DNA from: a bacterium
Lineage (GTDB): Bacteria; UBP6; UBA1177
Assembly (NCBI GenBank): GCA_017961325.1
Contig: JAGCXM010000031.1
Location: 1 to 64,000, forward strand
Direction of reading: 5' to 3'
DNA length: 64,000 nucleotides
Notes under the pieces: generated by a model
What the model saw: the letters and a program-made list of their open reading frames with translations, nothing else
What the model was told of the DNA's origin: nothing
The model's database searches: none
Shown: in pieces, positions 1-64,000 of the stretch
Position numbering within the stretch: position 1 is the stretch's first letter
Layout of the letters: each line of letters begins with the position of its first letter
Position numbers and translations under genes: made by a program

Positions 1-47
1 CCTGCAAATAATGCCTTGAAAATCTCCAACAAATCATTAAAATCCAT
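1..47 (-). CDS. 5' end of an unidentified gene, cut by the window edge
   Basis: An ATG at 47-45 on the minus strand is preceded by a strong Shine-Dalgarno site (GGAGG just upstream, 52-57). It opens a frame that stays open to the window edge and gives 15 residues beginning MDFNDLLEIFKAL. Nothing in so short a piece identifies a family. It lies downstream of the STAND NTPase gene on the same strand, so it may be a further gene of the left island. The call rests only on the good ribosome binding site and the open frame. Confidence 0.45.
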   Translation of the reverse strand, partial: MDFNDLLEIFKALFA

Positions 48-205
48 ACCCGCCTCCTTCTTGGGTGTTTGTACAATTTTTACCTTAAAAAGGAGGCTCG
101 CTCTTTTCAATGAATTTTTACAGAAAAGAGTTTATATTCTCGAAAAATTTTATTAACAACATAAAAAGGCGACTTTGTCGGAGCGCGGGCGGCTCGCCTG
201 CAACT

Positions 206-235
206 CGTCATGTTGAGCGAAGCGAAACATCTCAG
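206..235. repeat. Dispersed-repeat-like intergenic sequence
   Basis: Within the 311-base gap 48-358 the sequence around 206-235 (TCATGTTGAGCGAAGCGAAA and flanks) is of the kind found repeatedly between genes in many bacterial genomes; its conceptual translation is the familiar spurious peptide HVERSETSQ. It is GC-richer than its surroundings and is preceded by GC-rich, inverted-repeat-like sequence at 168-205. Only one copy is visible here, so its repeat status comes from general knowledge of such elements. The 68-codon plus-strand frame over it is judged not to be a gene. The rest of 48-255 shows no gene. Confidence 0.45.
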
Positions 236-255
236 ACCTTGAACGGAAATGGGAA

Positions 256-351
256 TTATTTTGGGGAGTTATTGTTTCTGAGGTCGTTCAGCCACTCGCC
301 TTTGTATTTGAAATAGCGCGGCCCTGCGATTCCGACATTTCTGTCAAGCAC
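256..351 (-). pseudogene. Short coding remnant downstream of the STAND gene
   Basis: On the minus strand, 8 nt after the stop of the large NTPase gene, a GTG at 351 opens a 31-codon frame ending in TAA at 258-256. The translation contains RNVGIAGPRYFKYKGEWLND, which looks like a genuine protein C-terminus (aromatic and charged, few rare residues) and not noise. There is no good ribosome binding site, and an in-frame stop lies directly upstream. It is best read as the surviving 3' end of a lost gene or part of a dispersed repeat; a real small protein is less likely. No family recognised. Confidence 0.25.
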
Positions 352-358
352 CTATATG

Positions 359-3300
359 TTAGACTTCATTAGTAACAGGTGAATATATCCTTTGCTCTAT
401 TTCATTTAAGAAATCTTGTATGTGCTCATAATAGAGACTGTTTTTCTTCAAATTCTTTATTTTTTTATTCAAGTGCCATTTTATATACAAAAAATTCCAT
501 TTGGTGGCTGTTTGCATAATCCCTCTTTTAGCATATGTATATAAATAATCTCTTCGATAATTCTCTTTTTCTAAGGAATAGTCGTATAATTTGCAATATT
601 TGCGCAGTAACTTGAATGATTTTTTTGAGTTTCCAAACATTTTGGACTGAGCATCCCAACTTCTATTCAGATCTTGACCTTTTAAAAAAGCATTAATAAT
701 TTTTATAATTGCTTTCTCATAGCCTAACTTTGCAAGATATATTTGAATGTTCGGCATATCTATCTTGTTTTTCAATCTTTCTATCACTTCTGCTTTTTTT
801 TCATTTGTTGCCACATTACAGAAATATTCAAGAACAGCTGTCCTGCAAGAATTCGTATCTTTCAAATCATATTTTTCGAAATCTATAGAAGAATAAATTA
901 TTTCTACAAAATTCTCAGTTGTTTCTGACCAGAAATAAGACAAAACCCCATTAATTAAATCGTTATTATTGTTTTTATAATCCTTCTTGATTTCAACGAT
1001 TGAAACCTTAATGATTCTATCAAGCATTTGATTCTTATACACAGAGTCATATTTTACTTTTTTGGTAAAAGCAGAAATTATTTGAGCTATAGACTCCTCA
1101 TTTTTTAATTTTGGAAGTAATGACAATGCGTTCTTTACAATATCGTTCTTATCAATTCCGGCGACTTCTTCTATCCATTCAAATACAGAATCCCAATCTT
1201 TCCATTTAAATTCGAGATTCACATGAACATCATCCATAGCAGAAAGGTGCCAAGCTGGATAAGCAATAAAGTTTAAAATTTTGTCACGATCAAACCAATC
1301 AGGAAGTTTATTGCTATAAAACCGTGTTAAATAATGGACAAACGGAACCACCCAGAAACTGTTTTGACCTCCGTCATACATTGAGACATCATTTTCTATC
1401 ATGAATTGAGAAACTTCTTGTTGCATTGTTTCTTTTATTCTTTCTTCTAATTCAGGATATTTATTAAGGAATTTATCAACTTCTTCCGCCTTACGATTGC
1501 AAATATATATCCAGAAAAAATATTGCCAAAAATATTTTTCATCAGAAAACCAGTCATTTATTATTTCTATAATATTTTCATGATTTGATTCCAAATCGCC
1601 TTCATTGCTATGAATCAAGAAATCTACAGCAAACGGGGAAAAAATATCAGGTTTAACATATTCCCCATTATGGTCGAATTTCAAATTCTGTTCAATTCGA
1701 TCAAGTTGCAAATCATACAATTTCCCTAGAATATCCTTACTTTCAGAAAAATCAGGATGTTTATCTATATATTCGAAAATATGCTCGACTTCATTGACAA
1801 AAGCATTGTCTTTGTTTGTGATCACATCAAATTCCTTTTCCTGAACAGGAATCTTTTCTGCATTAAAAGCATCTAGTCTTTCCTTTAGTTTTTTCTCTAC
1901 TTCTACCCTATCTGCAAATAATTCTAGATACTCAACGGTTGCCATATCATGCAAAGGATGTCCTTTATTTTCTTCACGTTCTAGATTGTTAATACAATTT
2001 TGATAAATAGAGTTCATATCCCGAAGTTTCTCAAAAAGACGCTTTGATGTTTCCTTGTCACCCATATCCAAAAGATGAATTATTACACTTCTTGGTAACA
2101 TCCATAGGCTTTGCCAATCTGCTTTTTTTATTAAATCCGCTAATAATAAGTTAAATATTTTCTCCTTTTGATCATCATTAAGCTGTTTTAAATATTTGTT
2201 GTTAAAATCTTCGAGATGTATTCCCAAATTGATATATCTAACTAAAACATTATAAAATTCAGAAATATTTTCCTCTTTAATAGCAGAAAGATTTTTTTCA
2301 AAAGCATTAAGAATTTCTCTATAAAGATCATGCGCCTCCAAAGGAATTGAATAGTATCTTATGGGATAAATTTGCAAAATCTCAAGTATTTCTGAGATAG
2401 ATGCATCATAATTCTTAAAGATGTCGGTGAAACGACAAATATCGTAATTAAAATCCATAGTTGGCGTTGCGAAATTATCATCAATAATATTTGGCACCCA
2501 AGAATCAATTGCTGTTGGTGAGGTAGATGACAATATTTTTATCGCAAGAGGAACAAGCATTTTTTGAATGAAAGTATTATTGTGAAAGTGAATAAACAAC
2601 TTCAATTTGCAACAATATTCTTTTGCATCTTTGAAATTATAAAAATTTGTGTTTTCAATACTTGTTAATTCTTTTACAAAAGAAATCCATTCTTTTTCCT
2701 TCCAATTTTCAGTCCATTTATAATTCTCATACCATCTTAAAACAAGATCCTCTGAAAGTAGTCCCTTCACTTTTTTAGCTAATCCATGATTTAAAAAAAA
2801 CTTTATGAGCGGAATGGCAATATATTTCAGCATTTTTTGCTGTTCGTATTGCCAGTTGCTGTTGCGGACACTCAATAAAATCATAGCATTTTCAAAAGCT
2901 ATAATCTTTTCAACAGAAGGACTTTTTAAGAAATCTTTAACGACATCACAATGTTCTTTTACAGCTTCATTATAAAAATCTTCTGGTAAAAGATTTTGCA
3001 TAGAATCTGCTAAAGAATCTATGTTCGCCAAAATGTCATCAGATTTTGAAAAACGGCGGTAGTAAATTACTTTTTTATCAGCATTATACTCGTTTATTAT
3101 TTCGTTATAAAAATCAAATCTTGCTGTTTTAGGCAATTTAACATAATCGGTTAGTAAGATATAGGCAAAACTTTCTTTTTTAAGCTTGTTGGCAAGCTGT
3201 ATATGTTTTTTTTCATTATTTGGTATCAAATTTAGCAAGATAGTAACAATATTTATGTGTTGAACAATAACTTTGCCTGTTGATGTAAACAATTTTTTTT

Positions 3301-4786
3301 CAATGAAAGCATATTTATTTAATGAAAAATATAAAGCAACAAAATATTCAAAATAAATAACTGAAAAAAAGCTAATATTACTAGAATTTTTATAATCAAA
3401 CAAACACGATCTTAGCAAATATATAGTTTCTTTTTTGTCGAAGCAATTTAATAAAATTTCTTTAGAAAATATCCTTTTCCCAGAACTAAAAAGATTGAAA
3501 GAAAATGAGGCCAGTTTTTTTATAAGTTCATTTGTATCTATCTCACTTTCAGAATACAAAGAATCTGTTTCAACGCCCTTTTTGTCGTCTTCTAATCTTG
3601 AAGTTAATAATCTTTCTATAATGTCTTTATATGTTTTGATACTTTTAAAATTGTCTGAAGAAAAGAAGGTTCTATAAAAAGGAATTCCAACAAATGGCTC
3701 AAAAACTGTACCTTTAAATCTATTAATCAAATTTTGCAAATCATCATCAACATGAAATGACAATCTGACATCGATATGTTTTAACTTATTCATCAGATCA
3801 TACGGGAAAGAGGCATCTCTTCCAGCAATAATAAAATTTACGGATGGATTTTGAGATTTTAAATTTAATAATTCGTTTACGAAAGGAATCACTTTAGAAT
3901 TAGGAATTTCATCCATTCCATCAAGAAATAAAATTGGATTTTCTTTTTCGATAATTTTAAAACACCCTTCTTGATAAGCCTTTAATTCATAAAAATAAGG
4001 TGTCGGTAGTAAAAAACAAAACTCATGATAACAATCTGCATGAGAGCATTTTCTTATTAAATTGTTATATGCAATTCGCATTTCAGTTGACTTTCCTATT
4101 CCAGCAACACCACGAATATAAATATTAGAAAAATCTGCTGAATTCTTAGTTTTTAATTGATTAAATATGAAATCTGATAGAATGTTTTTCCCGAATAAAC
4201 ATTCGCGATCATCATTTACATAAAGGGAAGTCTCAAACTCTTTTTCTCCTAATAATGCAGTATCTAAGGTGTGAAACCTTCGTATTTTTTTATAATAATC
4301 ATTGGTATCAATATCAAAAAAATATTGGGTTATATCTGAATTATCTATTGTAACAAATGTGGATTCAAAAAAGCTTTTCGTTTTAAATTCAATTTTCAAT
4401 CCTTCTTTTAAAGCAAAATCTTCTATTTCTTTTTGCGCTTTTGTTTTTTTGTCACTTGATGCTTTGGAAGATGTCCAATCCTGATGCGCATAAAAATAAA
4501 GTATCGTGAGTTCAGGATATTGAGATTTCACTTGTTGTATAGCAGTTTTTATTTTAGCTTTTTCATTAGAGAGATTATTTTTATAGAATTTAGCTTGAAA
4601 TCCAATAATATCTTTGCCTTTATGGATTGGCTCAGCTTCCAATGCCGGATGATTATAGAACCTAAAAAGACCAGAGTCACATCCAAATGTTCTACAAAAT
4701 AATTGATAACACATCCATTCAAAATTGTCTTGTGGATTTTCAGCGAAATTAACTTTAAATACATCCCAATTAGGTTTTATATTCAT
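359..4786 (-). CDS. Avs-like STAND NTPase with N-terminal Mrr-like nuclease
   Basis: This is a 1475-residue protein. The N-terminus (about 20-140) resembles Mrr/PD-(D/E)xK restriction nucleases: D59 followed by Q64-A-K66 (GFQAKF) fits the D...QxK active-site form. A STAND/NACHT-type NTPase follows, with Walker A GVAGIGKST at 226-234, Walker B ILFLDGMDEI at 285-294 and a sensor-like AGRDASF at 321-327. The remaining ~1100 residues are low-complexity-free, helical-looking and unassigned, as expected of a repeat-type sensor region. This order (nuclease, NTPase, long C-terminal sensor) is that of antiviral Avs STAND proteins, which recognise a phage protein and then degrade DNA. The gene starts at ATG 4786 behind GGAGAGGG and lies 132 nt downstream of the restriction-modification gene on the same strand. 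AT-rich composition fits horizontal transfer. The nuclease call is weaker than the NTPase call. Confidence 0.8.
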   Translation of the reverse strand: MNIKPNWDVFKVNFAENPQDNFEWMCYQLFCRTFGCDSGLFRFYNHPALEAEPIHKGKDIIGFQAKFYKNNLSNEKAKIKTAIQQVKSQYPELTILYFYAHQDWTSSKASSDKKTKAQKEIEDFALKEGLKIEFKTKSFFESTFVTIDNSDITQYFFDIDTNDYYKKIRRFHTLDTALLGEKEFETSLYVNDDRECLFGKNILSDFIFNQLKTKNSADFSNIYIRGVAGIGKSTEMRIAYNNLIRKCSHADCYHEFCFLLPTPYFYELKAYQEGCFKIIEKENPILFLDGMDEIPNSKVIPFVNELLNLKSQNPSVNFIIAGRDASFPYDLMNKLKHIDVRLSFHVDDDLQNLINRFKGTVFEPFVGIPFYRTFFSSDNFKSIKTYKDIIERLLTSRLEDDKKGVETDSLYSESEIDTNELIKKLASFSFNLFSSGKRIFSKEILLNCFDKKETIYLLRSCLFDYKNSSNISFFSVIYFEYFVALYFSLNKYAFIEKKLFTSTGKVIVQHINIVTILLNLIPNNEKKHIQLANKLKKESFAYILLTDYVKLPKTARFDFYNEIINEYNADKKVIYYRRFSKSDDILANIDSLADSMQNLLPEDFYNEAVKEHCDVVKDFLKSPSVEKIIAFENAMILLSVRNSNWQYEQQKMLKYIAIPLIKFFLNHGLAKKVKGLLSEDLVLRWYENYKWTENWKEKEWISFVKELTSIENTNFYNFKDAKEYCCKLKLFIHFHNNTFIQKMLVPLAIKILSSTSPTAIDSWVPNIIDDNFATPTMDFNYDICRFTDIFKNYDASISEILEILQIYPIRYYSIPLEAHDLYREILNAFEKNLSAIKEENISEFYNVLVRYINLGIHLEDFNNKYLKQLNDDQKEKIFNLLLADLIKKADWQSLWMLPRSVIIHLLDMGDKETSKRLFEKLRDMNSIYQNCINNLEREENKGHPLHDMATVEYLELFADRVEVEKKLKERLDAFNAEKIPVQEKEFDVITNKDNAFVNEVEHIFEYIDKHPDFSESKDILGKLYDLQLDRIEQNLKFDHNGEYVKPDIFSPFAVDFLIHSNEGDLESNHENIIEIINDWFSDEKYFWQYFFWIYICNRKAEEVDKFLNKYPELEERIKETMQQEVSQFMIENDVSMYDGGQNSFWVVPFVHYLTRFYSNKLPDWFDRDKILNFIAYPAWHLSAMDDVHVNLEFKWKDWDSVFEWIEEVAGIDKNDIVKNALSLLPKLKNEESIAQIISAFTKKVKYDSVYKNQMLDRIIKVSIVEIKKDYKNNNNDLINGVLSYFWSETTENFVEIIYSSIDFEKYDLKDTNSCRTAVLEYFCNVATNEKKAEVIERLKNKIDMPNIQIYLAKLGYEKAIIKIINAFLKGQDLNRSWDAQSKMFGNSKKSFKLLRKYCKLYDYSLEKENYRRDYLYTYAKRGIMQTATKWNFLYIKWHLNKKIKNLKKNSLYYEHIQDFLNEIEQRIYSPVTNEV

Positions 4787-4918
4787 ATTCTAATTCACTC
4801 CCTCTCCTTCACTTTGCTTCCTGACCGCCTAAAACCTCCAAAAGCTGAATATTATAGCTAAAATCATTTTGATTGGAATTATTTAGAGTTTTCCAACAGG
4901 GCAAAATGCAAAATAGTT

Positions 4919-7900
4919 TTACTTCTTGAACTCCAAATATTCCGCGTATTTTTGCGCCATAAGATTTTTGATGTAGCTTTCCATATACGCATAGTCTGGA
5001 TTGCCAGCGGAATCTACAGGGAGAAGAATAATCTCCTTGGAAATTCTAACATCGTTTATTTCACGATTGAAATTATATTTTTCAGAAAGGCGATTTAACA
5101 AAGTTGCTTCGAATAAATACTGAAATTTGTTTCTTTCTGTATTCTTCAGATGTGTTATGTGGTCACTGGCAACAAATTCAAACGGCTCATAAAAACATGA
5201 ACCAACACTTCCACTATTTGCTAAACTTAGACAGTTTCCAAATTTTCTAACTCTAGTATCATTTGAAATATAATTATCTACACCGTTATTCATTGCAGAT
5301 GAAGAAATATAAGGAACAAAACCAGATTTTTGATTTTCCTTAATTAAACGTTTACCTCGTTGTACTTCTTGAAACAAATCCTTAATAAAAAATGGCTTCC
5401 ATTCTTTTTCTTCCAGCTGTTCAACCGCCTGCGCATTATCTTTGCACTCATTCAGTCGTTTTGTAGCAAACTCACGATATTCTTTAATTTTATGATCTTC
5501 AAGTTCTTTTATATATGATTCCATGAAATTGTAGTCTATTTCACCTTTTGAAGTTACAGGGAGGATGATATTCTGTGCTCTCATACGGTTTTCATTGAAT
5601 TTATACGCATATAAAAATTTAGATTTTTGTTGCAGGATATTTGTTTTCATAAATAACAAGGAAAATTTATTATCTTTCCAGTTTCTTAGATGAAATCTTT
5701 TCACGTCATCTGAAAAAATGCATTCATAAGGATGATAGAAGTTCTCAACAACACTGCCGTTATAATTTACGCCAAGAACATTTTTATCAAGGGATTTATT
5801 TTCATTTGACACAAAATTGGTGATCCCATTGTTTGAATCAGAGGCTCCGATAAAAGGTCTTTCTCCTTGTTTCATCTCTGATGCCACAAGGCGTTTTCCC
5901 GCTTTTATCTCAAAAATATCAGTAAGTTTCGATTCTTTCCAATCTCGACTTGTCAGTTCTTTTTTAAAGTTTTTTTTTACCTTTTCCGAATTGTTATCGT
6001 CTTCAAAAAGATATTTTCTACCTTGCATGATCATTGAAAACTCAAACGTAAGGTAATCGCCGACAGTCTTTTCAAAATCCTTGTCGGTAGGAATCTCGTC
6101 ATTGAAATAATAAAAACTGTGCAGCCATTCATCTTCTGCTGTGATTGTCGTTTTTACGCAGAACTTCGTCGGAGCTTCAATGCGGTTAAACCACACATCA
6201 AGCAAATGCTGCTTTTTGTCTTTTGCGCTCTCTGTCTCCAAAAGCCCGATATGCGGCGAAACCTTAAAGCCGTCATCCTCAAAATTCACGAATTTGCATA
6301 TCTTCTCTTTGTCATGCGGTACCCCAGCTGTAAAAACAGCAATGCACGGAATTACGCCGATTCCATAAAAGGTATCTTTCTGAAGCATAATCGTGCCTTC
6401 GAGCGTGTGCTTTTTCAAAATCGAATTTTTTATCTGCTGTTCTTCCTTTGATTTTCCGGTCATTGAACTTTGAGGAACTATCACAGCACATCTTGAATTT
6501 GGAAGAAGTGAATCCAAAAGATGTTCCGTAAAAGCAATTTCATAAAGACTCGGATCTTTTTTTGTTCCCTGAGAATAAGGCGGATTCAACATTCCGACTG
6601 TTGCTCTGAAGTCTGTCTGAAGCTGTTTCGGATTTTTAGCAAGAAAATCATCACAGTGCAAATTGCTTTTGCCGTCGCCTCGAAGAATCATGTTTGTTGT
6701 CGCTACAGTGAACATATCCGGACGAAGCTCTATTCCGAACAATTGATTTTTACGGATATGCTGTTGTTCACTTTCTTTTGTACTTTGCGAAAGCATTTTA
6801 TGAAGCGCAGCGACAAGAAAACCGCCTGTTCCGCAGCACGGGTCAAAAATTCTGTCGGTAGTTTTCAAATCAAGCAAATCGCAGAAAAGTTCCGTAATAT
6901 GGCGTGGAGTAAGAACTATTCCCAAAGTTTGGCCACTGCCACCGGAATAGCGCATAAACTCACCATAAAAACGACCAAGATAATCTTCTGCAGAACGAGT
7001 ATATTTTATTGATTTATAAAGCTTTTCATCCAGAAACTTTGCAAAGAATTTCAGCGGGGTTTCTCCAAGAGTCGCATTTTTTTCGTTTAACTTTGTACTG
7101 TCTTTTATGATTGCAAATTGCGAAAGAATTTTGTCAATTTTCGTTATCGGCGATAAATCCGTTCTCTTGAAGCTTGATTCAATCGCATTGTAAATTTTCT
7201 GTCCGTCGGTTACGAAGGTGTCTCCATTTAGAGAATCAATGCTGAAATTTCCGTGGTCACGCTCACGCAAAGCAAGAAGAATTCCCGAAACAACAAGCGG
7301 TTTTTCTTCATCTTTCATATTACCGTAGTTTCTCAAATGCTCATGTAATACTTTTGCATCTGCCAATATCTCCTCAAGTTCTTTTTCTTTGTCACTCGAT
7401 TCCTTCAAGACGTCGCAAAGATAGTACTCGTCGATATTTTTTTCATTAAACGAAATGAAAGATTCAACATCTTCAAGCTGATCAAACAGATTTTGCCTGT
7501 CATCAACAAAAAGCGGAGTAATCCGATGATTTTTTTCGTTTCCAGAAACTCCGAAAGCAAAAACCTTTTTATAAGTCGTGTTCTGAATCAAATGTTTCGC
7601 ATAGAACAACGCGCCGTTCACGGCAAACTCAACAACATCTTTAGTCTCAAGGCTGATAAGTTTATTTGAATCGTATTTCACATGATTTTCAAGTTTCGGC
7701 TTATCTTCAATTACAATAATAAAATCTTTTACAATGCCAACATATTCAGGGAATCCGACTTTGCCAGTGCCGCGTTTTGACGCTGTTTTTAAAGCCTTGT
7801 CTATTTCTTTTACTTCGCTTCCCTGTGCATCTAATTTTATTCCAGCTTCTTTCAGTAAATCGTGAACCCACAAATCTGTTTTTACTTCTTTCTTTGCCAT
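4919..7900 (-). CDS. Single-chain restriction-modification enzyme (type IIG / fused R-M-S)
   Basis: This 993-residue enzyme combines cleavage, methylation and target recognition. Residues 40-70 carry a PD-(D/E)xK-like nuclease motif (D59 and E65-D-K67 in KDFIIVIEDKP), as in HsdR N-terminal domains. Residues ~280-600 are an N6-adenine methyltransferase of the HsdM type, with SAM motif I DPCCGTGGF at 353-361 and catalytic NPPY at 439-442. Two HsdS-like target recognition domains follow (about 640-790 and 820-985), each with a closing helical stretch. A longer frame begins 24 nt upstream, but the ATG at 7900 (MAKKEVK) has AGGAGAG correctly spaced, so that start is chosen. No separate R, M or S subunit gene is nearby, supporting a self-contained enzyme. 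It probably shares a transcript with the STAND gene downstream. Confidence 0.85.
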   Translation of the reverse strand: MAKKEVKTDLWVHDLLKEAGIKLDAQGSEVKEIDKALKTASKRGTGKVGFPEYVGIVKDFIIVIEDKPKLENHVKYDSNKLISLETKDVVEFAVNGALFYAKHLIQNTTYKKVFAFGVSGNEKNHRITPLFVDDRQNLFDQLEDVESFISFNEKNIDEYYLCDVLKESSDKEKELEEILADAKVLHEHLRNYGNMKDEEKPLVVSGILLALRERDHGNFSIDSLNGDTFVTDGQKIYNAIESSFKRTDLSPITKIDKILSQFAIIKDSTKLNEKNATLGETPLKFFAKFLDEKLYKSIKYTRSAEDYLGRFYGEFMRYSGGSGQTLGIVLTPRHITELFCDLLDLKTTDRIFDPCCGTGGFLVAALHKMLSQSTKESEQQHIRKNQLFGIELRPDMFTVATTNMILRGDGKSNLHCDDFLAKNPKQLQTDFRATVGMLNPPYSQGTKKDPSLYEIAFTEHLLDSLLPNSRCAVIVPQSSMTGKSKEEQQIKNSILKKHTLEGTIMLQKDTFYGIGVIPCIAVFTAGVPHDKEKICKFVNFEDDGFKVSPHIGLLETESAKDKKQHLLDVWFNRIEAPTKFCVKTTITAEDEWLHSFYYFNDEIPTDKDFEKTVGDYLTFEFSMIMQGRKYLFEDDNNSEKVKKNFKKELTSRDWKESKLTDIFEIKAGKRLVASEMKQGERPFIGASDSNNGITNFVSNENKSLDKNVLGVNYNGSVVENFYHPYECIFSDDVKRFHLRNWKDNKFSLLFMKTNILQQKSKFLYAYKFNENRMRAQNIILPVTSKGEIDYNFMESYIKELEDHKIKEYREFATKRLNECKDNAQAVEQLEEKEWKPFFIKDLFQEVQRGKRLIKENQKSGFVPYISSSAMNNGVDNYISNDTRVRKFGNCLSLANSGSVGSCFYEPFEFVASDHITHLKNTERNKFQYLFEATLLNRLSEKYNFNREINDVRISKEIILLPVDSAGNPDYAYMESYIKNLMAQKYAEYLEFKK

Positions 7901-7935
7901 GCCAAACTCTCCTTGACAACCCAAAAACCCGCCGC

Positions 7936-7964
7936 ACTATAAAAAATCCCCTTTCTTATTTCAA
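7936..7964 (-). promoter_or_regulatory. Promoter of the restriction-modification gene
   Basis: On the minus strand, TTGAAA (7964-7959) and TATAGT (7941-7936) are separated by 17 bp, about 35 nt upstream of the chosen ATG. The -35 box lies inside the first copy of the 93-bp direct repeat (7952-8044). Confidence 0.6.
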
Positions 7965-8044
7965 TAGCGTAAATGTCTAATTTCATTGAATGATTTTGAA
8001 ATTTAGATATTAGACAATGTTGTGTCGGAGAACGAGGAAATGCG
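7952..8044. repeat. 93-bp direct repeat, copy 1
   Basis: This 93-bp sequence recurs at 10249-10341 in the same orientation with about 7 mismatches and no gap. Both copies contain an internal inverted repeat (here TGTCTAA at 7974-7980 against TTAGACA at 8010-8016) and end in GAGAACGAGGAAATGCG. They bracket the DUF4143 ATPase gene and the ToxN locus. No coding potential was seen. It could be a mobile intergenic element or an integration/recombination scar. Confidence 0.85.
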
Positions 8045-8147
8045 TTAAGAAGGAACAATTATAAAACTGCAAAACATCATATTGTAAAACTTGAATACAA
8101 TATTTTTCTAATTACAATATTAAAGAACTTTTTTGAGGTGACAGGTA

Positions 8148-8315
8148 ATGTATAAAATGAAAATTGTAAAAATTAAAGAAAATTTTGATAAAAACGAGGG
8201 TTGTGCCGTCATGTCAATTTTATACAATAAAATAAGTATGTTAATTGTCAACACTTTGGATTTTACTAATGTGAAACTTTTGAATTTCCTAATTATTGAC
8301 TTTGGAATTTCCTAA
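8148..8315 (+). CDS. Possible 55-residue small protein
   Basis: An ATG at 8148 has a good Shine-Dalgarno site (GAGGTG, 8 nt away) and opens a 55-codon frame (starting MYKMKIVKIKENFDKNEG) ending in TAA at 8313-8315. The C-terminal half is hydrophobic and AT-driven. It overlaps the promoter of the next gene, which argues against it. No family recognised. The wider gap 7901-8349 otherwise holds the promoter of the restriction-modification gene, the first direct repeat and the ATPase promoter. Confidence 0.25.
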   Translation: MYKMKIVKIKENFDKNEGCAVMSILYNKISMLIVNTLDFTNVKLLNFLIIDFGIS

Positions 8316-8323
8316 ACTATAAT
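8296..8323 (+). promoter_or_regulatory. Promoter of the DUF4143 ATPase gene
   Basis: TTGACT (8296-8301), a 16-bp spacer and a perfect TATAAT (8318-8323) would start transcription near 8330, giving a ~20-nt leader with GGAGGAG directly before the ATG at 8350. Confidence 0.75.
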
Positions 8324-8349
8324 GGCTTGCAACTGTTGACGGAGGAGTC

Positions 8350-9525
8350 ATGATAGAAAGAAAAGCTGAAGCTACTTTGAAACGCCTGGCGTTGCAGTTT
8401 CCGGTAGTTGCTGTTACGGGACCAAGACAGAGTGGAAAGACTACTTTGGCAAAAATGGTTTTTCCTGAAAAGAAATATGTCTCTTTTGATGATAAAAACT
8501 TACGCGAAATGGCGAAATCGGCTCCGAGTGATTTTCTGCTTGCATTTCCTGACGGCGCGGTATTTGACGAAGCTCAGAAAGTGCCTGAAATTTTCGATGC
8601 GATAAAACTTGCTGTTGATTCTGGCAGTTATTCACCAGGAAAGTTCATTCTTACAGGTTCAAGCCAGTTCCGTCTGAAAGAAAATATCGCTGAAAGTCTG
8701 GCTGGCAGAGCCGGAATTTTGAACCTTCTTCCGTTTTCAATCAGCGAACTTAAAAATGCCGGAAAACTTGGAAACACAGCATACCACACAGTGTTTAAAG
8801 GATTTTATCCGCCGCTTTACGATGATACGAAGCACTTTTTGCCGGAGGATTGGCTTGAAAGTTACATCGACACATATCTTGATATGGATGTTAAGGATTG
8901 GATAAACCCTTCAAACATTTCCGTTTTCCGCAAATTTATCTGCTTTTGCGCGATTTACAGCGGCCAAATGCTCAACATGGAGAGCTTTTCGAGAGAACTT
9001 GGAGTTTCTGCGGTTACAGTTAAAAACTGGCTTTCCATACTTGAGGCTTCATACATAATCCATTTTGTTTATCCTGACACCAACAATCTTGGAAGGACTC
9101 TCGTAAAAACCCCGAAAATATATTTTGTTGATCCTGGGTTAATGTGCCGTTTGCTACGGATAAACAACACAGAAGAGATGATTTTGAGCCGCTATAAAGG
9201 TGCTGTCGTTGAAACCGCAGCCGTTTCCGAACTTCTTAAAAGTTGTTTCAATGAAGGCAAAAAAGCCGGACTCACATATTTCCGTGATAAAAACGGTTTC
9301 GAGGTCGATTTTATAGCTGATTGGAAACATAGCTGCGCGATAGAGGTAAAGAGTGAAGGTTTTTCAGAAAACAAACTCTCCGCTAATGTAAAAAAATATG
9401 TCGGAATGCGTGGCGACGGAACCACCGGAACTGTTTTTTATCTCGGCGATGTTTCGTGCAGTATCGCCGGAGTAGAATATGTATCGTGGCGCGACTGGGG
9501 AGATTTTTACAACAAATTTGCCTGA
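8350..9525 (+). CDS. AAA-family ATPase with C-terminal DUF4143
   Basis: This is a 391-residue protein. The N-terminal AAA_14-type domain has Walker A GPRQSGKTTL (about 24-33) and a Walker B-like GAVFDEAQ (about 75-82), followed by the TGSSQFRL sensor region (about 103-110). The C-terminal half is a DUF4143 domain with a winged-helix-like part and the YFRDKNGFEVDFI...EVK arrangement, which in this family looks like a degenerate PD-(D/E)xK fold (E-V-D-F and E-V-K). Such ATPases are very common in bacteria, are often accessory and strain-variable, and have no settled cellular role. It starts at ATG 8350 with a strong SD, has its own promoter, and sits between the two 93-bp direct repeats with the toxin locus. 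The family call is firm; the function is unknown. Confidence 0.9.
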   Translation: MIERKAEATLKRLALQFPVVAVTGPRQSGKTTLAKMVFPEKKYVSFDDKNLREMAKSAPSDFLLAFPDGAVFDEAQKVPEIFDAIKLAVDSGSYSPGKFILTGSSQFRLKENIAESLAGRAGILNLLPFSISELKNAGKLGNTAYHTVFKGFYPPLYDDTKHFLPEDWLESYIDTYLDMDVKDWINPSNISVFRKFICFCAIYSGQMLNMESFSRELGVSAVTVKNWLSILEASYIIHFVYPDTNNLGRTLVKTPKIYFVDPGLMCRLLRINNTEEMILSRYKGAVVETAAVSELLKSCFNEGKKAGLTYFRDKNGFEVDFIADWKHSCAIEVKSEGFSENKLSANVKKYVGMRGDGTTGTVFYLGDVSCSIAGVEYVSWRDWGDFYNKFA

Positions 9526-9530
9526 ACACA

Positions 9531-9547
9531 GAGAATGAGGAAATGCG
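9531..9547. repeat. Truncated copy of the direct-repeat end
   Basis: Just after the ATPase stop codon, GAGAATGAGGAAATGCG matches the last 17 bp of both 93-bp repeats with a single change. It may be a remnant of a third copy, which would separate the ATPase and toxin modules. Confidence 0.5.
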
Positions 9548-9610
9548 AGTGGTAATTGCGGAAAAACTTATTTTGTCGATCGGATTTTTATGAATTGATT
9601 TCAGTTGTGT

Positions 9611-10096
9611 TTAACTGCGTTTATATTCTTTCGATTTTTCTTCGAGCAGTTTGAAATTGTTGCAACGCTGGCTCAATTTAGATTTCCCGTCGTTAAGCAA
9701 CCTATGCTTGTAAACTGCACTGGCGTTTTGTAGAATCAATGCGGCTTTCTTTCTGATAATGCGATACTCGTTTCTCAGAAGATTTTTGTAATTTAAGTCT
9801 TCAATTTCATTAAAATTTATCTGCTTGCACAACTCAAGTGGAGCGGGAAACATATTGTTAAGATTGATAACCGCATACACTCCGATTTTGATGAAGTCCG
9901 TAGTTTCTGAGAGACGCTTGTGTTTTTCTTTGAAGGAAGAAAGCGGAGCAAAACAATCAAATCCGTTGATGTTCAGGACCACACCCACATATTTGCGACT
10001 GAAATTCTGAGAAATTTTTCTGTTTTTGAAAATATGTTCCTCAAAACCTGAAAGATAAGAGATGTAATCAGAATCTATTTCGTAAATATTCAGCAT
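9611..10096 (-). CDS. toxN: ToxN/AbiQ-family endoribonuclease toxin (type III toxin-antitoxin)
   Basis: This 161-residue protein has the hallmark N-terminus of the ToxN/AbiQ family: a D-Y-I-x-Y-L-S segment near residue 10, then a beta-rich core with RKYVGVVLNINGFDCFAPLS (about 34-53) and a following SFKEKHKR. Members are RNases held inactive by a small repetitive antitoxin RNA made just upstream, and they cause abortive infection on phage attack. The upstream context supports this strongly: promoter, short structured RNA and an intrinsic terminator lie in that order before the ATG at 10096. Length is typical of the family (about 165-200). The ribosome binding site is weak, consistent with low toxin output by read-through of the terminator. 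Composition is AT-rich like the rest of the island. Confidence 0.85.
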   Translation of the reverse strand: MLNIYEIDSDYISYLSGFEEHIFKNRKISQNFSRKYVGVVLNINGFDCFAPLSSFKEKHKRLSETTDFIKIGVYAVINLNNMFPAPLELCKQINFNEIEDLNYKNLLRNEYRIIRKKAALILQNASAVYKHRLLNDGKSKLSQRCNNFKLLEEKSKEYKRS

Positions 10097-10104
10097 TTCA
10101 ATCT

Positions 10105-10139
10105 AAAAAAAATGCCGGAACAATAAAAACTGCTCCGGC
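10105..10139 (-). terminator. Intrinsic terminator between antitoxin RNA and toxN
   Basis: On the minus strand GCCGGAGCA and TGTTCCGGC form a 9-bp stem (one G-U) with an 8-nt loop, followed by A and eight T residues. In type III systems a terminator in this place makes antitoxin RNA in excess over toxin mRNA. Confidence 0.85.
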
Positions 10140-10140
10140 C

Positions 10141-10176
10141 GTATAAAGTTCGCAGTCAAAGGCGCGACATCCTTGA
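10141..10176 (-). ncRNA. toxI: Candidate ToxI antitoxin RNA, apparently one unit
   Basis: The ~36 nt between the promoter (start expected near 10176) and the terminator can fold as an H-type pseudoknot on the minus strand. AAGG (10174-10171) pairs with CCTT (10162-10159), and TCGC (10167-10164), in the loop, pairs with GCGA (10153-10150). A ~34-36-nt pseudoknotted unit is what ToxI antitoxins consist of, but characterised loci have several tandem units and only one is visible here. Assignment is by position and fold; no sequence identity to a known ToxI is claimed. Confidence 0.6.
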
Positions 10177-10182
10177 GTTGGC

Positions 10183-10210
10183 AATATAGTTAATTTTTGA
10201 GATTTGTCAA
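10183..10210 (-). promoter_or_regulatory. Promoter of the antitoxin RNA / toxN
   Basis: On the minus strand a consensus TTGACA (10210-10205) is followed after 16 bp by TATATT (10188-10183). It directs transcription into the antitoxin unit, the terminator and then toxN. Confidence 0.75.
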
Positions 10211-10248
10211 CAGAATTCTTGCAATAAATTTATCTATTGGAACCGACA

Positions 10249-10341
10249 TTTCTTATTTCAATAGCGTGAACATCTAATTTTATTGAATGATTTTAAAATT
10301 TAGATATTAGACAATATTGTGTAGGAGAACGAGGAAATGCG
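10249..10341. repeat. 93-bp direct repeat, copy 2
   Basis: This matches 7952-8044 over its full 93 bp in the same orientation with about 7 substitutions. It lies directly upstream of the antitoxin promoter and closes the cassette bracketed by the two copies. The inner hairpin arms and the conserved GAGAACGAGGAAATGCG end are kept. Confidence 0.85.
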
Positions 10342-10457
10342 AACGGCGTTTATATTGCGATGCTAAGTAAAAACTCTAAATTTTAATTTTAAATCAAAAT
10401 TTATTGATAATTTTTCAAATTCAATCATAATGCCAATGTTAAAAATTTGTTTTTAGT

Positions 10458-10477
10458 ATTTCACTTTAAGGTGAAAT
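10458..10477. other. Short hairpin downstream of pyrE
   Basis: ATTTCAC and GTGAAAT form a 7-bp stem around a 6-nt loop, 29 nt beyond the pyrE stop codon. No T-run follows on either strand, so it is not a textbook terminator. The rest of 10342-10505 is AT-rich, with no gene seen. Confidence 0.3.
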
Positions 10478-10505
10478 CCTGCGGAATTTGTGAGTGAACT
10501 GTGAA

Positions 10506-11180
10506 TTATTTCGCCCCGTAGAGTTTGTAGTAATCTTCGATCCTGGACTTCATTTCATCGTCGATGAGGACTTTGTCTCCGACTTTTCTGCCGTAGAGAT
10601 ATTCAACGACTTCGGCCATTGTGACGATGGAGAAAGTTTTCATTCCGAAATCGTCCCTGATCTCGTCAAGTGCGCTCTTCTCGCCCGTTCCGCGCTCCAT
10701 TCTGTTGACCGAGACTGAAAGAGCCGCAAGTTCGATATCCGCCGCCGCCTTGAGGAGCGGAACCGTTTCGCGGATGCTGGTCCCGGCAGTGGTAACGTCT
10801 TCGATTATGAGGACTCTGTCTCCTTTCTGGAGTTTGTGGCCGATGAGATTCCCCCCCTCGCCGTGGTCCTTGACTTCCTTTCTGTTGAAGCAGAAAGCGA
10901 CGTTTTTGCCGTATTTCGCGTTAAGCGCGATAGCGGTGGAAACTGCAAGCGGGATCCCTTTGTAGGCCGGTCCGAAAAGGACATCGAACTCCCCTTTCGT
11001 GTTTTCCATGATCGATTCGGCGTAAAATCCGCCGAGTTTCGATATCTGCTCACCCGTTCTGTATTTGCCGGTGTTTACAAAAAAAGGAGTCTTTCTGCCG
11101 CTTTTCGTGACGAAATCACCGAAAGTGAGGACTTCGCATTCGACCATAAAATCTATGAAATCATGTTTGTAGTTATTCAT
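10506..11180 (-). CDS. pyrE: Orotate phosphoribosyltransferase
   Basis: This 224-residue enzyme joins orotate and PRPP to give OMP in pyrimidine synthesis. The PRPP-binding signature is clear at VLIIEDVTTAGTS (about 123-135), with the catalytic-loop region KDHGEGG (about 104-110) upstream; length is normal. An upstream ATG (11195) lacks a ribosome binding site, whereas ATG 11180 has AGAGGT five bases before it, so the shorter form starting MNNYKHDF is used. It is the first gene to the right of the left island, marking the return to core GC content, and lies 62 nt downstream of ackA on the same strand. Confidence 0.95.
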   Translation of the reverse strand: MNNYKHDFIDFMVECEVLTFGDFVTKSGRKTPFFVNTGKYRTGEQISKLGGFYAESIMENTKGEFDVLFGPAYKGIPLAVSTAIALNAKYGKNVAFCFNRKEVKDHGEGGNLIGHKLQKGDRVLIIEDVTTAGTSIRETVPLLKAAADIELAALSVSVNRMERGTGEKSALDEIRDDFGMKTFSIVTMAEVVEYLYGRKVGDKVLIDDEMKSRIEDYYKLYGAK

Positions 11181-11242
11181 TATGACCTCTGACATTGAAT
11201 TTGAACATAAAGGAGATTCTTAGAAAAATTCACTTCGGGAGC

Positions 11243-12451
11243 TTATTTTTTGCCGAATTTCTCTTCGTAAAGTTTCTTTGCATCCCTTGCAAGAACGAGC
11301 TCTTCGTTTGTCGGGATGACCATGACTTTGACTTTGGAATCGTCGGTGCTGACGATCGCTTCGCTTCCGCAGATCGTGTTGTTGAGCTCTTTATTCATCT
11401 TGATGCCCATGAATTCAAGACCTTCGACCGATCTTTCGCGGATCTCACCGACATTCTCGCCTATTCCGCCGGTGAAGATGACAACATCAACTCCGCCCAT
11501 AGCTGCAGCGTAGGAAGCGATGTATTTTTTAATTCTGTAGGTGAACATTGCAAGTGCAAGAGCAGCTCTTTTGTTGCCTTCGTCACGAGCCTTGCGGATG
11601 TCGCGCATATCGTTGGAAATGCCGCTTACACCGAAAAGACCGCTGTTTTTATTAAACATTTTATTAACTGCCTGATGTCCGCCCTCTTTGTCGGCAAGGA
11701 AGAAGATGACGCCAGGATCAACGTCGCCCGAACGGGTTCCCATCATAACGCCTTCAAGCGGAGTCATGCCCATCGTTGTATCGATCGATTTTCCGCCGTC
11801 TACTGCAGCCATCGAGCAGCCGTTGCCGAGGTGGCATGTAACGATCTTGAGGTCTTTGATGTCTTTGCCGAGCATTTCAGCAGCTCTGTTCGAAACGAAG
11901 AAGTGGCTCGATCCGTGGAAACCGTATCTGCGGACTCTGTATTTTTCGTAGTATTTATAGTCGATCGGATACATATAAGCGTAGTCCGGCATCGTGTGAT
12001 GGAAAGCGGTGTCGAAAGTTCCCGACATGAAGGTATCCGGGAACAGTTTCTGGCAGGTCCTGATGCCGGTGATGTTTGCCGGAATGTGAAGAGGAGCGAG
12101 GTCGTTGCATTCCTGAATTCTGAAAACTACGTCGTCGGTAACTTCAACGCTGCCGTGGTAGTATTCGCCGGCATGAACGAGTCTGTGAGCGATAGCCGTG
12201 ATCTCGGACTTGTCTTTGATAACGCCGTTTTCGGTCATCATATCCATGATTTTGTTCAGAGCGACCGAATGGTCGGCAAGAGGAAGATTGACTTCGATCT
12301 TGTTTTTGGGGTTCGTGATCTTAAGCTCGATGTGGCCTTCGGGATTTCCGATCTTCTCGGCAAGACCTTTCGCGATGACAGTCTCGTCCGTCATGTCGAA
12401 AAGCTGGTACTTGATTGAAGAACTTCCGCAGTTGAGAACAAAAATTTTCAT
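11243..12451 (-). CDS. ackA: Acetate kinase
   Basis: This 402-residue enzyme interconverts acetyl phosphate plus ADP with acetate plus ATP, the energy-yielding step of acetate fermentation. It has the family N-terminus (MKIFVLNCGSSSIKYQLFD, phosphate-binding), RYGFHGSSH (residues ~173-181) with the catalytic-region His, and the C-terminal nucleotide-binding segment FTGGIGEN. Length is typical. It starts at ATG 12451 behind AGGAGG. Its partner pta lies about 46 kb away beside an aminotransferase gene, so the pair is not in one operon. Confidence 0.97.
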   Translation of the reverse strand: MKIFVLNCGSSSIKYQLFDMTDETVIAKGLAEKIGNPEGHIELKITNPKNKIEVNLPLADHSVALNKIMDMMTENGVIKDKSEITAIAHRLVHAGEYYHGSVEVTDDVVFRIQECNDLAPLHIPANITGIRTCQKLFPDTFMSGTFDTAFHHTMPDYAYMYPIDYKYYEKYRVRRYGFHGSSHFFVSNRAAEMLGKDIKDLKIVTCHLGNGCSMAAVDGGKSIDTTMGMTPLEGVMMGTRSGDVDPGVIFFLADKEGGHQAVNKMFNKNSGLFGVSGISNDMRDIRKARDEGNKRAALALAMFTYRIKKYIASYAAAMGGVDVVIFTGGIGENVGEIRERSVEGLEFMGIKMNKELNNTICGSEAIVSTDDSKVKVMVIPTNEELVLARDAKKLYEEKFGKK

Positions 12452-12546
12452 GAGAGCCTCCTAAAAAATTGTTAAAAGAATCAAAAGACGGGCGATAGTA
12501 GCCTATCAAAAAACCATTTTCAAGAAATTTGTGCAATATATCGAAC

Positions 12547-14562
12547 TTAGTTTTCGCTTATCGGATCGACATCATAAGTCACTGTAATTCCTGTTTTTTT
12601 AGGCAATCCGCAAAGATATTTCTTGATTTTTGAGGCTATTTTTGAATTTTTAGGGAAAATTATTTGAATGTTTTTACGGAATCTGTTCTGTATTTTTGAA
12701 AGCATCGGCTCTTCAGGCGGATTGACGGAAACATCATAAAAACCGTTTTCTCCGACGAAACAGCTCAATCCGTTGAAGCAATCCTGTGCGAATTCATCGG
12801 TTTTCTCTTCATCGGTTCCGGCGATTTTTACGGTTATCATTCTCGTGAAAGGCGGCAGTGCGAACTGTTCGCGCCAGGAAAGTTCTTCCGTCATGAAACC
12901 TTCGAAATCTCCGTTTCTGACATAATTCCAGATGTAGTGGTCGGGAAAAACAGTTTCGGCGAAAACCCTTCCGTCCAGACCGAATCTTCCGGCACGACCC
13001 GCAACCTGAGTGATCTGCTGGAAACATTTTTCTGCCGCCCGAGCATCTCTGAAACCGAGAAGATAATCTGCGAATTTTATTACGACATTTCTAAGTTTGG
13101 GGAAGTTGTGACCCTTTGAAATCATTACAGTTCCGACGATAAGCTGGTATCTGTTGTCGGAAATATCGGAAACAGCCTTGTCGAAAAGCGCCGCTGTCGT
13201 AAGCGAATCCCTGTCGAAAGAAAGCGCCTTGAAGCCCGGGAAATAGCTGCAGATCGCATCAAAAAGTTTTTCGATGCCTATCCCTTCAAGTGCCAATGTT
13301 CCGCCGCAGCCGGCGCATTTGAGTTCTTTCACGGTATATCCGCAGTGGTGACATCTTAGACTTTCGCTTTTTTTGTGATAGACAAGCGCCGTACTGCAGT
13401 TCGGACACTTCACTATTTCATTGCAGCAGGTGCACCTGGCAAGCGTGGCAAAACCTCTGCGGTTGAGGAAAAACAGCGACTGTTCGCCGTTCCGCAGCGA
13501 TTCAGAAACCGTATCTACAAGCGCTGAAGGGAGATACATGTCGCCTTTATATGAAAAAGTTTCTATTTCCGGAAGCGGTTTTGTATTTGCTCTTTCTTTA
13601 ATGATTTCAAGATGATATTTGCCGCTTACGGCATTATGCCATGAATCGCTTGAAGGAGTCGCACTCCCCAGAACAACCGGAACATTCAGGGCTGCAGCCT
13701 TCATAACGGCGACATCCCTAGCGTTGTAGTAAGGCGGCTCGAAATTTTTATAGCTGCCGTCATGCTCCTCGTCGACGACGATCAGACCGATGTCAAAAAA
13801 AGGATAAAGCACAGCCGAGCGGGTTCCGACAATAACCGATGCAGCCCTGTTCATTGCACAGAAAACCGCGGAAAACCTCTTTTTTCTGGTTATCGAACTG
13901 TGCAGAACGACTCCCGTTTCCCCCACCCTGCCGACAATATGCCTTAAAGCACGGGTCGTCAGTCCGATTTCAGGCACAAGATAGAGAACCTGCTTTCCTT
14001 TCCTGATTACTTCACGGCACAGTTCGGCGAAAATCTCGCTTTTTCCGCTTCCAGTCACGCCGTAAAGCAGAACGGGCTTGAAATCGCCGGTTTCCCAGCG
14101 GGAAACAATGGAACCGGCAACCTTTTTCTGAGCGTCGTTGAGATTCACTTCCGGCATATTGCCGGCGACGCAAAGCGCTTTTTTGTGCTTTTCGAGGTCG
14201 TTTTCACCGATCAAAGCGTTGTCTGAACCTATAAGCGGGACAAAAATCTGCTTTAAAAGCTTAGAAAAAGGATAAATATAGTAGTCGGCGACCCATTTCA
14301 AAAAAGAGGTTTCGCTTCTGTCGGCAAAAACGGGCGAAGAACATATCCTTCCCAAAACCGGTTTTATCTTCTCCCCGTCAAAGCCGTCAGGTATATTGTC
14401 TGAAAAATCTTCAATAATTCCCCATATTTTTGTGTTTCTCAACTCGATTTCGACACAGTCGCCCTTTTTGCAGTTCAAAAATTCGGGATTTTTGTAAAAA
14501 AGTGATGAAACTCCCGGACGCAGAATCGAAACGAGAGCGAATTTTGAGGATTGTCCGTTCAC
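12547..14562 (-). CDS. priA: Primosomal replication-restart helicase PriA
   Basis: This ~671-residue 3'-to-5' DNA helicase reloads the replisome at stalled forks. It has Walker A GVTGSGKS, Walker B/DEAH-type VVDEEHDGSYKN, motif III LGSATPS, and eight Cys in CxxC pairs (CTCC, CPNC, CHHC, CAGC) binding two zincs between the helicase halves. The likely start is GTG 14562, whose GTGA overlaps the stop of the preceding gene (translational coupling). An in-frame GTG at 14595 would add 11 residues but would overlap that gene by 37 nt with a badly spaced SD. It is the last gene of the dksA transcript. Confidence 0.95.
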   Translation of the reverse strand: MNGQSSKFALVSILRPGVSSLFYKNPEFLNCKKGDCVEIELRNTKIWGIIEDFSDNIPDGFDGEKIKPVLGRICSSPVFADRSETSFLKWVADYYIYPFSKLLKQIFVPLIGSDNALIGENDLEKHKKALCVAGNMPEVNLNDAQKKVAGSIVSRWETGDFKPVLLYGVTGSGKSEIFAELCREVIRKGKQVLYLVPEIGLTTRALRHIVGRVGETGVVLHSSITRKKRFSAVFCAMNRAASVIVGTRSAVLYPFFDIGLIVVDEEHDGSYKNFEPPYYNARDVAVMKAAALNVPVVLGSATPSSDSWHNAVSGKYHLEIIKERANTKPLPEIETFSYKGDMYLPSALVDTVSESLRNGEQSLFFLNRRGFATLARCTCCNEIVKCPNCSTALVYHKKSESLRCHHCGYTVKELKCAGCGGTLALEGIGIEKLFDAICSYFPGFKALSFDRDSLTTAALFDKAVSDISDNRYQLIVGTVMISKGHNFPKLRNVVIKFADYLLGFRDARAAEKCFQQITQVAGRAGRFGLDGRVFAETVFPDHYIWNYVRNGDFEGFMTEELSWREQFALPPFTRMITVKIAGTDEEKTDEFAQDCFNGLSCFVGENGFYDVSVNPPEEPMLSKIQNRFRKNIQIIFPKNSKIASKIKKYLCGLPKKTGITVTYDVDPISEN

Positions 14563-15155
14563 TTCTTTCTGTATTCGTTTCTCAGAAACGTCCACTCTCC
14601 GACAAGCATTCCGTCTTTATAAAACTTTATCCTGCCGGGAAAGACAAGCGGAATCGAACTCTTGTGGTAATCGGAAAAAACATAGATTTCATCGGAGATT
14701 TTCAGCACCGCAGGACGCATTGAATTTTTTGCAAGTTCAAGCGCGCTGTCCTCCGAAAACCTTTTCGCCTTACCCAAAGCGACCGTAGCGTTTCCGTCAA
14801 AATCGGATACGCTTTCCGCAGAGACTTCGGTATTTATTCCGGCATTTTTCAGGGCTTCCGAAAGTGATTTTGCCGAAGCGGTCATTGCTTCAGGCGAATT
14901 TTTTTTGCCGTCAAAGAAAAAAAGTCTCAGAAAAAGCGGAATTTCAGCAAATCCGAGTTCCTTAACTTCACCTTTTTCAGTTTTTTTAAGGACCTTTTTT
15001 GATTTGTCGAATTCAAGTGAAACAGCATTTCCAGATTCATCTACACCTGAAATAACAATATTATTTTCAGGAACATAGATTGATTTCATCATATTCGGAA
15101 CAATTTCTGACGGCGAAATCAGAGTAAACAGAACTAATGCCAAAATCAGTTTCAA
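14559..15155 (-). CDS. Hypothetical exported protein between dksA and priA
   Basis: This is a 198-residue protein of unrecognised family. It begins with a hydrophobic stretch (MKLILALVLFTLISPSE) that could be a signal peptide or a membrane anchor. The rest is mixed alpha/beta, with an unusual FLRLFFFDGKK patch near residue 75. The start is a TTG at 15155 with GAGAGG six bases upstream; no ATG fits better. It begins 3 nt after the dksA stop and overlaps priA at its own stop, so it is firmly inside this operon. The C-terminal region SIPLVFPGRIKFYKDGMLVG suggests a beta-sheet protein, possibly in envelope assembly; that is only a guess from the signal sequence. Confidence 0.7.
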   Translation of the reverse strand: MKLILALVLFTLISPSEIVPNMMKSIYVPENNIVISGVDESGNAVSLEFDKSKKVLKKTEKGEVKELGFAEIPLFLRLFFFDGKKNSPEAMTASAKSLSEALKNAGINTEVSAESVSDFDGNATVALGKAKRFSEDSALELAKNSMRPAVLKISDEIYVFSDYHKSSIPLVFPGRIKFYKDGMLVGEWTFLRNEYRKK

Positions 15156-15158
15156 AGC

Positions 15159-15551
15159 CTACCTCTCCTGCCTCAATGAACGTTCACGCTCCTCGCGTTC
15201 CTCCTCTTCCTTTTTGCATTCGACGCAAAGTGAAGCTACGGGACGCATTTTCAACCGCTCGAAGTCGATGTCGCAGCCGCACGATTCGCAGATTCCGTAT
15301 TCGTTGCGGTCGATTTTCTGCAGGGTTTCATAAATTTTATTGATAAGTTTGCGGTCTCTGTCACGCAGACGGAGCTGACGGTTGCGCTGTTCAATAAAAT
15401 TTGCCTGATCGGCTTCGTCGCCGTGGAAAGTTTCCTCGCCGTCATCAAGCCTTCCCATCTCCTTTACCTTTTCGCGGTTCCTCTCCTCGATCTCCGCGAG
15501 CTCTTTATTGAGCAGATCCTTAATAAAATCCAACTGTTCTGCGCTAAGCAT
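15159..15551 (-). CDS. dksA: DksA/TraR-family zinc-finger transcription regulator
   Basis: This 130-residue protein has a long N-terminal coiled coil rich in Glu/Arg/Lys and a C-terminal C4 zinc finger (CESCGCDI ... CVECKK, about 94-116), the layout of DksA. DksA binds the RNA polymerase secondary channel and works with ppGpp on rRNA and amino-acid promoters. The coiled-coil tip has DEADQAN (about 45-51), matching the acidic D-x-x-D-x-A tip of functional DksA. It lies 8 nt downstream of the lipoprotein gene in the same operon. Family certain; orthology to E. coli DksA likely. Confidence 0.9.
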   Translation of the reverse strand: MLSAEQLDFIKDLLNKELAEIEERNREKVKEMGRLDDGEETFHGDEADQANFIEQRNRQLRLRDRDRKLINKIYETLQKIDRNEYGICESCGCDIDFERLKMRPVASLCVECKKEEEEREERERSLRQER

Positions 15552-15559
15552 GACTCCTC

Positions 15560-16582
15560 CTATTTTTCTTTGAGAAAAATTTTGTTTTTCAAAGCATTTT
15601 TTCCGAAAGATCCCGGTTCGATTAAACCGACGTCGAGAGATGATTCAAAAAGAATCTCGCCGTCATCGGATTTTCCGTAAAGATAGAGCGTATATTCATC
15701 TTCGGTTATATCGTAAATACGGATATCGGAAAAACCGTTGTCGCAATCCTGAGTTTTCCCCGCTTCATTGTTCTTACCTTTAAGAAGAGCCTCGACTTTC
15801 GTTATTCCGGCCGTTTTGCATGCATCATCACTTGTGATTATGGTCTGGCTGTCAAACTCCCATGAAACTACCATGTCGGAAACAAGAATTTTTTTATCGA
15901 AAAAGTCTGAATCTTCCATGTCCAGCTCTTTATTCTGACCGTGTCCCGAAACAAATTCCGAAATTTCATAACTGATTCTGCTCTGTTTTGAAGCCGGTAT
16001 TCTCAATGCATTGACAGTTGCCGAATAAGTAGGTTCATAATCTATGTTTATAACTTCAAAACGGCCGGCAGCACACGGAACCTGAAATTTTTTCATCTCG
16101 GCGTCTTCACCCCAAATAGTAGCATTAACCGGATTTTCTTCCGATATTAAAGTGAAAGCCATAACAGAAACATTCTGTTTCTTACAGTTGTCACTATTCC
16201 ATTTGAAAATCATTCCGCCTGTATACTGCTGCATATTTATTTCGACTTTCGTATCTTTCAAAACATCTGTCTTGGCTGCACCGTAACTCTGCCACATCTT
16301 ACCTGCATCGCGGAGAACGACCGAGATATAATACGAATCTTTTTCAACTGAAAGAGTCATGGCATTGTTATTATCCTCATTTTCAGAACAGGCAATCTGT
16401 TTTTCCATCATTTTTCTCTGTTCGGAATCATAAACCGTAACAAGAAAATGATCAGCAAGATATGTTTTACAAGTTCTTCCATTATCAAGAAGATAACTTA
16501 TTTCAAGTTCGACCTTGTCATTGCCGGATCCGGAACAACCCAGAAAAAACAGCGCCGTAATGATAAAAATTATTTTTTTCAT
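15560..16582 (-). CDS. Lipoprotein of unknown function
   Basis: This is a 340-residue protein with a clear lipobox (MKKIIFIITALFFLGCSGSG, Cys at about 16), so it is probably outer-membrane anchored. The mature part is rich in beta-type segments and Asp/Glu and contains several cysteines (ENEDNN region, NCKKQN, DACKTAG, DCDNGFSD) without a known motif. A longer in-frame extension upstream is rejected because ATG 16582 has GGAGG ideally placed and a complete signal sequence. It is the first gene of the lipoprotein-dksA-priA transcript, with a consensus promoter. Not recognised beyond being a lipoprotein. Confidence 0.85.
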   Translation of the reverse strand: MKKIIFIITALFFLGCSGSGNDKVELEISYLLDNGRTCKTYLADHFLVTVYDSEQRKMMEKQIACSENEDNNNAMTLSVEKDSYYISVVLRDAGKMWQSYGAAKTDVLKDTKVEINMQQYTGGMIFKWNSDNCKKQNVSVMAFTLISEENPVNATIWGEDAEMKKFQVPCAAGRFEVINIDYEPTYSATVNALRIPASKQSRISYEISEFVSGHGQNKELDMEDSDFFDKKILVSDMVVSWEFDSQTIITSDDACKTAGITKVEALLKGKNNEAGKTQDCDNGFSDIRIYDITEDEYTLYLYGKSDDGEILFESSLDVGLIEPGSFGKNALKNKIFLKEK

Positions 16583-16609
16583 GGAACCTCCCGAAAATAA
16601 AAACGCAGT

Positions 16610-16637
16610 ATTATACAAATTTTTTGACTTATTTCAA
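16610..16637 (-). promoter_or_regulatory. Promoter of the lipoprotein-dksA-priA operon
   Basis: On the minus strand TTGAAA (16637-16632), 16 bp, and a perfect TATAAT (16615-16610), 28 nt before the lipoprotein ATG. Confidence 0.75.
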
Positions 16638-16647
16638 AAAAATCCCC

Positions 16648-16674
16648 TTGAAACCGCAGAAAGTTGTCTATAAC
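16648..16674 (+). promoter_or_regulatory. Possible clpB promoter
   Basis: TTGAAA (16648-16653) and TATAAC (16669-16674) with a short 15-bp spacer, ending 28 nt before clpB. The -35 reads CTTGAAA, as in heat-shock sigma-32 promoters, but the -10 does not match that class, so heat control is only a possibility. Confidence 0.4.
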
Positions 16675-16702
16675 AGAGTCCGGATTTTTTATGGAGGTCA
16701 TC

Positions 16703-18859
16703 ATGGATTACAATGTTAACGAAAATGAAGCGAACAAAGATTCGTGGAAAAACTACGGAAGAAACATTGTCGATCTTGCAAAGGCGGGGAAACTCGATCC
16801 TGTGATCGGGCGTGACGGCGAGATACGGCGGATCATCAGGATTCTTTCGAGAAGAACGAAAAACAACCCCGTCATCATCGGTCAGCCCGGTGTCGGCAAG
16901 ACGGCGATCGTTGAAGGTTTGGCACGCAGGATCGTGCGCGGTGATGTTCCGGTCAGCCTTCAAAACAAGGAGATCTTCGAACTCGATATGGGTGCACTTA
17001 TCTCCGGAGCAAAATACCGCGGCGAATTCGAGGAAAGGCTCAAAGAAGTTCTGAAAGCTATCAAGGAATCGGAAGGAAAGATCATTCTTTTCATCGATGA
17101 GCTGCACACGATCGTCGGAGCGGGCAAAGCAGACGGCAGCATGGATGCGGCGAACATGCTGAAACCTATGCTTGCACGAGGCGAACTCCACTGCATAGGC
17201 GCGACTACGCTCGACGAGTACAGAAAGTACATCGAGAAGGATGCCGCGCTTGAAAGAAGGTTTCAGCCACTTATCGTCCAGCCGCCGGATGAAGACGAAA
17301 CAATCTCCATTCTGCGTGGTCTGCGTGAACGTTTCGAGATCCACCACGGCATAACAATTTCTGAAGGTGCCATCGTTTCGGCGGTAAAACTGTCGAACAG
17401 ATACATTTCAGACCGTTTCCAGCCGGATAAATCTATAGACCTGATCGATGAAGCGTGCGCAATGCTCAGGACCGACAACGACAGTATGCCGGCTGAACTA
17501 GACGACCTGAGAAGGAAAAAACTCCAGCTCCAGATCGAATTCGAAGGTTTCCGCAGAAAAGATTCGGGTGCCACAAAAGAAGAGATCAGAGCTATAGAAG
17601 AAAAACTCAGGGAGACGACAGAAGCTTACGACAGGCAGTATAAGGTATGGCAGAAGGAAAAGGCTTCGATCGAAGAAGTCAAAAAGCTCAAAAAAGAGAT
17701 CGACGAAGTAAAAACGATGATCGAAAGAGCCCAGAGCGAGGGCGATTTCAACAAGGTCGGAGAGCTGCAGTACGGCAGACTCAGAACGCTTGAGGCCAAA
17801 CTGAAAGAGGCTCAGGAGATAACCAAGAACGAAAACGTCATGGTAACCGAAGTTTTGACCGAAAAGCAGATCGCCGAAGTCGTCAGTAAGTGGACCGGGA
17901 TACCTGTTTCGAGCATGACGCAGACTGAAAAAGAGAGGATACTCAACCTTTCGAACAGGCTGAAAGAGGACATCATCGGTCAGAACGAGGCAATCGAGAG
18001 CATCACTCAGGCTATTCTGAGGTCACGTGCAGGGCTCACCAACCCGAACAGACCGCTCGGATCGTTCATTTTCGTAGGTCCGACAGGCGTCGGAAAGACC
18101 GAACTTGCCAAAAAACTGGCCGAACAGCTCTTCGATACGGCCGACAACATGGTTCGTATCGATATGAGCGAATACATGGAGAAATTCTCAGTTTCGAGAC
18201 TCATCGGTGCGCCTCCAGGATACGTCGGATACGATGAAGGCGGACAGCTTACCGAAGCGGTCAGAAGGAAACCCTACTCCATCGTTCTTTTGGACGAGAT
18301 AGAAAAGGCGCATGAAGATGTCTTCAACATTCTGCTTCAGATACTTGAAGACGGCCGTCTTACCGACAATCAGGGTCGTACCGTATCGTTTAAAAACACG
18401 ATAATAATCATGACTTCGAACCTCGGAAGCGACCTTATCGAAGCGAAAGACGGAAAACTGACCGAAGCTGAGCACGAAGCGATAATGCAGACGATCAAAG
18501 GGCGTTTCAAGCCCGAATTCATCAACAGGATTGACGATATAATCGTCTTCAACCCGCTTTCTGGCGACAATCTGAAGGAGATAACGGCTCTTCTGCTCAG
18601 GAACATCAACAAAATTCTTGAGGACAAAGAGCTTCACCTCGACCTTGACGACAAAGCAATGCAGAAGGTCATCGACGAATCCTTCAACACCGAATACGGC
18701 GCAAGACCGGTCCGCCGTTACCTTGAAAAGAATATCGAAACGCTGCTTGCTACCGAGATTCTGAAAGGCAACCTGCCGCCGAAGACGAACGCCGTCATCA
18801 CCGTCGAGAACGGAAAATTCAAACTGGTTAAAAAAGAGAATCCAAAGATAAAAGGCTGA
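16703..18859 (+). CDS. clpB: ClpB-type disaggregase lacking the N-terminal domain
   Basis: This 718-residue AAA+ chaperone rescues aggregated proteins. The first AAA module has Walker A GQPGVGKT at 60-67 and Walker [10 protein letters not shown] near 132-140. A long ClpB-style middle coiled coil follows (about 270-400, including [15 protein letters not shown]). The second AAA module has Walker A GPTGVGKT near 459-466, the pore-loop [13 protein letters not shown] and Walker [11 protein letters not shown]. ClpB is usually ~860 residues; here the whole Clp-N repeat domain is absent and the protein begins almost directly at the [11 protein letters not shown] motif. The start is ATG 16703 with GGAGG five bases upstream; a TTG farther up (16664) has no SD. 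No ClpP-binding loop (IGF/L) was noticed, which fits ClpB over ClpA/C. Transcribed away from the dksA operon. Confidence 0.93.
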
Positions 18860-18861
18860 TT

Positions 18862-20031
18862 TTACTTAATTTTAACAACACCGTCACCAAAACGGATTTC
18901 AAAGGGATTCTCTTTTTGCAGATCCGCGCTTTTTTTAACGGTTCTGCCGTTCTGTGAAACAATCGCAAAACCTTTTGAGAGCGGATAAAGAGGATTATTC
19001 ATTTCAAGCAGTTTTTCAAGTTCCGAAAATTCCGTACTTTTCCTGCTTAATATTTCACGCACCAATGCTCCGGCTTTCAGCATCAGTTTTTCCGTTCTGT
19101 GAAATATTCCGCTTATTATTTCGTTAGGATTTTTCAAAGAAAGCGTCAGATTGTCGAGCAGCATGAATTTCGAAAAAAGAATTCCTTCAGTTTGTTTCTT
19201 CAATAAATTCAGCTGATTGTCAACATTCTGCAGAATTTCGGAAGCGTCCGGAAATATGAGTTCCGCAGCAGCGCTAGGAGTCGGAACCGAAAAACTCGCC
19301 GCCAAATCGAGAATCGTTGAATCTGTTTCGTGACCGACAGCGCTGACCACCGGTTTTCCGCATTTTATCACGGCTATCGCCAGTTCTTCGGAGTTGAAGA
19401 CTTCAAGATCTTCTTTCGAGCCCCCTCCCCTGCCGATTATTATCACTTCGACTTCATCAAGTTTTTCAAGCCTTTTCAAAGCAGCTACAATGCTTGCCGA
19501 TGCATCTTTACCCTGCACCAGAGCGGGTGAAAGAACGATTTCGGCTGCCGGGAAACGCTTTCTGGAAACTCTGATTATGTCGTGAATCGCCGCCCCGCTT
19601 TCAGCCGTGACGACACCGACCGTTTTCGGATATTCCGGAAGCTGTTTCTTGTGCTCTGCGTCAAAAACTCCTTCCCTGTAAAGTTTCTCCTTCAGCATTT
19701 TAAACTGCATCGCCGCCATTCCCTCACCGAAAGGAATGACAAGAGAAGCGACGAGCGTTATTTCAGTCCGCGGTTCGTAAACCGAAATTCTGCCGTAAAC
19801 GATATACTCTGCATCATTTTTCAAATCGGCGTGGTTCATTTTCTGCTGATTTTTGAAAAGCGCGCACTTGATCTGCGCATCGCTATCCTTCAAAGTAAAA
19901 TAGATGTGACCTGAATATGCCCGCGTCAGATTGGTCATTTCTCCGCGCAGAGCGACAAAACCGAAAGCACCTTCTACCGCATTCTTCAAATCTCGCACAA
20001 AGGCAGATACCGGAACGACAACTTCCTGCAA
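18862..20031 (-). CDS. xseA: Exodeoxyribonuclease VII large subunit
   Basis: This 389-residue subunit of a single-strand exonuclease has an N-terminal OB fold (GFVALRGEMTNLTRAYSGHI, about 23-42), the catalytic-domain signatures VGVVTAESGAAIHDI and IIGRGGGSKEDL, the conserved GHETDSTILD, and a C-terminal helical/beta tail ending NGRTVKKSADL. It is somewhat shorter than the usual 400-450. It starts with TTG 20031 behind GGAG, 11 nt after the cvpA stop. Convergent with clpB with a 2-nt gap and no terminator visible. The small subunit gene xseB is not in the window. Confidence 0.93.
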   Translation of the reverse strand: MQEVVVPVSAFVRDLKNAVEGAFGFVALRGEMTNLTRAYSGHIYFTLKDSDAQIKCALFKNQQKMNHADLKNDAEYIVYGRISVYEPRTEITLVASLVIPFGEGMAAMQFKMLKEKLYREGVFDAEHKKQLPEYPKTVGVVTAESGAAIHDIIRVSRKRFPAAEIVLSPALVQGKDASASIVAALKRLEKLDEVEVIIIGRGGGSKEDLEVFNSEELAIAVIKCGKPVVSAVGHETDSTILDLAASFSVPTPSAAAELIFPDASEILQNVDNQLNLLKKQTEGILFSKFMLLDNLTLSLKNPNEIISGIFHRTEKLMLKAGALVREILSRKSTEFSELEKLLEMNNPLYPLSKGFAIVSQNGRTVKKSADLQKENPFEIRFGDGVVKIK

Positions 20032-20042
20032 ATTTTACTCCG

Positions 20043-20513
20043 TTAAAAAAACAGAAGCCCGGTTTCATCAAGGATGAATTTTATTATGCCGTAAAACATC
20101 GAATCTCCGGCATAAGGCTTCAGCTCTGTTAAAACATTACGATTCAAAAGGGAATCAAAAATATAAATGGCTACAAAAACAACCGCAAGACCTTTAAAAA
20201 AACCGACTGCCACACCAATGACACAGTTCATTTTTCCCAAAGCTCCTTCCTTGTCCCTGATCAGATCGCGGAGAGCAAAAAACATCAGTTTGTATGTCAC
20301 GAAATAAGCGGCTACAAACGCAACGATATAAAAAGTCGTGTATAACTTCGGTCCTGTAAATTCCTGCATCGCAGATTCAAGCGACGGAATTTTGAAGACG
20401 AAAAAAATTACAGTAAAGATAACGAGTTTCAATATTTCCTTGAAACCGCCGCCGATACCGCCGGCAAGCATGGCAAGAGCTATAAAAATCAAAAAAACAA
20501 TATCCAGAACCAT
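20043..20513 (-). CDS. cvpA: CvpA-family membrane protein
   Basis: This 156-residue integral membrane protein has four hydrophobic segments (about 2-20, 28-45, 60-80, 98-120) and an N-terminal pattern (V-L-D-I-V-F-L-I-F-I-A-L..GGIGGGFKEI) typical of the CvpA/colicin V production family. Family members are linked to envelope stress tolerance and colicin V export; the molecular role is unsettled. Good SD (GGGAG) before ATG 20513. Co-transcribed with xseA. Confidence 0.85.
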   Translation of the reverse strand: MVLDIVFLIFIALAMLAGGIGGGFKEILKLVIFTVIFFVFKIPSLESAMQEFTGPKLYTTFYIVAFVAAYFVTYKLMFFALRDLIRDKEGALGKMNCVIGVAVGFFKGLAVVFVAIYIFDSLLNRNVLTELKPYAGDSMFYGIIKFILDETGLLFF

Positions 20514-20593
20514 AAAAACTCCCCTTTCCGCCAGCGGATAATAGCAGAAAAAATCGGGAAATTAAGATTTTTGCATTTTTTTCACATTTTTTC

Positions 20594-20621
20594 TTGACAT
20601 CATGCCTTTTTCCGCTACCAT
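20594..20621 (+). promoter_or_regulatory. Promoter of tRNA-Phe
   Basis: Consensus TTGACA (20594-20599), 16 bp, TACCAT (20616-20621), ending 14 nt before the mature tRNA 5' end. Confidence 0.6.
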
Positions 20622-20635
20622 TTCGCCCGTTTGGT

Positions 20636-20711
20636 GCCCAGGTAGCTCAGTCGGTAGAGCAGGGGACTGAAAATCCCCGTGTGGGCAGTTCGATTCTGTC
20701 CCTGGGCACCA
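20636..20711 (+). tRNA. tRNA-Phe (GAA)
   Basis: 76-nt cloverleaf: acceptor GCCCAGG/CCTGGGC, discriminator A and an encoded CCA. The anticodon stem GGGGA/TCCCC encloses the loop CTGAAAA with anticodon GAA (20669-20671), and the T-arm carries GTTCGATTC. Confidence 0.97.
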
Positions 20712-20817
20712 GCTTCCTTGATTCAATCCTTAAATTTTTCAGGTTTCAGCTTAAACTGGTTGCTTTTTTGTCTGAAAAGGCGTTTTTTATTAGGAAAATA
20801 GAAAAAAGGTTAAAGGA

Positions 20818-21669
20818 TTATCTGATAATAAATTCGATTTGTTCCTTATCGACATGCGGATTTATCATAAGGAAAAAGACTTTCCTTGAGTCGTCGCTTG
20901 CAACAAGCGCGACTTTGTCGCTTTTTTTGATTCCGATATTTGTAAAAAGAAGTATTTTTTCAGTGTGACTCAACGAATTAATAATGGTTTCAGGGACAAA
21001 TTCGGTGTAATTCCGGTTAAAAATATCTTTAAAAGTGGTAAGCGATTTTAACGGGAAACGGCTTGTCATCGTCTCCTCCTTGAAAATCACCGATTCGGCA
21101 TTTTCAAGTTCCAAGGTGAAAATCTGTTCCGAAACCTCTTTCAATTTCTTTTTCGTGGTCGAAATTTTTACTGCTTTGTCGGAAAAAAGTTCATTGTTCG
21201 GTTCAAGCTGTGACAGAACCGAAGTAAAACGGTCGATGTCGAAAAGAAAGTGCTTCGCCGCGATTTTTTTGAAAACAGAGGCGGGAATGTGGACGAAATT
21301 AATGGTAAAACCGGGGAAAATCTTCAGAATCGTCTCTTTTATCTGATTGATCAAAGCGGAATTTATAAAACCGATTACTATTTCTTTCGTCTCCTTTTTA
21401 AAAGAAAGCGGTATAGCCAGAAGCCGCGACATCACATCCGGAGTAAAGAAACGAGAGAAGAAATCGTCGGACAGCATCCCCTTTTTTTCATCGTAAATAA
21501 CCGGAAAACCTTCATGTTCATAAAAATTCGCAAGTTTTTTCTCGTCAATCATCCCTTTTGCAAGCGCGAACCAGATCGGATCGACATTGACTTTCATTTT
21601 CAGGATTTTGTTAGCATTTTCTGCGTTTACAACGTCTTCCTGAACCATTTTCAGAACCAGATTTCTCAT
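20818..21669 (-). CDS. Stand-alone MshEN/GspE N-terminal-like protein
   Basis: This is a 283-residue protein. Residues ~1-150 resemble the N-terminal domain of type II secretion/type IV pilus ATPases (GspE, PilB, MshE): an opening helical part with DPIWFALAKGMIDEKKLANF, then FFTPDVMSRLLAIPLSFKKE and a GFINS..I..I strand-helix, the pattern that in MshEN domains binds cyclic di-GMP. There is no ATPase domain. The C-terminal half is unassigned. Start ATG 21669 with GGAG seven bases upstream; 12 nt downstream of nadE. The HD-GYP protein at 41827-43476 has a similar N-terminus, and a PilF-like protein is encoded in the same operon, so a role in cyclic di-GMP or pilus control is suggested but unproven. 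Confidence 0.6.
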   Translation of the reverse strand: MRNLVLKMVQEDVVNAENANKILKMKVNVDPIWFALAKGMIDEKKLANFYEHEGFPVIYDEKKGMLSDDFFSRFFTPDVMSRLLAIPLSFKKETKEIVIGFINSALINQIKETILKIFPGFTINFVHIPASVFKKIAAKHFLFDIDRFTSVLSQLEPNNELFSDKAVKISTTKKKLKEVSEQIFTLELENAESVIFKEETMTSRFPLKSLTTFKDIFNRNYTEFVPETIINSLSHTEKILLFTNIGIKKSDKVALVASDDSRKVFFLMINPHVDKEQIEFIIR

Positions 21670-21681
21670 TTGAAATCTCCA

Positions 21682-22467
21682 TTATATTTTTGCAACAATT
21701 GGAACATTGCGTTTGTAACGCATTGAATTTATTCTTGTTTTAACAAAACGAACCAGTTTTTCGTCAAAACCGTTCCGGATAATCTCTTCTTCGCTCAATC
21801 CCAAATCCGAGATTGCGTGAATGACAGGGTCCATCGTCTGATAGGAATAGCCTATTTCGCCTTCGTCGGCCTGACCTTCAAAAAGATCCGCGCTCGGCGC
21901 TTTTTCAATTACGCTAGCCGGAAGCCCGAGGTATCGTGCGAACTCAAAAATATCTGTTTTGTATATACTGCCGATAGGATTTATCGCGGAAGCGCCGTCG
22001 CCGAACATCGTGAAATATCCGAGCTCGATTTCGCTTTTGTTTCCCGTTCCCAAAACTATTGCACCGTTTGCCGCCGAAAAATCAAAAAGAGTCATCATCC
22101 GTGTTCTAGCCATGATGTTTCCGAGCCGCCCTTTCCTGGAAAAATCCGGATTTGTCATATTGTTTGCAGCAAATGCGTCAACGACAGCCGAAATTTCGAT
22201 TTTCAGGCTGTTTATTCCGGTATTCTCAACGACTTTAAGTGCATCTTCGGTACTTTTCGCGCTTGAAGTTTTATACGGCATGAGAATTCCCGTCACATTT
22301 TCCTTACCCAACGCCCTCGCCGCAAGTGCAGCTACAAGTGCGCTGTCAAGCCCGCCGGAAAGTCCCAGAACAGCCTTTTTCAAGCCTGTTTTTCCGATTT
22401 CCGAGACTAAAAATGAGGTAAGTTTCTGCAGCAGCCGTTCAAAATCAAGTTTTGGAAGAACAATCAT
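21682..22467 (-). CDS. nadE: NH3-dependent NAD synthetase
   Basis: This ~261-residue enzyme amidates deamido-NAD to NAD using ATP and ammonia. The PP-loop SGGLDSALVAA (about 37-47), the GTGNKSE motif, the NPIGSIYKT segment and the C-terminal RYKRNVPIV are all family markers. There is no glutaminase domain, so free ammonia is the donor. It starts at ATG 22467, which overlaps the stop of the preceding gene (TGATG) with GAGGT upstream; a TTG one codon earlier is less likely. Confidence 0.95.
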   Translation of the reverse strand: MIVLPKLDFERLLQKLTSFLVSEIGKTGLKKAVLGLSGGLDSALVAALAARALGKENVTGILMPYKTSSAKSTEDALKVVENTGINSLKIEISAVVDAFAANNMTNPDFSRKGRLGNIMARTRMMTLFDFSAANGAIVLGTGNKSEIELGYFTMFGDGASAINPIGSIYKTDIFEFARYLGLPASVIEKAPSADLFEGQADEGEIGYSYQTMDPVIHAISDLGLSEEEIIRNGFDEKLVRFVKTRINSMRYKRNVPIVAKI

Positions 22468-22955
22468 CAAACACCTCTTATTTTAAGCTGATTCAATAAT
22501 GATTTACGAATGTTAAGTGAATTTGAAAAGTAATCGGAAAGAATATTTTCCTTCTTTTCATCGGCAGAAAAACCCGAAACGGCGCAGTAGTCGGATTCTA
22601 TCGCCTCAAGCGTTTTTGAATCGAAATCCGAAAAAAGCGTCTCACGGCATTTTTTGATAAAATCAAGTTCAGAATCATCCGGCATCGTGAACGAATGGGC
22701 AAGCTCGGCAAGCCACGATGCAGCTATGAAGTTGCGCGGATTTCTGCGGAGAGGAGCCGTCTCTTCAAGTGAAACGAAATCATCCAGAAAATAGGTGTTG
22801 TTCTTCCGGCTGAGGACGACTTCACAGTTTTCAAAAAGGGAGAAATTGTCTTTTTTCGAGAAAAACCGGTAAGTCTCGCCCTCCTTCGAAATAGTGTGAA
22901 AAAAGCCCGAACCGTGAGCCTTTTTGTATGTTATCGTTCCCTGAACAATATACAT
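22467..22955 (-). CDS. Small protein, possibly RecO-like
   Basis: This is a 162-residue protein. The first ~75 residues form a beta-rich segment (MYIVQGTITYKKAHGSGFFH...) that could be an OB fold, followed by helices with AASWLAELAHSF and DFIKKCRETL. This order resembles RecO, the repair mediator that loads RecA, but the protein is shorter than usual (~240) and the C-terminal zinc-binding part is missing; the similarity is by arrangement only. It overlaps both neighbours by one base (TGATG junctions), so its translation is coupled to the TPR lipoprotein upstream and nadE downstream. A longer in-frame start at 23042 would overlap the TPR gene and lacks support. Confidence 0.55.
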   Translation of the reverse strand: MYIVQGTITYKKAHGSGFFHTISKEGETYRFFSKKDNFSLFENCEVVLSRKNNTYFLDDFVSLEETAPLRRNPRNFIAASWLAELAHSFTMPDDSELDFIKKCRETLFSDFDSKTLEAIESDYCAVSGFSADEKKENILSDYFSNSLNIRKSLLNQLKIRGV

Positions 22956-23791
22956 CAATCCACCGATTCTATCTGTTGTTTTTTCCTCGGCGAGCGCTGA
23001 ACATCGCCGCTGACTCCATACTTTTGTGCAAGTTCGACACATTCAGCAAGGAACGGCATCGAAATTTCCTTTGTGTTCATTGCCTGAATTTCAAGGCATC
23101 TGCGGAGATATTTCTGCCATTCTTCCTCTCTCTGCAGCATAATCATTTTAAGGGCACCGCGATAGAGAACTTCTACATCAGCCGAATTGCAGTCGATATT
23201 TTTTTTGTAGTTTTCCGCCGCAAGTTCATGAATGTTCTGCTCGTCGTAAACAAGCCCCATCTGCTTGTATGCCTCGCAGTATGTTCCGCGCATTTTCAGT
23301 GCGGTATTCAAATGCTGTTTTGCCAGATCGTAACGCTTCTGCAGACGATAAATCCTGCCGATACTCGTTTCAACATAGTAAGGATAAGGATACATCGTGT
23401 CGTCAAGAACTTCGTTAAATTCTGAAAGCGCTTTTTCGTACTCGCCCTGCTCCAGATAAAGGATTCCGAGCCGATACTTCGATTCTGAATATTTTTTATC
23501 TATTTTCAAGGCCTTACGGTAATTTTCCTCAGCTTTTTTGTAATCACCCTCAAGAAAAAACACATAACCCAGCTCGTTGTAATACTGCGGAAGATCCGGG
23601 GCTGCATCGATTGCCATAATAAATTCGCGTTTTGCCTTGATTAAATCGCCCTGCCACAAAGCGTTGAGTCCGAGTTGATAGTGACCGTCGCTTTTTCGTT
23701 CGTCACTTACGGTTTTCATATCAGTCGAGGAACACGCAACAACAAGTTGAAAAAGCACGGTAATTAAAAATAACGATTTGATTTTACTCAT
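22955..23791 (-). CDS. TPR lipoprotein, PilF/PilW-like
   Basis: This 278-residue lipoprotein has a signal ending LVVACSST (lipobox Cys at about 20) and at least four TPR units from about residue 36 to 195 (e.g. YYNELGYVFFLEGDYKKAEE, YRLGILYLEQGEYEKALSEF). This architecture matches PilF/PilW pilotins that help assemble the type IV pilus secretin in the outer membrane, though generic TPR lipoproteins look alike. First gene of a four-gene operon with the RecO-like gene, nadE and the MshEN protein. SD GAGGAAAA precedes ATG 23791. Confidence 0.75.
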   Translation of the reverse strand: MSKIKSLFLITVLFQLVVACSSTDMKTVSDERKSDGHYQLGLNALWQGDLIKAKREFIMAIDAAPDLPQYYNELGYVFFLEGDYKKAEENYRKALKIDKKYSESKYRLGILYLEQGEYEKALSEFNEVLDDTMYPYPYYVETSIGRIYRLQKRYDLAKQHLNTALKMRGTYCEAYKQMGLVYDEQNIHELAAENYKKNIDCNSADVEVLYRGALKMIMLQREEEWQKYLRRCLEIQAMNTKEISMPFLAECVELAQKYGVSGDVQRSPRKKQQIESVD

Positions 23792-23911
23792 TTTTCCTCT
23801 TTACCAATAAAAAACAAAAATCACGGTATGATATTTATATAAGGATAAAATGCAATTCTTAATCGTAAAAATTTCACTTTTTAGGCAAAAGTTATTTGCA
23901 AAACACAAATT

Positions 23912-23932
23912 TTGCAGGAAGAGCTCTTGCAA
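23912..23932. promoter_or_regulatory. Palindrome upstream of ansA
   Basis: A perfect 10-bp palindrome AAGAGCTCTT (23919-23928) with near-symmetrical TTGC/GCAA flanks lies in the 187-bp divergent gap, 47 nt before ansA. It could be an operator; no regulator is implied by sequence. Confidence 0.3.
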
Positions 23933-23978
23933 TAAAAAAAATATTATATAAATTCCCCCGGAAGATCAGGAGGTAATT

Positions 23979-24998
23979 ATGGCACAGAAAAAAATCCTCA
24001 TAATCCACACGGGCGGAACTTTCGTGATGGAATCAAATGAAAAAGGGCTTCTCACACCGGGGAATTACGCTTTGGAATACATTTCCGAGAGAATCAAGCC
24101 GCTTTTTGACGCGGAAATCGTTCAGGAACAGCTCTGCAATCTGGATTCGTCACTTTTCAGACCGATGCACTGGGCAAAAATCGCGCAGCACATCGCGAAA
24201 AACTACGATTCATACGACGGTTTCGTCGTCATTCACGGTACAGACACTATGGCTTACACCGCGTCAGCACTCTCTTTCATGCTGAAAAATCTTGGAAAAC
24301 CAGTCGTTATGACAGGTGCGCAGCTCCCTTTGATCGACCGCAGAAGCGACGCCTTCATGAATCTGGTTGACGCTATGGAAGTCGCGATAAACAGCGATTT
24401 GAACGAAGTCGTTCTTCTTTTCAACCACACGGTTTTCAGAGGAAACAGGGCGAAAAAGAAGGATGCATGGGATTTTGACGCATTCTACAGCCCGAACTAC
24501 AACGCTCTGATAAAGCTCGGAATCGGCATGGAAAGCAAAAAGCACCGTTTTCTGCCGAAACCGTCAGAAAAATTCGAAATCGACACACGACTCATGGAAG
24601 ATGTCGTAATCATTCCGTTTTTTCCCGGAATCGATTTCTCTTCATTTTCAGTCATGGTTAGAAACAAAAAGGTCAAAGGAATCGTTATCGAAGCCTACGG
24701 CAGCGGCAACATTCCGAGCGACAATCCAGGCCTTGAAGAACTTTTCAAGGATGCGGCGGAAAACTGCGTGCCCATTGCCGTATGCAGCCAGTCTCCGATA
24801 GGAAAAGTCAATCTGCGTCTTTACGACGTTGCTTCAAAAGCTGAATTTTACGGGCTTATCAGCGCAGTCGACATGACGCGCGAAGCGACTCTGGTAAAAA
24901 TGATGGTGGCCCTGGGAAGATACTCCGACATCAACGAAATCAAAAAATTCATGATGAAAAACTGCGCCGGAGAAAAGGAAAACGAAAATGTTGGGTAA
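23979..24998 (+). CDS. ansA: Type I L-asparaginase
   Basis: This 339-residue enzyme hydrolyses asparagine to aspartate and ammonia. The first signature IIHTGGTFVM (about 8-17, catalytic Thr) and the second VVIHGTDTMAYTASALSF (about 86-103, Thr-Asp pair) are intact; length matches cytosolic AnsA and no signal peptide is present. Strong SD (AGGAGG) before ATG 23979. The 3' end overlaps era by 11 nt, so the two are co-transcribed. Confidence 0.93.
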   Translation: MAQKKILIIHTGGTFVMESNEKGLLTPGNYALEYISERIKPLFDAEIVQEQLCNLDSSLFRPMHWAKIAQHIAKNYDSYDGFVVIHGTDTMAYTASALSFMLKNLGKPVVMTGAQLPLIDRRSDAFMNLVDAMEVAINSDLNEVVLLFNHTVFRGNRAKKKDAWDFDAFYSPNYNALIKLGIGMESKKHRFLPKPSEKFEIDTRLMEDVVIIPFFPGIDFSSFSVMVRNKKVKGIVIEAYGSGNIPSDNPGLEELFKDAAENCVPIAVCSQSPIGKVNLRLYDVASKAEFYGLISAVDMTREATLVKMMVALGRYSDINEIKKFMMKNCAGEKENENVG

Positions 24999-25920
24999 CG
25001 AGCTTGAATATTCGGGATTCGCGGCAATCATAGGCGTCCCGAACTCCGGAAAATCGACTTTCGTGAACACCGTCGTCAAATCAAAAATTTCGATCGTAAC
25101 TCCGAAGGCACAGACGACGAGAAACAAAATCCGCGGAATCTACAACGCTCCGGACACGCAGATCGTTTTTACCGACACTCCGGGAATAACTTCGACCGAT
25201 TTCGGCAAACTTCTCAACAAATGGATGAACAAATACAGCTTTTCTGCCGCGCAGGATGCTGATTTTACTATATTTTTTATAGATGTTTCGACTCAGCATC
25301 CTGAAAAGGGAATCGGTGAGGAAGAGGCTCACATCCTCAAAAATCTTCCGTCGGAAACTCCCGTAATCCTCGTTGCGAACAAGATAGATGCCGTCAAACC
25401 GATGCGAGTTGACGATACGATTGCAGTTTACAGAAAGCACTTCAACTTTGCCGCGGCTTTTGCTATTTCGGCCAAAACTGAAACCGGAATCCCGGAACTT
25501 CTCGAAGGCTTGAAACAATTCTGCAAACCCGGACCGCAGCTTTTTCAGGAAGACATGTACACAGATCAGGAAGACAACTTTCTCGTTTCAGAAATCATCC
25601 GCGAAAAACTTTTTCTCGAACTCTCGCAGGAACTGCCCTACTCCGTCGTTGTCACAGTAGAAAGGATGCGGGATCACAGGACAAAGGATATCCTGCTGGT
25701 AGATGCCACAATCCACGTTGCAAGAGACAGCCAGAAAGGAATCGTTCTCGGCAGGAAAGGGGCAACGTTGGAAAAAATCGGATCTGCAGCAAGACACGAC
25801 ATAGAAGAACTTTACGGTTGTCAGGTCGGACTAAAGCTCTTTGTCAGAGTCGAAGAAAAGTGGTTTGACAAAGAAAGACTTCTGCAGAAAGTCGGTTTTG
25901 AAAAGGATTTTGACCGCTGA
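24988..25920 (+). CDS. era: GTPase Era
   Basis: This 310-residue ribosome-assembly GTPase binds 16S rRNA and the 30S subunit. It has G1 GVPNSGKS (about 16-23), G2 around QTTRNKIRG, G3 DTPG, G4 NKID and the C-terminal KH domain with GRKGATLEKIGSAARHDIE. Length is standard. Translationally coupled to ansA by an 11-nt overlap. Its stop codon abuts the stop of the convergent thioredoxin-like gene, with no terminator between. Confidence 0.96.
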   Translation: MLGNELEYSGFAAIIGVPNSGKSTFVNTVVKSKISIVTPKAQTTRNKIRGIYNAPDTQIVFTDTPGITSTDFGKLLNKWMNKYSFSAAQDADFTIFFIDVSTQHPEKGIGEEEAHILKNLPSETPVILVANKIDAVKPMRVDDTIAVYRKHFNFAAAFAISAKTETGIPELLEGLKQFCKPGPQLFQEDMYTDQEDNFLVSEIIREKLFLELSQELPYSVVVTVERMRDHRTKDILLVDATIHVARDSQKGIVLGRKGATLEKIGSAARHDIEELYGCQVGLKLFVRVEEKWFDKERLLQKVGFEKDFDR

Positions 25921-26469
25921 TCAAAGCTCGGAAAGCAGGCCGTAATAATACAAAACCGGATATACTCCCGTAATGTCGGCGGCTATTTCACTTGCCGAAT
26001 TGCTCAGAACGACGACACGAGGCATAGCTTCGGTTTTTTCGAGAGAAAGCTCAGCAGGAGAAGAAACAACCGCCATTTCAGGAATGACATCGCGGTATTC
26101 GCGATCTTCCTGAATGTCATCCGGAAGATAAAGCCTGACAAAACTGACTTTTCCTTCAAAGTAATCCAAAAGCTTGGTCGTTGTCGCCTTCATTTCGGGA
26201 CATGCTTTGCACCAAGTCGCAGAAATCTCAATAAAAACAATACCATGCGTTGCAATTCTGCTTAGAGGATACTCTTCATTCGAATAAATGTCGCGGACAA
26301 TTATATCTTCGGCAACCGATTTTTTCTTCTTCAGTTCAAGAGGCACAGGTTCACCTGCCTGCTCTTTCTGAACTTCAGACTGTTCCGGATTTTGAACCTT
26401 ATCGGCTGAAGCGCATGAAAAAACGGAAAAAACAAGGAAAAATAAAACTGAAAAAAATTTACTCTTCAT
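25921..26469 (-). CDS. TlpA-like thioredoxin-fold lipoprotein
   Basis: This is a 182-residue lipoprotein (MKSKFFSVLFFLVFSVFSCAS, lipobox Cys at about 19). A low-complexity Glu/Lys/Pro linker leads to a thioredoxin-like fold with the active-site motif TWCKACPEM, so it probably acts as a periplasmic thiol reductase or disulfide enzyme. ATG 26469 overlaps the stop of the upstream Cys-rich lipoprotein gene by 11 nt, suggesting the two work together: a redox enzyme beside a protein with about 40 cysteines. A longer in-frame start is rejected because it precedes the signal peptide. Confidence 0.85.
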   Translation of the reverse strand: MKSKFFSVLFFLVFSVFSCASADKVQNPEQSEVQKEQAGEPVPLELKKKKSVAEDIIVRDIYSNEEYPLSRIATHGIVFIEISATWCKACPEMKATTTKLLDYFEGKVSFVRLYLPDDIQEDREYRDVIPEMAVVSSPAELSLEKTEAMPRVVVLSNSASEIAADITGVYPVLYYYGLLSEL

Positions 26470-27601
26470 TGATCGGCAGACACTGCGGCTCCTGACATAC
26501 ATAAACTTCACCGGTTTCTACATCAGAAACTTTGGCACAGTAGAAGGAAGCACACTCTTCGTTTTTTGTACAGGGAAGTCCCGCATTTTTCTTCATTTGG
26601 CATGAAGGCATTGGATCTGAAAGATTACAGTAAAGTTCAGTGTCCGTATCACAGAATTCGGAACACGGAAGATTCTGGGCATTGGGCATTTTCTGGCAGA
26701 CATTTGAAGAACCGCATTCAAGTTTCGAAAAGCGGTTGCATTCAATAACAATGTCATTTCCGTCCTCGTCCTGTTCAGGCTGAACTCCGCACAATGCACC
26801 GATTTTATCGCTTATTCTCGAACGCGAGCACAGGTGGTCTACGCAACTGAGTCCGACGACGCATTCATCTGCAACACTGCAGGCTTCGTTCTCACCTTTT
26901 CTTTTCAGACAAGTTCCGTAAGTATCCCCTTCTTTTATGTAACAGAAAAGGAAAGTCGTGCAGTCGCTGTTGTTTACACACGGTTCATTCACACCGCCGG
27001 AGCTTGATTTCGAGCAGCCTGACGAACGGCATTCGTAACCTGGGATGCACTTGTCAAGCGATGCAGTGCAGGCTTGATCCGCCTGTTTGTAATCTACACA
27101 GAAACCAGGACACGCACTGCCGCGCATATCGCACCAGCCGTTTTTGCACTCCTCGTCCTGATAACATTTGTCTCTCAGATTCAACTTTCCCTGAAATACA
27201 TTCGCACATTCCGGAATATCCAAAAGCTGAACATCAAGCGGATTGCACGGTTCCATCTGTGAAATAATTGCAAAACACTGTTCCGCCTGCACCATATCGA
27301 CAGAGAGCCATCCGTTTTCTTCAGCTCGATTCAACATTTCATATTTGTGTCTGAATACCGCATTTTCACCCTTGTGAAAACCCTCGAAAGGTTTAGGAGA
27401 GTTTTTGACGGCTTTCGGACAGAAAGAAATGTTCTCCGCATTGACAAGGCCGGACGGACAGTTTGACGAAGCTTCGCAAAGTGTCTCCAAATATTTGTCG
27501 AAAAAGTTTTTCATGTTCATATCCGCGCTTTCCGACTTTGAATCGCCGCCGCATGATGCAAGCGACACGGCAAAAATCAGAATCAAACACAATCTTTTCA
27601 T
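26459..27601 (-). CDS. Cys-rich Dickkopf-like lipoprotein
   Basis: This is a 380-residue lipoprotein (signal ending LASCGG). The mature part has roughly 40 cysteines in repeated C-x(5-7)-C-x(2-4)-C modules such as CYQDEECKNGWCD, CVNNSDCTTFLFC, CSVADECVVGLSC and CTKNEECASFYC, the pattern of Dickkopf N-terminal Cys-rich domains that are abundant in myxobacterial-type genomes. The role is unknown, but the many likely disulfides imply an extracytoplasmic site. Start ATG 27601 with GGAGG. Overlaps the thioredoxin-like gene downstream. Confidence 0.85.
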   Translation of the reverse strand: MKRLCLILIFAVSLASCGGDSKSESADMNMKNFFDKYLETLCEASSNCPSGLVNAENISFCPKAVKNSPKPFEGFHKGENAVFRHKYEMLNRAEENGWLSVDMVQAEQCFAIISQMEPCNPLDVQLLDIPECANVFQGKLNLRDKCYQDEECKNGWCDMRGSACPGFCVDYKQADQACTASLDKCIPGYECRSSGCSKSSSGGVNEPCVNNSDCTTFLFCYIKEGDTYGTCLKRKGENEACSVADECVVGLSCVDHLCSRSRISDKIGALCGVQPEQDEDGNDIVIECNRFSKLECGSSNVCQKMPNAQNLPCSEFCDTDTELYCNLSDPMPSCQMKKNAGLPCTKNEECASFYCAKVSDVETGEVYVCQEPQCLPINEE

Positions 27602-27615
27602 ATAAGCCTCCTTAA

Positions 27616-28641
27616 TTATGAAAAATTTCTTCCCGTAATTTTCTGGCAGTCAGGACAAACCGGTGAAACTGCATTCATTTCCCTGCCGCATTCCGAACAT
27701 TTGAAAAGTTTAGCATCCGGAATAGCCGCATCGAGAGTTACAAAGTTTTTTTCGTCAAGTCCGTTTCTTATAGAAAGTTTCCCGTCAATCAGACTTCCCG
27801 CCGTGCCTTCTGCCGGATCGGTATATTTCAGATTTTTGTTCAGCAGAATGTGAAACAACTCCATGTATTTTCCTTCTACGCTGTAGTTTATTTCGCCGCA
27901 TTTCGGAAAATTCAAAAGCATGGAACGCCCGAAAATCTCCCATTCCTCACCCGTTTCGACCAGTTTTTTCAAACAGCTTACCGATTTTTTCGAATTGGAT
28001 CCCATAAGGAAAATCAGATAATCCGCAGCAAGCGACTGAATCGCATCACCGCATTTTTTCGAATAAATTCCGATCCATTTGAGAGCGGCTTCACTGTCGT
28101 TTTCAGAATTTCCGAAGAAACGGCCGACAGCTCTCGCGTAGCAGCGGTGCAGAACCGTTTCATTCTTCAAATCCGCAAGCAGCATGTACCGTTTGATTTC
28201 GTCAGCCGCGGCGTCAAAATTTCCGTCAGCTTCATAAACTTCGGAAAGAAGAAGCGACGCAGCCGGATAATCGGCGCATTTTACCGCATCCTTCAAAACG
28301 GAAACGGCCTTCCGGTTCTGTTTCAAAAGAATGTAGTCACGGGCGATATGCTCCAGAGCCATCGAACGGAAAATACCGGAAGTATTTGGTCTGAAGAGAA
28401 CGTCACGATGGAATTCCAACGCCTTTTCGGGGTTTTTGTCTCTCAGAATGTCGCCGGCAAAAAGCCAGAAAACAGGTTCTTCGGGGTAATTTCCGGCAAG
28501 TTTTTTCAAATTTGCGAAATATTCGGCGTAATTTTTCAGATGACAGTCGCGCAAAGCGTCAAAAAAGACCTTTATCTCAGGCGGAAATTTATAAGTCGAA
28601 GAATAAGGCTTCTCTTTTCGTCTGAATTTAAAAAACCACAA
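27616..28641 (-). CDS. lapB: LapB (YciM)-like TPR protein with C-terminal metal finger
   Basis: This 341-residue protein resembles LapB, which controls LPS amount by delivering LpxC to FtsH. The segment KALEFHRDVLFRPNTS (about 71-86), then R..ALEHIARDY, is the diagnostic LapB pattern, several TPRs follow, and the C-terminus has a rubredoxin-like CSECG ... CPDC finger. The usual N-terminal membrane helix is missing; the protein starts MWFFKFRRKEK from a TTG at 28641 with a well-placed TAGGAG. LapA, its membrane partner, is encoded 9 nt upstream, which supports the assignment. Confidence 0.75.
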   Translation of the reverse strand: MWFFKFRRKEKPYSSTYKFPPEIKVFFDALRDCHLKNYAEYFANLKKLAGNYPEEPVFWLFAGDILRDKNPEKALEFHRDVLFRPNTSGIFRSMALEHIARDYILLKQNRKAVSVLKDAVKCADYPAASLLLSEVYEADGNFDAAADEIKRYMLLADLKNETVLHRCYARAVGRFFGNSENDSEAALKWIGIYSKKCGDAIQSLAADYLIFLMGSNSKKSVSCLKKLVETGEEWEIFGRSMLLNFPKCGEINYSVEGKYMELFHILLNKNLKYTDPAEGTAGSLIDGKLSIRNGLDEKNFVTLDAAIPDAKLFKCSECGREMNAVSPVCPDCQKITGRNFS

Positions 28642-28650
28642 AACAAACTC

Positions 28651-29028
28651 CTAATTCTGTCTGTTTTCAATAGTTCCGGCATCCGGAACCGGAAGATTCC
28701 CCGCATCTTCGGAAAAAGCCGAATCATCAATGTCTGCGAATTTTTCGTTGCGTGCCGCAGCAAGTTCCGATTTCAGCTTGTTCAGATCCTTTTTAAGTTT
28801 TCTTTCGCGGTTTGAAAGAAAAATGATGTCGAGAAAAACCGCAATGACGGAAAAAATAACGCCGGCGAGGAAGCAGAGCAGCGCAAGAAGCCACAGCTGA
28901 ATATCCTTAATCGAAGTAAAAATGAGGTTCAGCGTGACGTTCGTGTCGTTGACGCGGGCAAAATATGCAATCAAAACGGCTATCAACGCGATAACGAAAA
29001 TAAAAAACAGTTTTTTTACCAACTTCAT
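28651..29028 (-). CDS. lapA: LapA (YciS, DUF1049)-like membrane protein
   Basis: This 125-residue protein has two membrane helices (about 7-25 and 44-66), the spacing F-A-R-V-N-D-T-N-V-T-L-N between them typical of DUF1049/LapA, then a coiled coil (KLKKDLNKLKSELAAARNEK) and an acidic tail. LapA works with LapB in LPS regulation. ATG 29028 has AAGG before it; the GTG at 29034 is less likely. It sits between a LamB-like porin and lapB in one operon. Confidence 0.8.
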   Translation of the reverse strand: MKLVKKLFFIFVIALIAVLIAYFARVNDTNVTLNLIFTSIKDIQLWLLALLCFLAGVIFSVIAVFLDIIFLSNRERKLKKDLNKLKSELAAARNEKFADIDDSAFSEDAGNLPVPDAGTIENRQN

Positions 29029-29042
29029 AGTCACCTTCGCTT

Positions 29043-30542
29043 TTATCTGTGATCAACATTATACCACCATTCGGCGCTTAATCCGAAATAGTGAAGAACC
29101 GAATGCTTTGCGCGGAAATCGTCCTTGTTGTAGGAATAACGCGCATCGTCATTCTGAACAGCCAGAGTATAAACAAGACGCAGCTGCGGTCTGCCGTAGT
29201 TTCCGCCGCCGTAAGTCACGATCGGAATAACTGAGAATTTCGTCACCTGCGGAAGAATGCTCTTTGTTTCTCCGTTATTCAACGTTGTCAGACCGTTCAT
29301 ATCCTTCAGCTGATGCGAAACTTCCAAAGCCAAATAAAAATTTTTGTGGATGAAAAAGTGCGGACGCAGCGAAAAAGTGTATTCGACGAAATCGTCGTTG
29401 TCGTACTTGTTGCCGTCGGAATCTTTGAAAGAACGGACGTAACCGCCGAAAATCGCGCCGAACCAGCCGATTTCAAGGTTCGATGAAACGGCGAAAAGAA
29501 GTTCCCTCGCGTCCTTGGTTTTGTAGTCACGATCAAATCCCCACGGAACGGTAAGAAGACCGTAAGCCGCCAAACCTCCTGAATATTTGAGGAAAATATT
29601 GGTGAAACTGTTTTTAGCATACTTGAAAAATCCGAGTTCTCCGCCGATAGACCAGCCGAAATCTTCCGGATAAACGATCGAGTTGTCCTCGTCCAGAGGA
29701 TCGTTGCTTTTTTCTCCGGCACTTATCCTCTGAAATTCGCCAATAAGTTTCCACTTCAAGCCTAACTTATCGGAAACATTATAGTTTTGAATATATTTCA
29801 GACCGGTGACGATGCGCTGCCTGTCCATCCATGTTATGCTTTCGGAACCGAAAGTGCTTGAAACGACTTCCAGTGACTGATACTGCCAGTCGACTTCAAG
29901 ACGGTTGAAACCGAAATAGTATTCAAGAGCCCAGTTGTCAAAATGAAGTCCTGCGCCTCCGCCGTAAATGTTGTCGTCGTCAAGCGGCCAGAAATCGAGA
30001 AGATAGATGTCGTCGCCGCGGTACATTCTGCTTCCTACCCAGAAACCGAGCGGTTTCCAGAAAACGTTTTCGGCACGGACGAACAGATTTCTGACGGTAT
30101 TCAAAGCAACCCATCTGCCGTCGTTGTGGAAAAGCGATTCGGAAAAAGCGATTGTTGAGACAAAATCAAAAAGCGGACCGTTGTCCCCTATTTTCGGGAA
30201 AAGATAGGCGAAATCGAGCTCGACATAACTTTCCTGCTCGAGTCTGCTGCCGTGTCCGACTATATTCACCCACTTCGGCGAACCGCCGCGAAGGTCGGTA
30301 GCCGGCTGAACCCTGCCGTAGGAACCGAAAACGAAACCGCGTCCGTCATCCTTTTTGTCGATTTTTTCATCATTTTGTTCTTCGATTTTCTCTTCACTTT
30401 TCGCTTCTTCCGCCGCTTTCTGTGAAGAATCAGGATTTACGGCTTCACTATCAGGATTTTTTTCTGCTTCTTCAGCGGCAAGTGAAATGGAAACAATAAA
30501 AACAACGAAAAAAACTACCAAAAACCTAAAAAATCGATTCAT
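29043..30542 (-). CDS. LamB/maltoporin-like carbohydrate porin
   Basis: This 499-residue outer-membrane beta-barrel has a signal peptide (cleavage near SLAAEE), a Glu/Lys-rich coiled segment (24-67) and a long barrel opening FVFGSYGRVQPATDLRGG. Motifs such as WVGSRMYRGDDIYLLDFW and the closing aromatic pattern (EWWYNVDHR end) fit LamB-type sugar porins. The acidic coiled extension after the signal is seen in some family members and may contact peptidoglycan. First gene of the porin-lapA-lapB unit; SD GAGGTG. Confidence 0.8.
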   Translation of the reverse strand: MNRFFRFLVVFFVVFIVSISLAAEEAEKNPDSEAVNPDSSQKAAEEAKSEEKIEEQNDEKIDKKDDGRGFVFGSYGRVQPATDLRGGSPKWVNIVGHGSRLEQESYVELDFAYLFPKIGDNGPLFDFVSTIAFSESLFHNDGRWVALNTVRNLFVRAENVFWKPLGFWVGSRMYRGDDIYLLDFWPLDDDNIYGGGAGLHFDNWALEYYFGFNRLEVDWQYQSLEVVSSTFGSESITWMDRQRIVTGLKYIQNYNVSDKLGLKWKLIGEFQRISAGEKSNDPLDEDNSIVYPEDFGWSIGGELGFFKYAKNSFTNIFLKYSGGLAAYGLLTVPWGFDRDYKTKDARELLFAVSSNLEIGWFGAIFGGYVRSFKDSDGNKYDNDDFVEYTFSLRPHFFIHKNFYLALEVSHQLKDMNGLTTLNNGETKSILPQVTKFSVIPIVTYGGGNYGRPQLRLVYTLAVQNDDARYSYNKDDFRAKHSVLHYFGLSAEWWYNVDHR

Positions 30543-30753
30543 AATTTACACACCTCACAAAAAAACTGCATATTTTAGCAGTATTTATAATGATGTCAAA
30601 CTAACGCCACGATTCCGTAGTGCATTTAAGAAACGAATTTTTTGAATTATAGCGTGGCAGAAAAGAAAAAATTTACAAAAATGCAGATATAATTTGACTT
30701 TTTTAGTTATTGTTACAATTCTCGTCAGGATTGTTTGAAAACGGAACAAAACA

Positions 30754-31620
30754 ATGAAAGAATTTACTAAAACCGTAGCAGTATTGCTTGCGATTGTTTT
30801 TGCTTCATCCTGCATGAAAAACGGCAAAACGGAAACTGAAAACAATAATGTGCCTTGTAAGAGGATAGTCAGCACAGCTCCGAGCATAACCGAAACGCTT
30901 TATGAACTCGGGCTTGGAGAAAACGTTGCAGGAGTCACCGAAAACTGTCTCTACCCCGAAGCGGCAAAGTCAAAACCGAAAATCGGAAAGGCTTTCAACA
31001 TAAATGTTGAGGCGGTTGCAGCATTGAAACCGGATACCGTTTTCGTGCTAAGTGCATACGGCGAACTTGCAGGAAAACTTCAGTCTGTCGGAATTAAAAC
31101 CGTCGTAGTCGAACAGTCGGCAGTCCGCGGTTTCGTAGATTCAATCGCTACTTTTGCACAAACCTGCGGAATCGAAGAGAAAGGAAAGGCTTTCCGGAAA
31201 AAATTCACGCCTTATCTCGACGGCAGCACAGTCAGAAACTCAGGAAAAAGGATAATGATCCTTGTCGGACGCGACTATGAAAGCGTTTCGGTCAAGGACG
31301 CATATATAGTCGGAAAAGACGGATTTCTTAATGAAATCATTATGTTGAGCGGTGCAGAAAACGTTTATCAGGGCGATATGCCCTATCCCAAAATCCAGAT
31401 TGAAGGAATTATCGCGCTTAATCCTGACATCGTCATCGACGTCATTACCGCATCAGACCTCACGCCGGAAAAACTTGAATTTCTGAAGAAAAGCTGGTCG
31501 GAAATCAATATAAACGCAGTCAAAGACGGCAAGGTTTTCATCAAAACCGAAGACTTCTGGAGCCTTCCCGGGCCGCGTTTCATCAAAATCATCGAAGAAA
31601 TAAGAAAAATAGTGGAATAG
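30754..31620 (+). CDS. BtuF/FecB-like substrate-binding lipoprotein
   Basis: This is a 288-residue lipoprotein (lipobox in FASSCMK, Cys at about 20) of the helical-backbone metal-receptor family that serves B12 or siderophore/haem ABC importers. KRIVSTAPSITETLYELGLG (36-55) and ALKPDTVFV are family hallmarks, with a second lobe ending NPDIVIDV...WSLPGPRFIKII. The permease and ATPase genes are not adjacent, so the ligand cannot be assigned. SD is weak (GGAA). The 211-bp gap before it, shared with the divergent porin, holds AT-rich sequence with no obvious operator. Confidence 0.85.
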   Translation: MKEFTKTVAVLLAIVFASSCMKNGKTETENNNVPCKRIVSTAPSITETLYELGLGENVAGVTENCLYPEAAKSKPKIGKAFNINVEAVAALKPDTVFVLSAYGELAGKLQSVGIKTVVVEQSAVRGFVDSIATFAQTCGIEEKGKAFRKKFTPYLDGSTVRNSGKRIMILVGRDYESVSVKDAYIVGKDGFLNEIIMLSGAENVYQGDMPYPKIQIEGIIALNPDIVIDVITASDLTPEKLEFLKKSWSEININAVKDGKVFIKTEDFWSLPGPRFIKIIEEIRKIVE

Positions 31621-31635
31621 TCCTAAAATTTCTTG

Positions 31636-31663
31636 TTGATTTTAAATTCCCGCTAAATATAAT
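31636..31663 (+). promoter_or_regulatory. Promoter of the VWA lipoprotein gene
   Basis: TTGATT (31636-31641), 16 bp, and a perfect TATAAT (31658-31663), 37 nt before the ATG. Confidence 0.7.
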
Positions 31664-31700
31664 TTTGCGTTGTTTTTTTGACATCATCCGGAGGTTTTCA

Positions 31701-33452
31701 ATGAAAAAGTTAATGTTTTTAGGCATTTGCCTTTTATTCATCGTGGGTTTGACATCGTGCGGAAGTGATGAGGAGGATCAAAACGAATCCCAAACCGGCA
31801 ATCAGGATTCATCTGACACTTCAACAGGCAACGATTCTAACACGGCCAATGACTCCAACACGACCGGCGACAACAACTCGCAGGAAAATCCCGATGATTC
31901 TGATTCATCTTCCGAAAATCCCGAAGAGGAAGAAAACTCCTGCGTTTGCGGAGCAGACAATGAAGATGCAGACGGTGACGGAATACCCAACGGCGTTGAA
32001 GGCTGTGAAGACAACGACAGAGATTCTCTTCCGAACTGTCTCGATCCAGACAGTGACAACGATACTATTCTGGACACTGAAGAATGCTCTGAACAGCCGT
32101 GCAGAGATACCGACGGCGACGGAAATCCGGATTTTTTAGATAGAGACAGCGACAATGACGGACTTCCAGACAAAGATGAAAAACTATACGGCACTAACCC
32201 CTGCAATATAGATACAGACGGTGACGGCGATGACGATATGGCGGAAATTGCCTTCAAGACAGATCCGCTTGACGATAAAAGCCATGTTCCAGCCGGCAGT
32301 ATGTATGTCGTTCTTCCATACCAGGCAAACTGGAAAGCAAGCAGAATCTGGGAATTTGACACCGACATTTCCAAAATCGATGTCGCGTTCATGCTTGATC
32401 TTTCAGGTTCGATGAGTGAAGAGCAGCAGAACCTCAGAGACAAAATCAAAACGGATGTCGTTGAAAAAATTGCGACACTGAACGAGGGAACGCTTGATGC
32501 AGCCTATGCTTTCGTTCACTTTATGGATTTCGGCAGCGATATGGACAAAGTTTACAAAGTCGATACCCTCGTAACAAAAAATATCGACGAACTCAAATCT
32601 GCAATCGACAGCACGCCGGAAGCTTACGGCGGCACCGAATGCGACTGGCTCGTTCTTTATGCTGCAACCATAAGCGAGGATATTTACGGACAGTGCTCGA
32701 CGGAACCTGAGGTGGCCTGGATGCCCGGTATGTCATCAGAAAAGGCGACCTGCAACATTCCTCTTCCCAACTGCACCGGTCGTGAAGGCAACCGCGCAGG
32801 ACTCTGTTTCCGCGAAAAGGCGATGCCGATTCTGATAATAATAACCGACGAGCCTCCGACAGACACCTATATGCCGCCAGTCAATGAAAAAGCTTCCATT
32901 CTGGCTATTCAAACAATGGCAGCCCAGAATGCCAAATTTATCGGAATCGACTCATCCAGCACGAGCGGAAACAATCAGATAAAGAACTTTTTTGAGACGG
33001 TCGCTCAGGCAACAGGAACTCTGGACAGTAACGGCAAATCGTTCAACTTCACTGTAAGCAATACGGCTGTTGCAGCTGACGGCAAGGCGATGAGTGAAAA
33101 AATCGGGGAAGCTATCGAATCACTTACCTCTTTCGTTCAGATGGATGTCTGGGTTGCCGGAAACGCGTCAGTTGAATGCAACGGCATTAACATTGCAAAC
33201 TTTGTAAAAGGAGGAATCCCGATAAAAGCCGAACCGCCGGAAGGAGCTACGATTGACGAGGCGAACATGAAATTCCTCAAAGTAAATCCCGGAACCGTCG
33301 TAACTTTCGATGTTCAGTTCCATAACGATTTCTGCCCGAATCCTAACGGGGAACCGGTTCTCTACAAAGCAGAAGCTATGGTTCTGGGAGAAGGCGCATA
33401 CCTTTCCAAAAAAGAAGTTCAGGTCATCGTTCCGAAAAGCGACATCAAGTAA
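31701..33452 (+). CDS. Lipoprotein with Asp-rich TSP3-like repeats and VWA domain
   Basis: This 583-residue lipoprotein has Cys at 20 in VGLTSC. A Ser/Asn/Asp-rich linker (22-80) leads to calcium-binding thrombospondin-type-3-like repeats (80-190; DADGDGIPNG, DTDGDGNPDFLD, DTDGDGDDD). A VWA domain follows with its MIDAS motif DLSGSMS at about 233-239 and a downstream acidic DEPPTD. Such surface adhesin-like lipoproteins are common in myxobacteria. A longer frame begins at 31665 but lacks an SD and would bury the lipobox; ATG 31701 has CCGGAGG. Single-gene unit with its own promoter and terminator. Confidence 0.9.
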   Translation: MKKLMFLGICLLFIVGLTSCGSDEEDQNESQTGNQDSSDTSTGNDSNTANDSNTTGDNNSQENPDDSDSSSENPEEEENSCVCGADNEDADGDGIPNGVEGCEDNDRDSLPNCLDPDSDNDTILDTEECSEQPCRDTDGDGNPDFLDRDSDNDGLPDKDEKLYGTNPCNIDTDGDGDDDMAEIAFKTDPLDDKSHVPAGSMYVVLPYQANWKASRIWEFDTDISKIDVAFMLDLSGSMSEEQQNLRDKIKTDVVEKIATLNEGTLDAAYAFVHFMDFGSDMDKVYKVDTLVTKNIDELKSAIDSTPEAYGGTECDWLVLYAATISEDIYGQCSTEPEVAWMPGMSSEKATCNIPLPNCTGREGNRAGLCFREKAMPILIIITDEPPTDTYMPPVNEKASILAIQTMAAQNAKFIGIDSSSTSGNNQIKNFFETVAQATGTLDSNGKSFNFTVSNTAVAADGKAMSEKIGEAIESLTSFVQMDVWVAGNASVECNGINIANFVKGGIPIKAEPPEGATIDEANMKFLKVNPGTVVTFDVQFHNDFCPNPNGEPVLYKAEAMVLGEGAYLSKKEVQVIVPKSDIK

Positions 33453-33477
33453 TTATCCGACAGGATTATGCTGAATC

Positions 33478-33516
33478 AGCGGCAACCTTCTTTTAAGAAG
33501 AATTGCCGCTTTTTTG
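33478..33516 (+). terminator. Terminator of the VWA lipoprotein gene
   Basis: AGCGGCAA and TTGCCGCT form an 8-bp stem around a further CTTCTTTTAAGAAG hairpin, followed by T6, 25 nt after the stop codon. Confidence 0.9.
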
Positions 33517-33532
33517 TCGAAAAACCTTTAAA

Positions 33533-34084
33533 TTACAATTTTCTTATTATCCAAACTGCCCTCCCGAGACATTTTATCGAACCGTTCATAATCATGTCGT
33601 TGTTTTTCCTCTCCGGTTTGTCATTGGTCAGTTTCTCCAACTCTCCGTCGATAAAGCGTTTAAGCACAGTTTTTGATTCAATTTCGAAAAGATAGACTCC
33701 TAAATTTTTCAGGTGTTTGTCCGTGACATCAACCAAAACTGCGTCACCAATAAGGAAACAGGGCTCCATGTTGTCACTTGTCACGTTGAAAAGAAGCAGC
33801 TTTCCTTCATCAACAGAAGAGCCTATATCGCCTATGAAAGAAGCGATGTACCGGCTCTCTTTTGGTAGTTTTTCGGCGAAAATATCTACCTCGTCTTGAG
33901 CCAGCCATTCGGTTTTTATACCGAAAATCCTTTCGAGCCTGAAAATGACCTTTGCATTCGCCTGCATTTTTCCCAATTCGATAGCACAAAGATAAGATTG
34001 TGAAATTTCTAAACTTTTAGCCATTTCCTTTTGTGTAATTCTTAGTTCTTTACGTGCTGTTCTTATTTTGTCACCGTAATTCAT
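33533..34084 (-). CDS. LexA/CI-type repressor (XRE plus S24) with substituted nucleophile
   Basis: This 183-residue regulator has an N-terminal XRE helix-turn-helix (ITQKEMAKSLEISQSYLCAIELG, about 15-37) and a C-terminal S24/LexA-like domain (about 95-183). In S24 proteins the nucleophile lies in D-S-M-x-P; here the motif reads S-D-N-M-E-P (about 103-108), so Ser is Asn, while the general-base Lys in TVLKRF is kept. Self-cleavage is therefore unlikely. It is encoded downstream of gltX with its own promoter overlapped by an inverted repeat, which points to autoregulation. No phage genes are nearby, so it is a stand-alone regulator or prophage relic. Confidence 0.85.
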   Translation of the reverse strand: MNYGDKIRTARKELRITQKEMAKSLEISQSYLCAIELGKMQANAKVIFRLERIFGIKTEWLAQDEVDIFAEKLPKESRYIASFIGDIGSSVDEGKLLLFNVTSDNMEPCFLIGDAVLVDVTDKHLKNLGVYLFEIESKTVLKRFIDGELEKLTNDKPERKNNDMIMNGSIKCLGRAVWIIRKL

Positions 34085-34145
34085 TATAAAATCTCCTAAA
34101 AAATTAAATTAAAAAATGAAATTGAACAGCAGCGCCGCTATCGTT

Positions 34146-34179
34146 TCTGCAAGATATAAATGTTGCAGATACAAATCAA
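34146..34179 (-). promoter_or_regulatory. Autoregulated promoter/operator of the S24-like repressor
   Basis: On the minus strand TTGATT (34179-34174) and TATCTT (34156-34151) are 17 bp apart. A perfect 7-bp inverted repeat TCTGCAA/TTGCAGA (34146-34152 and 34163-34169) spans the -10 and spacer, where a bound repressor would block polymerase. The likely ligand is the repressor encoded just downstream. Confidence 0.55.
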
Positions 34180-34221
34180 GATATTTAAAAACAGACTGCG
34201 ATGTGTCGGGAGTTAGAAAAT

Positions 34222-35682
34222 TTACTTTTGAAGAAGCTCTATCCCTTTCTCGATTCTTTTGAGTGATTCAGCCTTTCCGATTATTGCCGCGATGTCGCTT
34301 CCGCCGCCCGGAGTAAGCTCTTTTCCGCTGAGTGCAACGCGCATCGACCAGAGCAGAACTTTTTTGTTTATTTCCGCTTTTTCTGCGATATCGACAACTT
34401 TGTAGTAAAGTTTTTCGTGGTCCCAATCCTCAAATTTTTCGAGTTCAGGCTTCAGCAGAAGAAGCGCCTGAAGCGAATTTTCCTTGTCGGTCTTCATCTT
34501 CTTGTTTACGTAAAGATCTGCCGAATATTCAGGCAGTTTATCGACAAAATCGAGCTGCGGAATGACGTCGCTGAAGTATTCCGTTCTTTTGTGAAGTCCT
34601 GCTGCGATAACGTCGAAGTTGACGTCTTCGCGCTTTACAGCCTGCCTGATGAAGGGCATAGCGTGTTTCAAAAACTCGTCCTGCGACATTGCGCGGATGT
34701 ACTCGCTGTTGAGCCATCTGAGCTTTACTTCATCAAAAATGGCGGGAGATTTGCCTATTCCCTTGATGTCGAAAGCCTCGATAAGTTCCGGCAGCGTAAA
34801 GATCTCGCGGTCGTTTCCCGGGTTCCAGCCGAGGAGTGCAACATAATTCAAAAGGGCGTCTTTCAGACAGCCTTTGTTGATGAAATCGGCGTAGCTTGCG
34901 TCTCCGTCACGCTTCGAAAGTTTGCGCTGAGCGTCTCTCATGACGGGTGAAACGTGAACGTAATGCGGTTTTTCCCAGCCGAAAGCGTCGTAAAGAAGAT
35001 TGTATTTCGGAGTCGAGATCAGGTATTCGCTTCCGCGGACGACGTGAGTGATACCCATGAGGTGGTCATCAACTACGTTTGCGAAGTTATAAGTAGGATA
35101 ACCATCTGATTTTATTAAGATTAAATCATCCATCGTCGAGTTTTCGACTTCGATGTCACCGTAAACCTCATCGTGGAATGAAGTCGTTCCGGAATCGGGC
35201 ATCTTCTGCCTGATTACATAAGGAATTCCTGCATCCAGATTTTTCTGAATTTCCTCTTTCGAAAGGCTGAGGCAGTGTCTGTCGTATTTCGTCTGCTCGT
35301 GGTTTTCCTCGCAGTGCTTTCTGAGGTCGTCGAGACGCTCTTTCGTGCAGAAACAGCGGTAGGCATATCCTTTTTCGATAAGCTCTTCGGCATATTTCAT
35401 GTAAATTCCGGCTGCCATTCTTTCGCTCTGGACGTACGGGCCGTAATCACCGCCTACATCCGGACCTTCATCGTGGTCGAGCCCCGTTTCCTCCAAAGTT
35501 CTGTAAATCAGGTCTACTGCACCTTCTATCTTCCTTTCCTGGTCGGTATCCTCGATTCTGAGAACGAAAGTCCCGTGATTTTTTCTCGCAATAAGCCACG
35601 CATAAAGAGCCGTTCTGAGATTTCCGACATGCATATAACCGGTCGGACTCGGCGCAAACCTTGTTCTTACCTTTTCACTCAT
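34222..35682 (-). CDS. gltX: Glutamyl-tRNA synthetase
   Basis: This 486-residue class I synthetase has the HIGH-type motif APSPTGYMHVGN (about 10-21) with RTALYAW after it, and the KMSKS counterpart RKLSKRDGD (about 255-263). A zinc-like CFCTKE ... C..H region lies near 110-135, as in some bacterial GluRS. It starts at ATG 35682 with AGGAG; the upstream in-frame codons are not preceded by a ribosome site. Gap of 13 nt to ileS: one operon of two tRNA synthetases. Confidence 0.97.
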   Translation of the reverse strand: MSEKVRTRFAPSPTGYMHVGNLRTALYAWLIARKNHGTFVLRIEDTDQERKIEGAVDLIYRTLEETGLDHDEGPDVGGDYGPYVQSERMAAGIYMKYAEELIEKGYAYRCFCTKERLDDLRKHCEENHEQTKYDRHCLSLSKEEIQKNLDAGIPYVIRQKMPDSGTTSFHDEVYGDIEVENSTMDDLILIKSDGYPTYNFANVVDDHLMGITHVVRGSEYLISTPKYNLLYDAFGWEKPHYVHVSPVMRDAQRKLSKRDGDASYADFINKGCLKDALLNYVALLGWNPGNDREIFTLPELIEAFDIKGIGKSPAIFDEVKLRWLNSEYIRAMSQDEFLKHAMPFIRQAVKREDVNFDVIAAGLHKRTEYFSDVIPQLDFVDKLPEYSADLYVNKKMKTDKENSLQALLLLKPELEKFEDWDHEKLYYKVVDIAEKAEINKKVLLWSMRVALSGKELTPGGGSDIAAIIGKAESLKRIEKGIELLQK

Positions 35683-35695
35683 AAAATTCTCCTTC

Positions 35696-38452
35696 CTACC
35701 TGATGGTTTCGTAGCAGCTTTCACAGATTCCGGTAATATCTTCGGAATAATCGTGAAGCACTCTCTTTTTCCAGCAGCGCGGACATTTTTCGCCTTCAGC
35801 GGTCGTTACGCCGATCCAGAGATCAGCATCCTCAATTTTTTCAAGTCCTTCCGGCGTCTGAGCCTTTTCAAAGGCTGAAACTATGAAAATCGATTCAAGG
35901 TTATCGAGTTCGGCATCGAGAACCGGATTGTTTTCGTAATAAATCCGCACTTTTGCATCAAGCGAATGACCTATCGTCTTGTCTGCGCGGAGAACTTCGA
36001 GCTTCTTCTGGACCGCGTTCTTCGCGTCAAGGACAGTCTGCCACTTTTCAAGGAATTTAGCGTCTTCGTCATTGAAATTTGATTCCGGGAACTGCTCAAG
36101 GAAAACGCTTTCCTTCTTGGCACCCTTCAAGTATCCGTAAGCCTCTTCGCATGTGAAGCTTAGGATCGGAGCGAGTGCCTTGACGACGTCAGAAAGTATC
36201 GAATAAACAACGCTCTGCGTCATTCTGCGTCTCTTGTCGTCGGCACGCATCGTGTAGCGGTCTTTGATGATGTCGAGATAGACCGCGCTCATCGGGATCG
36301 TGAAGAAGTCGAGCATTTCGTGGTGAACGCGGTGGAACTCGTAGTTTTCGTAGTATTCGCGGATGTCTTTAAGTCTTTCCTGCCATGTGAGATAAGCCCA
36401 CCTGTCGAGCGAAGCAAGCTCTTCCTTTTTGACAGTCATCGTTTCGGGGTCGAAATCGTTGACGAAACCGAACATGAACCTGATCGTGTTACGGATCTTT
36501 CTGTATGCCGTAGCACAGCTTTCGATGATCGAATCGCCTATCCTGTTGTCGTCGCTGTAGTCCTCACAGGCAACCCAGAGTCTCAGAATTTCTGCGCCGT
36601 ATTTGTTGATCTTGACCTGCGGATCAATGAAGTTTCCTTTGCTCTTCGAGATCTTTTCGCCTTTCTCGTCAACGATGAATCCGTGCGTGATGAGGTTTCT
36701 GTAGGGAGCCCTGCCGTTGATGAGGACGCTCATTTTGAGCGAGGACTGGAACCATCCTCTGTGCTGGTCGCTTCCTTCGAGGTAAAGGTCTGCCGGGAAA
36801 GTGAAACCTTTTTCGCCGTTCAGAACTTTCGCCCAGCTTACGCCGCTGTCGAACCATACATCGAGAATGTCGTTTTCCTTGCTGATATGCGTACCGCCGC
36901 ATTTCGGGCATTTGAAACCTGACGGAAGGAACTCAGCCGCAGTTTTGTCGTGCCATACCTGGATTCCCTTTTCAGAAATTTCGTCCGCAACTTTGTGCGC
37001 GATAGCTCCGTCGACTATCTTTTCGCCGCAGTCGTCGCAGGAGAAGGCGATTATCGGAACGCCCCAGCTTCTCTGACGAGAGATGCACCAGTTCGGAGCT
37101 TTTTCGAGCATCGGAACGATTCTTTTTCTTCCCCACTCCGGAACCATGCGGACTTTCGCGATCTCGTCAAGGCATTTTTTGCGAAGTCCGGTGTCGTCCA
37201 TTGAAATGAACCACTGTTCTGTCGCTCTGAAAATGACCGGTTTGTGGCATCTCCAGCAGTGCGGATAGCTGTGGTCGATCATTTCGCCCGGCTTGTTGAG
37301 AAGGTATCCGGTATTGTAAAGGTGTTCCGTGATGACGGGATTCGCCTTGAAAACGTGCATTCCGCCGATAACGGGGATGTTTTCGTCGATGATTCCGCTG
37401 CCGTTGACCGGAGCATAGGGCTCAAGACCGTATCTGAGACCTGTGACATAGTCGTCGGCACCGTGTCCCGGAGCGGTGTGAACGCAGCCCGTACCTGCAT
37501 CGGCAGTGACGTAGTCGGCATAAACGATTATCGATTCGCGGTCGATGAACGGGTGACGAGCCTTCATTCCCTCGAATCTCATTGCGTCGAATTCAGCAAC
37601 GACTTCAGGATTTTCGGCTCTTACAGCCTTTACGAACGAATCTTTGAGAACGCTTGCGACGATAAAGACTTCGCCGTTGTATTTGACAGCCGAATATTTG
37701 AATTCGGGGTTGAGCGCGATCGCAAGGTTAGCCGGAAGAGTCCACGGAGTCGTCGTCCAGATAACGAAGTTCACCTTCTCCCCTTCAAGCTCTTCGAGTT
37801 TGTCGATGAGCGGGAATTTGACGTAGATCGAAGGAGACTGATGGTTGTCGTATTCGATCTCGGCTTCTGCAAGAGCCGTTTCGCAGCTCGTGCACCAGTA
37901 AACAGGCTTTTTCGCCTTGAAAAGAGCGCCTGACTCTGCAACTTTTGCAAACTGATGAGCGATGCAGCCTTCATATTTCGGGTCGAGAGTAATATACGGA
38001 TGATCCCAGTCAGCCAGAACGCCGATGCGCTTGAAGCCTTCACGCTGAGTGTTTACCCAGTTCATAGCGAACTTCTTGCACTCTTCCAGGAACTGGCTTT
38101 TCGTCATCTCTTTGCGCTTTGAGCCGAGCTTTTCAGCCGTTTTGAGCTCGATCGGAAGACCGTGGCAGTCCCAGCCCGGAATGAGCGGAGTGTATTTTCC
38201 CGACATATTTTTGAACTTTACGACAAAATCCTTGAGAGTTTTGTTGAGAATATGACCGTTATGGAGATTTCCGTTGGCATAAGGCGGACCGTCGTGAATA
38301 ACGAACGTCGGTTTTCCGTCATTCTGCTCCAAAATTTTGAAATAAATATTGTTTTCATTCCATTTTTTCAAAATTTCGACCTCTTTCACCGGAAGATTTG
38401 CCTTCATCGGGAAATCGGTCTGCGGAAGATTGAGCGTTTTGCTGTAATCCAT
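35696..38452 (-). CDS. ileS: Isoleucyl-tRNA synthetase
   Basis: This 918-residue enzyme has HIGH motif DGPPYANGNLHNGHIL (about 52-67), a CP1 editing domain (WTTTPWTLPANLA region), KMSKS GEKISKSKGNF (about 598-607), an anticodon-binding helical domain and a C-terminal zinc finger (CPRCW...CESCYE). The first in-frame ATG (38467) forms part of the SD sequence (GGAG) of the better start at 38452. A consensus promoter lies 42 nt upstream; no T-box structure was found. First gene of the ileS-gltX operon. Confidence 0.97.
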   Translation of the reverse strand: MDYSKTLNLPQTDFPMKANLPVKEVEILKKWNENNIYFKILEQNDGKPTFVIHDGPPYANGNLHNGHILNKTLKDFVVKFKNMSGKYTPLIPGWDCHGLPIELKTAEKLGSKRKEMTKSQFLEECKKFAMNWVNTQREGFKRIGVLADWDHPYITLDPKYEGCIAHQFAKVAESGALFKAKKPVYWCTSCETALAEAEIEYDNHQSPSIYVKFPLIDKLEELEGEKVNFVIWTTTPWTLPANLAIALNPEFKYSAVKYNGEVFIVASVLKDSFVKAVRAENPEVVAEFDAMRFEGMKARHPFIDRESIIVYADYVTADAGTGCVHTAPGHGADDYVTGLRYGLEPYAPVNGSGIIDENIPVIGGMHVFKANPVITEHLYNTGYLLNKPGEMIDHSYPHCWRCHKPVIFRATEQWFISMDDTGLRKKCLDEIAKVRMVPEWGRKRIVPMLEKAPNWCISRQRSWGVPIIAFSCDDCGEKIVDGAIAHKVADEISEKGIQVWHDKTAAEFLPSGFKCPKCGGTHISKENDILDVWFDSGVSWAKVLNGEKGFTFPADLYLEGSDQHRGWFQSSLKMSVLINGRAPYRNLITHGFIVDEKGEKISKSKGNFIDPQVKINKYGAEILRLWVACEDYSDDNRIGDSIIESCATAYRKIRNTIRFMFGFVNDFDPETMTVKKEELASLDRWAYLTWQERLKDIREYYENYEFHRVHHEMLDFFTIPMSAVYLDIIKDRYTMRADDKRRRMTQSVVYSILSDVVKALAPILSFTCEEAYGYLKGAKKESVFLEQFPESNFNDEDAKFLEKWQTVLDAKNAVQKKLEVLRADKTIGHSLDAKVRIYYENNPVLDAELDNLESIFIVSAFEKAQTPEGLEKIEDADLWIGVTTAEGEKCPRCWKKRVLHDYSEDITGICESCYETIR

Positions 38453-38493
38453 AATAAATAACTCCATTTAAATAAGCAGTAAAAAAACGCGGA

Positions 38494-38521
38494 ATATTAG
38501 TCTTTTTCATTACAAAGTCAA
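38494..38521 (-). promoter_or_regulatory. Promoter of ileS-gltX
   Basis: On the minus strand TTGACT (38521-38516), 16 bp, TAATAT (38499-38494). Confidence 0.55.
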
Positions 38522-38638
38522 GTTGAAAAGGGGATTTGCCACGAAATGACAGACCGCTCTGCAAAAGCAGGCGTTAACATGTTTTATTTTCCCTTTTTTC
38601 ATTTTTGAAGTATAAGCGACGGGTTTTTGGGAGGTCGG

Positions 38639-39493
38639 ATGAAAAAAATCTACGCTTTCATAAAGTCGGCGAGATTCGCAGAAATTTCAATTTTATTGGG
38701 TTTCCCTATGATCGGTCTCTTTTTCGCGTTTGAATCTCTTCCGCAACTGCTGTCGGTCAGGGTTCCGCTGTTCGCCGCCGCTACTTTTCTCCTTTCTACG
38801 GCGGTTTATGCATTCAACGGGCTTGCCGGAATCGGCGAAGATAAAGAAAACGCCCGTCTTTCTGATCTGAAAAGCAGAAAATCGACTTTCACCGCCACTG
38901 TTGCCGTTTCATTATCCTTTTCCCTACTTTTTTTCTTTCTGATAAAGTCCGGACTCGCAGTTTCAGCAGTTGTAAGTTTTCTTCTGTGGTGCATATATTC
39001 GTTCCCGCAAAAGGGATTCAAATATAGGCCGGTTTTAGGAACTCTGATTCATTTTGTCGCTCAAATCATACACTTTTTAATGGGTTACACCGTCATCAAA
39101 CCGATTGACGGTGCCGGAATCGCAGCTTCCGTCTATTTCGCCATTCTCTTTTCGGCAGGTCACATAAACCACGAACTTATCGACCGGGAAGCTGACGAAA
39201 AAACGGGAATCATGACCGGCGCGGTATACTTCGGCGCAAAAATGTGGGAAAAGGTTTCGTTCTCCATGTTTCTTGCGGCAACGATTTACATTCTGATCGC
39301 ATCTCTGGCCGTTTCAGGAATGATTTTTCACACTTTCCCTTTTGTAGCAGCCGGATTAGTCCACACTCTTTACAAACTTCCTTCGTTCAAAAAAGCTCCT
39401 GAACAGTCTAAATTTCTTGCGGAAAGAAGTTTTTACAGGGTTTTGTACTTCGTCGCCGGAACGTTTTTCATATTAACTAAAATTTTCAAATAA
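38639..39493 (+). CDS. UbiA-family prenyltransferase
   Basis: This 284-residue membrane protein has about eight to nine helices and the two UbiA Asp-rich sites in modified form: NGLAGIGEDKEN near 61-72 (usual NDxxDxxxD, first Asp replaced) and a canonical-looking HINHELIDREADEKTG near 175-190. Family members attach prenyl chains to aromatic rings of quinones, haem or chlorins. Which acceptor is used cannot be told; no quinone genes are adjacent. ATG 38639 has GGGAGG upstream. Confidence 0.8.
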   Translation: MKKIYAFIKSARFAEISILLGFPMIGLFFAFESLPQLLSVRVPLFAAATFLLSTAVYAFNGLAGIGEDKENARLSDLKSRKSTFTATVAVSLSFSLLFFFLIKSGLAVSAVVSFLLWCIYSFPQKGFKYRPVLGTLIHFVAQIIHFLMGYTVIKPIDGAGIAASVYFAILFSAGHINHELIDREADEKTGIMTGAVYFGAKMWEKVSFSMFLAATIYILIASLAVSGMIFHTFPFVAAGLVHTLYKLPSFKKAPEQSKFLAERSFYRVLYFVAGTFFILTKIFK

Positions 39494-39498
39494 AAACA

Positions 39499-40479
39499 AT
39501 GAATTACAAAGCAAAAATCATTTATTTCTCCAAGAAGGCCGATGCAGAGAAAATCGGCGAAAAACTGGTTTCCTCAGGCATTGCCACGCAATTTTTTCCG
39601 ATAAAGAAATGTGTTATAACCGAAGACATCTCAGACTACTTCATTTTTGACAAAACACAGGCTTCGTCGCTTGAAAAGAATTATGCACGGGACGGAAAAC
39701 TGAAACAGTCCGCACTGATATCAATACAGAAAATCGTTCTTGAAAGACTTCTGGAAAAAACGGATAACACGCTTTTCTTCCTCGAAGAAAATTTCTCACC
39801 GGAAAGTTTTTATATTAAAAAGACATTTTTCAGATGCGGAATAAACTTTTTCTCTTTCGGAAGAATCGCTCCGGAATTCGGAATAACAATCGTCAGAGGC
39901 GCCTTGGACATAGGTTTTCACGAAGCTTCTTTTCTGTGTTTTCCGAATCAGGAGAACCTTTTTCAGACGAAAATGCCGCCGTTTCCAGATTTTAACGGAA
40001 GAATTGCCATAGATGCACCGCCTGATTCAGTTCCGGCGAGGTATCTCCGTTTCTTCAGAAGTCCGCTGCTTATGACACGGGGACTTATCAGATTCTTCAC
40101 TGAATACCAACCGGAGAAAAGACACGAAAAAATTTTCGTTTTCACTTCGGAAAAGGCTTGTGACACGTACGCTTCCTCCGAAAGGACGCTCCAGTTTTTG
40201 AAACTTCTGGGAAAAAGAGGTAAAAGTTTTTCCGATTTCTCCGAACTTCAGCCCGAAACGACGGTCTTAACTTGGTCGACGAAACGCTTTTTCTCGCTCT
40301 GGAAGAACGGTTTGAGACCTATTCCGGCAACAAAATCGCTTGCGGCGCAGATGTTCAAACAAAAAATCAGATCAATCGGCGAACTCGTAACTTTGCCGCC
40401 TGACACGGAAAAGTTCCAGAAAGTTAAAATTTTCCTGCAAAATTCTGAACTCGGAAATTTTGAAATAAATAGGCGTTAG
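39499..40479 (+). CDS. Hypothetical protein following the UbiA homologue
   Basis: This is a 326-residue protein with no family I recognise. It has no signal peptide or membrane segment, is rich in Phe, Lys and Glu, and has an alternating alpha/beta look. It starts ATG 39499, only 5 nt after the ubiA-like stop and without a visible ribosome binding site, so it is probably translated by re-initiation. Tight coupling suggests a shared task with the prenyltransferase. Segments such as FVFTSEKACDTYA are vaguely reminiscent of HemD-type folds, but I do not claim this. Confidence 0.7.
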   Translation: MNYKAKIIYFSKKADAEKIGEKLVSSGIATQFFPIKKCVITEDISDYFIFDKTQASSLEKNYARDGKLKQSALISIQKIVLERLLEKTDNTLFFLEENFSPESFYIKKTFFRCGINFFSFGRIAPEFGITIVRGALDIGFHEASFLCFPNQENLFQTKMPPFPDFNGRIAIDAPPDSVPARYLRFFRSPLLMTRGLIRFFTEYQPEKRHEKIFVFTSEKACDTYASSERTLQFLKLLGKRGKSFSDFSELQPETTVLTWSTKRFFSLWKNGLRPIPATKSLAAQMFKQKIRSIGELVTLPPDTEKFQKVKIFLQNSELGNFEINRR

Positions 40480-40513
40480 TTATTTCTTAATTCAACAGGC
40501 GGATATTCTGCCG

Positions 40514-41830
40514 TCATTTAAGAATATCGGCAATAAAATCGGTTCCTTCCCTTGAAACGATCCTGCATTTCAGAGTGCTGCCCTCTTTTTCGCCTTCCAG
40601 ATTGGTTATTATCGTGATTCCGTCAATTTCAGGCGCCTGATTCCAGCATCTGCCGACCGGAACTTTAAGTTCGGGATCAATTCCTTCGTAAAGAACTTCC
40701 ACCTCGCGCCCGACGAATCTGTCAAGGCGTCTTTCCATGCACTCATGAGCCGCTTTTTCGATTTCGGCAAATCTTGCATCGGCGGTTTTTGAAGGAACGG
40801 CGCGCATTTTGAACGATGCCGAAGACTCCTCCTTTGAATATTTGAAGGCACCGATATAGTCGAAAAATCCCTTTTCGACGAATGTTTTCAATAGTTCGTG
40901 ATCCTCTTTTTTCTCAGCCGGAAAAGATGAAATGACTGTCGTCCTGAGCAGGTAATTTTCGCCGAAAACATCTTTGATCATGTCGATCAAATTATAGATA
41001 TCCTGCTCAGCGTAACGCCTGTTCATCGCTCTCAGCACAGTGCCTGAAATATGCTGAACCGGCACTTCCAGATAGTTATGCATTTTCTCGGAATCTCTAA
41101 TAGTTTCAAGAAGTTCCCTGTCAATTCCCGACGGATATAAATACATTACGCGGAACTTGAAACCGCCTTTCAAAGCGTTGATTGCGCGTATCAGTTTTTT
41201 CAGCGACGAACCGGTTTTCGAGCCATACTGCGTCGTATCCTGAGCGATAATGACAATCTCCTTGACGCCGGTCTTTATCAGGTTTTCTGCTTCGGCAAGA
41301 ATGTCCTTCAACGGACGCTCGCGGTATCTTCCGCGGATATGCGGAATAGCACAGTATGAACAGAAATTGTCGCAGCCGTCGGCTATTTTGAGATAAGCCG
41401 TCCAAGGCGAATAAGTGAGGACGCGCCCCATTGAAGCAGTGTAGATAAACTCAGACTGTCCGATTTTCCCTTTATAGCCGCTTTCCCAATTCTCAGAAAC
41501 GGTTTCCGCGACATTCGGAAGATCGTTCACGCCGAAAATGAAATCGGCTTCAGGAAGCATTTCACCCAGATTCGGATAAAGCTGAGGCAGACACCCCATG
41601 ACGGCGATTTTCGCCCCTTTTTTCAATCCTCCGTGGAGCTCGAAAAACGAGTTGACCGATTCCTCGCGGGCATCGTTGATAAAACTGCACGTGTTCAAAA
41701 TGACGAGATCGGCTTTATCTGAAGTTTCGGCTACTTCCCAGCCGCTGTCAACGAACTGGGCTATGACGACTTCTGAATCGACTCTGTTTTTCGGACATCC
41801 GAGAGAGCAGCAGAACAGTTTCTTCTTCAT
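40514..41830 (-). CDS. rimO: Ribosomal protein S12 methylthiotransferase RimO
   Basis: This 438-residue radical-SAM enzyme methylthiolates an Asp of ribosomal protein S12. The N-terminal UPF0004 domain has SLGCPKNRVDSE (Cys 12) with further Cys at NTCSF and VMGCLPQ for the auxiliary cluster. The radical-SAM motif is CDNFCSYCAIP (about 152-162), and a C-terminal TRAM domain ends the protein. The R-V-D-S-E after the first Cys and PHIRGRYRERP are RimO-type, distinguishing it from MiaB. ATG overlaps the preceding HD-GYP stop (ATGA). Confidence 0.95.
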   Translation of the reverse strand: MKKKLFCCSLGCPKNRVDSEVVIAQFVDSGWEVAETSDKADLVILNTCSFINDAREESVNSFFELHGGLKKGAKIAVMGCLPQLYPNLGEMLPEADFIFGVNDLPNVAETVSENWESGYKGKIGQSEFIYTASMGRVLTYSPWTAYLKIADGCDNFCSYCAIPHIRGRYRERPLKDILAEAENLIKTGVKEIVIIAQDTTQYGSKTGSSLKKLIRAINALKGGFKFRVMYLYPSGIDRELLETIRDSEKMHNYLEVPVQHISGTVLRAMNRRYAEQDIYNLIDMIKDVFGENYLLRTTVISSFPAEKKEDHELLKTFVEKGFFDYIGAFKYSKEESSASFKMRAVPSKTADARFAEIEKAAHECMERRLDRFVGREVEVLYEGIDPELKVPVGRCWNQAPEIDGITIITNLEGEKEGSTLKCRIVSREGTDFIADILK

Positions 41831-43476
41831 GATTTTCTTATTTCTTCCGCGATCTTTCTCGTCATTTCAACGGGATGATAATTTGCAAAAATACCAGCAA
41901 CTTTCAGCGCATTCGCGGCTACAGTAGTGTTTTTGTCAATAGAATACTGCGAAAAGAAATAAAAAGGAATCTCTGAAATCTCTTTTTTATGCTTGATTGC
42001 GGCAAGAAGACGCATCGGTGTAATCGCACTGCCCGGCATATCTATGTCGCAGAGAATAAAACCGAGAACATCCTTCAGATCTTTTATCAGCTGGGCCGCT
42101 TTTTCAATGGTTCTTGCCTTTATAACATCAATGTTGACTCTGCCGAACTTATCGGCGATATCGTCAAGATCGAATCTTTTCTGACTGATTACAACCGCCG
42201 TAATATTGTTTGTAGAAGAATCACTTTCCGATATCAGCTGTGTAGAATCGAGTGCATCAATAATCCTGTCACTGAAAAACTTGGTGTCTTTCAGCTGCTG
42301 CAGAGCCTCTTTCGGCGGTATATTCGAAATTCTCGTCATTATGTCATAGGTATCTACAAGAAGAAGAATAAGCGATCCTATCGGAATTTCGTTAAGTTTC
42401 AAACCGCGCGGGAACCCCTCACCGTTGTAGGTCTCATACATATTTTCAAGACAGTTGAGCGAAAGTTTCGAGAGCTGGACTCCGACAAAAAGTTTCGTCG
42501 CAATCTGTGAATACGTTCTCATTTTTTCCGTATTCGTATTGTTTTTGATATCGAGAGCGGTCAGGTGAATCTTTTTTCCTACATCGTGAAGATACGCTGC
42601 AACCGTAAGATCGTAGATTTCAACTTCCGAAAGATTAATAGCCTCACCTATCTCCTTGCAGAGAATCGCAACGCGCTGAGAATGTGCAAAATAAGCGTCT
42701 CCACGCGCAGAATCGAGAAGATTCGAAAAAATACGAAGCAGTTCGATAAGTTGGCTTTCCTGCTCGCGAACCCAGCTCGGCATGCTGCTTATCATGGAAG
42801 TCGTAACTGAGGTTAAATCCACTTTTTGCCCTGAAAGCTCGGCCTTGTTTACAATCATCGAAAATGTTTCACGATTTTCCTGATTGATCTTTTCTTCATC
42901 CATGGAGGCGACATCATTGATTCTGTTCGCCATTTCGACATCGTTCGGATTCTCGAGATTAATTATATTTTCCTTGAGAAAATTGGAATTTATCGGAATA
43001 TTGTTTCTTACAAGTCTGTCAAAAGCCGTAAGATCGTTGCTGTACTGCTTTAAAATAAGAGCTTTTACCACATTTGAAACGGCAACGACGGGAACAACCG
43101 AATTAACGCCGTTAAGCATGACTTTGAGTTCGTCAAAAAGAACTATATTCTGCGGTTCGTAGGTCAAAACAGTCAGACGATAGTTGTTTATACTGTATTT
43201 AAGCGGAAAAATAACTTTGTCGTTTGCCATTTTAAACGGCATGACGTCAGACGGATTAACCATCGCCATTTTTTCGAGCTTTTCACTAGTAATATACTGG
43301 ACATTGAACTGTTTCGAGAGATACTGCAGCAAATCAGTTTCAGAAATTTTACCCGATTTGAACAAAATTTCGCCGAGATACGCCGGCTGAGTCTTCTGAA
43401 AACTCAAAGCCTTCTGTAAATCTGCTTCCGAAATCAACCCCGCGTTTAAAAAATATTCCCCGACTTTAATAGCCAT
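41827..43476 (-). CDS. HD-GYP protein with MshEN-like N-terminus and receiver-like C-terminus
   Basis: This is a 549-residue protein with three parts. Residues 1-150 resemble the MshEN/GspE-N cyclic di-GMP-binding domain (VGEYFLNAGLISEADLQKAL, then LGEILFKSGKISETDLLQYL). An HD-GYP phosphodiesterase domain (about 250-420) has AYLHDVGKKIH and NGEGFPRGL in place of the canonical GxGYP. A receiver-like domain (about 425-549) has the phospho-acceptor-like CDIDMPG. It probably degrades cyclic di-GMP and senses it through its own N-terminus. Translationally coupled to rimO downstream, an unusual pairing. Confidence 0.8.
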   Translation of the reverse strand: MAIKVGEYFLNAGLISEADLQKALSFQKTQPAYLGEILFKSGKISETDLLQYLSKQFNVQYITSEKLEKMAMVNPSDVMPFKMANDKVIFPLKYSINNYRLTVLTYEPQNIVLFDELKVMLNGVNSVVPVVAVSNVVKALILKQYSNDLTAFDRLVRNNIPINSNFLKENIINLENPNDVEMANRINDVASMDEEKINQENRETFSMIVNKAELSGQKVDLTSVTTSMISSMPSWVREQESQLIELLRIFSNLLDSARGDAYFAHSQRVAILCKEIGEAINLSEVEIYDLTVAAYLHDVGKKIHLTALDIKNNTNTEKMRTYSQIATKLFVGVQLSKLSLNCLENMYETYNGEGFPRGLKLNEIPIGSLILLLVDTYDIMTRISNIPPKEALQQLKDTKFFSDRIIDALDSTQLISESDSSTNNITAVVISQKRFDLDDIADKFGRVNIDVIKARTIEKAAQLIKDLKDVLGFILCDIDMPGSAITPMRLLAAIKHKKEISEIPFYFFSQYSIDKNTTVAANALKVAGIFANYHPVEMTRKIAEEIRKS

Positions 43477-43585
43477 AACCGACTCCCCAAAAGCAACCCC
43501 AAAAAGCGGGTAATTTTAGTCAAAAAAAAATAAAATCAAATATTTCAGCCGCAAAATAAAAGTAAATTAACAAAAAAATTCTGAC

Positions 43586-45466
43586 TCAGTCAACAATTTT
43601 TCCCTTCAAATGATACGACTTCAGCATTTTATAAACGATCGGAGCCGCCGTGCTTCCTCCGTGTGCACCGCTTTCTACAACGGCAACTGCGACGATTTCC
43701 GGATTTTTGTAAGGAAAAAACGCGGCAAAAAGGGCGTCATCCTGGGTCAGAAACTTTCTTTCATCTTCGGTATGGTCGATGTTTCTGCGCTCCGCGTTTG
43801 AAATGACCTGGCTCGTTCCCGTTTTTCCTGCGGCATCCGGAATCGTGTGATCGGCATGATTGAAAGCCGTTCCGCCCGGCTCGTTCGTGACTGACCAGAG
43901 AGCTTTGTTCACATCTTTGAAATGCTGCTGCTTGATGTTGAGAACGCGGACCACCTCGTTTTCTATTTCGGAAACGCTTCCGTCTTCGTGAATTATTTCG
44001 TCAACGATTTTAGGCTTTATGACAACTCCGCCGTTTGCAAAAGCGGCATATGCGACCGCGATCTGAAGCGGAGTCATTCTGATGTCGCCCTGCCCTATCG
44101 ACATATTCATAATCATTCCGTTGTTTATTCTCATTCCGGGATAGTTCATCGAAAACCAGCTTCGCGTAGGAAGAATACCGCTCTCTTCGCCGGGCAGATC
44201 GATTCCGGTCGCAGTTCCGACTCCGAAAAGAGAGGCAAAACGGGTCATTCGGTCGATTCCGAGCTCCTGCGAAAGAAAATAATAGTAAATATCGCAACTT
44301 TCTTTAAGTGAACCGTAGAGGTTGACAAAACCGTGTCCGCCTCTGTTCCAGCAGCATTTCGTGTCGCGTCCGAACGAAAGACATCCGCTGCAGAGATATG
44401 TCGATTTCGGCGTAATCAGGTTGTAATGCAGCCCCGTAACAGCAGGAATTATCTTGAAAGTCGAACCTGGAAAGTAAGTCTGGCGTATGACTTTGTTGAG
44501 AAGCGGATGAAGAATGCTCTGACTGTATTCCCGCCAGATTTTTTCGGGAATCCTCTTTCTCGAAAGGAGGTTGGAATCGAACGACGGTCCCGAGTAAAGC
44601 GCCAGAATGCGCCCCGTTTTCACCTCCATTACGACTACCGCACCGCTCAGTTCGCCCAAAGCCGAAGCTGCCGTCTCCTGAAGATATGACAAAACCGTCG
44701 TGCGTATCGAATCGCCTTTAAGTGCGTGTTTCGTTTCAGGAATTGCTCCGTCGATGTTTTCCGGCAGCTCGATTTTGCGACCGATGTTGTCGATAACGTG
44801 GAAAGTCTCGCCATATTCGCCGTGAAGTTCGCTTTCATACCACTTTTCAAGCCCTGTCTTGCCGGTAAAATCCTCCGGATCGTAATTCGGATAAGTTTCA
44901 AGTTCTGACTGATTTACCTTTGAAACATAACCGGTTATGTGTGCCGTCGTTTCACCGTAAGGATAAACGCGTCTGTATGAAGATGATATGATTGTTCCGG
45001 TAAAATTGGTCAAGTATCCGGAATAACTGAGAATTTTCTTCTTAGGAATTTCGTCTTTGACAAGTATAGGCAGATAACGGCAGCGTCCGTAACAACCTTC
45101 AAGTTTCGACATAAGGCGCTGTTTTTCGTTTTTGGAAAGCTCGATCAGCGAACTCAGTCTGTCTATCTGTTCCTCCATCTGTTCGCCTTTGGCAAAAAAT
45201 ATAGGAACAAGCGAAATCTTGAAGGAAGGCTCTGTCGAAGCCATCACTTTTCCGTCCGAAAACAGTATTTCGCCGCGTGCCGGAAAAATTTTTTCGTTGA
45301 GAATGAAGTTGTCGCGCGACCTTCCGTAAAATTCGTCACCGTGAATCACCTGAAGTACGAAAACTCTCACCAAAAGAGCCAGAAATGAGAATAATATCAC
45401 ATAGATGACAGGCCGCGTCTTTCTGTAGATGTTTTTTACCTCGTCCGTCTGATTCAGGATTCTCAC
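43586..45466 (-). CDS. mrdA: Penicillin-binding protein 2 (elongasome transpeptidase)
   Basis: This 626-residue class B PBP cross-links lateral-wall peptidoglycan. It has one N-terminal membrane helix (about 19-38), a PBP-dimerisation region (FPARGEILFSDGKVMA onward) and a transpeptidase with SxxK GSTFKIIPA, SxN-position SCD, and KTG in AGKTGTSQV. Cys-rich inserts (CYGRCRY; CSGCLSFGRDTKCCW) are features of PBP2 proteins with zinc-like clusters in several Gram-negatives. The GTG start at 45466 overlaps the mreD stop (GTGA). Confidence 0.95.
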   Translation of the reverse strand: MRILNQTDEVKNIYRKTRPVIYVILFSFLALLVRVFVLQVIHGDEFYGRSRDNFILNEKIFPARGEILFSDGKVMASTEPSFKISLVPIFFAKGEQMEEQIDRLSSLIELSKNEKQRLMSKLEGCYGRCRYLPILVKDEIPKKKILSYSGYLTNFTGTIISSSYRRVYPYGETTAHITGYVSKVNQSELETYPNYDPEDFTGKTGLEKWYESELHGEYGETFHVIDNIGRKIELPENIDGAIPETKHALKGDSIRTTVLSYLQETAASALGELSGAVVVMEVKTGRILALYSGPSFDSNLLSRKRIPEKIWREYSQSILHPLLNKVIRQTYFPGSTFKIIPAVTGLHYNLITPKSTYLCSGCLSFGRDTKCCWNRGGHGFVNLYGSLKESCDIYYYFLSQELGIDRMTRFASLFGVGTATGIDLPGEESGILPTRSWFSMNYPGMRINNGMIMNMSIGQGDIRMTPLQIAVAYAAFANGGVVIKPKIVDEIIHEDGSVSEIENEVVRVLNIKQQHFKDVNKALWSVTNEPGGTAFNHADHTIPDAAGKTGTSQVISNAERRNIDHTEDERKFLTQDDALFAAFFPYKNPEIVAVAVVESGAHGGSTAAPIVYKMLKSYHLKGKIVD

Positions 45467-45957
45467 AGCCAGGTCTCCTTAAAAAAGAGCGTATCCACTT
45501 TCGGTTTGAAAACGACGAAAAGAAAAATCAGCGTAAGAACTGAAAACGCAGAAGGAAACAGAAACGAAAACGCCGACAGACTGCCGGTAAAAACGTAACT
45601 GTATAGAATTTTGTCGAAATTCATCATCAGCGAGGCGAAAATCGCGTTGAAAAGAGCCGTGAGCGAATAGTCGAAAGCGGTTGACGCAAAGAAAGATACC
45701 GTCAGAAAATAGATTTGAAGCGCGACCGTAAGGATAAAAAGAAACGGCAGAGGAGAAGCGACCTGCGAATAAAGCAAAGTTGCAATAACCATGTAAGTTA
45801 TTCTTTTTCTTAGATTTTTTTCAGTATAAAGAATCGTAATAACAATCGGAAAATGAGGAAAAAGAAACTGAGATACTTCCAGAGAATAAAGAATAAATGA
45901 AAAAAGGGAAAAAGTCAGAAGTAATTCAAAAACGAATTTGAAAGAAAGAGTCTTCAC
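45463..45957 (-). CDS. mreD: MreD-like rod-shape membrane protein
   Basis: This 164-residue membrane protein has about five hydrophobic helices, encoded directly before mrdA and coupled to it, the classic position of mreD. A longer frame to 46005 would run into tRNA-Arg; GTG 45957 with GGGTGG upstream is the first sensible start (VKTLSFKFVFELL). Sequence similarity to MreD is weak, as is usual for the family, so context carries the call. mreB and mreC are not in the window. Confidence 0.7.
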   Translation of the reverse strand: MKTLSFKFVFELLLTFSLFSFILYSLEVSQFLFPHFPIVITILYTEKNLRKRITYMVIATLLYSQVASPLPFLFILTVALQIYFLTVSFFASTAFDYSLTALFNAIFASLMMNFDKILYSYVFTGSLSAFSFLFPSAFSVLTLIFLFVVFKPKVDTLFFKETWL

Positions 45958-45993
45958 TAACCACCCGCAAAATCGAAAGAAAGAACAAAAAAG

Positions 45994-46070
45994 TGGCGAT
46001 CCCAACAGGAGTCGAACCTGTGACCTGTCACTTAGGAGGCGACCGCTCTATCCGTCTGAGCTATGGGACC
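45994..46070 (-). tRNA. tRNA-Arg (CCT)
   Basis: 77-nt cloverleaf on the minus strand: acceptor GGTCCCA/TGGGATC, discriminator G and encoded CCA. The anticodon stem GTCGC/GTGAC has loop CTCCTAA with anticodon CCT (46036-46034). Its first 10 nt overlap the end of the LysM-M23 gene. Confidence 0.97.
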
Positions 46071-46804
46071 GTCTTTGGCAAATACAGCAAAGGATCAACC
46101 GGTTTTGACTGCAATCTTATCTCGAAGTGAAGGTGCGGACCCGTGGAGTTTCCAGTGCTTCCGACTTCCGCAATCTTCTCGCCCTGCTTCACATTCGAGT
46201 TTTCTTTCGCTATATTTTTTGAGTTATGGGCATAAATCGTAAAACTGCCGTCAGGATGCGAAATAACGATAAGTAGACCGTAACCGCCTTTTTCTCCGAC
46301 AAAAACAACTTTGCCGCCCGCAGCAGCGTAAACCGGAGTACCTTCGGGACATCCGATGTCGATTCCGCTGTGATTTCTCCCCCACCTGACACCGAATTTT
46401 GAAGTAACGACTCCTTTTGCCGGCCAGATATATACGCCAGGTTTTGCGTTTGCCTTAGCAGGAGAAGAATCTTTCACCTTTTTTCCAGTTTGCACAGTCT
46501 GTTTTGCATCCTGTTTCTTCTCTTTTTTCGCATTTGAATGAACATCCGCCGCACTTTTGCGGGACTCGCGCGGAGCAGCTACTCCCGGAACGAAGATGTA
46601 GTCTCCGATGCGGATCTTTTTTGCGTCGGTAATATTATTGTTTTTCTCCAAATTGTCAACAGTCGTGCCGTAAAGTTTTGCAATGCTGTAAAGAGTTTCG
46701 TTTTTTTTAACGCGGTGATAAACGCCGTAATGACTTGCGCACGAGAAAAACAGAAACGAAAAAAGTATGAAAAACAATACCCTTTTTATAACCTGCTCCA
46801 ACAA
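46061..46804 (-). CDS. LysM and M23 endopeptidase lipoprotein (NlpD/EnvC type)
   Basis: This 247-residue lipoprotein has a lipobox FLFFSCAS (about 22), one LysM peptidoglycan-binding domain (YHRVKKNETLYSIAKLYGTT, about 29-48), a Lys/Ala-rich linker and a C-terminal M23 zinc metallopeptidase with NHSGIDIG and GPHLHFEI. All metal-ligand positions (H, D, H-L-H) are present, so it may be an active endopeptidase, unlike E. coli NlpD. Its stop TAG (46063-46061) is inside the tRNA-Arg acceptor stem. The start is uncertain: a TTG at 46804 just past the acyl-CoA synthetase stop, or a further alternative codon downstream. Confidence 0.85.
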   Translation of the reverse strand: MLEQVIKRVLFFILFSFLFFSCASHYGVYHRVKKNETLYSIAKLYGTTVDNLEKNNNITDAKKIRIGDYIFVPGVAAPRESRKSAADVHSNAKKEKKQDAKQTVQTGKKVKDSSPAKANAKPGVYIWPAKGVVTSKFGVRWGRNHSGIDIGCPEGTPVYAAAGGKVVFVGEKGGYGLLIVISHPDGSFTIYAHNSKNIAKENSNVKQGEKIAEVGSTGNSTGPHLHFEIRLQSKPVDPLLYLPKTVP

Positions 46805-46805
46805 A

Positions 46806-48470
46806 CTATACCAAATCGGAATAAAGCCTTCTCTTTATCTTTTTCGTCGAAGTCTTTTCAAATTCCTGAGGATGGATCTTTATATCCGATATTTTTGTGA
46901 ATGAAGAAGAACCGGCATTTAATTTAATGCGGTTTTCTTCCATGATTCCAACAAGTTGTTCATCAGTTACGCCGTCTTTTTTAGCTTTTGCCCTGTCGGG
47001 ATAAACAAAGGCGGAAAGTTTGTGTTCCCTGTTTTCCAAGACAAGCGATTCTGCCACGTAAGGCATCGAATTGAGCCTTGCCTCAATCTCTTCCGGGTAG
47101 ATGTTCTGCCCTGAAGCGGAGAGAATCATGCTTTTTATGCGCCCTTTTATGAACAAAAATCCTTTATCGTCGACAAATCCGAGATCGCCCGTGTGAAACC
47201 AGCCTTCACCGTCGAACGCATCTTCGGTTTCCCTCTCCATTTTGTAGTAACCGGTGAAAACATTTTCGCCTTTTACACAGATTTCCCCCACTCCGTTTTC
47301 ATCCTGAGAATCGATTTTAAGTTGCAGATATTCAATAACTTTTCCGCAGCTGCCTACCGGACGACCGTCGAAATAATGGGTGTAAGCTATGAGCGGAGCG
47401 CATTCGGTCATTCCGTAACCTACCGTAAATCTGACACCGCACTTTGCAAAAAATTCTTCGATCTGCGGATTGAAAGCTGCACCGCCGATAAGAAGTTCAA
47501 AGTGATTGTTACCAAAAGCGTTGTTTATTTTTTCGCCGATTTTTGCATAAATCAACTTGTTGAGGAATGGAATTTTAATCAAAGTTCCGAGCATGGAACT
47601 TTCAAGAAGAGGCACTATTTTAGAAAGGTATATTTTTTCCAAAATCAATGGAACTGTAACGACAAGTACTGGATTTATCTCTTCAAAAGCCTGAAGGATA
47701 ACCTTCGGAGTCGGAATCTTTCCGAGGAAATAGATGTGCGCACCGCGTGTAAACTGCGAAAGGAAATCGTAAGCACAACCGAAACAGTGGGCAAGCGGAA
47801 GGAATGCGAGAACCGTTCCGGGTTCATCTTTCATAAGGTGGTCAACAAAAAATTTCACATTTACCATAAGTGCGTTATGAGTCAGCATGACTCCTTTTGA
47901 AAAACCTGTCGTGCCTGATGTATAGACAATCGATGCCTGAGTATCATTTGTTATGGTTTCAAAATGAAAATTTTCTTTGACCAACGGATTATGTTTAATG
48001 TTTTCAACAAATTCCCGATCTTTTTCTACTATTTCTGCTTCCCTTTTTCCCTCTCTGACGAAGAAAAAACCGAAGTTTTCTAGAGAAACGACGGCTTCCG
48101 CAGTTTCGAGTTTGAATTCACACGTCCTCTCGAAAACCGAATCAGCCGCAAAAAACAGTTTCGAATCCGAATGGTTGACTATGTGAACTATCTCTTCGGG
48201 CGAAAAATCGACAAGAATCGGCACTATGACCGCTCCGCAAGTGACTGTTGCAAGATAAGTGACCGCCCAGTTCGACGAATTTCTGCCGCACAGAGCTATC
48301 TTGTCACCCCTTTTTATTCCGAAACTTTTAAACAGTTCATGTATTCTGACTATGCCTGCCGCAACATCGGCATAAGAATATGTTGCCCCGCCGTAATCGC
48401 TGAAACACGGATGTTCCCAATTTTTCAGAATTGATTTTTCAAGCGTCCCGACAAGATTTTCTTTTATCAT
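46806..48470 (-). CDS. Long-chain acyl-CoA synthetase-like AMP-binding enzyme
   Basis: This 554-residue member of the ANL superfamily activates an acid with ATP to an acyl-AMP and then to a thioester. The AMP-binding signature YTSGTTGFSKGVMLTH (about 183-198), the GYGMTECAP motif, GWFHTGDLG and the C-terminal catalytic Lys region (EKTSTKKIKRRLY) are intact. The substrate is not predictable; fatty acid is most likely. ATG 48470 has GAGGAAAA; a codon 15 nt upstream is less likely. The endopeptidase gene follows after 1-2 nt. Confidence 0.9.
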   Translation of the reverse strand: MIKENLVGTLEKSILKNWEHPCFSDYGGATYSYADVAAGIVRIHELFKSFGIKRGDKIALCGRNSSNWAVTYLATVTCGAVIVPILVDFSPEEIVHIVNHSDSKLFFAADSVFERTCEFKLETAEAVVSLENFGFFFVREGKREAEIVEKDREFVENIKHNPLVKENFHFETITNDTQASIVYTSGTTGFSKGVMLTHNALMVNVKFFVDHLMKDEPGTVLAFLPLAHCFGCAYDFLSQFTRGAHIYFLGKIPTPKVILQAFEEINPVLVVTVPLILEKIYLSKIVPLLESSMLGTLIKIPFLNKLIYAKIGEKINNAFGNNHFELLIGGAAFNPQIEEFFAKCGVRFTVGYGMTECAPLIAYTHYFDGRPVGSCGKVIEYLQLKIDSQDENGVGEICVKGENVFTGYYKMERETEDAFDGEGWFHTGDLGFVDDKGFLFIKGRIKSMILSASGQNIYPEEIEARLNSMPYVAESLVLENREHKLSAFVYPDRAKAKKDGVTDEQLVGIMEENRIKLNAGSSSFTKISDIKIHPQEFEKTSTKKIKRRLYSDLV

Positions 48471-48550
48471 TTTTCCTCTCAACAAACAACTCTGTCAAAA
48501 AATTTGACGCGGCAATGTATAGCAAAGTTTCCGACTATTCAATAAAATCC

Positions 48551-50704
48551 CTATCTTTTTTTAAGAACCGCATTTCCGAGTATCAGGCAGCCGTTTGCTT
48601 TCGGCACAAATTTTATGATATTTTTCCCTTCCTGCATTCCGGCACTGAATTCAAGAGTCTTTGGCTGACCATCGGATTCATGGTTTTTATGTTCATAACT
48701 TACTGCTTTTATTCCGTTTATTTCTATATCAAACTTGGTTGTGCATTTTGTCGGCACAAAGTTCAGCTTAAAATCATATACTCCGGTCTGTGTTAACGTA
48801 TGGGCTTGGGAATAATAATTTTTACCGTCAGGCTCCCCGAAAACAATTGCGGTTCCCCAAAAATCATATCCTTCGGGCGTACGGTATCCTAAAAAATCCT
48901 CGGTAAATTTATTTCCGATGCCGACCGTTGATATAAAGTGCGGGAAACCATCAACAGGAAGATTTTTGGTCATAAAATCGATATAAGAAATCCCGTCATC
49001 CCTTTTAAAACCGAGTTTTACCGCAGAATAAGTTCTTTTCATGTCGATTTCCGACGTAATATCTATCCTCCAGACACCTCTAAAATCTTTTTCGGAGTAA
49101 AATTTCAATATGTTTTCGTCGGATTTTCCGAGAGAATAGATTATCAGGTTTCCTTTGTTGTCAAAAGGCGGATTATCCTGTATTTTAAGAATTGATTCAC
49201 TCTGGAATAAAGAATGAAAAGGTATTAAAATTATTGATTTTTCTATATTATTTTCAGAAACAACCCTTTTTAGTTCTTTCGGATTGTCTCCGAAAGCAGT
49301 CCGCGTCAGAAACAACGGCATTACAAAAAACGAGAAAAAAACGACGGATCCGAGAAGAACACCGTTCATCGCAACCGCACAGCTTTTAAGAAAAACAGCC
49401 TTTTTGCTGAACAGATATTCAAAAACCCCGACAAATCCGCACGATGCGAGAATAAGTATCATCGCTCCCGATTCAATAAGGTAACGTTGTCCGAAAAAAT
49501 TTCCGTCAATGAAAAACCAAAAATAGAAAGCAAGTGCGCAAAGTGGTGTGAAATAGTATAAAAAGTATTTATAAGGCTTTGATATTATTGCAGGAAATAT
49601 AAAAAGCAGCATTATCTGGTGAAACGTTGTCCTGAAAACGAAATTGTTGAGTCTCAAAAATGAAATATGAGCCAGATAGGGAATCGTAGTTCCGGTAAAC
49701 GGGAGAGTTTTGTCGTAATTGGAAGTAAAAAAGCACCCTTTACCCAATCCCGGACGGTGGCAGAATTTCTTTAAGTCGAGAAGATCAAACACAATATCCT
49801 GCGTAAAAACAAAAGGATCACCTGTAAAAAACCAGTTGTACCAGCAGAGCAGACCTCCGAAAAATAAAAACGGAACCGTGAAAATAACGGCATTTTTAAG
49901 GCTTCTCTGTTTTGCAAGAATATAAACCACAAAAGCAGCATACACATAAAGAGCATTCTGAGGACGTACGAAAAGTGTGTATGCAATCAAGAAACCAGAC
50001 AATATAATATTCAATGATTTCTGCGACTTATAAAGAAGCAAATAAGAAGAAACCAGAACGAGCATAAGCCCGAAATGATGGGGGAAATACAACGCTCCGT
50101 GCAGAACATGCGTCGTTGAAAAGGAAAAAAGCAGCATTGCAACAAGTGCGGCATATCTGTTTTTCAACTTTTCGGCGTGAATACCTACCAAAAATGTGTT
50201 TATTCCTGCAGCAAGAGGGTTGAAAAGATATTCAAGACCCAGTTTTACGAAAGGAACCATGAACAAACTGAAACCCGGAAGAAAAATCGAAGTGTATTTG
50301 CCGTCCCGCACAAATATGAAAATTGTTTTGTAATGCTCGTAAAAATCCGGAGTTTCAAGATAGAACCTTCCGTTTGCCATAAGTTTCGCAAGCCAGACGT
50401 AATGAAGTCCGTCGTCCGGCTGTTCGGTAAGAATAATAAAGCGGTTTACGGCAAGAGTTGCGGCAAACATGAGAACCGGAACAACAAAAATCGAATATCT
50501 GACGATAATGTTTCCCGTTTTTGACAGAATTTCAGGTTTTATCCGGTATACTGCAAGCAAAAAAACGACCGCAGCCGCTATCCAGAGATGCAGTGATGGC
50601 CAGAACGACGTAAAAAACGTATAGACACGCAGGTCCGTTGCCACTAAAACGTATAATATAAAAAAAAGAAACGCGAAGAAAAAAGCGGTTATTTTTTCTT
50701 TCAT
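48551..50704 (-). CDS. GT-C type membrane glycosyltransferase-like protein
   Basis: This is a 717-residue protein with ~11-12 membrane helices over residues 1-430 and a ~280-residue soluble C-terminal part. After the third helix comes PDDGLHYVWLAKLM, the acidic first loop expected of family 39/ArnT-type glycosyltransferases using lipid-linked sugars. The C-terminal part ends in a beta-rich segment (TGVYDFKLNFVPTK...FDIEINGIKAV) that looks like a carbohydrate-binding or jelly-roll domain facing the periplasm. Donor and acceptor are unknown. No polysaccharide cluster surrounds it. Confidence 0.65.
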   Translation of the reverse strand: MKEKITAFFFAFLFFILYVLVATDLRVYTFFTSFWPSLHLWIAAAVVFLLAVYRIKPEILSKTGNIIVRYSIFVVPVLMFAATLAVNRFIILTEQPDDGLHYVWLAKLMANGRFYLETPDFYEHYKTIFIFVRDGKYTSIFLPGFSLFMVPFVKLGLEYLFNPLAAGINTFLVGIHAEKLKNRYAALVAMLLFSFSTTHVLHGALYFPHHFGLMLVLVSSYLLLYKSQKSLNIILSGFLIAYTLFVRPQNALYVYAAFVVYILAKQRSLKNAVIFTVPFLFFGGLLCWYNWFFTGDPFVFTQDIVFDLLDLKKFCHRPGLGKGCFFTSNYDKTLPFTGTTIPYLAHISFLRLNNFVFRTTFHQIMLLFIFPAIISKPYKYFLYYFTPLCALAFYFWFFIDGNFFGQRYLIESGAMILILASCGFVGVFEYLFSKKAVFLKSCAVAMNGVLLGSVVFFSFFVMPLFLTRTAFGDNPKELKRVVSENNIEKSIILIPFHSLFQSESILKIQDNPPFDNKGNLIIYSLGKSDENILKFYSEKDFRGVWRIDITSEIDMKRTYSAVKLGFKRDDGISYIDFMTKNLPVDGFPHFISTVGIGNKFTEDFLGYRTPEGYDFWGTAIVFGEPDGKNYYSQAHTLTQTGVYDFKLNFVPTKCTTKFDIEINGIKAVSYEHKNHESDGQPKTLEFSAGMQEGKNIIKFVPKANGCLILGNAVLKKR

Positions 50705-50726
50705 GACCTAAGTCAAAAGTTTTGAA

Positions 50727-51167
50727 CTATCTGTCACTCAGAAAACTGATGCTGTCCACACTATACTGCGAGCTGTTCTGGCGGAGTTTCTGCAAAGCGC
50801 GCATTTCGACCTGACGGATTCTCTCTCTCGTCAGATTCATAATCGTTCCGACTTCTTCAAGAGTAACGCCGCCTTTGTCGGCGACATCGAGAGCGCACGT
50901 TTCCTGCAGCTCCCAGACCTCCTTGCCGGGGAAATTGAATTTTATCGATTTTGTCTCAGGATTTACATCGAGAAAAAGATGATATTTGCACGACACGAAA
51001 AGACACGGTCTTTTGAGTTTCAGACATTCGGAGCGGTTTTTCGGCTTCTGATAGGAAGTAATGTCAATCAGATCCCAGTAAATCGAACCTTCTTCAAGTT
51101 TGCCCTTCTGCTCCGTGATAACTTCGGTGTAAGGTTTTTCCTTTCTCTTTTTCTCTTTCATTACCAT
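50727..51167 (-). CDS. Small DNA-binding protein with sigma-70 region-4-like HTH
   Basis: This 146-residue protein has a basic N-terminus, a middle part with [16 protein letters not shown] (a Cys-rich segment) and [16 protein letters not shown], and a C-terminal helix-turn-helix nearly identical in pattern to sigma-70 region 4.2 ([20 protein letters not shown], about 100-119). It lacks sigma region 2, so it is not a complete sigma factor. Proteins of this kind occur in deltaproteobacterial and related genomes and may act as promoter-specific regulators. Start chosen at ATG 51167; the SD is weak. Confidence 0.75.
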
Positions 51168-51294
51168 AACTTTCACTCTAAAATGTTGATAATACGATTT
51201 TTACGTCCTCTCAAGGAACAAAAAACGCGCAATAATAAAATACAAAATGCGCCTGTCAACATATTTTTTTACAAATTATTGATTTTATTAATGA

Positions 51295-52596
<1,302 letters not shown>

Positions 52597-52690
52597 TCAA
52601 GCTCCAAAGATTAGTAACGCAAGATTTTATTGATTAGCCGTCCATAAACAAGTTTTTTCTGAAATTTAAAGGAATAAATTTAAAATCTTT

Positions 52691-52718
52691 TTGTCAAAAA
52701 CAGTATTTTGACTATAAT
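52691..52718 (+). promoter_or_regulatory. Promoter of the lipoprotein-rsfS-rlmH operon
   Basis: TTGTCA (52691-52696), 16 bp, and perfect TATAAT (52713-52718), 29 nt before the ATG. Confidence 0.75.
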
Positions 52719-52747
52719 GTTCCGTTTTTTTGTTTCGGTGGTGGAAA

Positions 52748-53692
52748 ATGAAGAAAATTATATTTTGCTTATCATTGATTTTATTGATTGTTTCGTGTTC
52801 CGGAAAAAACAATGTCGAAAGCAAGTGGCGCGTCATCAACGAGGAGGCTTATGAGCCGAAGATAGACGAAAGCCAGCTTTTTACTTCGCTTGACGAGCTT
52901 GAAAAACTTATTGTCGCACCGGTTTCCTATTTTCGCGACAAAAACGGAATCTATTCTTTTTCACAGAATGTGACCTATGAGACTCAGTCTGTTGTAAACG
53001 AAACTCCCAGAAAACTTGCTCTGAATGAAACAGCGAAATACACGAGCGACAAATCCGGAAACTTTTCAATGAGTTACCAGAACAACAAAAACGAAGGCTG
53101 GGATATTGTCTGGCGGGACAATTTCTTTTACCGCAAGCAGTTCGGCGGCGAATTTACGAAAACGTTCAGCATGGGCGAGCACGCCTCCTTGAGAGACAAT
53201 CTTTTCGCAACCTTACCGTCGGTTTATCTGATGATGCGTGACCATGCTTCGATAAAATCGGAAAAAGGTTGGAAAATCGGCAGTTTCAAAGGACATCTCG
53301 TAACGGTTGTCTTTACAGATAAAACGGAAAACAGAACCGCTCTGCCCGAAAAAAAATATCTCCAGAACCTTCAGGGAACCGAAGAGATGCGCGACGACAC
53401 ACTTGTCAAAGATCTCGCCAAGAAGAAAAAAAGGAACATCGTCGGCGCAATGACGGTTTTTGTAGCTCTTGACGGAACCCTGGCCGATATTGAACTGGAT
53501 CTCTCGTTCGATTTCGCCGACGAAGGCGTTTCTTTTTCGGTAAAAGGGAGAAGAACACTTTCGCAGAATTTCGCCGAAACGATACCGGAACCAGAATACA
53601 ACGAGGAATATCACAGAAGAACGCTTGATTCTTCGGTAAACATAATGAAGAAAAAGTCAGAAAAAAAGGAAGAAAAAAATGACGAAGAATGA
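52748..53692 (+). CDS. Lipoprotein of unknown function before rsfS
   Basis: This 314-residue lipoprotein (MKKIIFCLSLILLIVSCSG, Cys at 17) has a beta-rich middle (TYETQSVVNETPRKLALNET; SGNFSMSYQNNKNEG) reminiscent of lipoprotein-carrier or LolA-like shells, and a basic/acidic C-terminal tail (MKKKSEKKEEKNDEE). No family is claimed. It overlaps rsfS by 14 nt, so it is the first gene of an operon with two ribosome-associated genes. A longer in-frame start at 52730 lacks a signal-compatible N-terminus. Confidence 0.8.
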   Translation: MKKIIFCLSLILLIVSCSGKNNVESKWRVINEEAYEPKIDESQLFTSLDELEKLIVAPVSYFRDKNGIYSFSQNVTYETQSVVNETPRKLALNETAKYTSDKSGNFSMSYQNNKNEGWDIVWRDNFFYRKQFGGEFTKTFSMGEHASLRDNLFATLPSVYLMMRDHASIKSEKGWKIGSFKGHLVTVVFTDKTENRTALPEKKYLQNLQGTEEMRDDTLVKDLAKKKKRNIVGAMTVFVALDGTLADIELDLSFDFADEGVSFSVKGRRTLSQNFAETIPEPEYNEEYHRRTLDSSVNIMKKKSEKKEEKNDEE

Positions 53693-54032
53693 AAAACTGG
53701 AGACAATTCTCCGCACACTTTCCGATAAAAAAGGCGTGAACATCATGGCATTTGATGTTGAAAAAAAGTCTGGATATACCGATGTCATCGTTTTCGTGAC
53801 GGGAACAAGCACCCAGCACAACACGACGATGGCCGATTCGCTTCTTCGGGAGCTCAAGAATGCCGGTTTCGCGAAACCTCTGATCGAAGGCGAGACTAGC
53901 GCGAAGTGGATTCTTGTCGATGCGGGAAGCGTCATCGTGAACATCATGCTTGAAGAACTCCGCGACTACTACTCTCTGGAAGATATCTGGAACGGTTGTT
54001 CCAAAATCGACGTAACTCCTTATATTCAATAA
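53679..54032 (+). CDS. rsfS: Ribosomal silencing factor RsfS
   Basis: This 117-residue protein binds ribosomal protein uL14 and stops subunit joining in starved cells. GYTDVIVFVTGTSTQH (about 32-47) and ETSAKWILVDAGSVIVNIM followed by R-x-Y-Y-x-L-E-x-W are the diagnostic family motifs. The start overlaps the lipoprotein gene; the stop overlaps rlmH (TAATG). Confidence 0.95.
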   Translation: MTKNEKLETILRTLSDKKGVNIMAFDVEKKSGYTDVIVFVTGTSTQHNTTMADSLLRELKNAGFAKPLIEGETSAKWILVDAGSVIVNIMLEELRDYYSLEDIWNGCSKIDVTPYIQ

Positions 54033-54463
54033 TGAAAATCGTCTTAATCGTTGTCGGAAAGCTTAAAACACAGTTTAAGGAAACCGATGATTTTTTTCAG
54101 AAAAGGATAAAAATCTATTCTCCTTTTGAAGTTATCGAGCTTAAAGAAAGAAACGATCCTGCACTTGAAACGGAAAGTATAATAAAATCAATACCTTCAA
54201 ATTCGTTTGTAGTTGCTTTGCGCGAGACCGGAAAATGCCTTGATTCGCTTGCCTTTTCAAAACTTCTTGAACAGAAGCTTGCGGATTTCGGTACGATCTG
54301 TTTTGTGATCGGCGGTGCCTACGGCTTCGGAAGCGTCAATGAAAATCTGTCGCTTTCGATAGCTCCGTGGACTCTGCCGCATCAGCTTGCCAGAATCAAT
54401 CTGATGGAACAGATTTACCGCGGACTTTCGATATTAAACGGTTCGAACTACCATCACGGCTAA
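54032..54463 (+). CDS. rlmH: 23S rRNA pseudouridine-1915 N3-methyltransferase RlmH
   Basis: This 143-residue SPOUT methyltransferase acts on helix 69 of 23S rRNA. VVGKLK at the start, CFVIGGAYGFG (SAM-binding knot), SLSIAPWTLPHQLARINLME and the YRGLSILNGSNYHH end are invariant family features. rsfS-rlmH is a widely conserved pair. ATG 54032 overlaps the rsfS stop. Confidence 0.97.
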   Translation: MKIVLIVVGKLKTQFKETDDFFQKRIKIYSPFEVIELKERNDPALETESIIKSIPSNSFVVALRETGKCLDSLAFSKLLEQKLADFGTICFVIGGAYGFGSVNENLSLSIAPWTLPHQLARINLMEQIYRGLSILNGSNYHHG

Positions 54464-54514
54464 ATCATTTAAAAGAATTTTATTAGATTTTGTTCGGAAA
54501 AATTTCTTTACGGA

Positions 54515-57500
54515 TTACTTTTTAGAAACTGATTTTACGCCTGCAAGTGTAAGAAGTGCCGCAAAAGCAGCGAGAACGAGGTAAAGCGCGTTGTTGCTGT
54601 CTTCCGGAACTGCCAGAATTGCGCAGCCGCCGTCTTCTTCGTCGTCTGTTCCGCATGCATTAGGATCACTTTCATCACATTCGTAACGGAATTCGTTGGA
54701 TGAAACCGGAAGACCGACAGGAGTGTTGCCGCTTGCCATTTTTACACTATTGCTGCCGTCAGGAATCTTGATTTTTGCTTTTTCGCCGACCGACATTTTG
54801 AATTCCAACTTGATGACAAGGAATTTTTCTTCGTTTTCAGCATACTGCAAAACATCCCCAAGATTTTCGAAAGCAATGGAAGAATCGCTTTCAAAAGAAG
54901 AGATTTTTGCAACAAACGTGTCGTTGCCGTCAGCCTTGCCGTCACCGTTTCTGTCGATATAGAGGGAAACCGACTTGATTCCCTGACCGAATTTTACGGA
55001 TGCGCCTTCAGTTCTGACTTTGATTGACTTGATTTTGTCAGCCATACCGATTGATTTCGTTCTTAACTGAAGAACTTCGTGTTCGCCGTTCCACTCTTTG
55101 AATTTCGGAACTCCCGGATTTGATGTTCCTTTCGTGAAAACAAAACCTTCCGACGGTTCAAATCTGAATGTCGCGAAATTGATTCTGTCGCCGGTTACTG
55201 CAACCGTTCCTTTGTCAGCGAGAAGGAAAGATTCAGGACCTTCGATAACCATATTGAATTTACCCGGCTGATTGCCTGTCGAATTCGTCGAAGCGTCAGC
55301 CACAACGATAAAATTGGTTTTGATTCCTGCGGAAACGCTTCTGTTGGTGATAGAAAATTCAATGTACTGCTGTTTGAGATTTTCAGCGGAAGCTATTTCA
55401 ACATCTTCGGGATCAACTACACCGTTGCTGTTGCTGTCTTTGTAAAGTTTGAAGTTCTTTGCAGTTACATCCGGATCGCCGTTGAATTTAAATCTTGCGG
55501 TTTTAAACTCGTAGGATTTTGCAGCATCGCCGTCGGAAAGCAGATAGAACTGACCGATAACAAGTTTTTCGCTATTATTCGGGATGATTATTTCAGTATC
55601 ATCGCCGTTTCCCGGGCTGTTCGTGCCGATTCCGAAAGAAATGTTGGCGTTTTCCGTAAGATTTGTCGCCTCTTCAAGAACACATTCGTTGTTTTTGCAC
55701 TTTTTGCCGTCCTTGCAGTCTTTATCTTCCGTGCAGTAGTTGTCATTTCCTTCGACTCTGACGCCGCCGCACTGAGCTTTCGGCGGAAGATCACAGTCCG
55801 TAATGTCGGAACATTGCGAAATTTTAAGTCTGAGGGGAATGTTGCTGTTCGAGTGATAAACCGTTTCGCTGTCGGCTGACGATATTACCGCGTCATTTCT
55901 GATAACTTCGTTTTTCGAGAGACCGGATTTCGGTTTGACCTGGAATCTTATCCAAGCTGTCGTATCAGGACCGCAGGATGCACTGTCCTGAGTGTTGCAG
56001 TGCTCGAGTTTAAGAGCAACCTGCTGAGCAGTCGCATAAGGGAATCCGCCGTTTACATCGGGAACTTGCGTCCAATCCGTTCCGTTGCCGGCCGCATCGA
56101 ACTTCGTCGCGATTTCGGTCGTTCCCGGAACATAGTCAATCTGAGAAGGAAGGGCATCCTGAAGCTGGACTGCATTTGCAACATTCTGTCCGTGGTTCTG
56201 AACCTTAATCGTATAGTAGAAAGGTTTGTCAGCACAAACAGTATCCGCTTCTTTCGCACATGAACAGAAATCCTTTTCCCTTTCATTCGGAATATCGAAA
56301 TCGGGCAGCTTCGTATCAACGCTGACGATCAGAAGGTTTGTGTAAACCTGATCCTGGTTTGCGCCGATCTGAAGATTTAACATTGTGTCACCTTTGACGA
56401 ATCTGCCGTAGAAAGGACCGTTAGGACTTGCGTCAACCATAAGAATATCAGCATCGATTGCGTATTCAATCGGATTGCTCGTATCTGCCGGGTTGTTAGG
56501 GTTACCTATACACCAGTAATTGTTGCTGTCCTCCCAGCCAAAAACAGACGAAATCGAGTTGTACATTTCGGTGTAACTACCCAGATTCGGGTTGCAGTCG
56601 TTGAACATCGGCGCGAAATTGGTCGGATCACTCTGGCTGCTTATTGCAAGACCTTCCATGTGAGAGAAAAGCATCGAATACAATCCCGGGTCACCTTCAA
56701 AAACGACAAGACCGAGTTTGATGATCGCTTCGTCAGGAAGTTCGAAACCGGAAACCGTGATGGTTTGTGCGGCATCTCTGTATGCTGCAAGACCGTTGTA
56801 GAAGTAAATTTTCTTCGCACCTATATGCGACGAAGTGTAGACGAAAGGAAGGAACCATCCGCCGACAAGACCGCTGGTCTGGAGGTAGTTCTGGTGGTTT
56901 GAACATTCCATGCCTTTGACGTTGTAGTCACCGTAAAGGGCTTCACCGGGATCCATTCCCTTAGCCTCACCCATCGAAATAATCTCTTTCATGAAGTCGG
57001 AAACTTCAACGCGGTATGTGAAAACACCTGTGTTCCCTGTCGTCGAATCGGGCATGTTGAGAGCTTCATATTCAAAATTTCCTATTGTTGTCGTCGAGAG
57101 ATTCCCCTGCAACGAAGCGGTGATTTCTCTCGTCAACGTTATCGAAGAATCGCTCGCGTTCGTGAAAGTAAGGGTTACGGAATTGTCTGTCGGACCGTTG
57201 AGGTTGCTTGGATCCTGCCCCGAAAGCCATACAAGAAAAGCACGGTCGATATTTGCATCCGGCGGAATGTGTTTCGAAGTAAGTGTGTAGGTAGAACCGA
57301 TGTTCTCTTCGATGCATGTATCCGCCTGCGGATTGCCGGCTGTTGTAGATGCCTCTCCTGTTACCTGCTTAATCAAAGATTTGTGCATGATGAAGAAGTC
57401 CCACGCACCTTCTTCCCATTTGAGCTGAGTTCCGTCCGGGGCCACGGAAATACCGTTGTCGCCGATTGCGGCAAAAAGCATTGCCGGAACAAAAAACATT

Positions 57501-57523
57501 AAAATCAGTAAGAATTTTTTCAT
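54515..57523 (-). CDS. Large secreted protein with DUF11 domain and MYXO-CTERM-like tail
   Basis: This 1002-residue secreted protein has a signal peptide (cleavage near LFAAIG). The N-terminal ~400 residues form an unassigned beta-rich domain. A DUF11-type repeat follows (PFYYTIKVQNHGQNVANAVQ, then LPSQIDYVPGTT, about 430-480), and then a short Cys cluster (CTEDKDCKDGKKCKNNEC, about 605-622). A beta-sandwich region contains an EF-hand-like RNGDGKADGND. The tail has a Gly-Gly-Cys, a hydrophobic helix (LYLVLAAFAALLTLAG) and terminal KSVSKK. This Cys-helix-basic end is like MYXO-CTERM or related sorting signals. Probably surface-attached. Own consensus promoter. Confidence 0.8.
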   Translation of the reverse strand: MKKFLLILMFFVPAMLFAAIGDNGISVAPDGTQLKWEEGAWDFFIMHKSLIKQVTGEASTTAGNPQADTCIEENIGSTYTLTSKHIPPDANIDRAFLVWLSGQDPSNLNGPTDNSVTLTFTNASDSSITLTREITASLQGNLSTTTIGNFEYEALNMPDSTTGNTGVFTYRVEVSDFMKEIISMGEAKGMDPGEALYGDYNVKGMECSNHQNYLQTSGLVGGWFLPFVYTSSHIGAKKIYFYNGLAAYRDAAQTITVSGFELPDEAIIKLGLVVFEGDPGLYSMLFSHMEGLAISSQSDPTNFAPMFNDCNPNLGSYTEMYNSISSVFGWEDSNNYWCIGNPNNPADTSNPIEYAIDADILMVDASPNGPFYGRFVKGDTMLNLQIGANQDQVYTNLLIVSVDTKLPDFDIPNEREKDFCSCAKEADTVCADKPFYYTIKVQNHGQNVANAVQLQDALPSQIDYVPGTTEIATKFDAAGNGTDWTQVPDVNGGFPYATAQQVALKLEHCNTQDSASCGPDTTAWIRFQVKPKSGLSKNEVIRNDAVISSADSETVYHSNSNIPLRLKISQCSDITDCDLPPKAQCGGVRVEGNDNYCTEDKDCKDGKKCKNNECVLEEATNLTENANISFGIGTNSPGNGDDTEIIIPNNSEKLVIGQFYLLSDGDAAKSYEFKTARFKFNGDPDVTAKNFKLYKDSNSNGVVDPEDVEIASAENLKQQYIEFSITNRSVSAGIKTNFIVVADASTNSTGNQPGKFNMVIEGPESFLLADKGTVAVTGDRINFATFRFEPSEGFVFTKGTSNPGVPKFKEWNGEHEVLQLRTKSIGMADKIKSIKVRTEGASVKFGQGIKSVSLYIDRNGDGKADGNDTFVAKISSFESDSSIAFENLGDVLQYAENEEKFLVIKLEFKMSVGEKAKIKIPDGSNSVKMASGNTPVGLPVSSNEFRYECDESDPNACGTDDEEDGGCAILAVPEDSNNALYLVLAAFAALLTLAGVKSVSKK

Positions 57524-57556
57524 CGTCTCCTCCGAAATTTAACAAAAAAACGGCGG

Positions 57557-57584
57557 ATTATAGAACTTTTGAAAATTGAGTCAA
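57557..57584 (-). promoter_or_regulatory. Promoter of the large secreted protein gene
   Basis: On the minus strand TTGACT (57584-57579), 16 bp, perfect TATAAT (57562-57557), 34 nt before the ATG, which has GGAGGAG. Confidence 0.75.
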
Positions 57585-57623
57585 CTATAAGTTTTTTTGT
57601 GAAAGAATTTACGGTCATTTTAC

Positions 57624-57651
57624 TTGCCAAAACAAATTCATGTCTTATACT
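57624..57651 (+). promoter_or_regulatory. Promoter of the aspartate aminotransferase-pta operon
   Basis: TTGCCA (57624-57629), 16 bp, TATACT (57646-57651); the leader is about 58 nt and ends in AGAGGTG. Confidence 0.6.
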
Positions 57652-57715
57652 CGCCGCACGAAAAGTTCTTTTAATTGTTGAATATCTTTTTAATAACTTA
57701 TTTCAGAGGTGAAAA

Positions 57716-58966
57716 ATGACCACGAAAGAAAAGATCATCGAAGCAGTCGCTCAGGAAACAAAACAGCATTCGAGACTCAGTACGGGAACTTCGATGCTCC
57801 GCAAATCGGCGACTCTCGAGATTTCGGCAAAGGCGAAAAGAATGAACGCACAGGGTGACAGAGTCATCTCCTTCTCCGCAGGCGAACCCGATTTCGACAC
57901 GCCGGAAAACATCAAGAACGCTGCGAAACTCGCTCTTGACAAAGGTTTCACGAAATACACCGACACGACTGGTATCGCAGAGCTCAAAAAGGCGATCAGA
58001 CAGAAATTCATGAGAGAAAACAACCTTCACTACGACGAAGGCAACATTCTTGTGACGAGCGGTGCGAAATACGCGATCTACGCTGCGATCATGGCGATAG
58101 TAAGCCCGGGTGAAGAAGTCATCATCCCGGCTCCCTACTGGGTAAGCTACACGACGATGGTCAAACTTGCGGGCGGCAAACCGGTTTTCTGCTACACGAA
58201 AGAGGAAAACGGCTTCAAACTCAAACTTGACGACCTTAAACCGGTCATCACCGAAAACACGAAAGCCGTCATCATCAACACGCCGAACAACCCTACGGGC
58301 GCAGTTTACGAAGCAAGCGACCTTGAAGAGATCGCAAACTATCTCTGCGAAAGGAACATCATCATCATCAGCGACGAAATCTACGAAAAGGTCATCTACG
58401 ACCACAAGCAGCATGTTTCCCTTGCAAGCATCGTTCCTGACAAATACAAAAAGGACATCATCGTAATCAACGGCGTTTCAAAGGCTTACTCGATGACGGG
58501 ATGGCGTATCGGCTACGCTGCGGCTCCTAAAGACATCGCAGAAAGAATGACATTCTTCCTGGCACACACCACGTCGAACGCGAACTCGATCGCGATGTAT
58601 GCAACAGTCGAAGCATTGAACGGCCCGCAGAACTCAGTTGAGAACATGGTCCGCCGCTTCGACAGAAGACGTGAATTCATGTACGAAGAACTCAAGAAGA
58701 TTCCGGGACTCGTTCCGATCCATCCGCAGGGTGCTTTCTACATTTTCTGCAACTTCAAGCACTATCTCGGAAAGAGCGTACGCGGCAACGTCATCAACAC
58801 GACGATCGAACTTGCGAACTTCCTGCTTGACGAAGCACACGTCGCGGTAGTTCCGGGCGAAAGCTTCGGTATGCCTGGATACATCCGCTTCTCTTATGCA
58901 ACGAATATGGACAACATCGCCGAAGGAATAGACAACCTTGCAGCGGCGCTGGCAGATTTTGAATAA
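57716..58966 (+). CDS. aspC: Class I/II aminotransferase, probably aspartate aminotransferase
   Basis: This 416-residue PLP enzyme has FSAGEPDFDTPENIK (about 53-67), PNNPTGAVY (about 190-198), the PLP-lysine motif GVSKAYSMTGWRIGY (about 252-266, Lys at 255) and the C-terminal substrate-binding Arg in YIRFSYA. The pattern matches aspartate aminotransferase subgroup Ib; other amino donors are possible. Codon choice is strongly biased (GAC, AAC, ATC, CTT), unlike most neighbours, suggesting high expression. Pta follows after 22 nt. Confidence 0.9.
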   Translation: MTTKEKIIEAVAQETKQHSRLSTGTSMLRKSATLEISAKAKRMNAQGDRVISFSAGEPDFDTPENIKNAAKLALDKGFTKYTDTTGIAELKKAIRQKFMRENNLHYDEGNILVTSGAKYAIYAAIMAIVSPGEEVIIPAPYWVSYTTMVKLAGGKPVFCYTKEENGFKLKLDDLKPVITENTKAVIINTPNNPTGAVYEASDLEEIANYLCERNIIIISDEIYEKVIYDHKQHVSLASIVPDKYKKDIIVINGVSKAYSMTGWRIGYAAAPKDIAERMTFFLAHTTSNANSIAMYATVEALNGPQNSVENMVRRFDRRREFMYEELKKIPGLVPIHPQGAFYIFCNFKHYLGKSVRGNVINTTIELANFLLDEAHVAVVPGESFGMPGYIRFSYATNMDNIAEGIDNLAAALADFE

Positions 58967-58988
58967 CTTTTAAATGAAGGAGTAAATT

Positions 58989-59984
58989 ATGAATTTTATT
59001 GAAACTTTGCGTGAAAAGGCAGTCAAAGTACAGAAAACGATAGTTCTTCCGGAAGGAACCGAACCGAGGACCCTCAAGGCGACCCAGATCATCCTTGAAA
59101 AGAAGATCGCGAAACCGATCCTCATCGGAAACCCAGACAAAATCGCGGCAGCAGCTAAAGAACTCGGCGTAAAAATCGACGGCGCAAGAATAGTTGATCC
59201 TGTAAACAGCGAATACTACGAAGATTTCGTCAACACATTCTACGAAATGAGAAAGGCGAAAGGCGTTGATATGGAAAAAGCACGCAAAATGATGGCTGAC
59301 GAAGTTTACTTCGCAACGATGATGGTCAAGAAAGACGTCGCTGACGGTCTTGTAAGCGGTGCCATCCATTCGACCGGCGACACGATCCGTCCGGCTCTCC
59401 AGATCATCAAGACGAAACCCGGCATCAAATCGGTTTCCAGTGCGTTCGTTATGATAGTTCCCAACTGCGAGCTCGGCAGCAACGGAATGTTCCTTTTCGG
59501 AGACTGCGCAGTCAATCCGAATCCGACTTCCGCAGAACTTGCAGAGAGCGCGATCCTCACGGCTCAGACGGCAAAATCATTCTGCGACATGGATCCGAAA
59601 GTCGCTCTTCTCAGCTTCTCGACCTACGGCAGCGCGAAACACGAATTCGTAGACAAAGTCGTCGAAGCAGTAAAGATCGTCCACGAAACTGCTCCCGACC
59701 TTGCAGCTGACGGCGAGATCCAGGCTGACGCGGCAATGGTTGCAAGTGTAGGAAAAACGAAATGCCCGACGAGCCCGATCGCAGGACAGGCGAACGTACT
59801 CATCTTCCCCGACCTTCAGAGCGGAAACATCGGCTACAAACTCGTTCAGAGACTTGCAAAAGCAGAAGCAGTCGGTCCTTTCCTTCAGGGAATCGCGAAA
59901 CCGGTCAACGACCTTTCGAGAGGCTGCTCTGTTGACGATATCGTAAACGTAGTTGCAGCAACTGCGATCCAGGCTGCAAACTAA
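58989..59984 (+). CDS. pta: Phosphate acetyltransferase
   Basis: This 331-residue single-domain enzyme converts acetyl-CoA plus phosphate to acetyl phosphate. KTIVLPEGTEPRTLKA, SGAIHSTGDTIRPALQ, SSAFVMIVPN and the closing VNDLSRGCSVDDIVN are family signatures; it is the short form without the DRTGG/BioD-like N-terminus. With AckA it forms acetate and ATP. Strong SD (GAAGGAG). Same biased codon use as aspC. No clear terminator follows. Confidence 0.96.
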   Translation: MNFIETLREKAVKVQKTIVLPEGTEPRTLKATQIILEKKIAKPILIGNPDKIAAAAKELGVKIDGARIVDPVNSEYYEDFVNTFYEMRKAKGVDMEKARKMMADEVYFATMMVKKDVADGLVSGAIHSTGDTIRPALQIIKTKPGIKSVSSAFVMIVPNCELGSNGMFLFGDCAVNPNPTSAELAESAILTAQTAKSFCDMDPKVALLSFSTYGSAKHEFVDKVVEAVKIVHETAPDLAADGEIQADAAMVASVGKTKCPTSPIAGQANVLIFPDLQSGNIGYKLVQRLAKAEAVGPFLQGIAKPVNDLSRGCSVDDIVNVVAATAIQAAN

Positions 59985-60066
59985 GTCTTTTCAAATTAAA
60001 CAGTAAATTTTCCACAAAATCACAAAATCTACCGCTTTAACTGCCGGATAACAACTGCTTTTATTA

Positions 60067-60342
60067 TTATTTTGTTGCGGAATCTGAAAGATTTTTGCCT
60101 TCATAAGAGCGTACCGGCTGTTCCCTGCTGAAAACGAGAAACTCGGCCGGATACAGATCCACAACTCTTGCCATGCGGTTGATAAGGTCTATCGTAGCGG
60201 CACTTCTTCCGTTTTCGACTTCTGAAATATAGGCTCTGTCGATTCCGCTCAGACGTGAAAGATCCCATTGAGACATTTTTCTGAATTTTCTCAAAAACTT
60301 CAGTCTTTTTCCGAACTCAGCACGAATTTCAGCATTTGTCAC
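60067..60342 (-). CDS. XRE-family transcriptional regulator
   Basis: This 91-residue regulator (MTNAEIRAEFGKRL start) has a complete helix-turn-helix (FRKMSQWDLSRLSGIDRAYISEVENGR, about 21-47) of the SinR/XRE type. GTG 60342 has GAGGT eight bases upstream; an earlier TTG (60357) has none. The promoter is almost perfect and contains a 5-bp inverted repeat, so it is probably autorepressed. It marks the left border of the right accessory region and is transcribed away from the Ter genes. Confidence 0.85.
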   Translation of the reverse strand: MTNAEIRAEFGKRLKFLRKFRKMSQWDLSRLSGIDRAYISEVENGRSAATIDLINRMARVVDLYPAEFLVFSREQPVRSYEGKNLSDSATK

Positions 60343-60377
60343 GATATTTGACCTCAATAAGCAAAAAAATCGCAGGC

Positions 60378-60405
60378 ATTATAATAATCCGTTTCCGGAT
60401 GTCAA
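60378..60405 (-). promoter_or_regulatory. Consensus promoter with operator-like repeat (XRE gene)
   Basis: On the minus strand perfect TTGACA (60405-60400) and TATAAT (60383-60378) are 16 bp apart. ATCCG/CGGAT arms (60387-60391, 60396-60400) form an inverted repeat in the spacer, a likely site for its own HTH product. Confidence 0.75.
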
Positions 60406-60528
60406 AGAGTTTCAGCATGATAACGCCGCAAAATACAAAAGAAATCGCGAGTTCGAGATAATTGAACTTCTTCTTGTGTAAAGCAAATCGACCGTCATAT
60501 TATTGTAATGTTGCCAACCGAATTTTTT

Positions 60529-60550
60529 AACAAAATTTTGTTGTATAAAT
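60529..60550 (+). promoter_or_regulatory. Palindrome and -10-like box before the DUF1566 gene
   Basis: A perfect 14-bp palindrome AACAAAATTTTGTT (60529-60542) is directly followed by TATAAAT (60544-60550). The -35 is poor, so this may be an activator- or repressor-controlled promoter. The rest of 60406-60628 shows no gene. Confidence 0.35.
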
Positions 60551-60628
60551 CAAACAAAAATGATATATGAAAGCGACTTTTGCAGTTTCGATATTGAAGT
60601 GAAACTGCTGTTTTTAAGGAGGGAGACC

Positions 60629-61036
60629 TTGGCACGGAAAAAAGGTGCAGCCGAAAATAAGTCAAGTTCGGAAGTTTCAAGAAATTTTATCGACCGAGGC
60701 GACTATATTGAAGTGGTGCCGCCCTTGGGCACGATCAGGATGATTCAAAAAGGAAGTGCCGGAACCCCGATGAACTGGCATGATGCAATGGAATACGCAA
60801 AAAATCTGAAATTGGGAGGCTTCACTGACTGGCACATTCCCACGATTGAAGAACTCAAAGCAATTTATAAAATACAGAAAATCTGCGGGATCGACAAGTC
60901 GGACGAATTCTGGTTCTGGTCATCGTCAGATTCGCAGAAAGATCCGGATTCTGCATCCTGTATCGGATTTTTTAAAGGCAGAAAAGACCGCCACAATAAA
61001 ATCAAAAACTTAGGTGATATTAGGTGCGTCAGGTAA
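60629..61036 (+). CDS. DUF1566 (Lcl C-terminal-like) protein
   Basis: This 135-residue protein contains a DUF1566 domain: MNWHDAMEYAKNLKLGGFTDWHIPTIEEL... pattern (about 51-80), then EFWFWSSSDS and a final IRCVR, typical of the C-type-lectin-like sulfatase/Lcl fold. It starts at TTG 60629, backed by an excellent AAGGAGGGAG; a longer ATG start (60560) has no SD. The N-terminus is basic and has no signal peptide, so it may be cytosolic. It lies directly before the TerD operon, in the same direction but with a separate promoter between. Confidence 0.75.
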   Translation: MARKKGAAENKSSSEVSRNFIDRGDYIEVVPPLGTIRMIQKGSAGTPMNWHDAMEYAKNLKLGGFTDWHIPTIEELKAIYKIQKICGIDKSDEFWFWSSSDSQKDPDSASCIGFFKGRKDRHNKIKNLGDIRCVR

Positions 61037-61089
61037 GCCCCTTTTTATTTTCTAAAGATTTCAACCGGTTTTTCTTTTAAAGAAAATTG

Positions 61090-61118
61090 TTGACTGTATC
61101 CAACAAGATTGATATAAA
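61090..61118 (+). promoter_or_regulatory. Promoter of the TerD-kinase-TerY operon
   Basis: TTGACT (61090-61095), 17 bp, TATAAA (61113-61118), giving a ~67-nt leader before the chosen TerD start. Confidence 0.65.
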
Positions 61119-61191
61119 AACTCATTTTTTGTTCATTAAAGAGATAATCAAGAATTTTCTTGTTTGTTTGGAGAGTAGAGGTATCACTTAT

Positions 61192-61752
61192 ATGCCAAAA
61201 TCTAATTTGGAGTTCGTTCTTATTGGGTTGAGATGGGACGGTTCCCAATACGGCAAATATTTTTACTTTGATATGGATATATCCGCTTTTATGCTGGATG
61301 GAACCGACAAGCTTATAAACCCATCAGATTTTATTTTCTACAATAATCTCAAAGACCGCAATGATGCGATTATTCACAGCGGTGACAATAGGAATGGTAG
61401 TAATAATGGTTGTAATAATGATAGTGAAACAATTGTTGTAGATTTTTCAAAAATCCCTGATGAAATAAAAAAAATAGCAATTTGTGTTTCAATACATGAT
61501 TCGGAAATTAGATATTCCAATTTTGGTCAGGTTTCTGATGCATATGTTCGTATAGTTCAACTTGCAGATGAAAACGATAAAAAGGGAACTCCTATTCTTT
61601 TATTTGATTTGAGTAACGAGTTCTCTGCTGAGTCTGCATTGGTTGTGGCTGAATTTTGCAGGAATGGTGGCAAATGGGACTGCACGGCTGTTTCGCGAGG
61701 AGTTAATGGTGGTTTAGAAGGAATATGCAGTTTATTTGGGGCTGATATATAG
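61192..61752 (+). CDS. TerD-family protein
   Basis: This 186-residue TerD-domain protein has LIGLRWDG (10-17), YFDMDISAFMLDG (25-37), DFIFYNNL (46-53), HSGDNRNG (62-69) and FGQVSDAYVRIV (111-122), the regular TerD landmarks. TerD proteins bind calcium and belong to tellurite/stress-response complexes. The usual GDDE calcium loop is altered to NNDSE here and the first beta strand is short, so calcium binding may be weaker. ATG 61192 has GAGGT nine bases upstream; a longer frame upstream has no TerD similarity. First gene of the operon with the kinase and VWA genes. Confidence 0.85.
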   Translation: MPKSNLEFVLIGLRWDGSQYGKYFYFDMDISAFMLDGTDKLINPSDFIFYNNLKDRNDAIIHSGDNRNGSNNGCNNDSETIVVDFSKIPDEIKKIAICVSIHDSEIRYSNFGQVSDAYVRIVQLADENDKKGTPILLFDLSNEFSAESALVVAEFCRNGGKWDCTAVSRGVNGGLEGICSLFGADI

Positions 61753-61772
61753 TTTTTTTTAAGGAGATATGA

Positions 61773-63074
61773 ATGAAAGAATTTCAGCAAGGGCAGATGA
61801 TAAAAACGCTCTCGGGCGATAGTTTGAAGGTAATTCAAAAATTGGGAGAAGGCGGTCAGGGTGTTGTTTACAAAGTTGAATATAATGGAAAGGAAAAGGC
61901 TCTTAAATGGTATTTTGGCAACAAACTTCGCCATGCCAATGCTTTTTATAAAAATTTACAGACAAACATTAGTGAAGGAACTCCAAATCGGTCATTTTTG
62001 TGGCCTGAAGAATTGACGGAACACTTTGATGGAAGTTTCGGATATATAATGAATTTAAGACCGTCTGAATATAAGGATTTTGGTCGTTTTCTTCTTGCGA
62101 AGGAACATTTTGCGAGCATATACGCTGCTATTGATGCCGCTCTTTGCATCGTTAACGGTTTCAGAGCATTACACAACCGAGGTTACAGTTATCAGGATCT
62201 TAATGACGGTAACTTTTTTGTCAACCCTAAGACTGGAGATGTGCTTATATGCGACAATGATAATGTTGCTCCTTATGGTACAAATCTCGGTATTGCTGGT
62301 AAATGCAGATATATGGCACCAGAGGTTGTTTTAGGCAGAAAACGTCCGGATATACATACTGACCGTTTTTCTTTGGCTGTAGTTCTTTATCTTATGTTGT
62401 TTTTAAATCATCCGCTTGAAGGCAGAAGAACGATGTGTCCGTGTATGACAGAAGAACTTGATTTCAGATTTTACGGGAAAGAGCCGATATTTGTATATGA
62501 TCCGAATAACGACACAAATAGACCTGTTGTAGGTATCCATACAAATGAAATCATGTTCTGGCCCATTTATCCTAAATTTATTCGTGAACTTTTTGAAAGA
62601 TCTTTCAGTCAAGATGCTATGATAGGAAAAGATACCGAACACCGTGTTATTGAAAAAATATGGGAGGAGGCTTTTATAAAATTAAAGGGATTAATTATGA
62701 AATGCCCGTTCTGCGGAGATGAAATCTTCATAGATCCAATGCAGCAGGAACAGAAGTGTATTTTCTGCGGCAAAACTTTTGATTCTCCTTTGATGTTGAA
62801 GGTGAAGAAATACTCTCCAGTATTGGTTGACAGCTCAAAACTTTATGCCTGTCATGTAAAGCATGATAGCAGTGATTTTCGCACTGTCATGGGAGAAGTG
62901 GTTTCAAATAAAACAGATCCGAAGATACTCGGACTTAAAAACTGTTCTGGTTTTGCCTGGGAGGCGATTCTTCCGACCGGTGAAAGCAGACCTTTTGCTG
63001 ATGGTCAGGTGTTTAAATTAGGAAAAGGACTTAAAATTAATTTTGGGAACGGCAACATTGCCGAAGTATTTTAA
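61773..63074 (+). CDS. Divergent protein kinase with zinc ribbon (TerY-associated)
   Basis: This 433-residue protein has an N-terminal kinase fold: glycine loop LGEGGQGVVYKV (24-35), Lys 45 (KEKALKWY), a catalytic loop written YQDLNDGN (140-147) instead of HRDLKPxN, D-N-D at 161-163 in place of DFG, and MAPE (181-184). A zinc ribbon follows with CPFC (311-314) and CIFC (329-332), then a ~100-residue C-terminal beta domain. Kinases of this style occur with TerY and a PP2C phosphatase in the predicted TerY-P triad. The catalytic Asp and metal Asp are kept, so activity is plausible. Operon spacing is 20 nt after TerD. Confidence 0.8.
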   Translation: MKEFQQGQMIKTLSGDSLKVIQKLGEGGQGVVYKVEYNGKEKALKWYFGNKLRHANAFYKNLQTNISEGTPNRSFLWPEELTEHFDGSFGYIMNLRPSEYKDFGRFLLAKEHFASIYAAIDAALCIVNGFRALHNRGYSYQDLNDGNFFVNPKTGDVLICDNDNVAPYGTNLGIAGKCRYMAPEVVLGRKRPDIHTDRFSLAVVLYLMLFLNHPLEGRRTMCPCMTEELDFRFYGKEPIFVYDPNNDTNRPVVGIHTNEIMFWPIYPKFIRELFERSFSQDAMIGKDTEHRVIEKIWEEAFIKLKGLIMKCPFCGDEIFIDPMQQEQKCIFCGKTFDSPLMLKVKKYSPVLVDSSKLYACHVKHDSSDFRTVMGEVVSNKTDPKILGLKNCSGFAWEAILPTGESRPFADGQVFKLGKGLKINFGNGNIAEVF

Positions 63075-63086
63075 AGAGGTGAAAAA

Positions 63087-63947
63087 ATGGGAATCTACGA
63101 TCACAGTGTCGAAGTCGCAAGAAGAACGATGGTTTTGTTCTTTGTTGTTGATTGTTCTGGAAGTATGTCTGGTGCCAAAATAGGAACAGTAAATTCTGCA
63201 ATAGAAGAAATTGTTCCTGAATTGAGAGATACTTCGGAAAATAATGCTGATGCACAGATAAAAATCGCGACTCTTGCCTTTTCCACTGGAGCAGAATGGA
63301 TTAATCCGCCGATAGCAGCCGAAAATTTTAATTGGACATATCTTGATGCATGTGGTGTTACTGATTTAGGCGAAGCATGCAATCAGCTTAATGAAAAACT
63401 CTCTAAAAACGCTTTTATGGGTGAAGCAAGAGGTTCTTTTGCTCCGGCAATTTTTCTTCTCTCTGATGGAGAGCCAACTGATGATTACAAACACGGACTT
63501 GAAAAATTAAAGAAGAACAATTGGTTTAAAAAAGCAATAAAGGTTGCGATTGCAATAGGAAATGATGCAAATAAAAGCGTTCTTGCCGATTTTACAGGAA
63601 GTTCAGAATCGGTAATAACTGTCCATTCTCCTGAAGCTTTGAAAAAATGGATAAAATTTGTAAGTGTAAGATCCTCTGAAATAGGAAGTAAAAGTTCCTC
63701 AACCAGAACTGAATCGCATAGTAGTTCGTCTACAAGAAGTGCAGATGCTGGATTGTCAGACGGCCTAACTAGTTCAGGTGTAACAGATAGTCAGTTGAAT
63801 TCCGTTAAAGCGCAAAATTCGGTAGATAGTTTTAATTGGTCTGACTGGGATAATATCGAAAATAAAAATGACGCTTTGACCGATGCAATTAAGAATGAAA
63901 TGGAGACGAATCCTGACATGAAAGATGATGCTTGGGGCGAATGGTAG
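63087..63947 (+). CDS. TerY-like VWA-domain protein
   Basis: This 286-residue protein has a VWA domain (about 14-200) with an intact MIDAS D-C-S-G-S-M-S (22-28), a downstream Thr (GVTDLGEA) and LLSDGEPTDD. This is the TerY type, which is thought to bridge proteins in Ter complexes. A Ser/Thr-rich linker (about 205-235) leads to an acidic Trp-containing tail (FNWSDWDNI; DDAWGEW end). The linker is a candidate target for the neighbouring kinase. Starts 12 nt after the kinase stop; SD AAAGAGGTG. Confidence 0.88.
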   Translation: MGIYDHSVEVARRTMVLFFVVDCSGSMSGAKIGTVNSAIEEIVPELRDTSENNADAQIKIATLAFSTGAEWINPPIAAENFNWTYLDACGVTDLGEACNQLNEKLSKNAFMGEARGSFAPAIFLLSDGEPTDDYKHGLEKLKKNNWFKKAIKVAIAIGNDANKSVLADFTGSSESVITVHSPEALKKWIKFVSVRSSEIGSKSSSTRTESHSSSSTRSADAGLSDGLTSSGVTDSQLNSVKAQNSVDSFNWSDWDNIENKNDALTDAIKNEMETNPDMKDDAWGEW

Positions 63948-63956
63948 GAGTCTGTA

Positions 63957-64000
63957 ATGGTTAAAGTGAATATTTCAAGGGAAGCTACGGTTATTGTTGC
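63957..64000 (+). CDS. 5' end of the next gene in the TerY operon, cut by the edge
   Basis: ATG 63957 has AGGAG six bases upstream and opens a frame (MVKVNISREATVIV) that continues out of the window. It lies 9 nt after the VWA stop, so it belongs to the same operon. In comparable clusters a PP2C phosphatase or another TerD/VWA protein would be expected, but these 14 residues do not decide it. Confidence 0.6.
   Translation, partial: MVKVNISREATVIV

Follow-up and report, generated by a model that had tools for sequence, protein, structure and literature searches.

A ToxIN-like toxin-antitoxin locus with a single antitoxin RNA unit, conserved in a clade of related loci

The locus described here lies on the minus strand of the window (the whole stretch of 64,000 nucleotides of bacterial DNA that was analysed), from position 10210 to 9611, and reads promoter, one ToxI-type pseudoknot unit, intrinsic terminator and toxN. 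A sequence-only reading of the window had proposed a type III toxin-antitoxin system with these elements in this order, and each of them was found where that reading had placed it. Along the minus strand, TTGACA-16-TATATT is followed by CTCAAGGATGTCGCGCCTTTGACTGCGAACTTTATACGG, the terminator and the ATG of a 161-aa open reading frame; the promoter (10210-10183) is near-consensus, with 11 of 12 consensus bases. The features are as follows, class A being the group of related loci defined further below.

10205-10210, minus strand: −35 box TTGACA of the antitoxin promoter, at a position relative to the unit that is common to the other class-A loci
10183-10188, minus strand: −10 box TATATT, with a predicted start at 10176 ± 2
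10141-10177, minus strand: single ToxI-type antitoxin unit (covariance models R2 and R1)
10171-10174, minus strand: helix a, 5' arm AAGG (covariation)
10159-10162, minus strand: helix a, 3' arm CCTT (covariation)
10163-10167, minus strand: helix b, 5' arm TCGCG (covariation)
10150-10154, minus strand: helix b, 3' arm TGCGA (covariation)
10139-10146, minus strand: invariant linker TTATACGG in the interval between pseudoknot and terminator, a presumed ToxN cleavage or binding site judging by its conservation
10114-10139, minus strand: intrinsic terminator stem-loop followed by a T tract, with both-side changes in 5 of 10 pairs among relatives
9611-10096, minus strand: toxN, a 161-aa endoribonuclease of the ToxN/AbiQ family (PF13958, E 7.4e-44), without a Shine-Dalgarno sequence

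Neighbours of toxIN in the window are a type IIG restriction enzyme-methyltransferase with specificity domains (4919-7924, minus strand) and an AAA/DUF4143 ATPase (8350-9525, plus strand; PADLOC PDC-S01). There may be a small defence cluster here, adjoined by an orotate phosphoribosyltransferase-like gene identified by eye from its sequence. Short direct repeats, GAGAA[T/C]GAGGAAATGCGA (94%) and AAC[T/G]GCGTTTATATT (93%), flank toxIN on both sides (10325-10356 and 9531-9548 / 9613-9627) and may mark an insertion.

The PF13958 match of the toxin extends over 157 of its 161 residues. PADLOC assigns the protein to AbiQ (E 9.5e-32), and its matches in the PDB are ToxN 4ato (E 5.9e-15), ToxN 2xd0 (E 5.8e-10) and AbiQ 4glk (E 5.6e-5). 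A Tyr, a Ser-Ser pair and a Lys of the toxin align with Tyr10, Thr52-Ser53 and Lys55 of ToxN_Pa, positions that may belong to the active site. The protein is a presumed toxin.

The crossed helices of the sequence-only reading, AAGG/CCTT (10174-10171 with 10162-10159) and TCGC/GCGA, were recovered as described, and the second can be extended to five pairs (10167-10163 with 10154-10150). In the window sequence alone the pseudoknot is within chance (shuffle p = 0.16), so that window-only significance was left unused and the case was made from relatives. Every cell of both helices pairs in 20 class-A loci, where one position shows G-C, G-U and A-U and most pairs are invariant. Covariation was assessed after class-A units had been aligned by MAFFT to 28 units from related arrays. 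Of the cells in 32 related units, 94.8% are paired (98.4% in helix a, 91.9% in helix b), both-side changes occur at 8 of the 9 pairs, and the covariation score is 0.69 against 0.26 in shuffles, none of 500 shuffles reaching it; sliding the helices as a control lowered pairing to 35-49%. Covariation thus supports an H-type pseudoknot of about 34-36 nt, as expected of a ToxIN-family unit. In the 20 class-A loci searched with it, a covariance model of the same pseudoknot detects a single unit each; several related arrays give more than one, and the most divergent array units escape it.

That the window carries a single antitoxin unit, as had been claimed, was borne out by covariance search, and the layout is kept in relatives. 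The model of the unit, R2, has exactly one match in 9500-10600 (10177-10141, minus strand, E 6.6e-7; next best E 0.48), an E-value that is somewhat flattering because the model was built partly from the window's own sequence. Model R1, comprising unit and terminator, has one match in the 2.35-Mb genome (E 2.7e-18), the next matches having E > 3. With up to 3 mismatches allowed, the unit sequence is present once in the 64-kb window, and no direct repeat of it was found in 9500-10800. Additional units upstream of the promoter were considered and rejected, since a covariance search with filters off finds none there. An Rfam search of 8900-11000 gave nothing relevant, even with the threshold at E 5.

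Relatives were collected by GTDB searches with the protein and PF13958, covering close homologues, the window's genus, a sample of relatives and the homologues' own genomes, and by searches of further GTDB genomes, 274 from the family of T. bryantii and 250 from a Lachnospiraceae-like family. In the fetched loci a script found 197 ToxN reading frames and, for each, the best upstream terminator and the best sigma-70-like promoter; promoter calls were automatic, with two (L120 and L036) adjusted by eye, and the number of units given for each toxin on the tree is our own assignment from spans and sequences. The spans from −10 box to terminator cluster at 38-47, 52-64, about 70-88 and about 98-137 nt, a few being longer; on reading the sequences, the 38-47 and 52-64 nt groups contain one unit, and the others mostly two (about 70-88 nt) and three (about 98-137 nt). 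Control loci gave three units for the Lactococcus AbiQ plasmid copy, three for a Sutcliffiella plasmid and four for a Fusobacterium plasmid.

Class A comprises 22 loci, all of which have one unit per transcript and 38-43 nt between −10 box and terminator (in L120 after the correction by eye). They have in common the unit AAGGAWATCGCR-CCTTT-RAYYGCGA and its surroundings; a core of 25 nt is 93% conserved, and the bases from the −10 box to the unit vary. Their toxins, with identity down to 54%, amount to 17 distinct sequences, which a maximum-likelihood tree of 131 distinct toxins unites in one clade (support 100/99). This clade is nested in multi-unit systems, the neighbouring clades having 2 or 3 units, bar two sporadic singles. 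Because a one-unit clade sits inside two- and three-unit systems, the one-unit state most likely arose by reduction in the class-A lineage, with the reservation that the tree counts changes and cannot alone give their direction; between single and multiple units, at least seven changes are required on the toxin tree. The array unit closest to that of class A is unit 3 in arrays from Treponema and Clostridia, which leads by so small a margin that naming the ancestral unit was rejected.

Seven genomes (G320, G289, G218, G242, G265, G369 and G005) have class A as the only intact toxN found. Each contains one unit at E <= 4e-4 and none other below E 0.05, a marginal second match in G265 standing at E 0.05. 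Since class-A-only genomes are without a second unit above chance, marginally so in G265, the single unit does not appear to be topped up from another array.

Single-unit systems account for 38 of the 131 distinct toxins, in a sample where Treponema and neighbouring groups are over-represented. Three single-unit groups, namely class A, a second that includes this genome and a third, differ in both toxins and units. The second, class B, has a toxin of about 197-215 aa and one unit of ~48 nt with an extra hairpin; this genome contains it at G000:C22:7638-8183 (L003) and G000:C46:45314-45859 (L004), the latter with an in-frame TGA in the toxin. The boundary of the class-B unit is visible in two-unit relatives (L124, L185 and L192), and in L124 helix a is changed on both sides, to ATGG/CCA instead of AAGG/CCT. 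Both main helices are invariant within class B, whose pseudoknot is therefore putative. Class C consists of L164, L165 and, with an extra hairpin, L157-L159, and is placed on the tree beside the two-unit L155 and the three-unit L168; L093 and L176 are isolated single-unit cases beside two-unit relatives. Among the multi-unit systems, several three-unit arrays are composed of three different units, both in Treponema (L012, L013, L097, L109) and in Clostridia and relatives (L011, L015, L021, L182). When Clostridia-type arrays of different genomes are compared, units 1 and 2 correspond by position and unit 3 does so only weakly, which suggests that three-unit arrays may be defined hetero-trimers rather than sets of interchangeable repeats.

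The boundaries of the class-A unit bear on how its RNA might be made. All but a few class-A loci have A as the seventh base after the −10 box, where transcripts usually start, and the unit comes next; the six bases directly behind the −10 box vary freely among relatives, and conservation begins after them. A start near 10176, predicted by the sequence-only reading, agrees with this seventh base, and transcription is expected to start at the 5' end of the unit. Between unit and terminator, on the 3' side, UUAUACGG is invariant, and TTATACGG is identical in 22 of 22 class-A loci; the three bases preceding it vary, and the terminators that follow it have two unrelated sequences. TTAYA junctions between the units of related arrays resemble this linker. 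Since the linker is invariant despite the variable terminator and resembles array junctions, we propose one cut by ToxN.

We consider it probable that the locus is a type III, ToxIN-like system in which reduction has left the antitoxin gene with one unit, with monomers cut once and a ring assembled from separate transcripts. According to this model, the promoter would start the RNA at the predicted start site, at the unit's own 5' end, and a 5' cut would be unnecessary because transcription initiation makes that end. The terminator behind the unit would stop most transcripts, while a few would read through into toxN. ToxN would cut once within UUAUACGG, on the 3' side of the unit, to give a ~36-nt monomer; the same cut would part the monomer from the toxin mRNA, and ToxN would retain the 3' end within its active site. 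Separate transcripts would supply the monomers, which, together with their toxins, would close head-to-tail into an inactive ring of the kind that ToxIN monomers form. In vitro, ToxN and free ToxI repeats bind each other and a ring is assembled, ToxN first binding the 3' end of free repeats and the 5' ends closing the ring (PMC8860590); because such a scheme needs no common transcript for the repeats, one unit per transcript and one cut is the simplest reading. The sequence-only reading had left neutralisation to a one-unit RNA that was either cleaved once or circular. Single cleavage is favoured by the invariant 3' linker; for a circular RNA no evidence was found, nor is one needed, since known complexes already close a ring from separate monomers. 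A one-repeat CptI construct (plasmid pFLS110) has been used in published assays (PMC4627078). The repeats reported as needed are 2.5 for Pectobacterium ToxI and 1.8 for antiQ (PMC5086642), so that one unit would be insufficient in those systems.

Class-A toxN genes lack a Shine-Dalgarno sequence, whereas multi-unit systems mostly have one. In most class-A loci the toxN start codon lies no more than 6-9 nt from the end of the called terminator stem, at the T tract; the window and its nearest relatives have a longer gap between terminator and toxN, the Shine-Dalgarno sequence being likewise absent. Terminator energy also differs between class A and multi-unit systems. The missing Shine-Dalgarno sequence may balance the single antitoxin unit per transcript. 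Since class A is a single clade, what its members share amounts to one event, and the idea that a stronger terminator or weaker translation of the toxin compensates for stoichiometry was rejected as a rule, class B having no such shift.

Other explanations of the single unit were weighed against this model. The unit might work uncut, ToxN binding it with the terminator hairpin attached in a capped 1:1 or open complex; a one-unit RNA needs no cut to be a monomer, and the AbiF RNA of C. difficile stays a two-motif transcript that is not diced (PMC12373285). We judge this unlikely in view of the linker, which is invariant although two unrelated terminator sequences stand behind it and which resembles the junctions of arrays. 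Alternatively, the element could be mainly a cis-acting leader, bound and cut by ToxN so as to limit the toxin's own mRNA (autoregulation), with something else providing neutralisation. The argument would be that toxN expression is set by the leader, because class-A toxN has no Shine-Dalgarno sequence and mostly starts at the terminator T tract. We give it little credence: the unit is homologous to units of arrays formed like known antitoxins, and persisting toxin-less copies of unit and terminator would stay unexplained.

The three more toxN loci in the same genome, one of which (C34) has two related units, could indicate a degenerate locus protected by multi-unit antitoxins elsewhere. However, units of different systems differ in sequence, the toxin reading frame is intact, the layout is kept across species and class-A-only genomes exist, all of which makes degeneration very improbable. 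Collapse of a repeat array during assembly, which the sequence-only reading had itself named as a point on which a single unit could fail, is conceivable in a draft genome of 48 contigs. When relatives were examined for this, 17 of the 17 distinct toxins of the window's clade, from many independently assembled genomes, proved to have one unit, and the layout is present in the isolate T. bryantii NK4A124 (L009), on a 190-kb contig (L007) and on a 2.2-Mb contig (G206). Arrays of 2-4 units were resolved at other toxN loci, including one in the same genome (C34, two units), and collapse is in our view scarcely credible.

The class-A RNA was also found without toxN, including in the 3' UTRs of other genes. 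In two genomes (L230, G194:C167; L247, G309:C11) a toxin-less unit and terminator lie directly behind groEL (Cpn60, E 2e-44), 74 nt being identical between the two copies and the flanks having 66-79% identity upstream and 28-37% downstream. From this comparison selection on the groEL-linked copies appears likely; recent interspecies transfer could also explain the identity. Other toxin-less units are placed behind a flavoprotein gene (L224) and between a T5orf172 gene and an HD-domain (RelA/SpoT-like) gene (L225, L226). Further class-A examples are L210, L219 and L220, with the promoter kept in L210 and L219 and a Gp49/HigB-like toxin gene following the unit in L219; L251-L253 are visibly decayed. 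In three genomes (L248, L249 and L250) a toxin-less hybrid, in which a unit of the three-unit-ToxIN type (GGTGAGTCCTACCATAAGTGGA) is fused to a class-A unit behind an open reading frame, could neutralise two toxin types. No phage decoys carrying the unit were found in viral contigs by exact pattern. As a tentative extension, ToxN systems may be able to run on a single, separately transcribed monomer, which may have freed the unit to spread; toxin-less units and their terminators in the 3' UTRs of unrelated genes, groEL among them, and once in a two-specificity hybrid, would then provide standing immunity in trans against incoming ToxIN elements. We regard this as possible and somewhat doubtful.

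A one-knot version of the antitoxin is kept by a whole family of gut and rumen bacteria, and the repeats long used to define and find ToxIN systems seem non-essential. Single-unit systems offer a natural minimal case for asking what purpose repeats have: should one ring be able to draw on three separate transcripts, repeats would serve dose or assembly speed and not complex formation. For structural and kinetic work, too, the one-unit RNA is the simplest substrate, and a possible route to host immunity against such elements is suggested by the toxin-less copies. Published surveys used a tandem array as a criterion (PMC5086642 section 7; PMC8860590) and, because tandem repeats were required, single-unit systems would have escaped them. 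This locus has one unit, conserved as such in 22 loci, in place of a tandem array, and for that reason we call it a variant of the ToxIN family and not an ordinary member. The literature searched, which did not include the main 2012 survey, contains no report of a natural one-unit ToxI, and novelty is not certain.

Reported repeat numbers are 2.8-5.5 for ToxI and antiQ and 2.1 for CptI and TenpI (PMC12373285, PMC5086642), and 3-5.6 for E. coli ToxI (PMC8860590). The ToxIN systems of Bacillus thuringiensis, Pectobacterium atrosepticum and E. coli share with the window's locus a ToxN-family toxin, an H-type pseudoknot of 34-36 nt and the order of the layout, but have 2.9 to 5.6 repeats (PMC5086642, PMC8860590) in place of one. 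AbiQ/antiQ of Lactococcus has toxin family and layout in common with it (PADLOC AbiQ; PDB 4glk) and differs in its 2.8 repeats of 35 nt (PMC5086642). CptIN of Eubacterium rectale is comparable in that one-repeat CptI constructs have been made and used in the laboratory (PMC4627078); natural CptI, according to PMC12373285 citing PMC5086642, has 2.1 repeats of 45 nt, the complex is a heterotetramer and the unit sequence is unrelated to the window's. AbiF/RCd22 of C. difficile is similar as an RNA antitoxin with few motifs, discussed as type III-like, but its toxin is unrelated and its two-motif transcript is not diced (PMC12373285). The three-unit ToxIN systems of Treponema (L012, L013, L097, L109) and the two-unit ToxIN systems L002, L014 and L033 have toxins close to the window's on the tree, alignable units and the same pseudoknot, but carry two or three non-identical units per transcript.

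What the first reader, a model, noticed from the sequence alone, without database searches (positions are those of the whole stretch)
61090..64000. TerD, divergent zinc-ribbon kinase and TerY operon continuing off the edge
The gene set fits the computationally predicted TerY-P phospho-signalling triad, but the kinase has YQDLNDGN and DND in place of the usual HRDLKPxN and DFG, plus a zinc ribbon and an extra C-terminal domain. The VWA partner has a Ser/Thr-rich linker and an acidic Trp tail that could be its substrate. The following gene is cut off and may be the missing phosphatase or a new effector. This is a strong candidate for an undescribed stress or anti-phage system.
Basis: partly seen in the sequence, partly recalled or inferred. 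Interest (0 to 1): 0.65.

Follow-up and report, generated by a model that had tools for sequence, protein, structure and literature searches.

The report
Acquired TerY-P kinase-phosphatase switch with TerD
This is a horizontally acquired copy of a known bacterial on/off phosphorylation switch (a kinase, two metal-binding partner proteins, a zinc-binding protein and a phosphatase); its odd kinase motifs turn out to be the normal signature of a widespread, poorly studied subfamily whose partner proteins nearly all end in a conserved tryptophan tail.

Summary
The window cuts a six-gene cluster that I followed to the contig end (C13:66739): TerD, Ser/Thr kinase, VWA1, stand-alone TerY_C zinc protein, VWA2, PP2C phosphatase. 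This is the published TerY-P triad plus TerD and TerY_C, so 'undescribed system' is not supported. The 'divergent' kinase motifs (YQDLNDGN, DND) are the norm in 51 aligned family kinases; K45, D142 and D161 are invariant, so activity is expected. The C-terminal domain folds like FHA in models (Z 9.5) but lacks the FHA sequence signature. Nearest relatives are Clostridia (about 67% identity), where the operon also carries a Ca-type P-ATPase and a zinc-ribbon repeat protein. Two congeners match the upstream flank at 94% and then lack the cluster: an acquired accessory locus. TerB and TerC were not found in this genome, so it is not a classical tellurite operon. Locus-specific oddities: VWA-TerY_C-VWA order, a PP2C with a membrane segment, a TerD missing its N-terminus and part of its acidic loop. 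Function (stress or anti-phage) remains inferred.

The parts
61037..61106 (.). Upstream boundary of the acquired cluster: identity to two congeners stops here
   Evidence: blastn of window 58900-64000 against L173 (G013) aligns to 61106 at 94.1%, against L174 (G009) to 61036 at 94.6%, nothing beyond
61192..61752 (+). TerD-domain protein, 186 aa from ATG (TTG ORF from 61087); lacks the N-terminal ~17 positions of the family and part of its acidic loop
   Evidence: PF02342 167.8 bits, profile 18-187; compared with 48 TerD proteins; phmmer to 2kxt E 4e-37
61773..63074 (+). Ser/Thr kinase, 433 aa: kinase domain, zinc ribbon, C-terminal FHA-fold domain
   Evidence: PF00069 55.6 bits; model pLDDT 93
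62190..62213 (+). Catalytic loop YQDLNDGN (residues 140-147)
   Evidence: Sequence; near invariant in 51 aligned kinases
62250..62261 (+). CDND (residues 160-163), DFG-equivalent metal site
   Evidence: D161 and D163 in 51 of 51 rows
62694..62789 (+). Zinc ribbon of the kinase (residues 308-339; C311, C314, C329, C332)
   Evidence: Conserved Cys in A2; Pfam match below cut-off
62790..63071 (+). C-terminal FHA-fold domain (residues 340-433)
   Evidence: Own model pLDDT 93.2; VIA-align best Z 9.5, rmsd 3.2, 90 aligned, APLF FHA; the list is made of FHA entries
63087..63947 (+). VWA1 (TerY-like), 286 aa, MIDAS DCSGS, Ser/Thr-rich linker
   Evidence: PF00092 34.9 bits; up to 83% identical to the L045 VWA
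63924..63944 (+). C-terminal acidic Trp tail DDAWGEW of VWA1
   Evidence: Such a tail in 66 of 68 VWA proteins after such kinases
63957..64000 (+). Start of the stand-alone TerY_C zinc protein, 121 aa, contig 63957-64322; followed on the contig by VWA2 (64339-65058, 239 aa) and PP2C (65064 to beyond 66737)
   Evidence: PF15616 42.4 bits; VWA 38.3 bits; PP2C_2 102.4 bits

Best explanation
A laterally acquired TerY-P phospho-switch. The kinase (shown: catalytic residues intact; inferred: active) phosphorylates itself and/or the Ser/Thr-rich linkers of the two VWA proteins; the PP2C (shown: PP2C motifs and a hydrophobic TM-like segment; inferred: active and membrane-anchored) removes the phosphates. 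The VWA proteins carry MIDAS metal sites and present their conserved acidic Trp tails as docking peptides to a triad partner, most likely the kinase's FHA-fold/zinc-ribbon module or the PP2C (inferred). TerY_C and TerD are accessory metal-binding parts (inferred). The phosphorylation state of the VWA proteins would be the output that licenses a further effector or sensor; in relatives a zinc-ribbon repeat protein often lies next to the triad, and here it would lie past the contig end (inferred). The trigger is envelope, metal or phage stress; the data do not decide.
For: Gene set by Pfam. Kinase-VWA-PP2C association: of 85 loci holding the kinase, VWA in 72 and PP2C in 69 within 9 kb, some cut by contig ends. 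K45, D142, D161 in 51 of 51 and N147 in 50 of 51 kinases. E. [quoted passage not shown] Trp tail 66 of 68 against 7 of 1135. PP2C hydrophobic segment, mean hydropathy 3.04 over 19 residues. Zinc-ribbon repeat partner near 17 of 85 loci (LRR, RCC1, WG repeats). Acquisition: the kinase tree places it with 26 Bacillota rows, SH-aLRT 98; congener flank comparison.
Against: No phosphorylation, binding or phenotype data exist for this locus. The FHA assignment is by fold only: Foldseek best E 0.059, HHalign to 20 FHA sequences probability 2.8%, no FHA match to Pfam in any of 51 members. The window's TerD has lost conserved acidic positions (N72, S78) and its N-terminus, so it may be decaying. The contig ends in the PP2C, so an effector is not seen. 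Most relatives' PP2C lack the TM-like segment (2 of 66 reach the threshold).
Confidence: 0.65

Rival explanations
1. It is an anti-phage module in its own right, as reported for other TerY-P systems.
For: TerY-P was reported active against T7-like phages (PMC7699616) and Autographiviridae (PMC10889362). A relative, L120, carries TerY_C-STK-VWA-PP2C directly after BrxC-PglX-PglZ-BrxL. The cluster sits at a site that differs between congeners.
Against: Of 11 relative loci whose flanks I scanned in part for families (L040, L042, L045, L053, L064, L067, L071, L078, L111, L120, L123), only L120 showed a clear known defence system; the closest relatives sit with a Ca-type P-ATPase, TerD and repeat proteins. 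PADLOC gives no TerY-P model match, but it gives none for a canonical ter plasmid either, so that is uninformative.
Confidence: 0.25
2. It is a metal or calcium homeostasis/stress regulator acting with TerD and a calcium-type P-ATPase.
For: Ca-type P-ATPase in 16 of 85 loci, all 16 also with TerD (21 of 85) upstream of the kinase.
Against: This copy lacks the ATPase; its TerD has lost part of the acidic loop; TerB and TerC were not found in the genome.
Confidence: 0.3
3. A decaying fragment: a Clostridial-type operon captured and trimmed at its 5' end, no longer functional.
For: No ATPase and only one TerD; TerD short at its N-terminus close to the breakpoint; acidic loop changed.
Against: Kinase, VWA1, TerY_C, VWA2 and the held part of PP2C are open with conserved motifs; VWA1 is up to 83% identical to a Lachnospiraceae protein.
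Confidence: 0.15

Closest known systems
TerY-P triad (Anantharaman, Iyer, Aravind 2012, not held; described in PMC11090510)
   Same: TerY-like VWA, PP2C and STK fused to a C-terminal zinc ribbon, in one operon
   Different: Kinase has an FHA-fold domain after the ribbon (not mentioned in the passages read); duplicated VWA with TerY_C as a separate gene between them; PP2C with a TM-like segment
TerY region of ter plasmids (e.g. Enterobacter hormaechei NZ_CP149842, L037)
   Same: VWA, TerD, VWA, TerY_C-containing VWA, PP2C and STK adjacent; kinase C-terminus probably the same domain (HHalign probability 54%, reversed control 1.2%)
   Different: Kinase about 25% identical over 60%; VWA tails there end in a Pro-rich stretch and VVL/LVL, not Trp; TerY_C is annotated within one VWA-like protein there; no TerB/TerC in this genome
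Lachnospiraceae/Clostridia operon (e.g. L045)
   Same: Kinase about 67% and VWA1 up to 83% identical; TerD, STK, VWA, PP2C order
   Different: There a Ca-type P-ATPase and two TerD upstream, one VWA, and LRR protein, TerY_C and transglutaminase-like genes downstream
Prevotella sp. E2-28 plasmid operon (L035)
   Same: TerY_C (121 aa, stand-alone), STK with the same YQDLNDGN/CDND, VWA with a ...DDWG tail, PP2C
   Different: No TerD next to it; kinase 43% identical
E. coli YegI-PphC(-YegL)
   Same: Kinase lacking conserved motifs paired with a PP2C (PMC13232886 passage)
   Different: Not compared by sequence here; that YegL is a VWA protein is recalled

Membership tests
TerY-P triad | TerY-like VWA protein with MIDAS | tested here: met
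   PF00092 over cut-off for VWA1 and VWA2; DCSGS in both
TerY-P triad | PP2C phosphatase | tested here: met
   PF13672 102.4 bits; DGHGG, GDG, SDG, GDD found; 3' end not held
TerY-P triad | Ser/Thr kinase with C-terminal zinc ribbon | tested here: met
   PF00069 55.6 bits; four conserved Cys; Pfam ribbon models under cut-off
TerY-P triad | The genes are adjacent | tested here: met
   Gaps of 12, 9, 16 and 5 bases from kinase to PP2C
TerY-P triad | Phosphorylation signalling shown | not testable with these tools
   Needs biochemistry
Classical tellurite-resistance ter operon | TerB and TerC present | tested here: not met
   No PF03741 or PF05099 match in a 97.9% complete assembly
Classical tellurite-resistance ter operon | Several TerD paralogues | tested here: not met
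   One PF02342 match in the assembly
FHA domain (kinase 340-433) | FHA beta-sandwich fold | tested here: met
   Z 9.5, rmsd 3.2, 90 aligned; listed rows are FHA entries, a few recognised as FHA proteins from memory
FHA domain (kinase 340-433) | Sequence signature and phosphopeptide residues (GR, SxxH, NG; recalled) | tested here: not met
   No Pfam FHA match in 51 members; HHalign 2.8%, and its weak path puts no such residues there
TerY-P anti-phage systems of Gao 2020 | Kinase C-terminal OB-fold (as stated in PMC11090510) | tested here: inconclusive
   The fold searches listed FHA folds; the Gao kinases were not compared

The most novel reading that the evidence does not exclude
The subfamily is a distinct TerY-P subtype in which the VWA protein's C-terminal acidic Trp tail is a dedicated docking ligand read by the kinase's cryptic FHA-fold domain (or by the PP2C), so that phosphorylation of the adjacent Ser/Thr linker switches docking and hands the signal to a zinc-ribbon repeat protein encoded alongside: an undescribed short-linear-motif switch shared across Bacillota, Bacteroidota, Spirochaetota and mobile elements.
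Probability: 0.2. Interest if true: 0.6.

Novelty: new variant of a known kind. Interest (0 to 1): 0.38.

Why it matters
The mechanism of TerY-P triads is open: what the kinase phosphorylates, and how VWA, kinase and phosphatase recognise each other. A near-universal C-terminal Trp tail and a cryptic FHA-fold domain in the kinase give two concrete, mutable handles. The locus itself is mainly a useful example of lateral spread of the module and of how its parts can be split and duplicated.

Tried and rejected
PADLOC and NCBIfam gave no TerY-P model match; a PADLOC control with proteins of a canonical ter plasmid and two other TerY-P loci also gave none, so this was dropped as uninformative. The idea that the kinase is a pseudokinase was rejected on conserved catalytic residues. 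The idea that the odd motifs are unique to this locus was rejected. An FHA sequence link was sought by HHalign and not found: of 24 FHA stretches cut out, 2 held stops and were left out of both runs, and 2 misplaced ones were removed before the second run, leaving 20. An attempt to find the rest of the PP2C in another contig through its terminal repeat found only the same contig end. 16S and LpxC searches to place the organism found nothing, so its phylum is not stated. The whole-kinase fold search returned kinase domains, which is why the C-terminal domain was modelled alone. The duplication VWA1/VWA2 could not be dated: they pair with SH-aLRT 70 only and VWA2 has a long branch. The kinase tree is the quick one; the careful search did not finish. 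The tail and zinc-ribbon patterns were written after seeing the sequences, so their enrichment is descriptive, not a blind test; two of 19 raw loci (L060, L104) were dropped as unrelated by eye. A promoter and terminator scan showed no excess over shuffles. Anantharaman 2012, Gao 2020 and the YegI and PphC papers are not held, so what they say about extra kinase domains or tails was not seen; statements about them come from passages of PMC11090510, PMC7699616, PMC10889362 and PMC13232886. Not found in the held library: papers with TerY and 'FHA domain' (0) or TerY-P and tryptophan (0).
Full report
What is there. The window lies at G000:C13:1-64000 of a 2.35 Mb, 97.9% complete assembly. The contig runs 2739 bases past the window, and the cluster continues: TerD (ATG 61192-61752), Ser/Thr kinase (61773-63074), VWA1 (63087-63947), a 121-aa TerY_C protein (63957-64322), VWA2 (64339-65058) and a PP2C gene from 65064 that is still open at the contig end. 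Pfam supports every one above its cut-off: TerD 167.8, Pkinase 55.6, VWA 34.9, TerY_C 42.4, VWA 38.3, PP2C_2 102.4 bits. The genes from kinase to PP2C are 12, 9, 16 and 5 bases apart on one strand, as in an operon. The contig ends in a run of 18-bp repeats inside the PP2C gene; a search of the assembly found that repeat only there.

The kinase is not aberrant. I aligned the window kinase with 46 of the 80 and 4 of the 5 (51 rows). K45, D142, D161, D163 and E184 are in 51 of 51 rows, N147 in 50 of 51; YQD(L/I)NDGN and CDND are the family norm, with exceptions in L123 (NEGS) and L124 (YRDISFGN) and CDTD in a few rows. A Prevotella plasmid kinase has the same letters. The HRD His and the DFG Phe/Gly are replaced, but the catalytic Asp, the metal-binding Asn and Asp and the VAIK-type Lys remain (residue roles recalled). 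E. [quoted passage not shown]

The extra C-terminal domain. AlphaFold gave mean pLDDT 93.0 for the whole kinase and 93.2 for residues 340-433 alone. The 50 entries listed by VIA-align for the latter are FHA domains by title or, for a few, FHA proteins as I recall them; best Z 9.5 with rmsd 3.2 over 90 residues. Foldseek's best are FHA domains too, with E 0.059 at best and probability 0.99-1.00. Against this, none of 51 members matches Pfam FHA and HHalign to 20 FHA sequences gives 2.8%. I read it as an FHA-fold domain without the classical phosphothreonine-binding residues. A profile of it also matches a Nostoc plasmid kinase (E 5.3e-8; HHalign 96.6%), a congener's kinase (L006, 83.4%) and, weakly, the kinases of two ter-type plasmids (54%, reversed control 1.2%), but not the L007 kinase (0.4%). 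So it is probably a general feature of TerY-P kinases rather than a novelty of this locus.

The VWA tail. VWA proteins that directly follow the kinase end in an acidic residue within five positions of a Trp that is last or next to last: 66 of 68 complete ones, against 7 of 1135 other ORFs over 150 aa in the same loci. A differently drawn pattern (at most three residues between, up to three after the Trp) gives 63 of 68 against 9 of 1135; L123 has no terminal Trp. VWA1 ends DDAWGEW and VWA2 NDNFIEW; ter-plasmid TerY proteins end differently. The pattern was chosen after looking, and the proteins are related, so this is conservation, not an independent test; still, the linkers just upstream are variable while the tail is kept.

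Surroundings in relatives. Of 85 loci, VWA lies within 9 kb in 72, PP2C in 69, LRR-like in 25, TerD in 21, TerY_C in 20, the Ca-type P-ATPase in 16; contig ends and thresholds make these lower bounds. In a member of the closest clade, L045, the operon reads P-ATPase, TerD, TerD, kinase, VWA, PP2C, LRR protein, TerY_C, transglutaminase-like. Repeat proteins with an N-terminal MKCxxCxxxW zinc ribbon lie near the kinase in 17 of 85 loci (19 raw; 1 of 377 minus-strand ORFs as background); Pfam shows LRR, RCC1 or WG repeats in those scanned. In one viral-collection contig (L120) the TerY_C-kinase-VWA-PP2C set directly follows BrxC, PglX, PglZ and BrxL genes of a BREX system.

Acquisition. The kinase tree puts the window kinase with 26 Bacillota rows (SH-aLRT 98), next to a Butyricicoccus sequence (90). 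Among 14 congeners the best kinase match is 33% identical. In two congeners the flank is 94% identical up to window 61106 and 61036 and then turns into other genes. The window's TerD, right after this boundary, lacks the first ~17 positions of the family and has N and S where 48 other TerD proteins are acidic at positions 72 (94%) and 78 (100%), so the 5' end of the imported operon may have been trimmed and TerD may be decaying. The phylum of the host was not established (no 16S or LpxC found), so transfer between phyla is likely but not shown.

Particular to this copy. The VWA-TerY_C-VWA order is in none of the gene patterns listed for the 85 loci. The PP2C has a strong TM-like segment after its coiled region; only 2 of 66 relatives' PP2C reach the threshold used. 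TerB and TerC were not found in the assembly, so this is TerY-P plus TerD, not a classical tellurite-resistance operon.

Literature. PMC11090510 (passages) defines TerY-P as TerY-like VWA, PP2C and STK-zinc ribbon, tells of VWA duplication in CoCoNuT type III-A operons, and of TerY-P-like modules with an OB-fold kinase as stand-alone anti-phage systems. PMC7699616 and PMC10889362 (passages) report anti-phage activity of TerY-P. PMC4978471 (passages) describes a TerY-P island in Helicobacter pylori. A preprint on huge gut phages reports phage TerD and calcium P-ATPase genes (PMC12363816, passages). I found no paper in the held library linking TerY with 'FHA domain' or TerY-P with tryptophan. 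The 2012 founding paper could not be read, so priority for the extra domain is open.

Verdict. Observation confirmed; 'new system' not supported; the locus is an acquired variant of TerY-P. The generalisable finds are the Trp tail and the FHA-fold domain.

Noticed in passing
L120:1-12016 (IMG/VR contig 3300032007_002583): BrxC-PglX-PglZ-BrxL immediately followed by TerY_C, TerY-P kinase, VWA and PP2C, then FGE-like and UvrD/RNase T genes: a BREX plus TerY-P arrangement.
   Followed up: partly
L045, L064, L067, L071, L107 and others: Recurrent proteins with an N-terminal MKCxxCxxxW zinc ribbon fused to LRR, RCC1 or WG repeats beside the triad.
   Followed up: partly
window 60560-61036: Lcl_C-domain protein with 60 matches in this assembly and 25 to 97 in congeners: a strongly expanded family in the genus.
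   Followed up: no
G000:C13:66603-66739 (past the window end): The PP2C gene ends at the contig edge in an 18-bp tandem repeat coding KDEKQP, beyond the TM-like segment.
   Followed up: partly
L006 and L007 (congeners G013, G003): Other TerY-P-like kinases with PP2C or VWA neighbours in the same genus, only 30-33% identical to this one.
   Followed up: partly
L115:13243-19400: Proteobacteria MAG with four further VWA-labelled ORFs after the PP2C.
   Followed up: no
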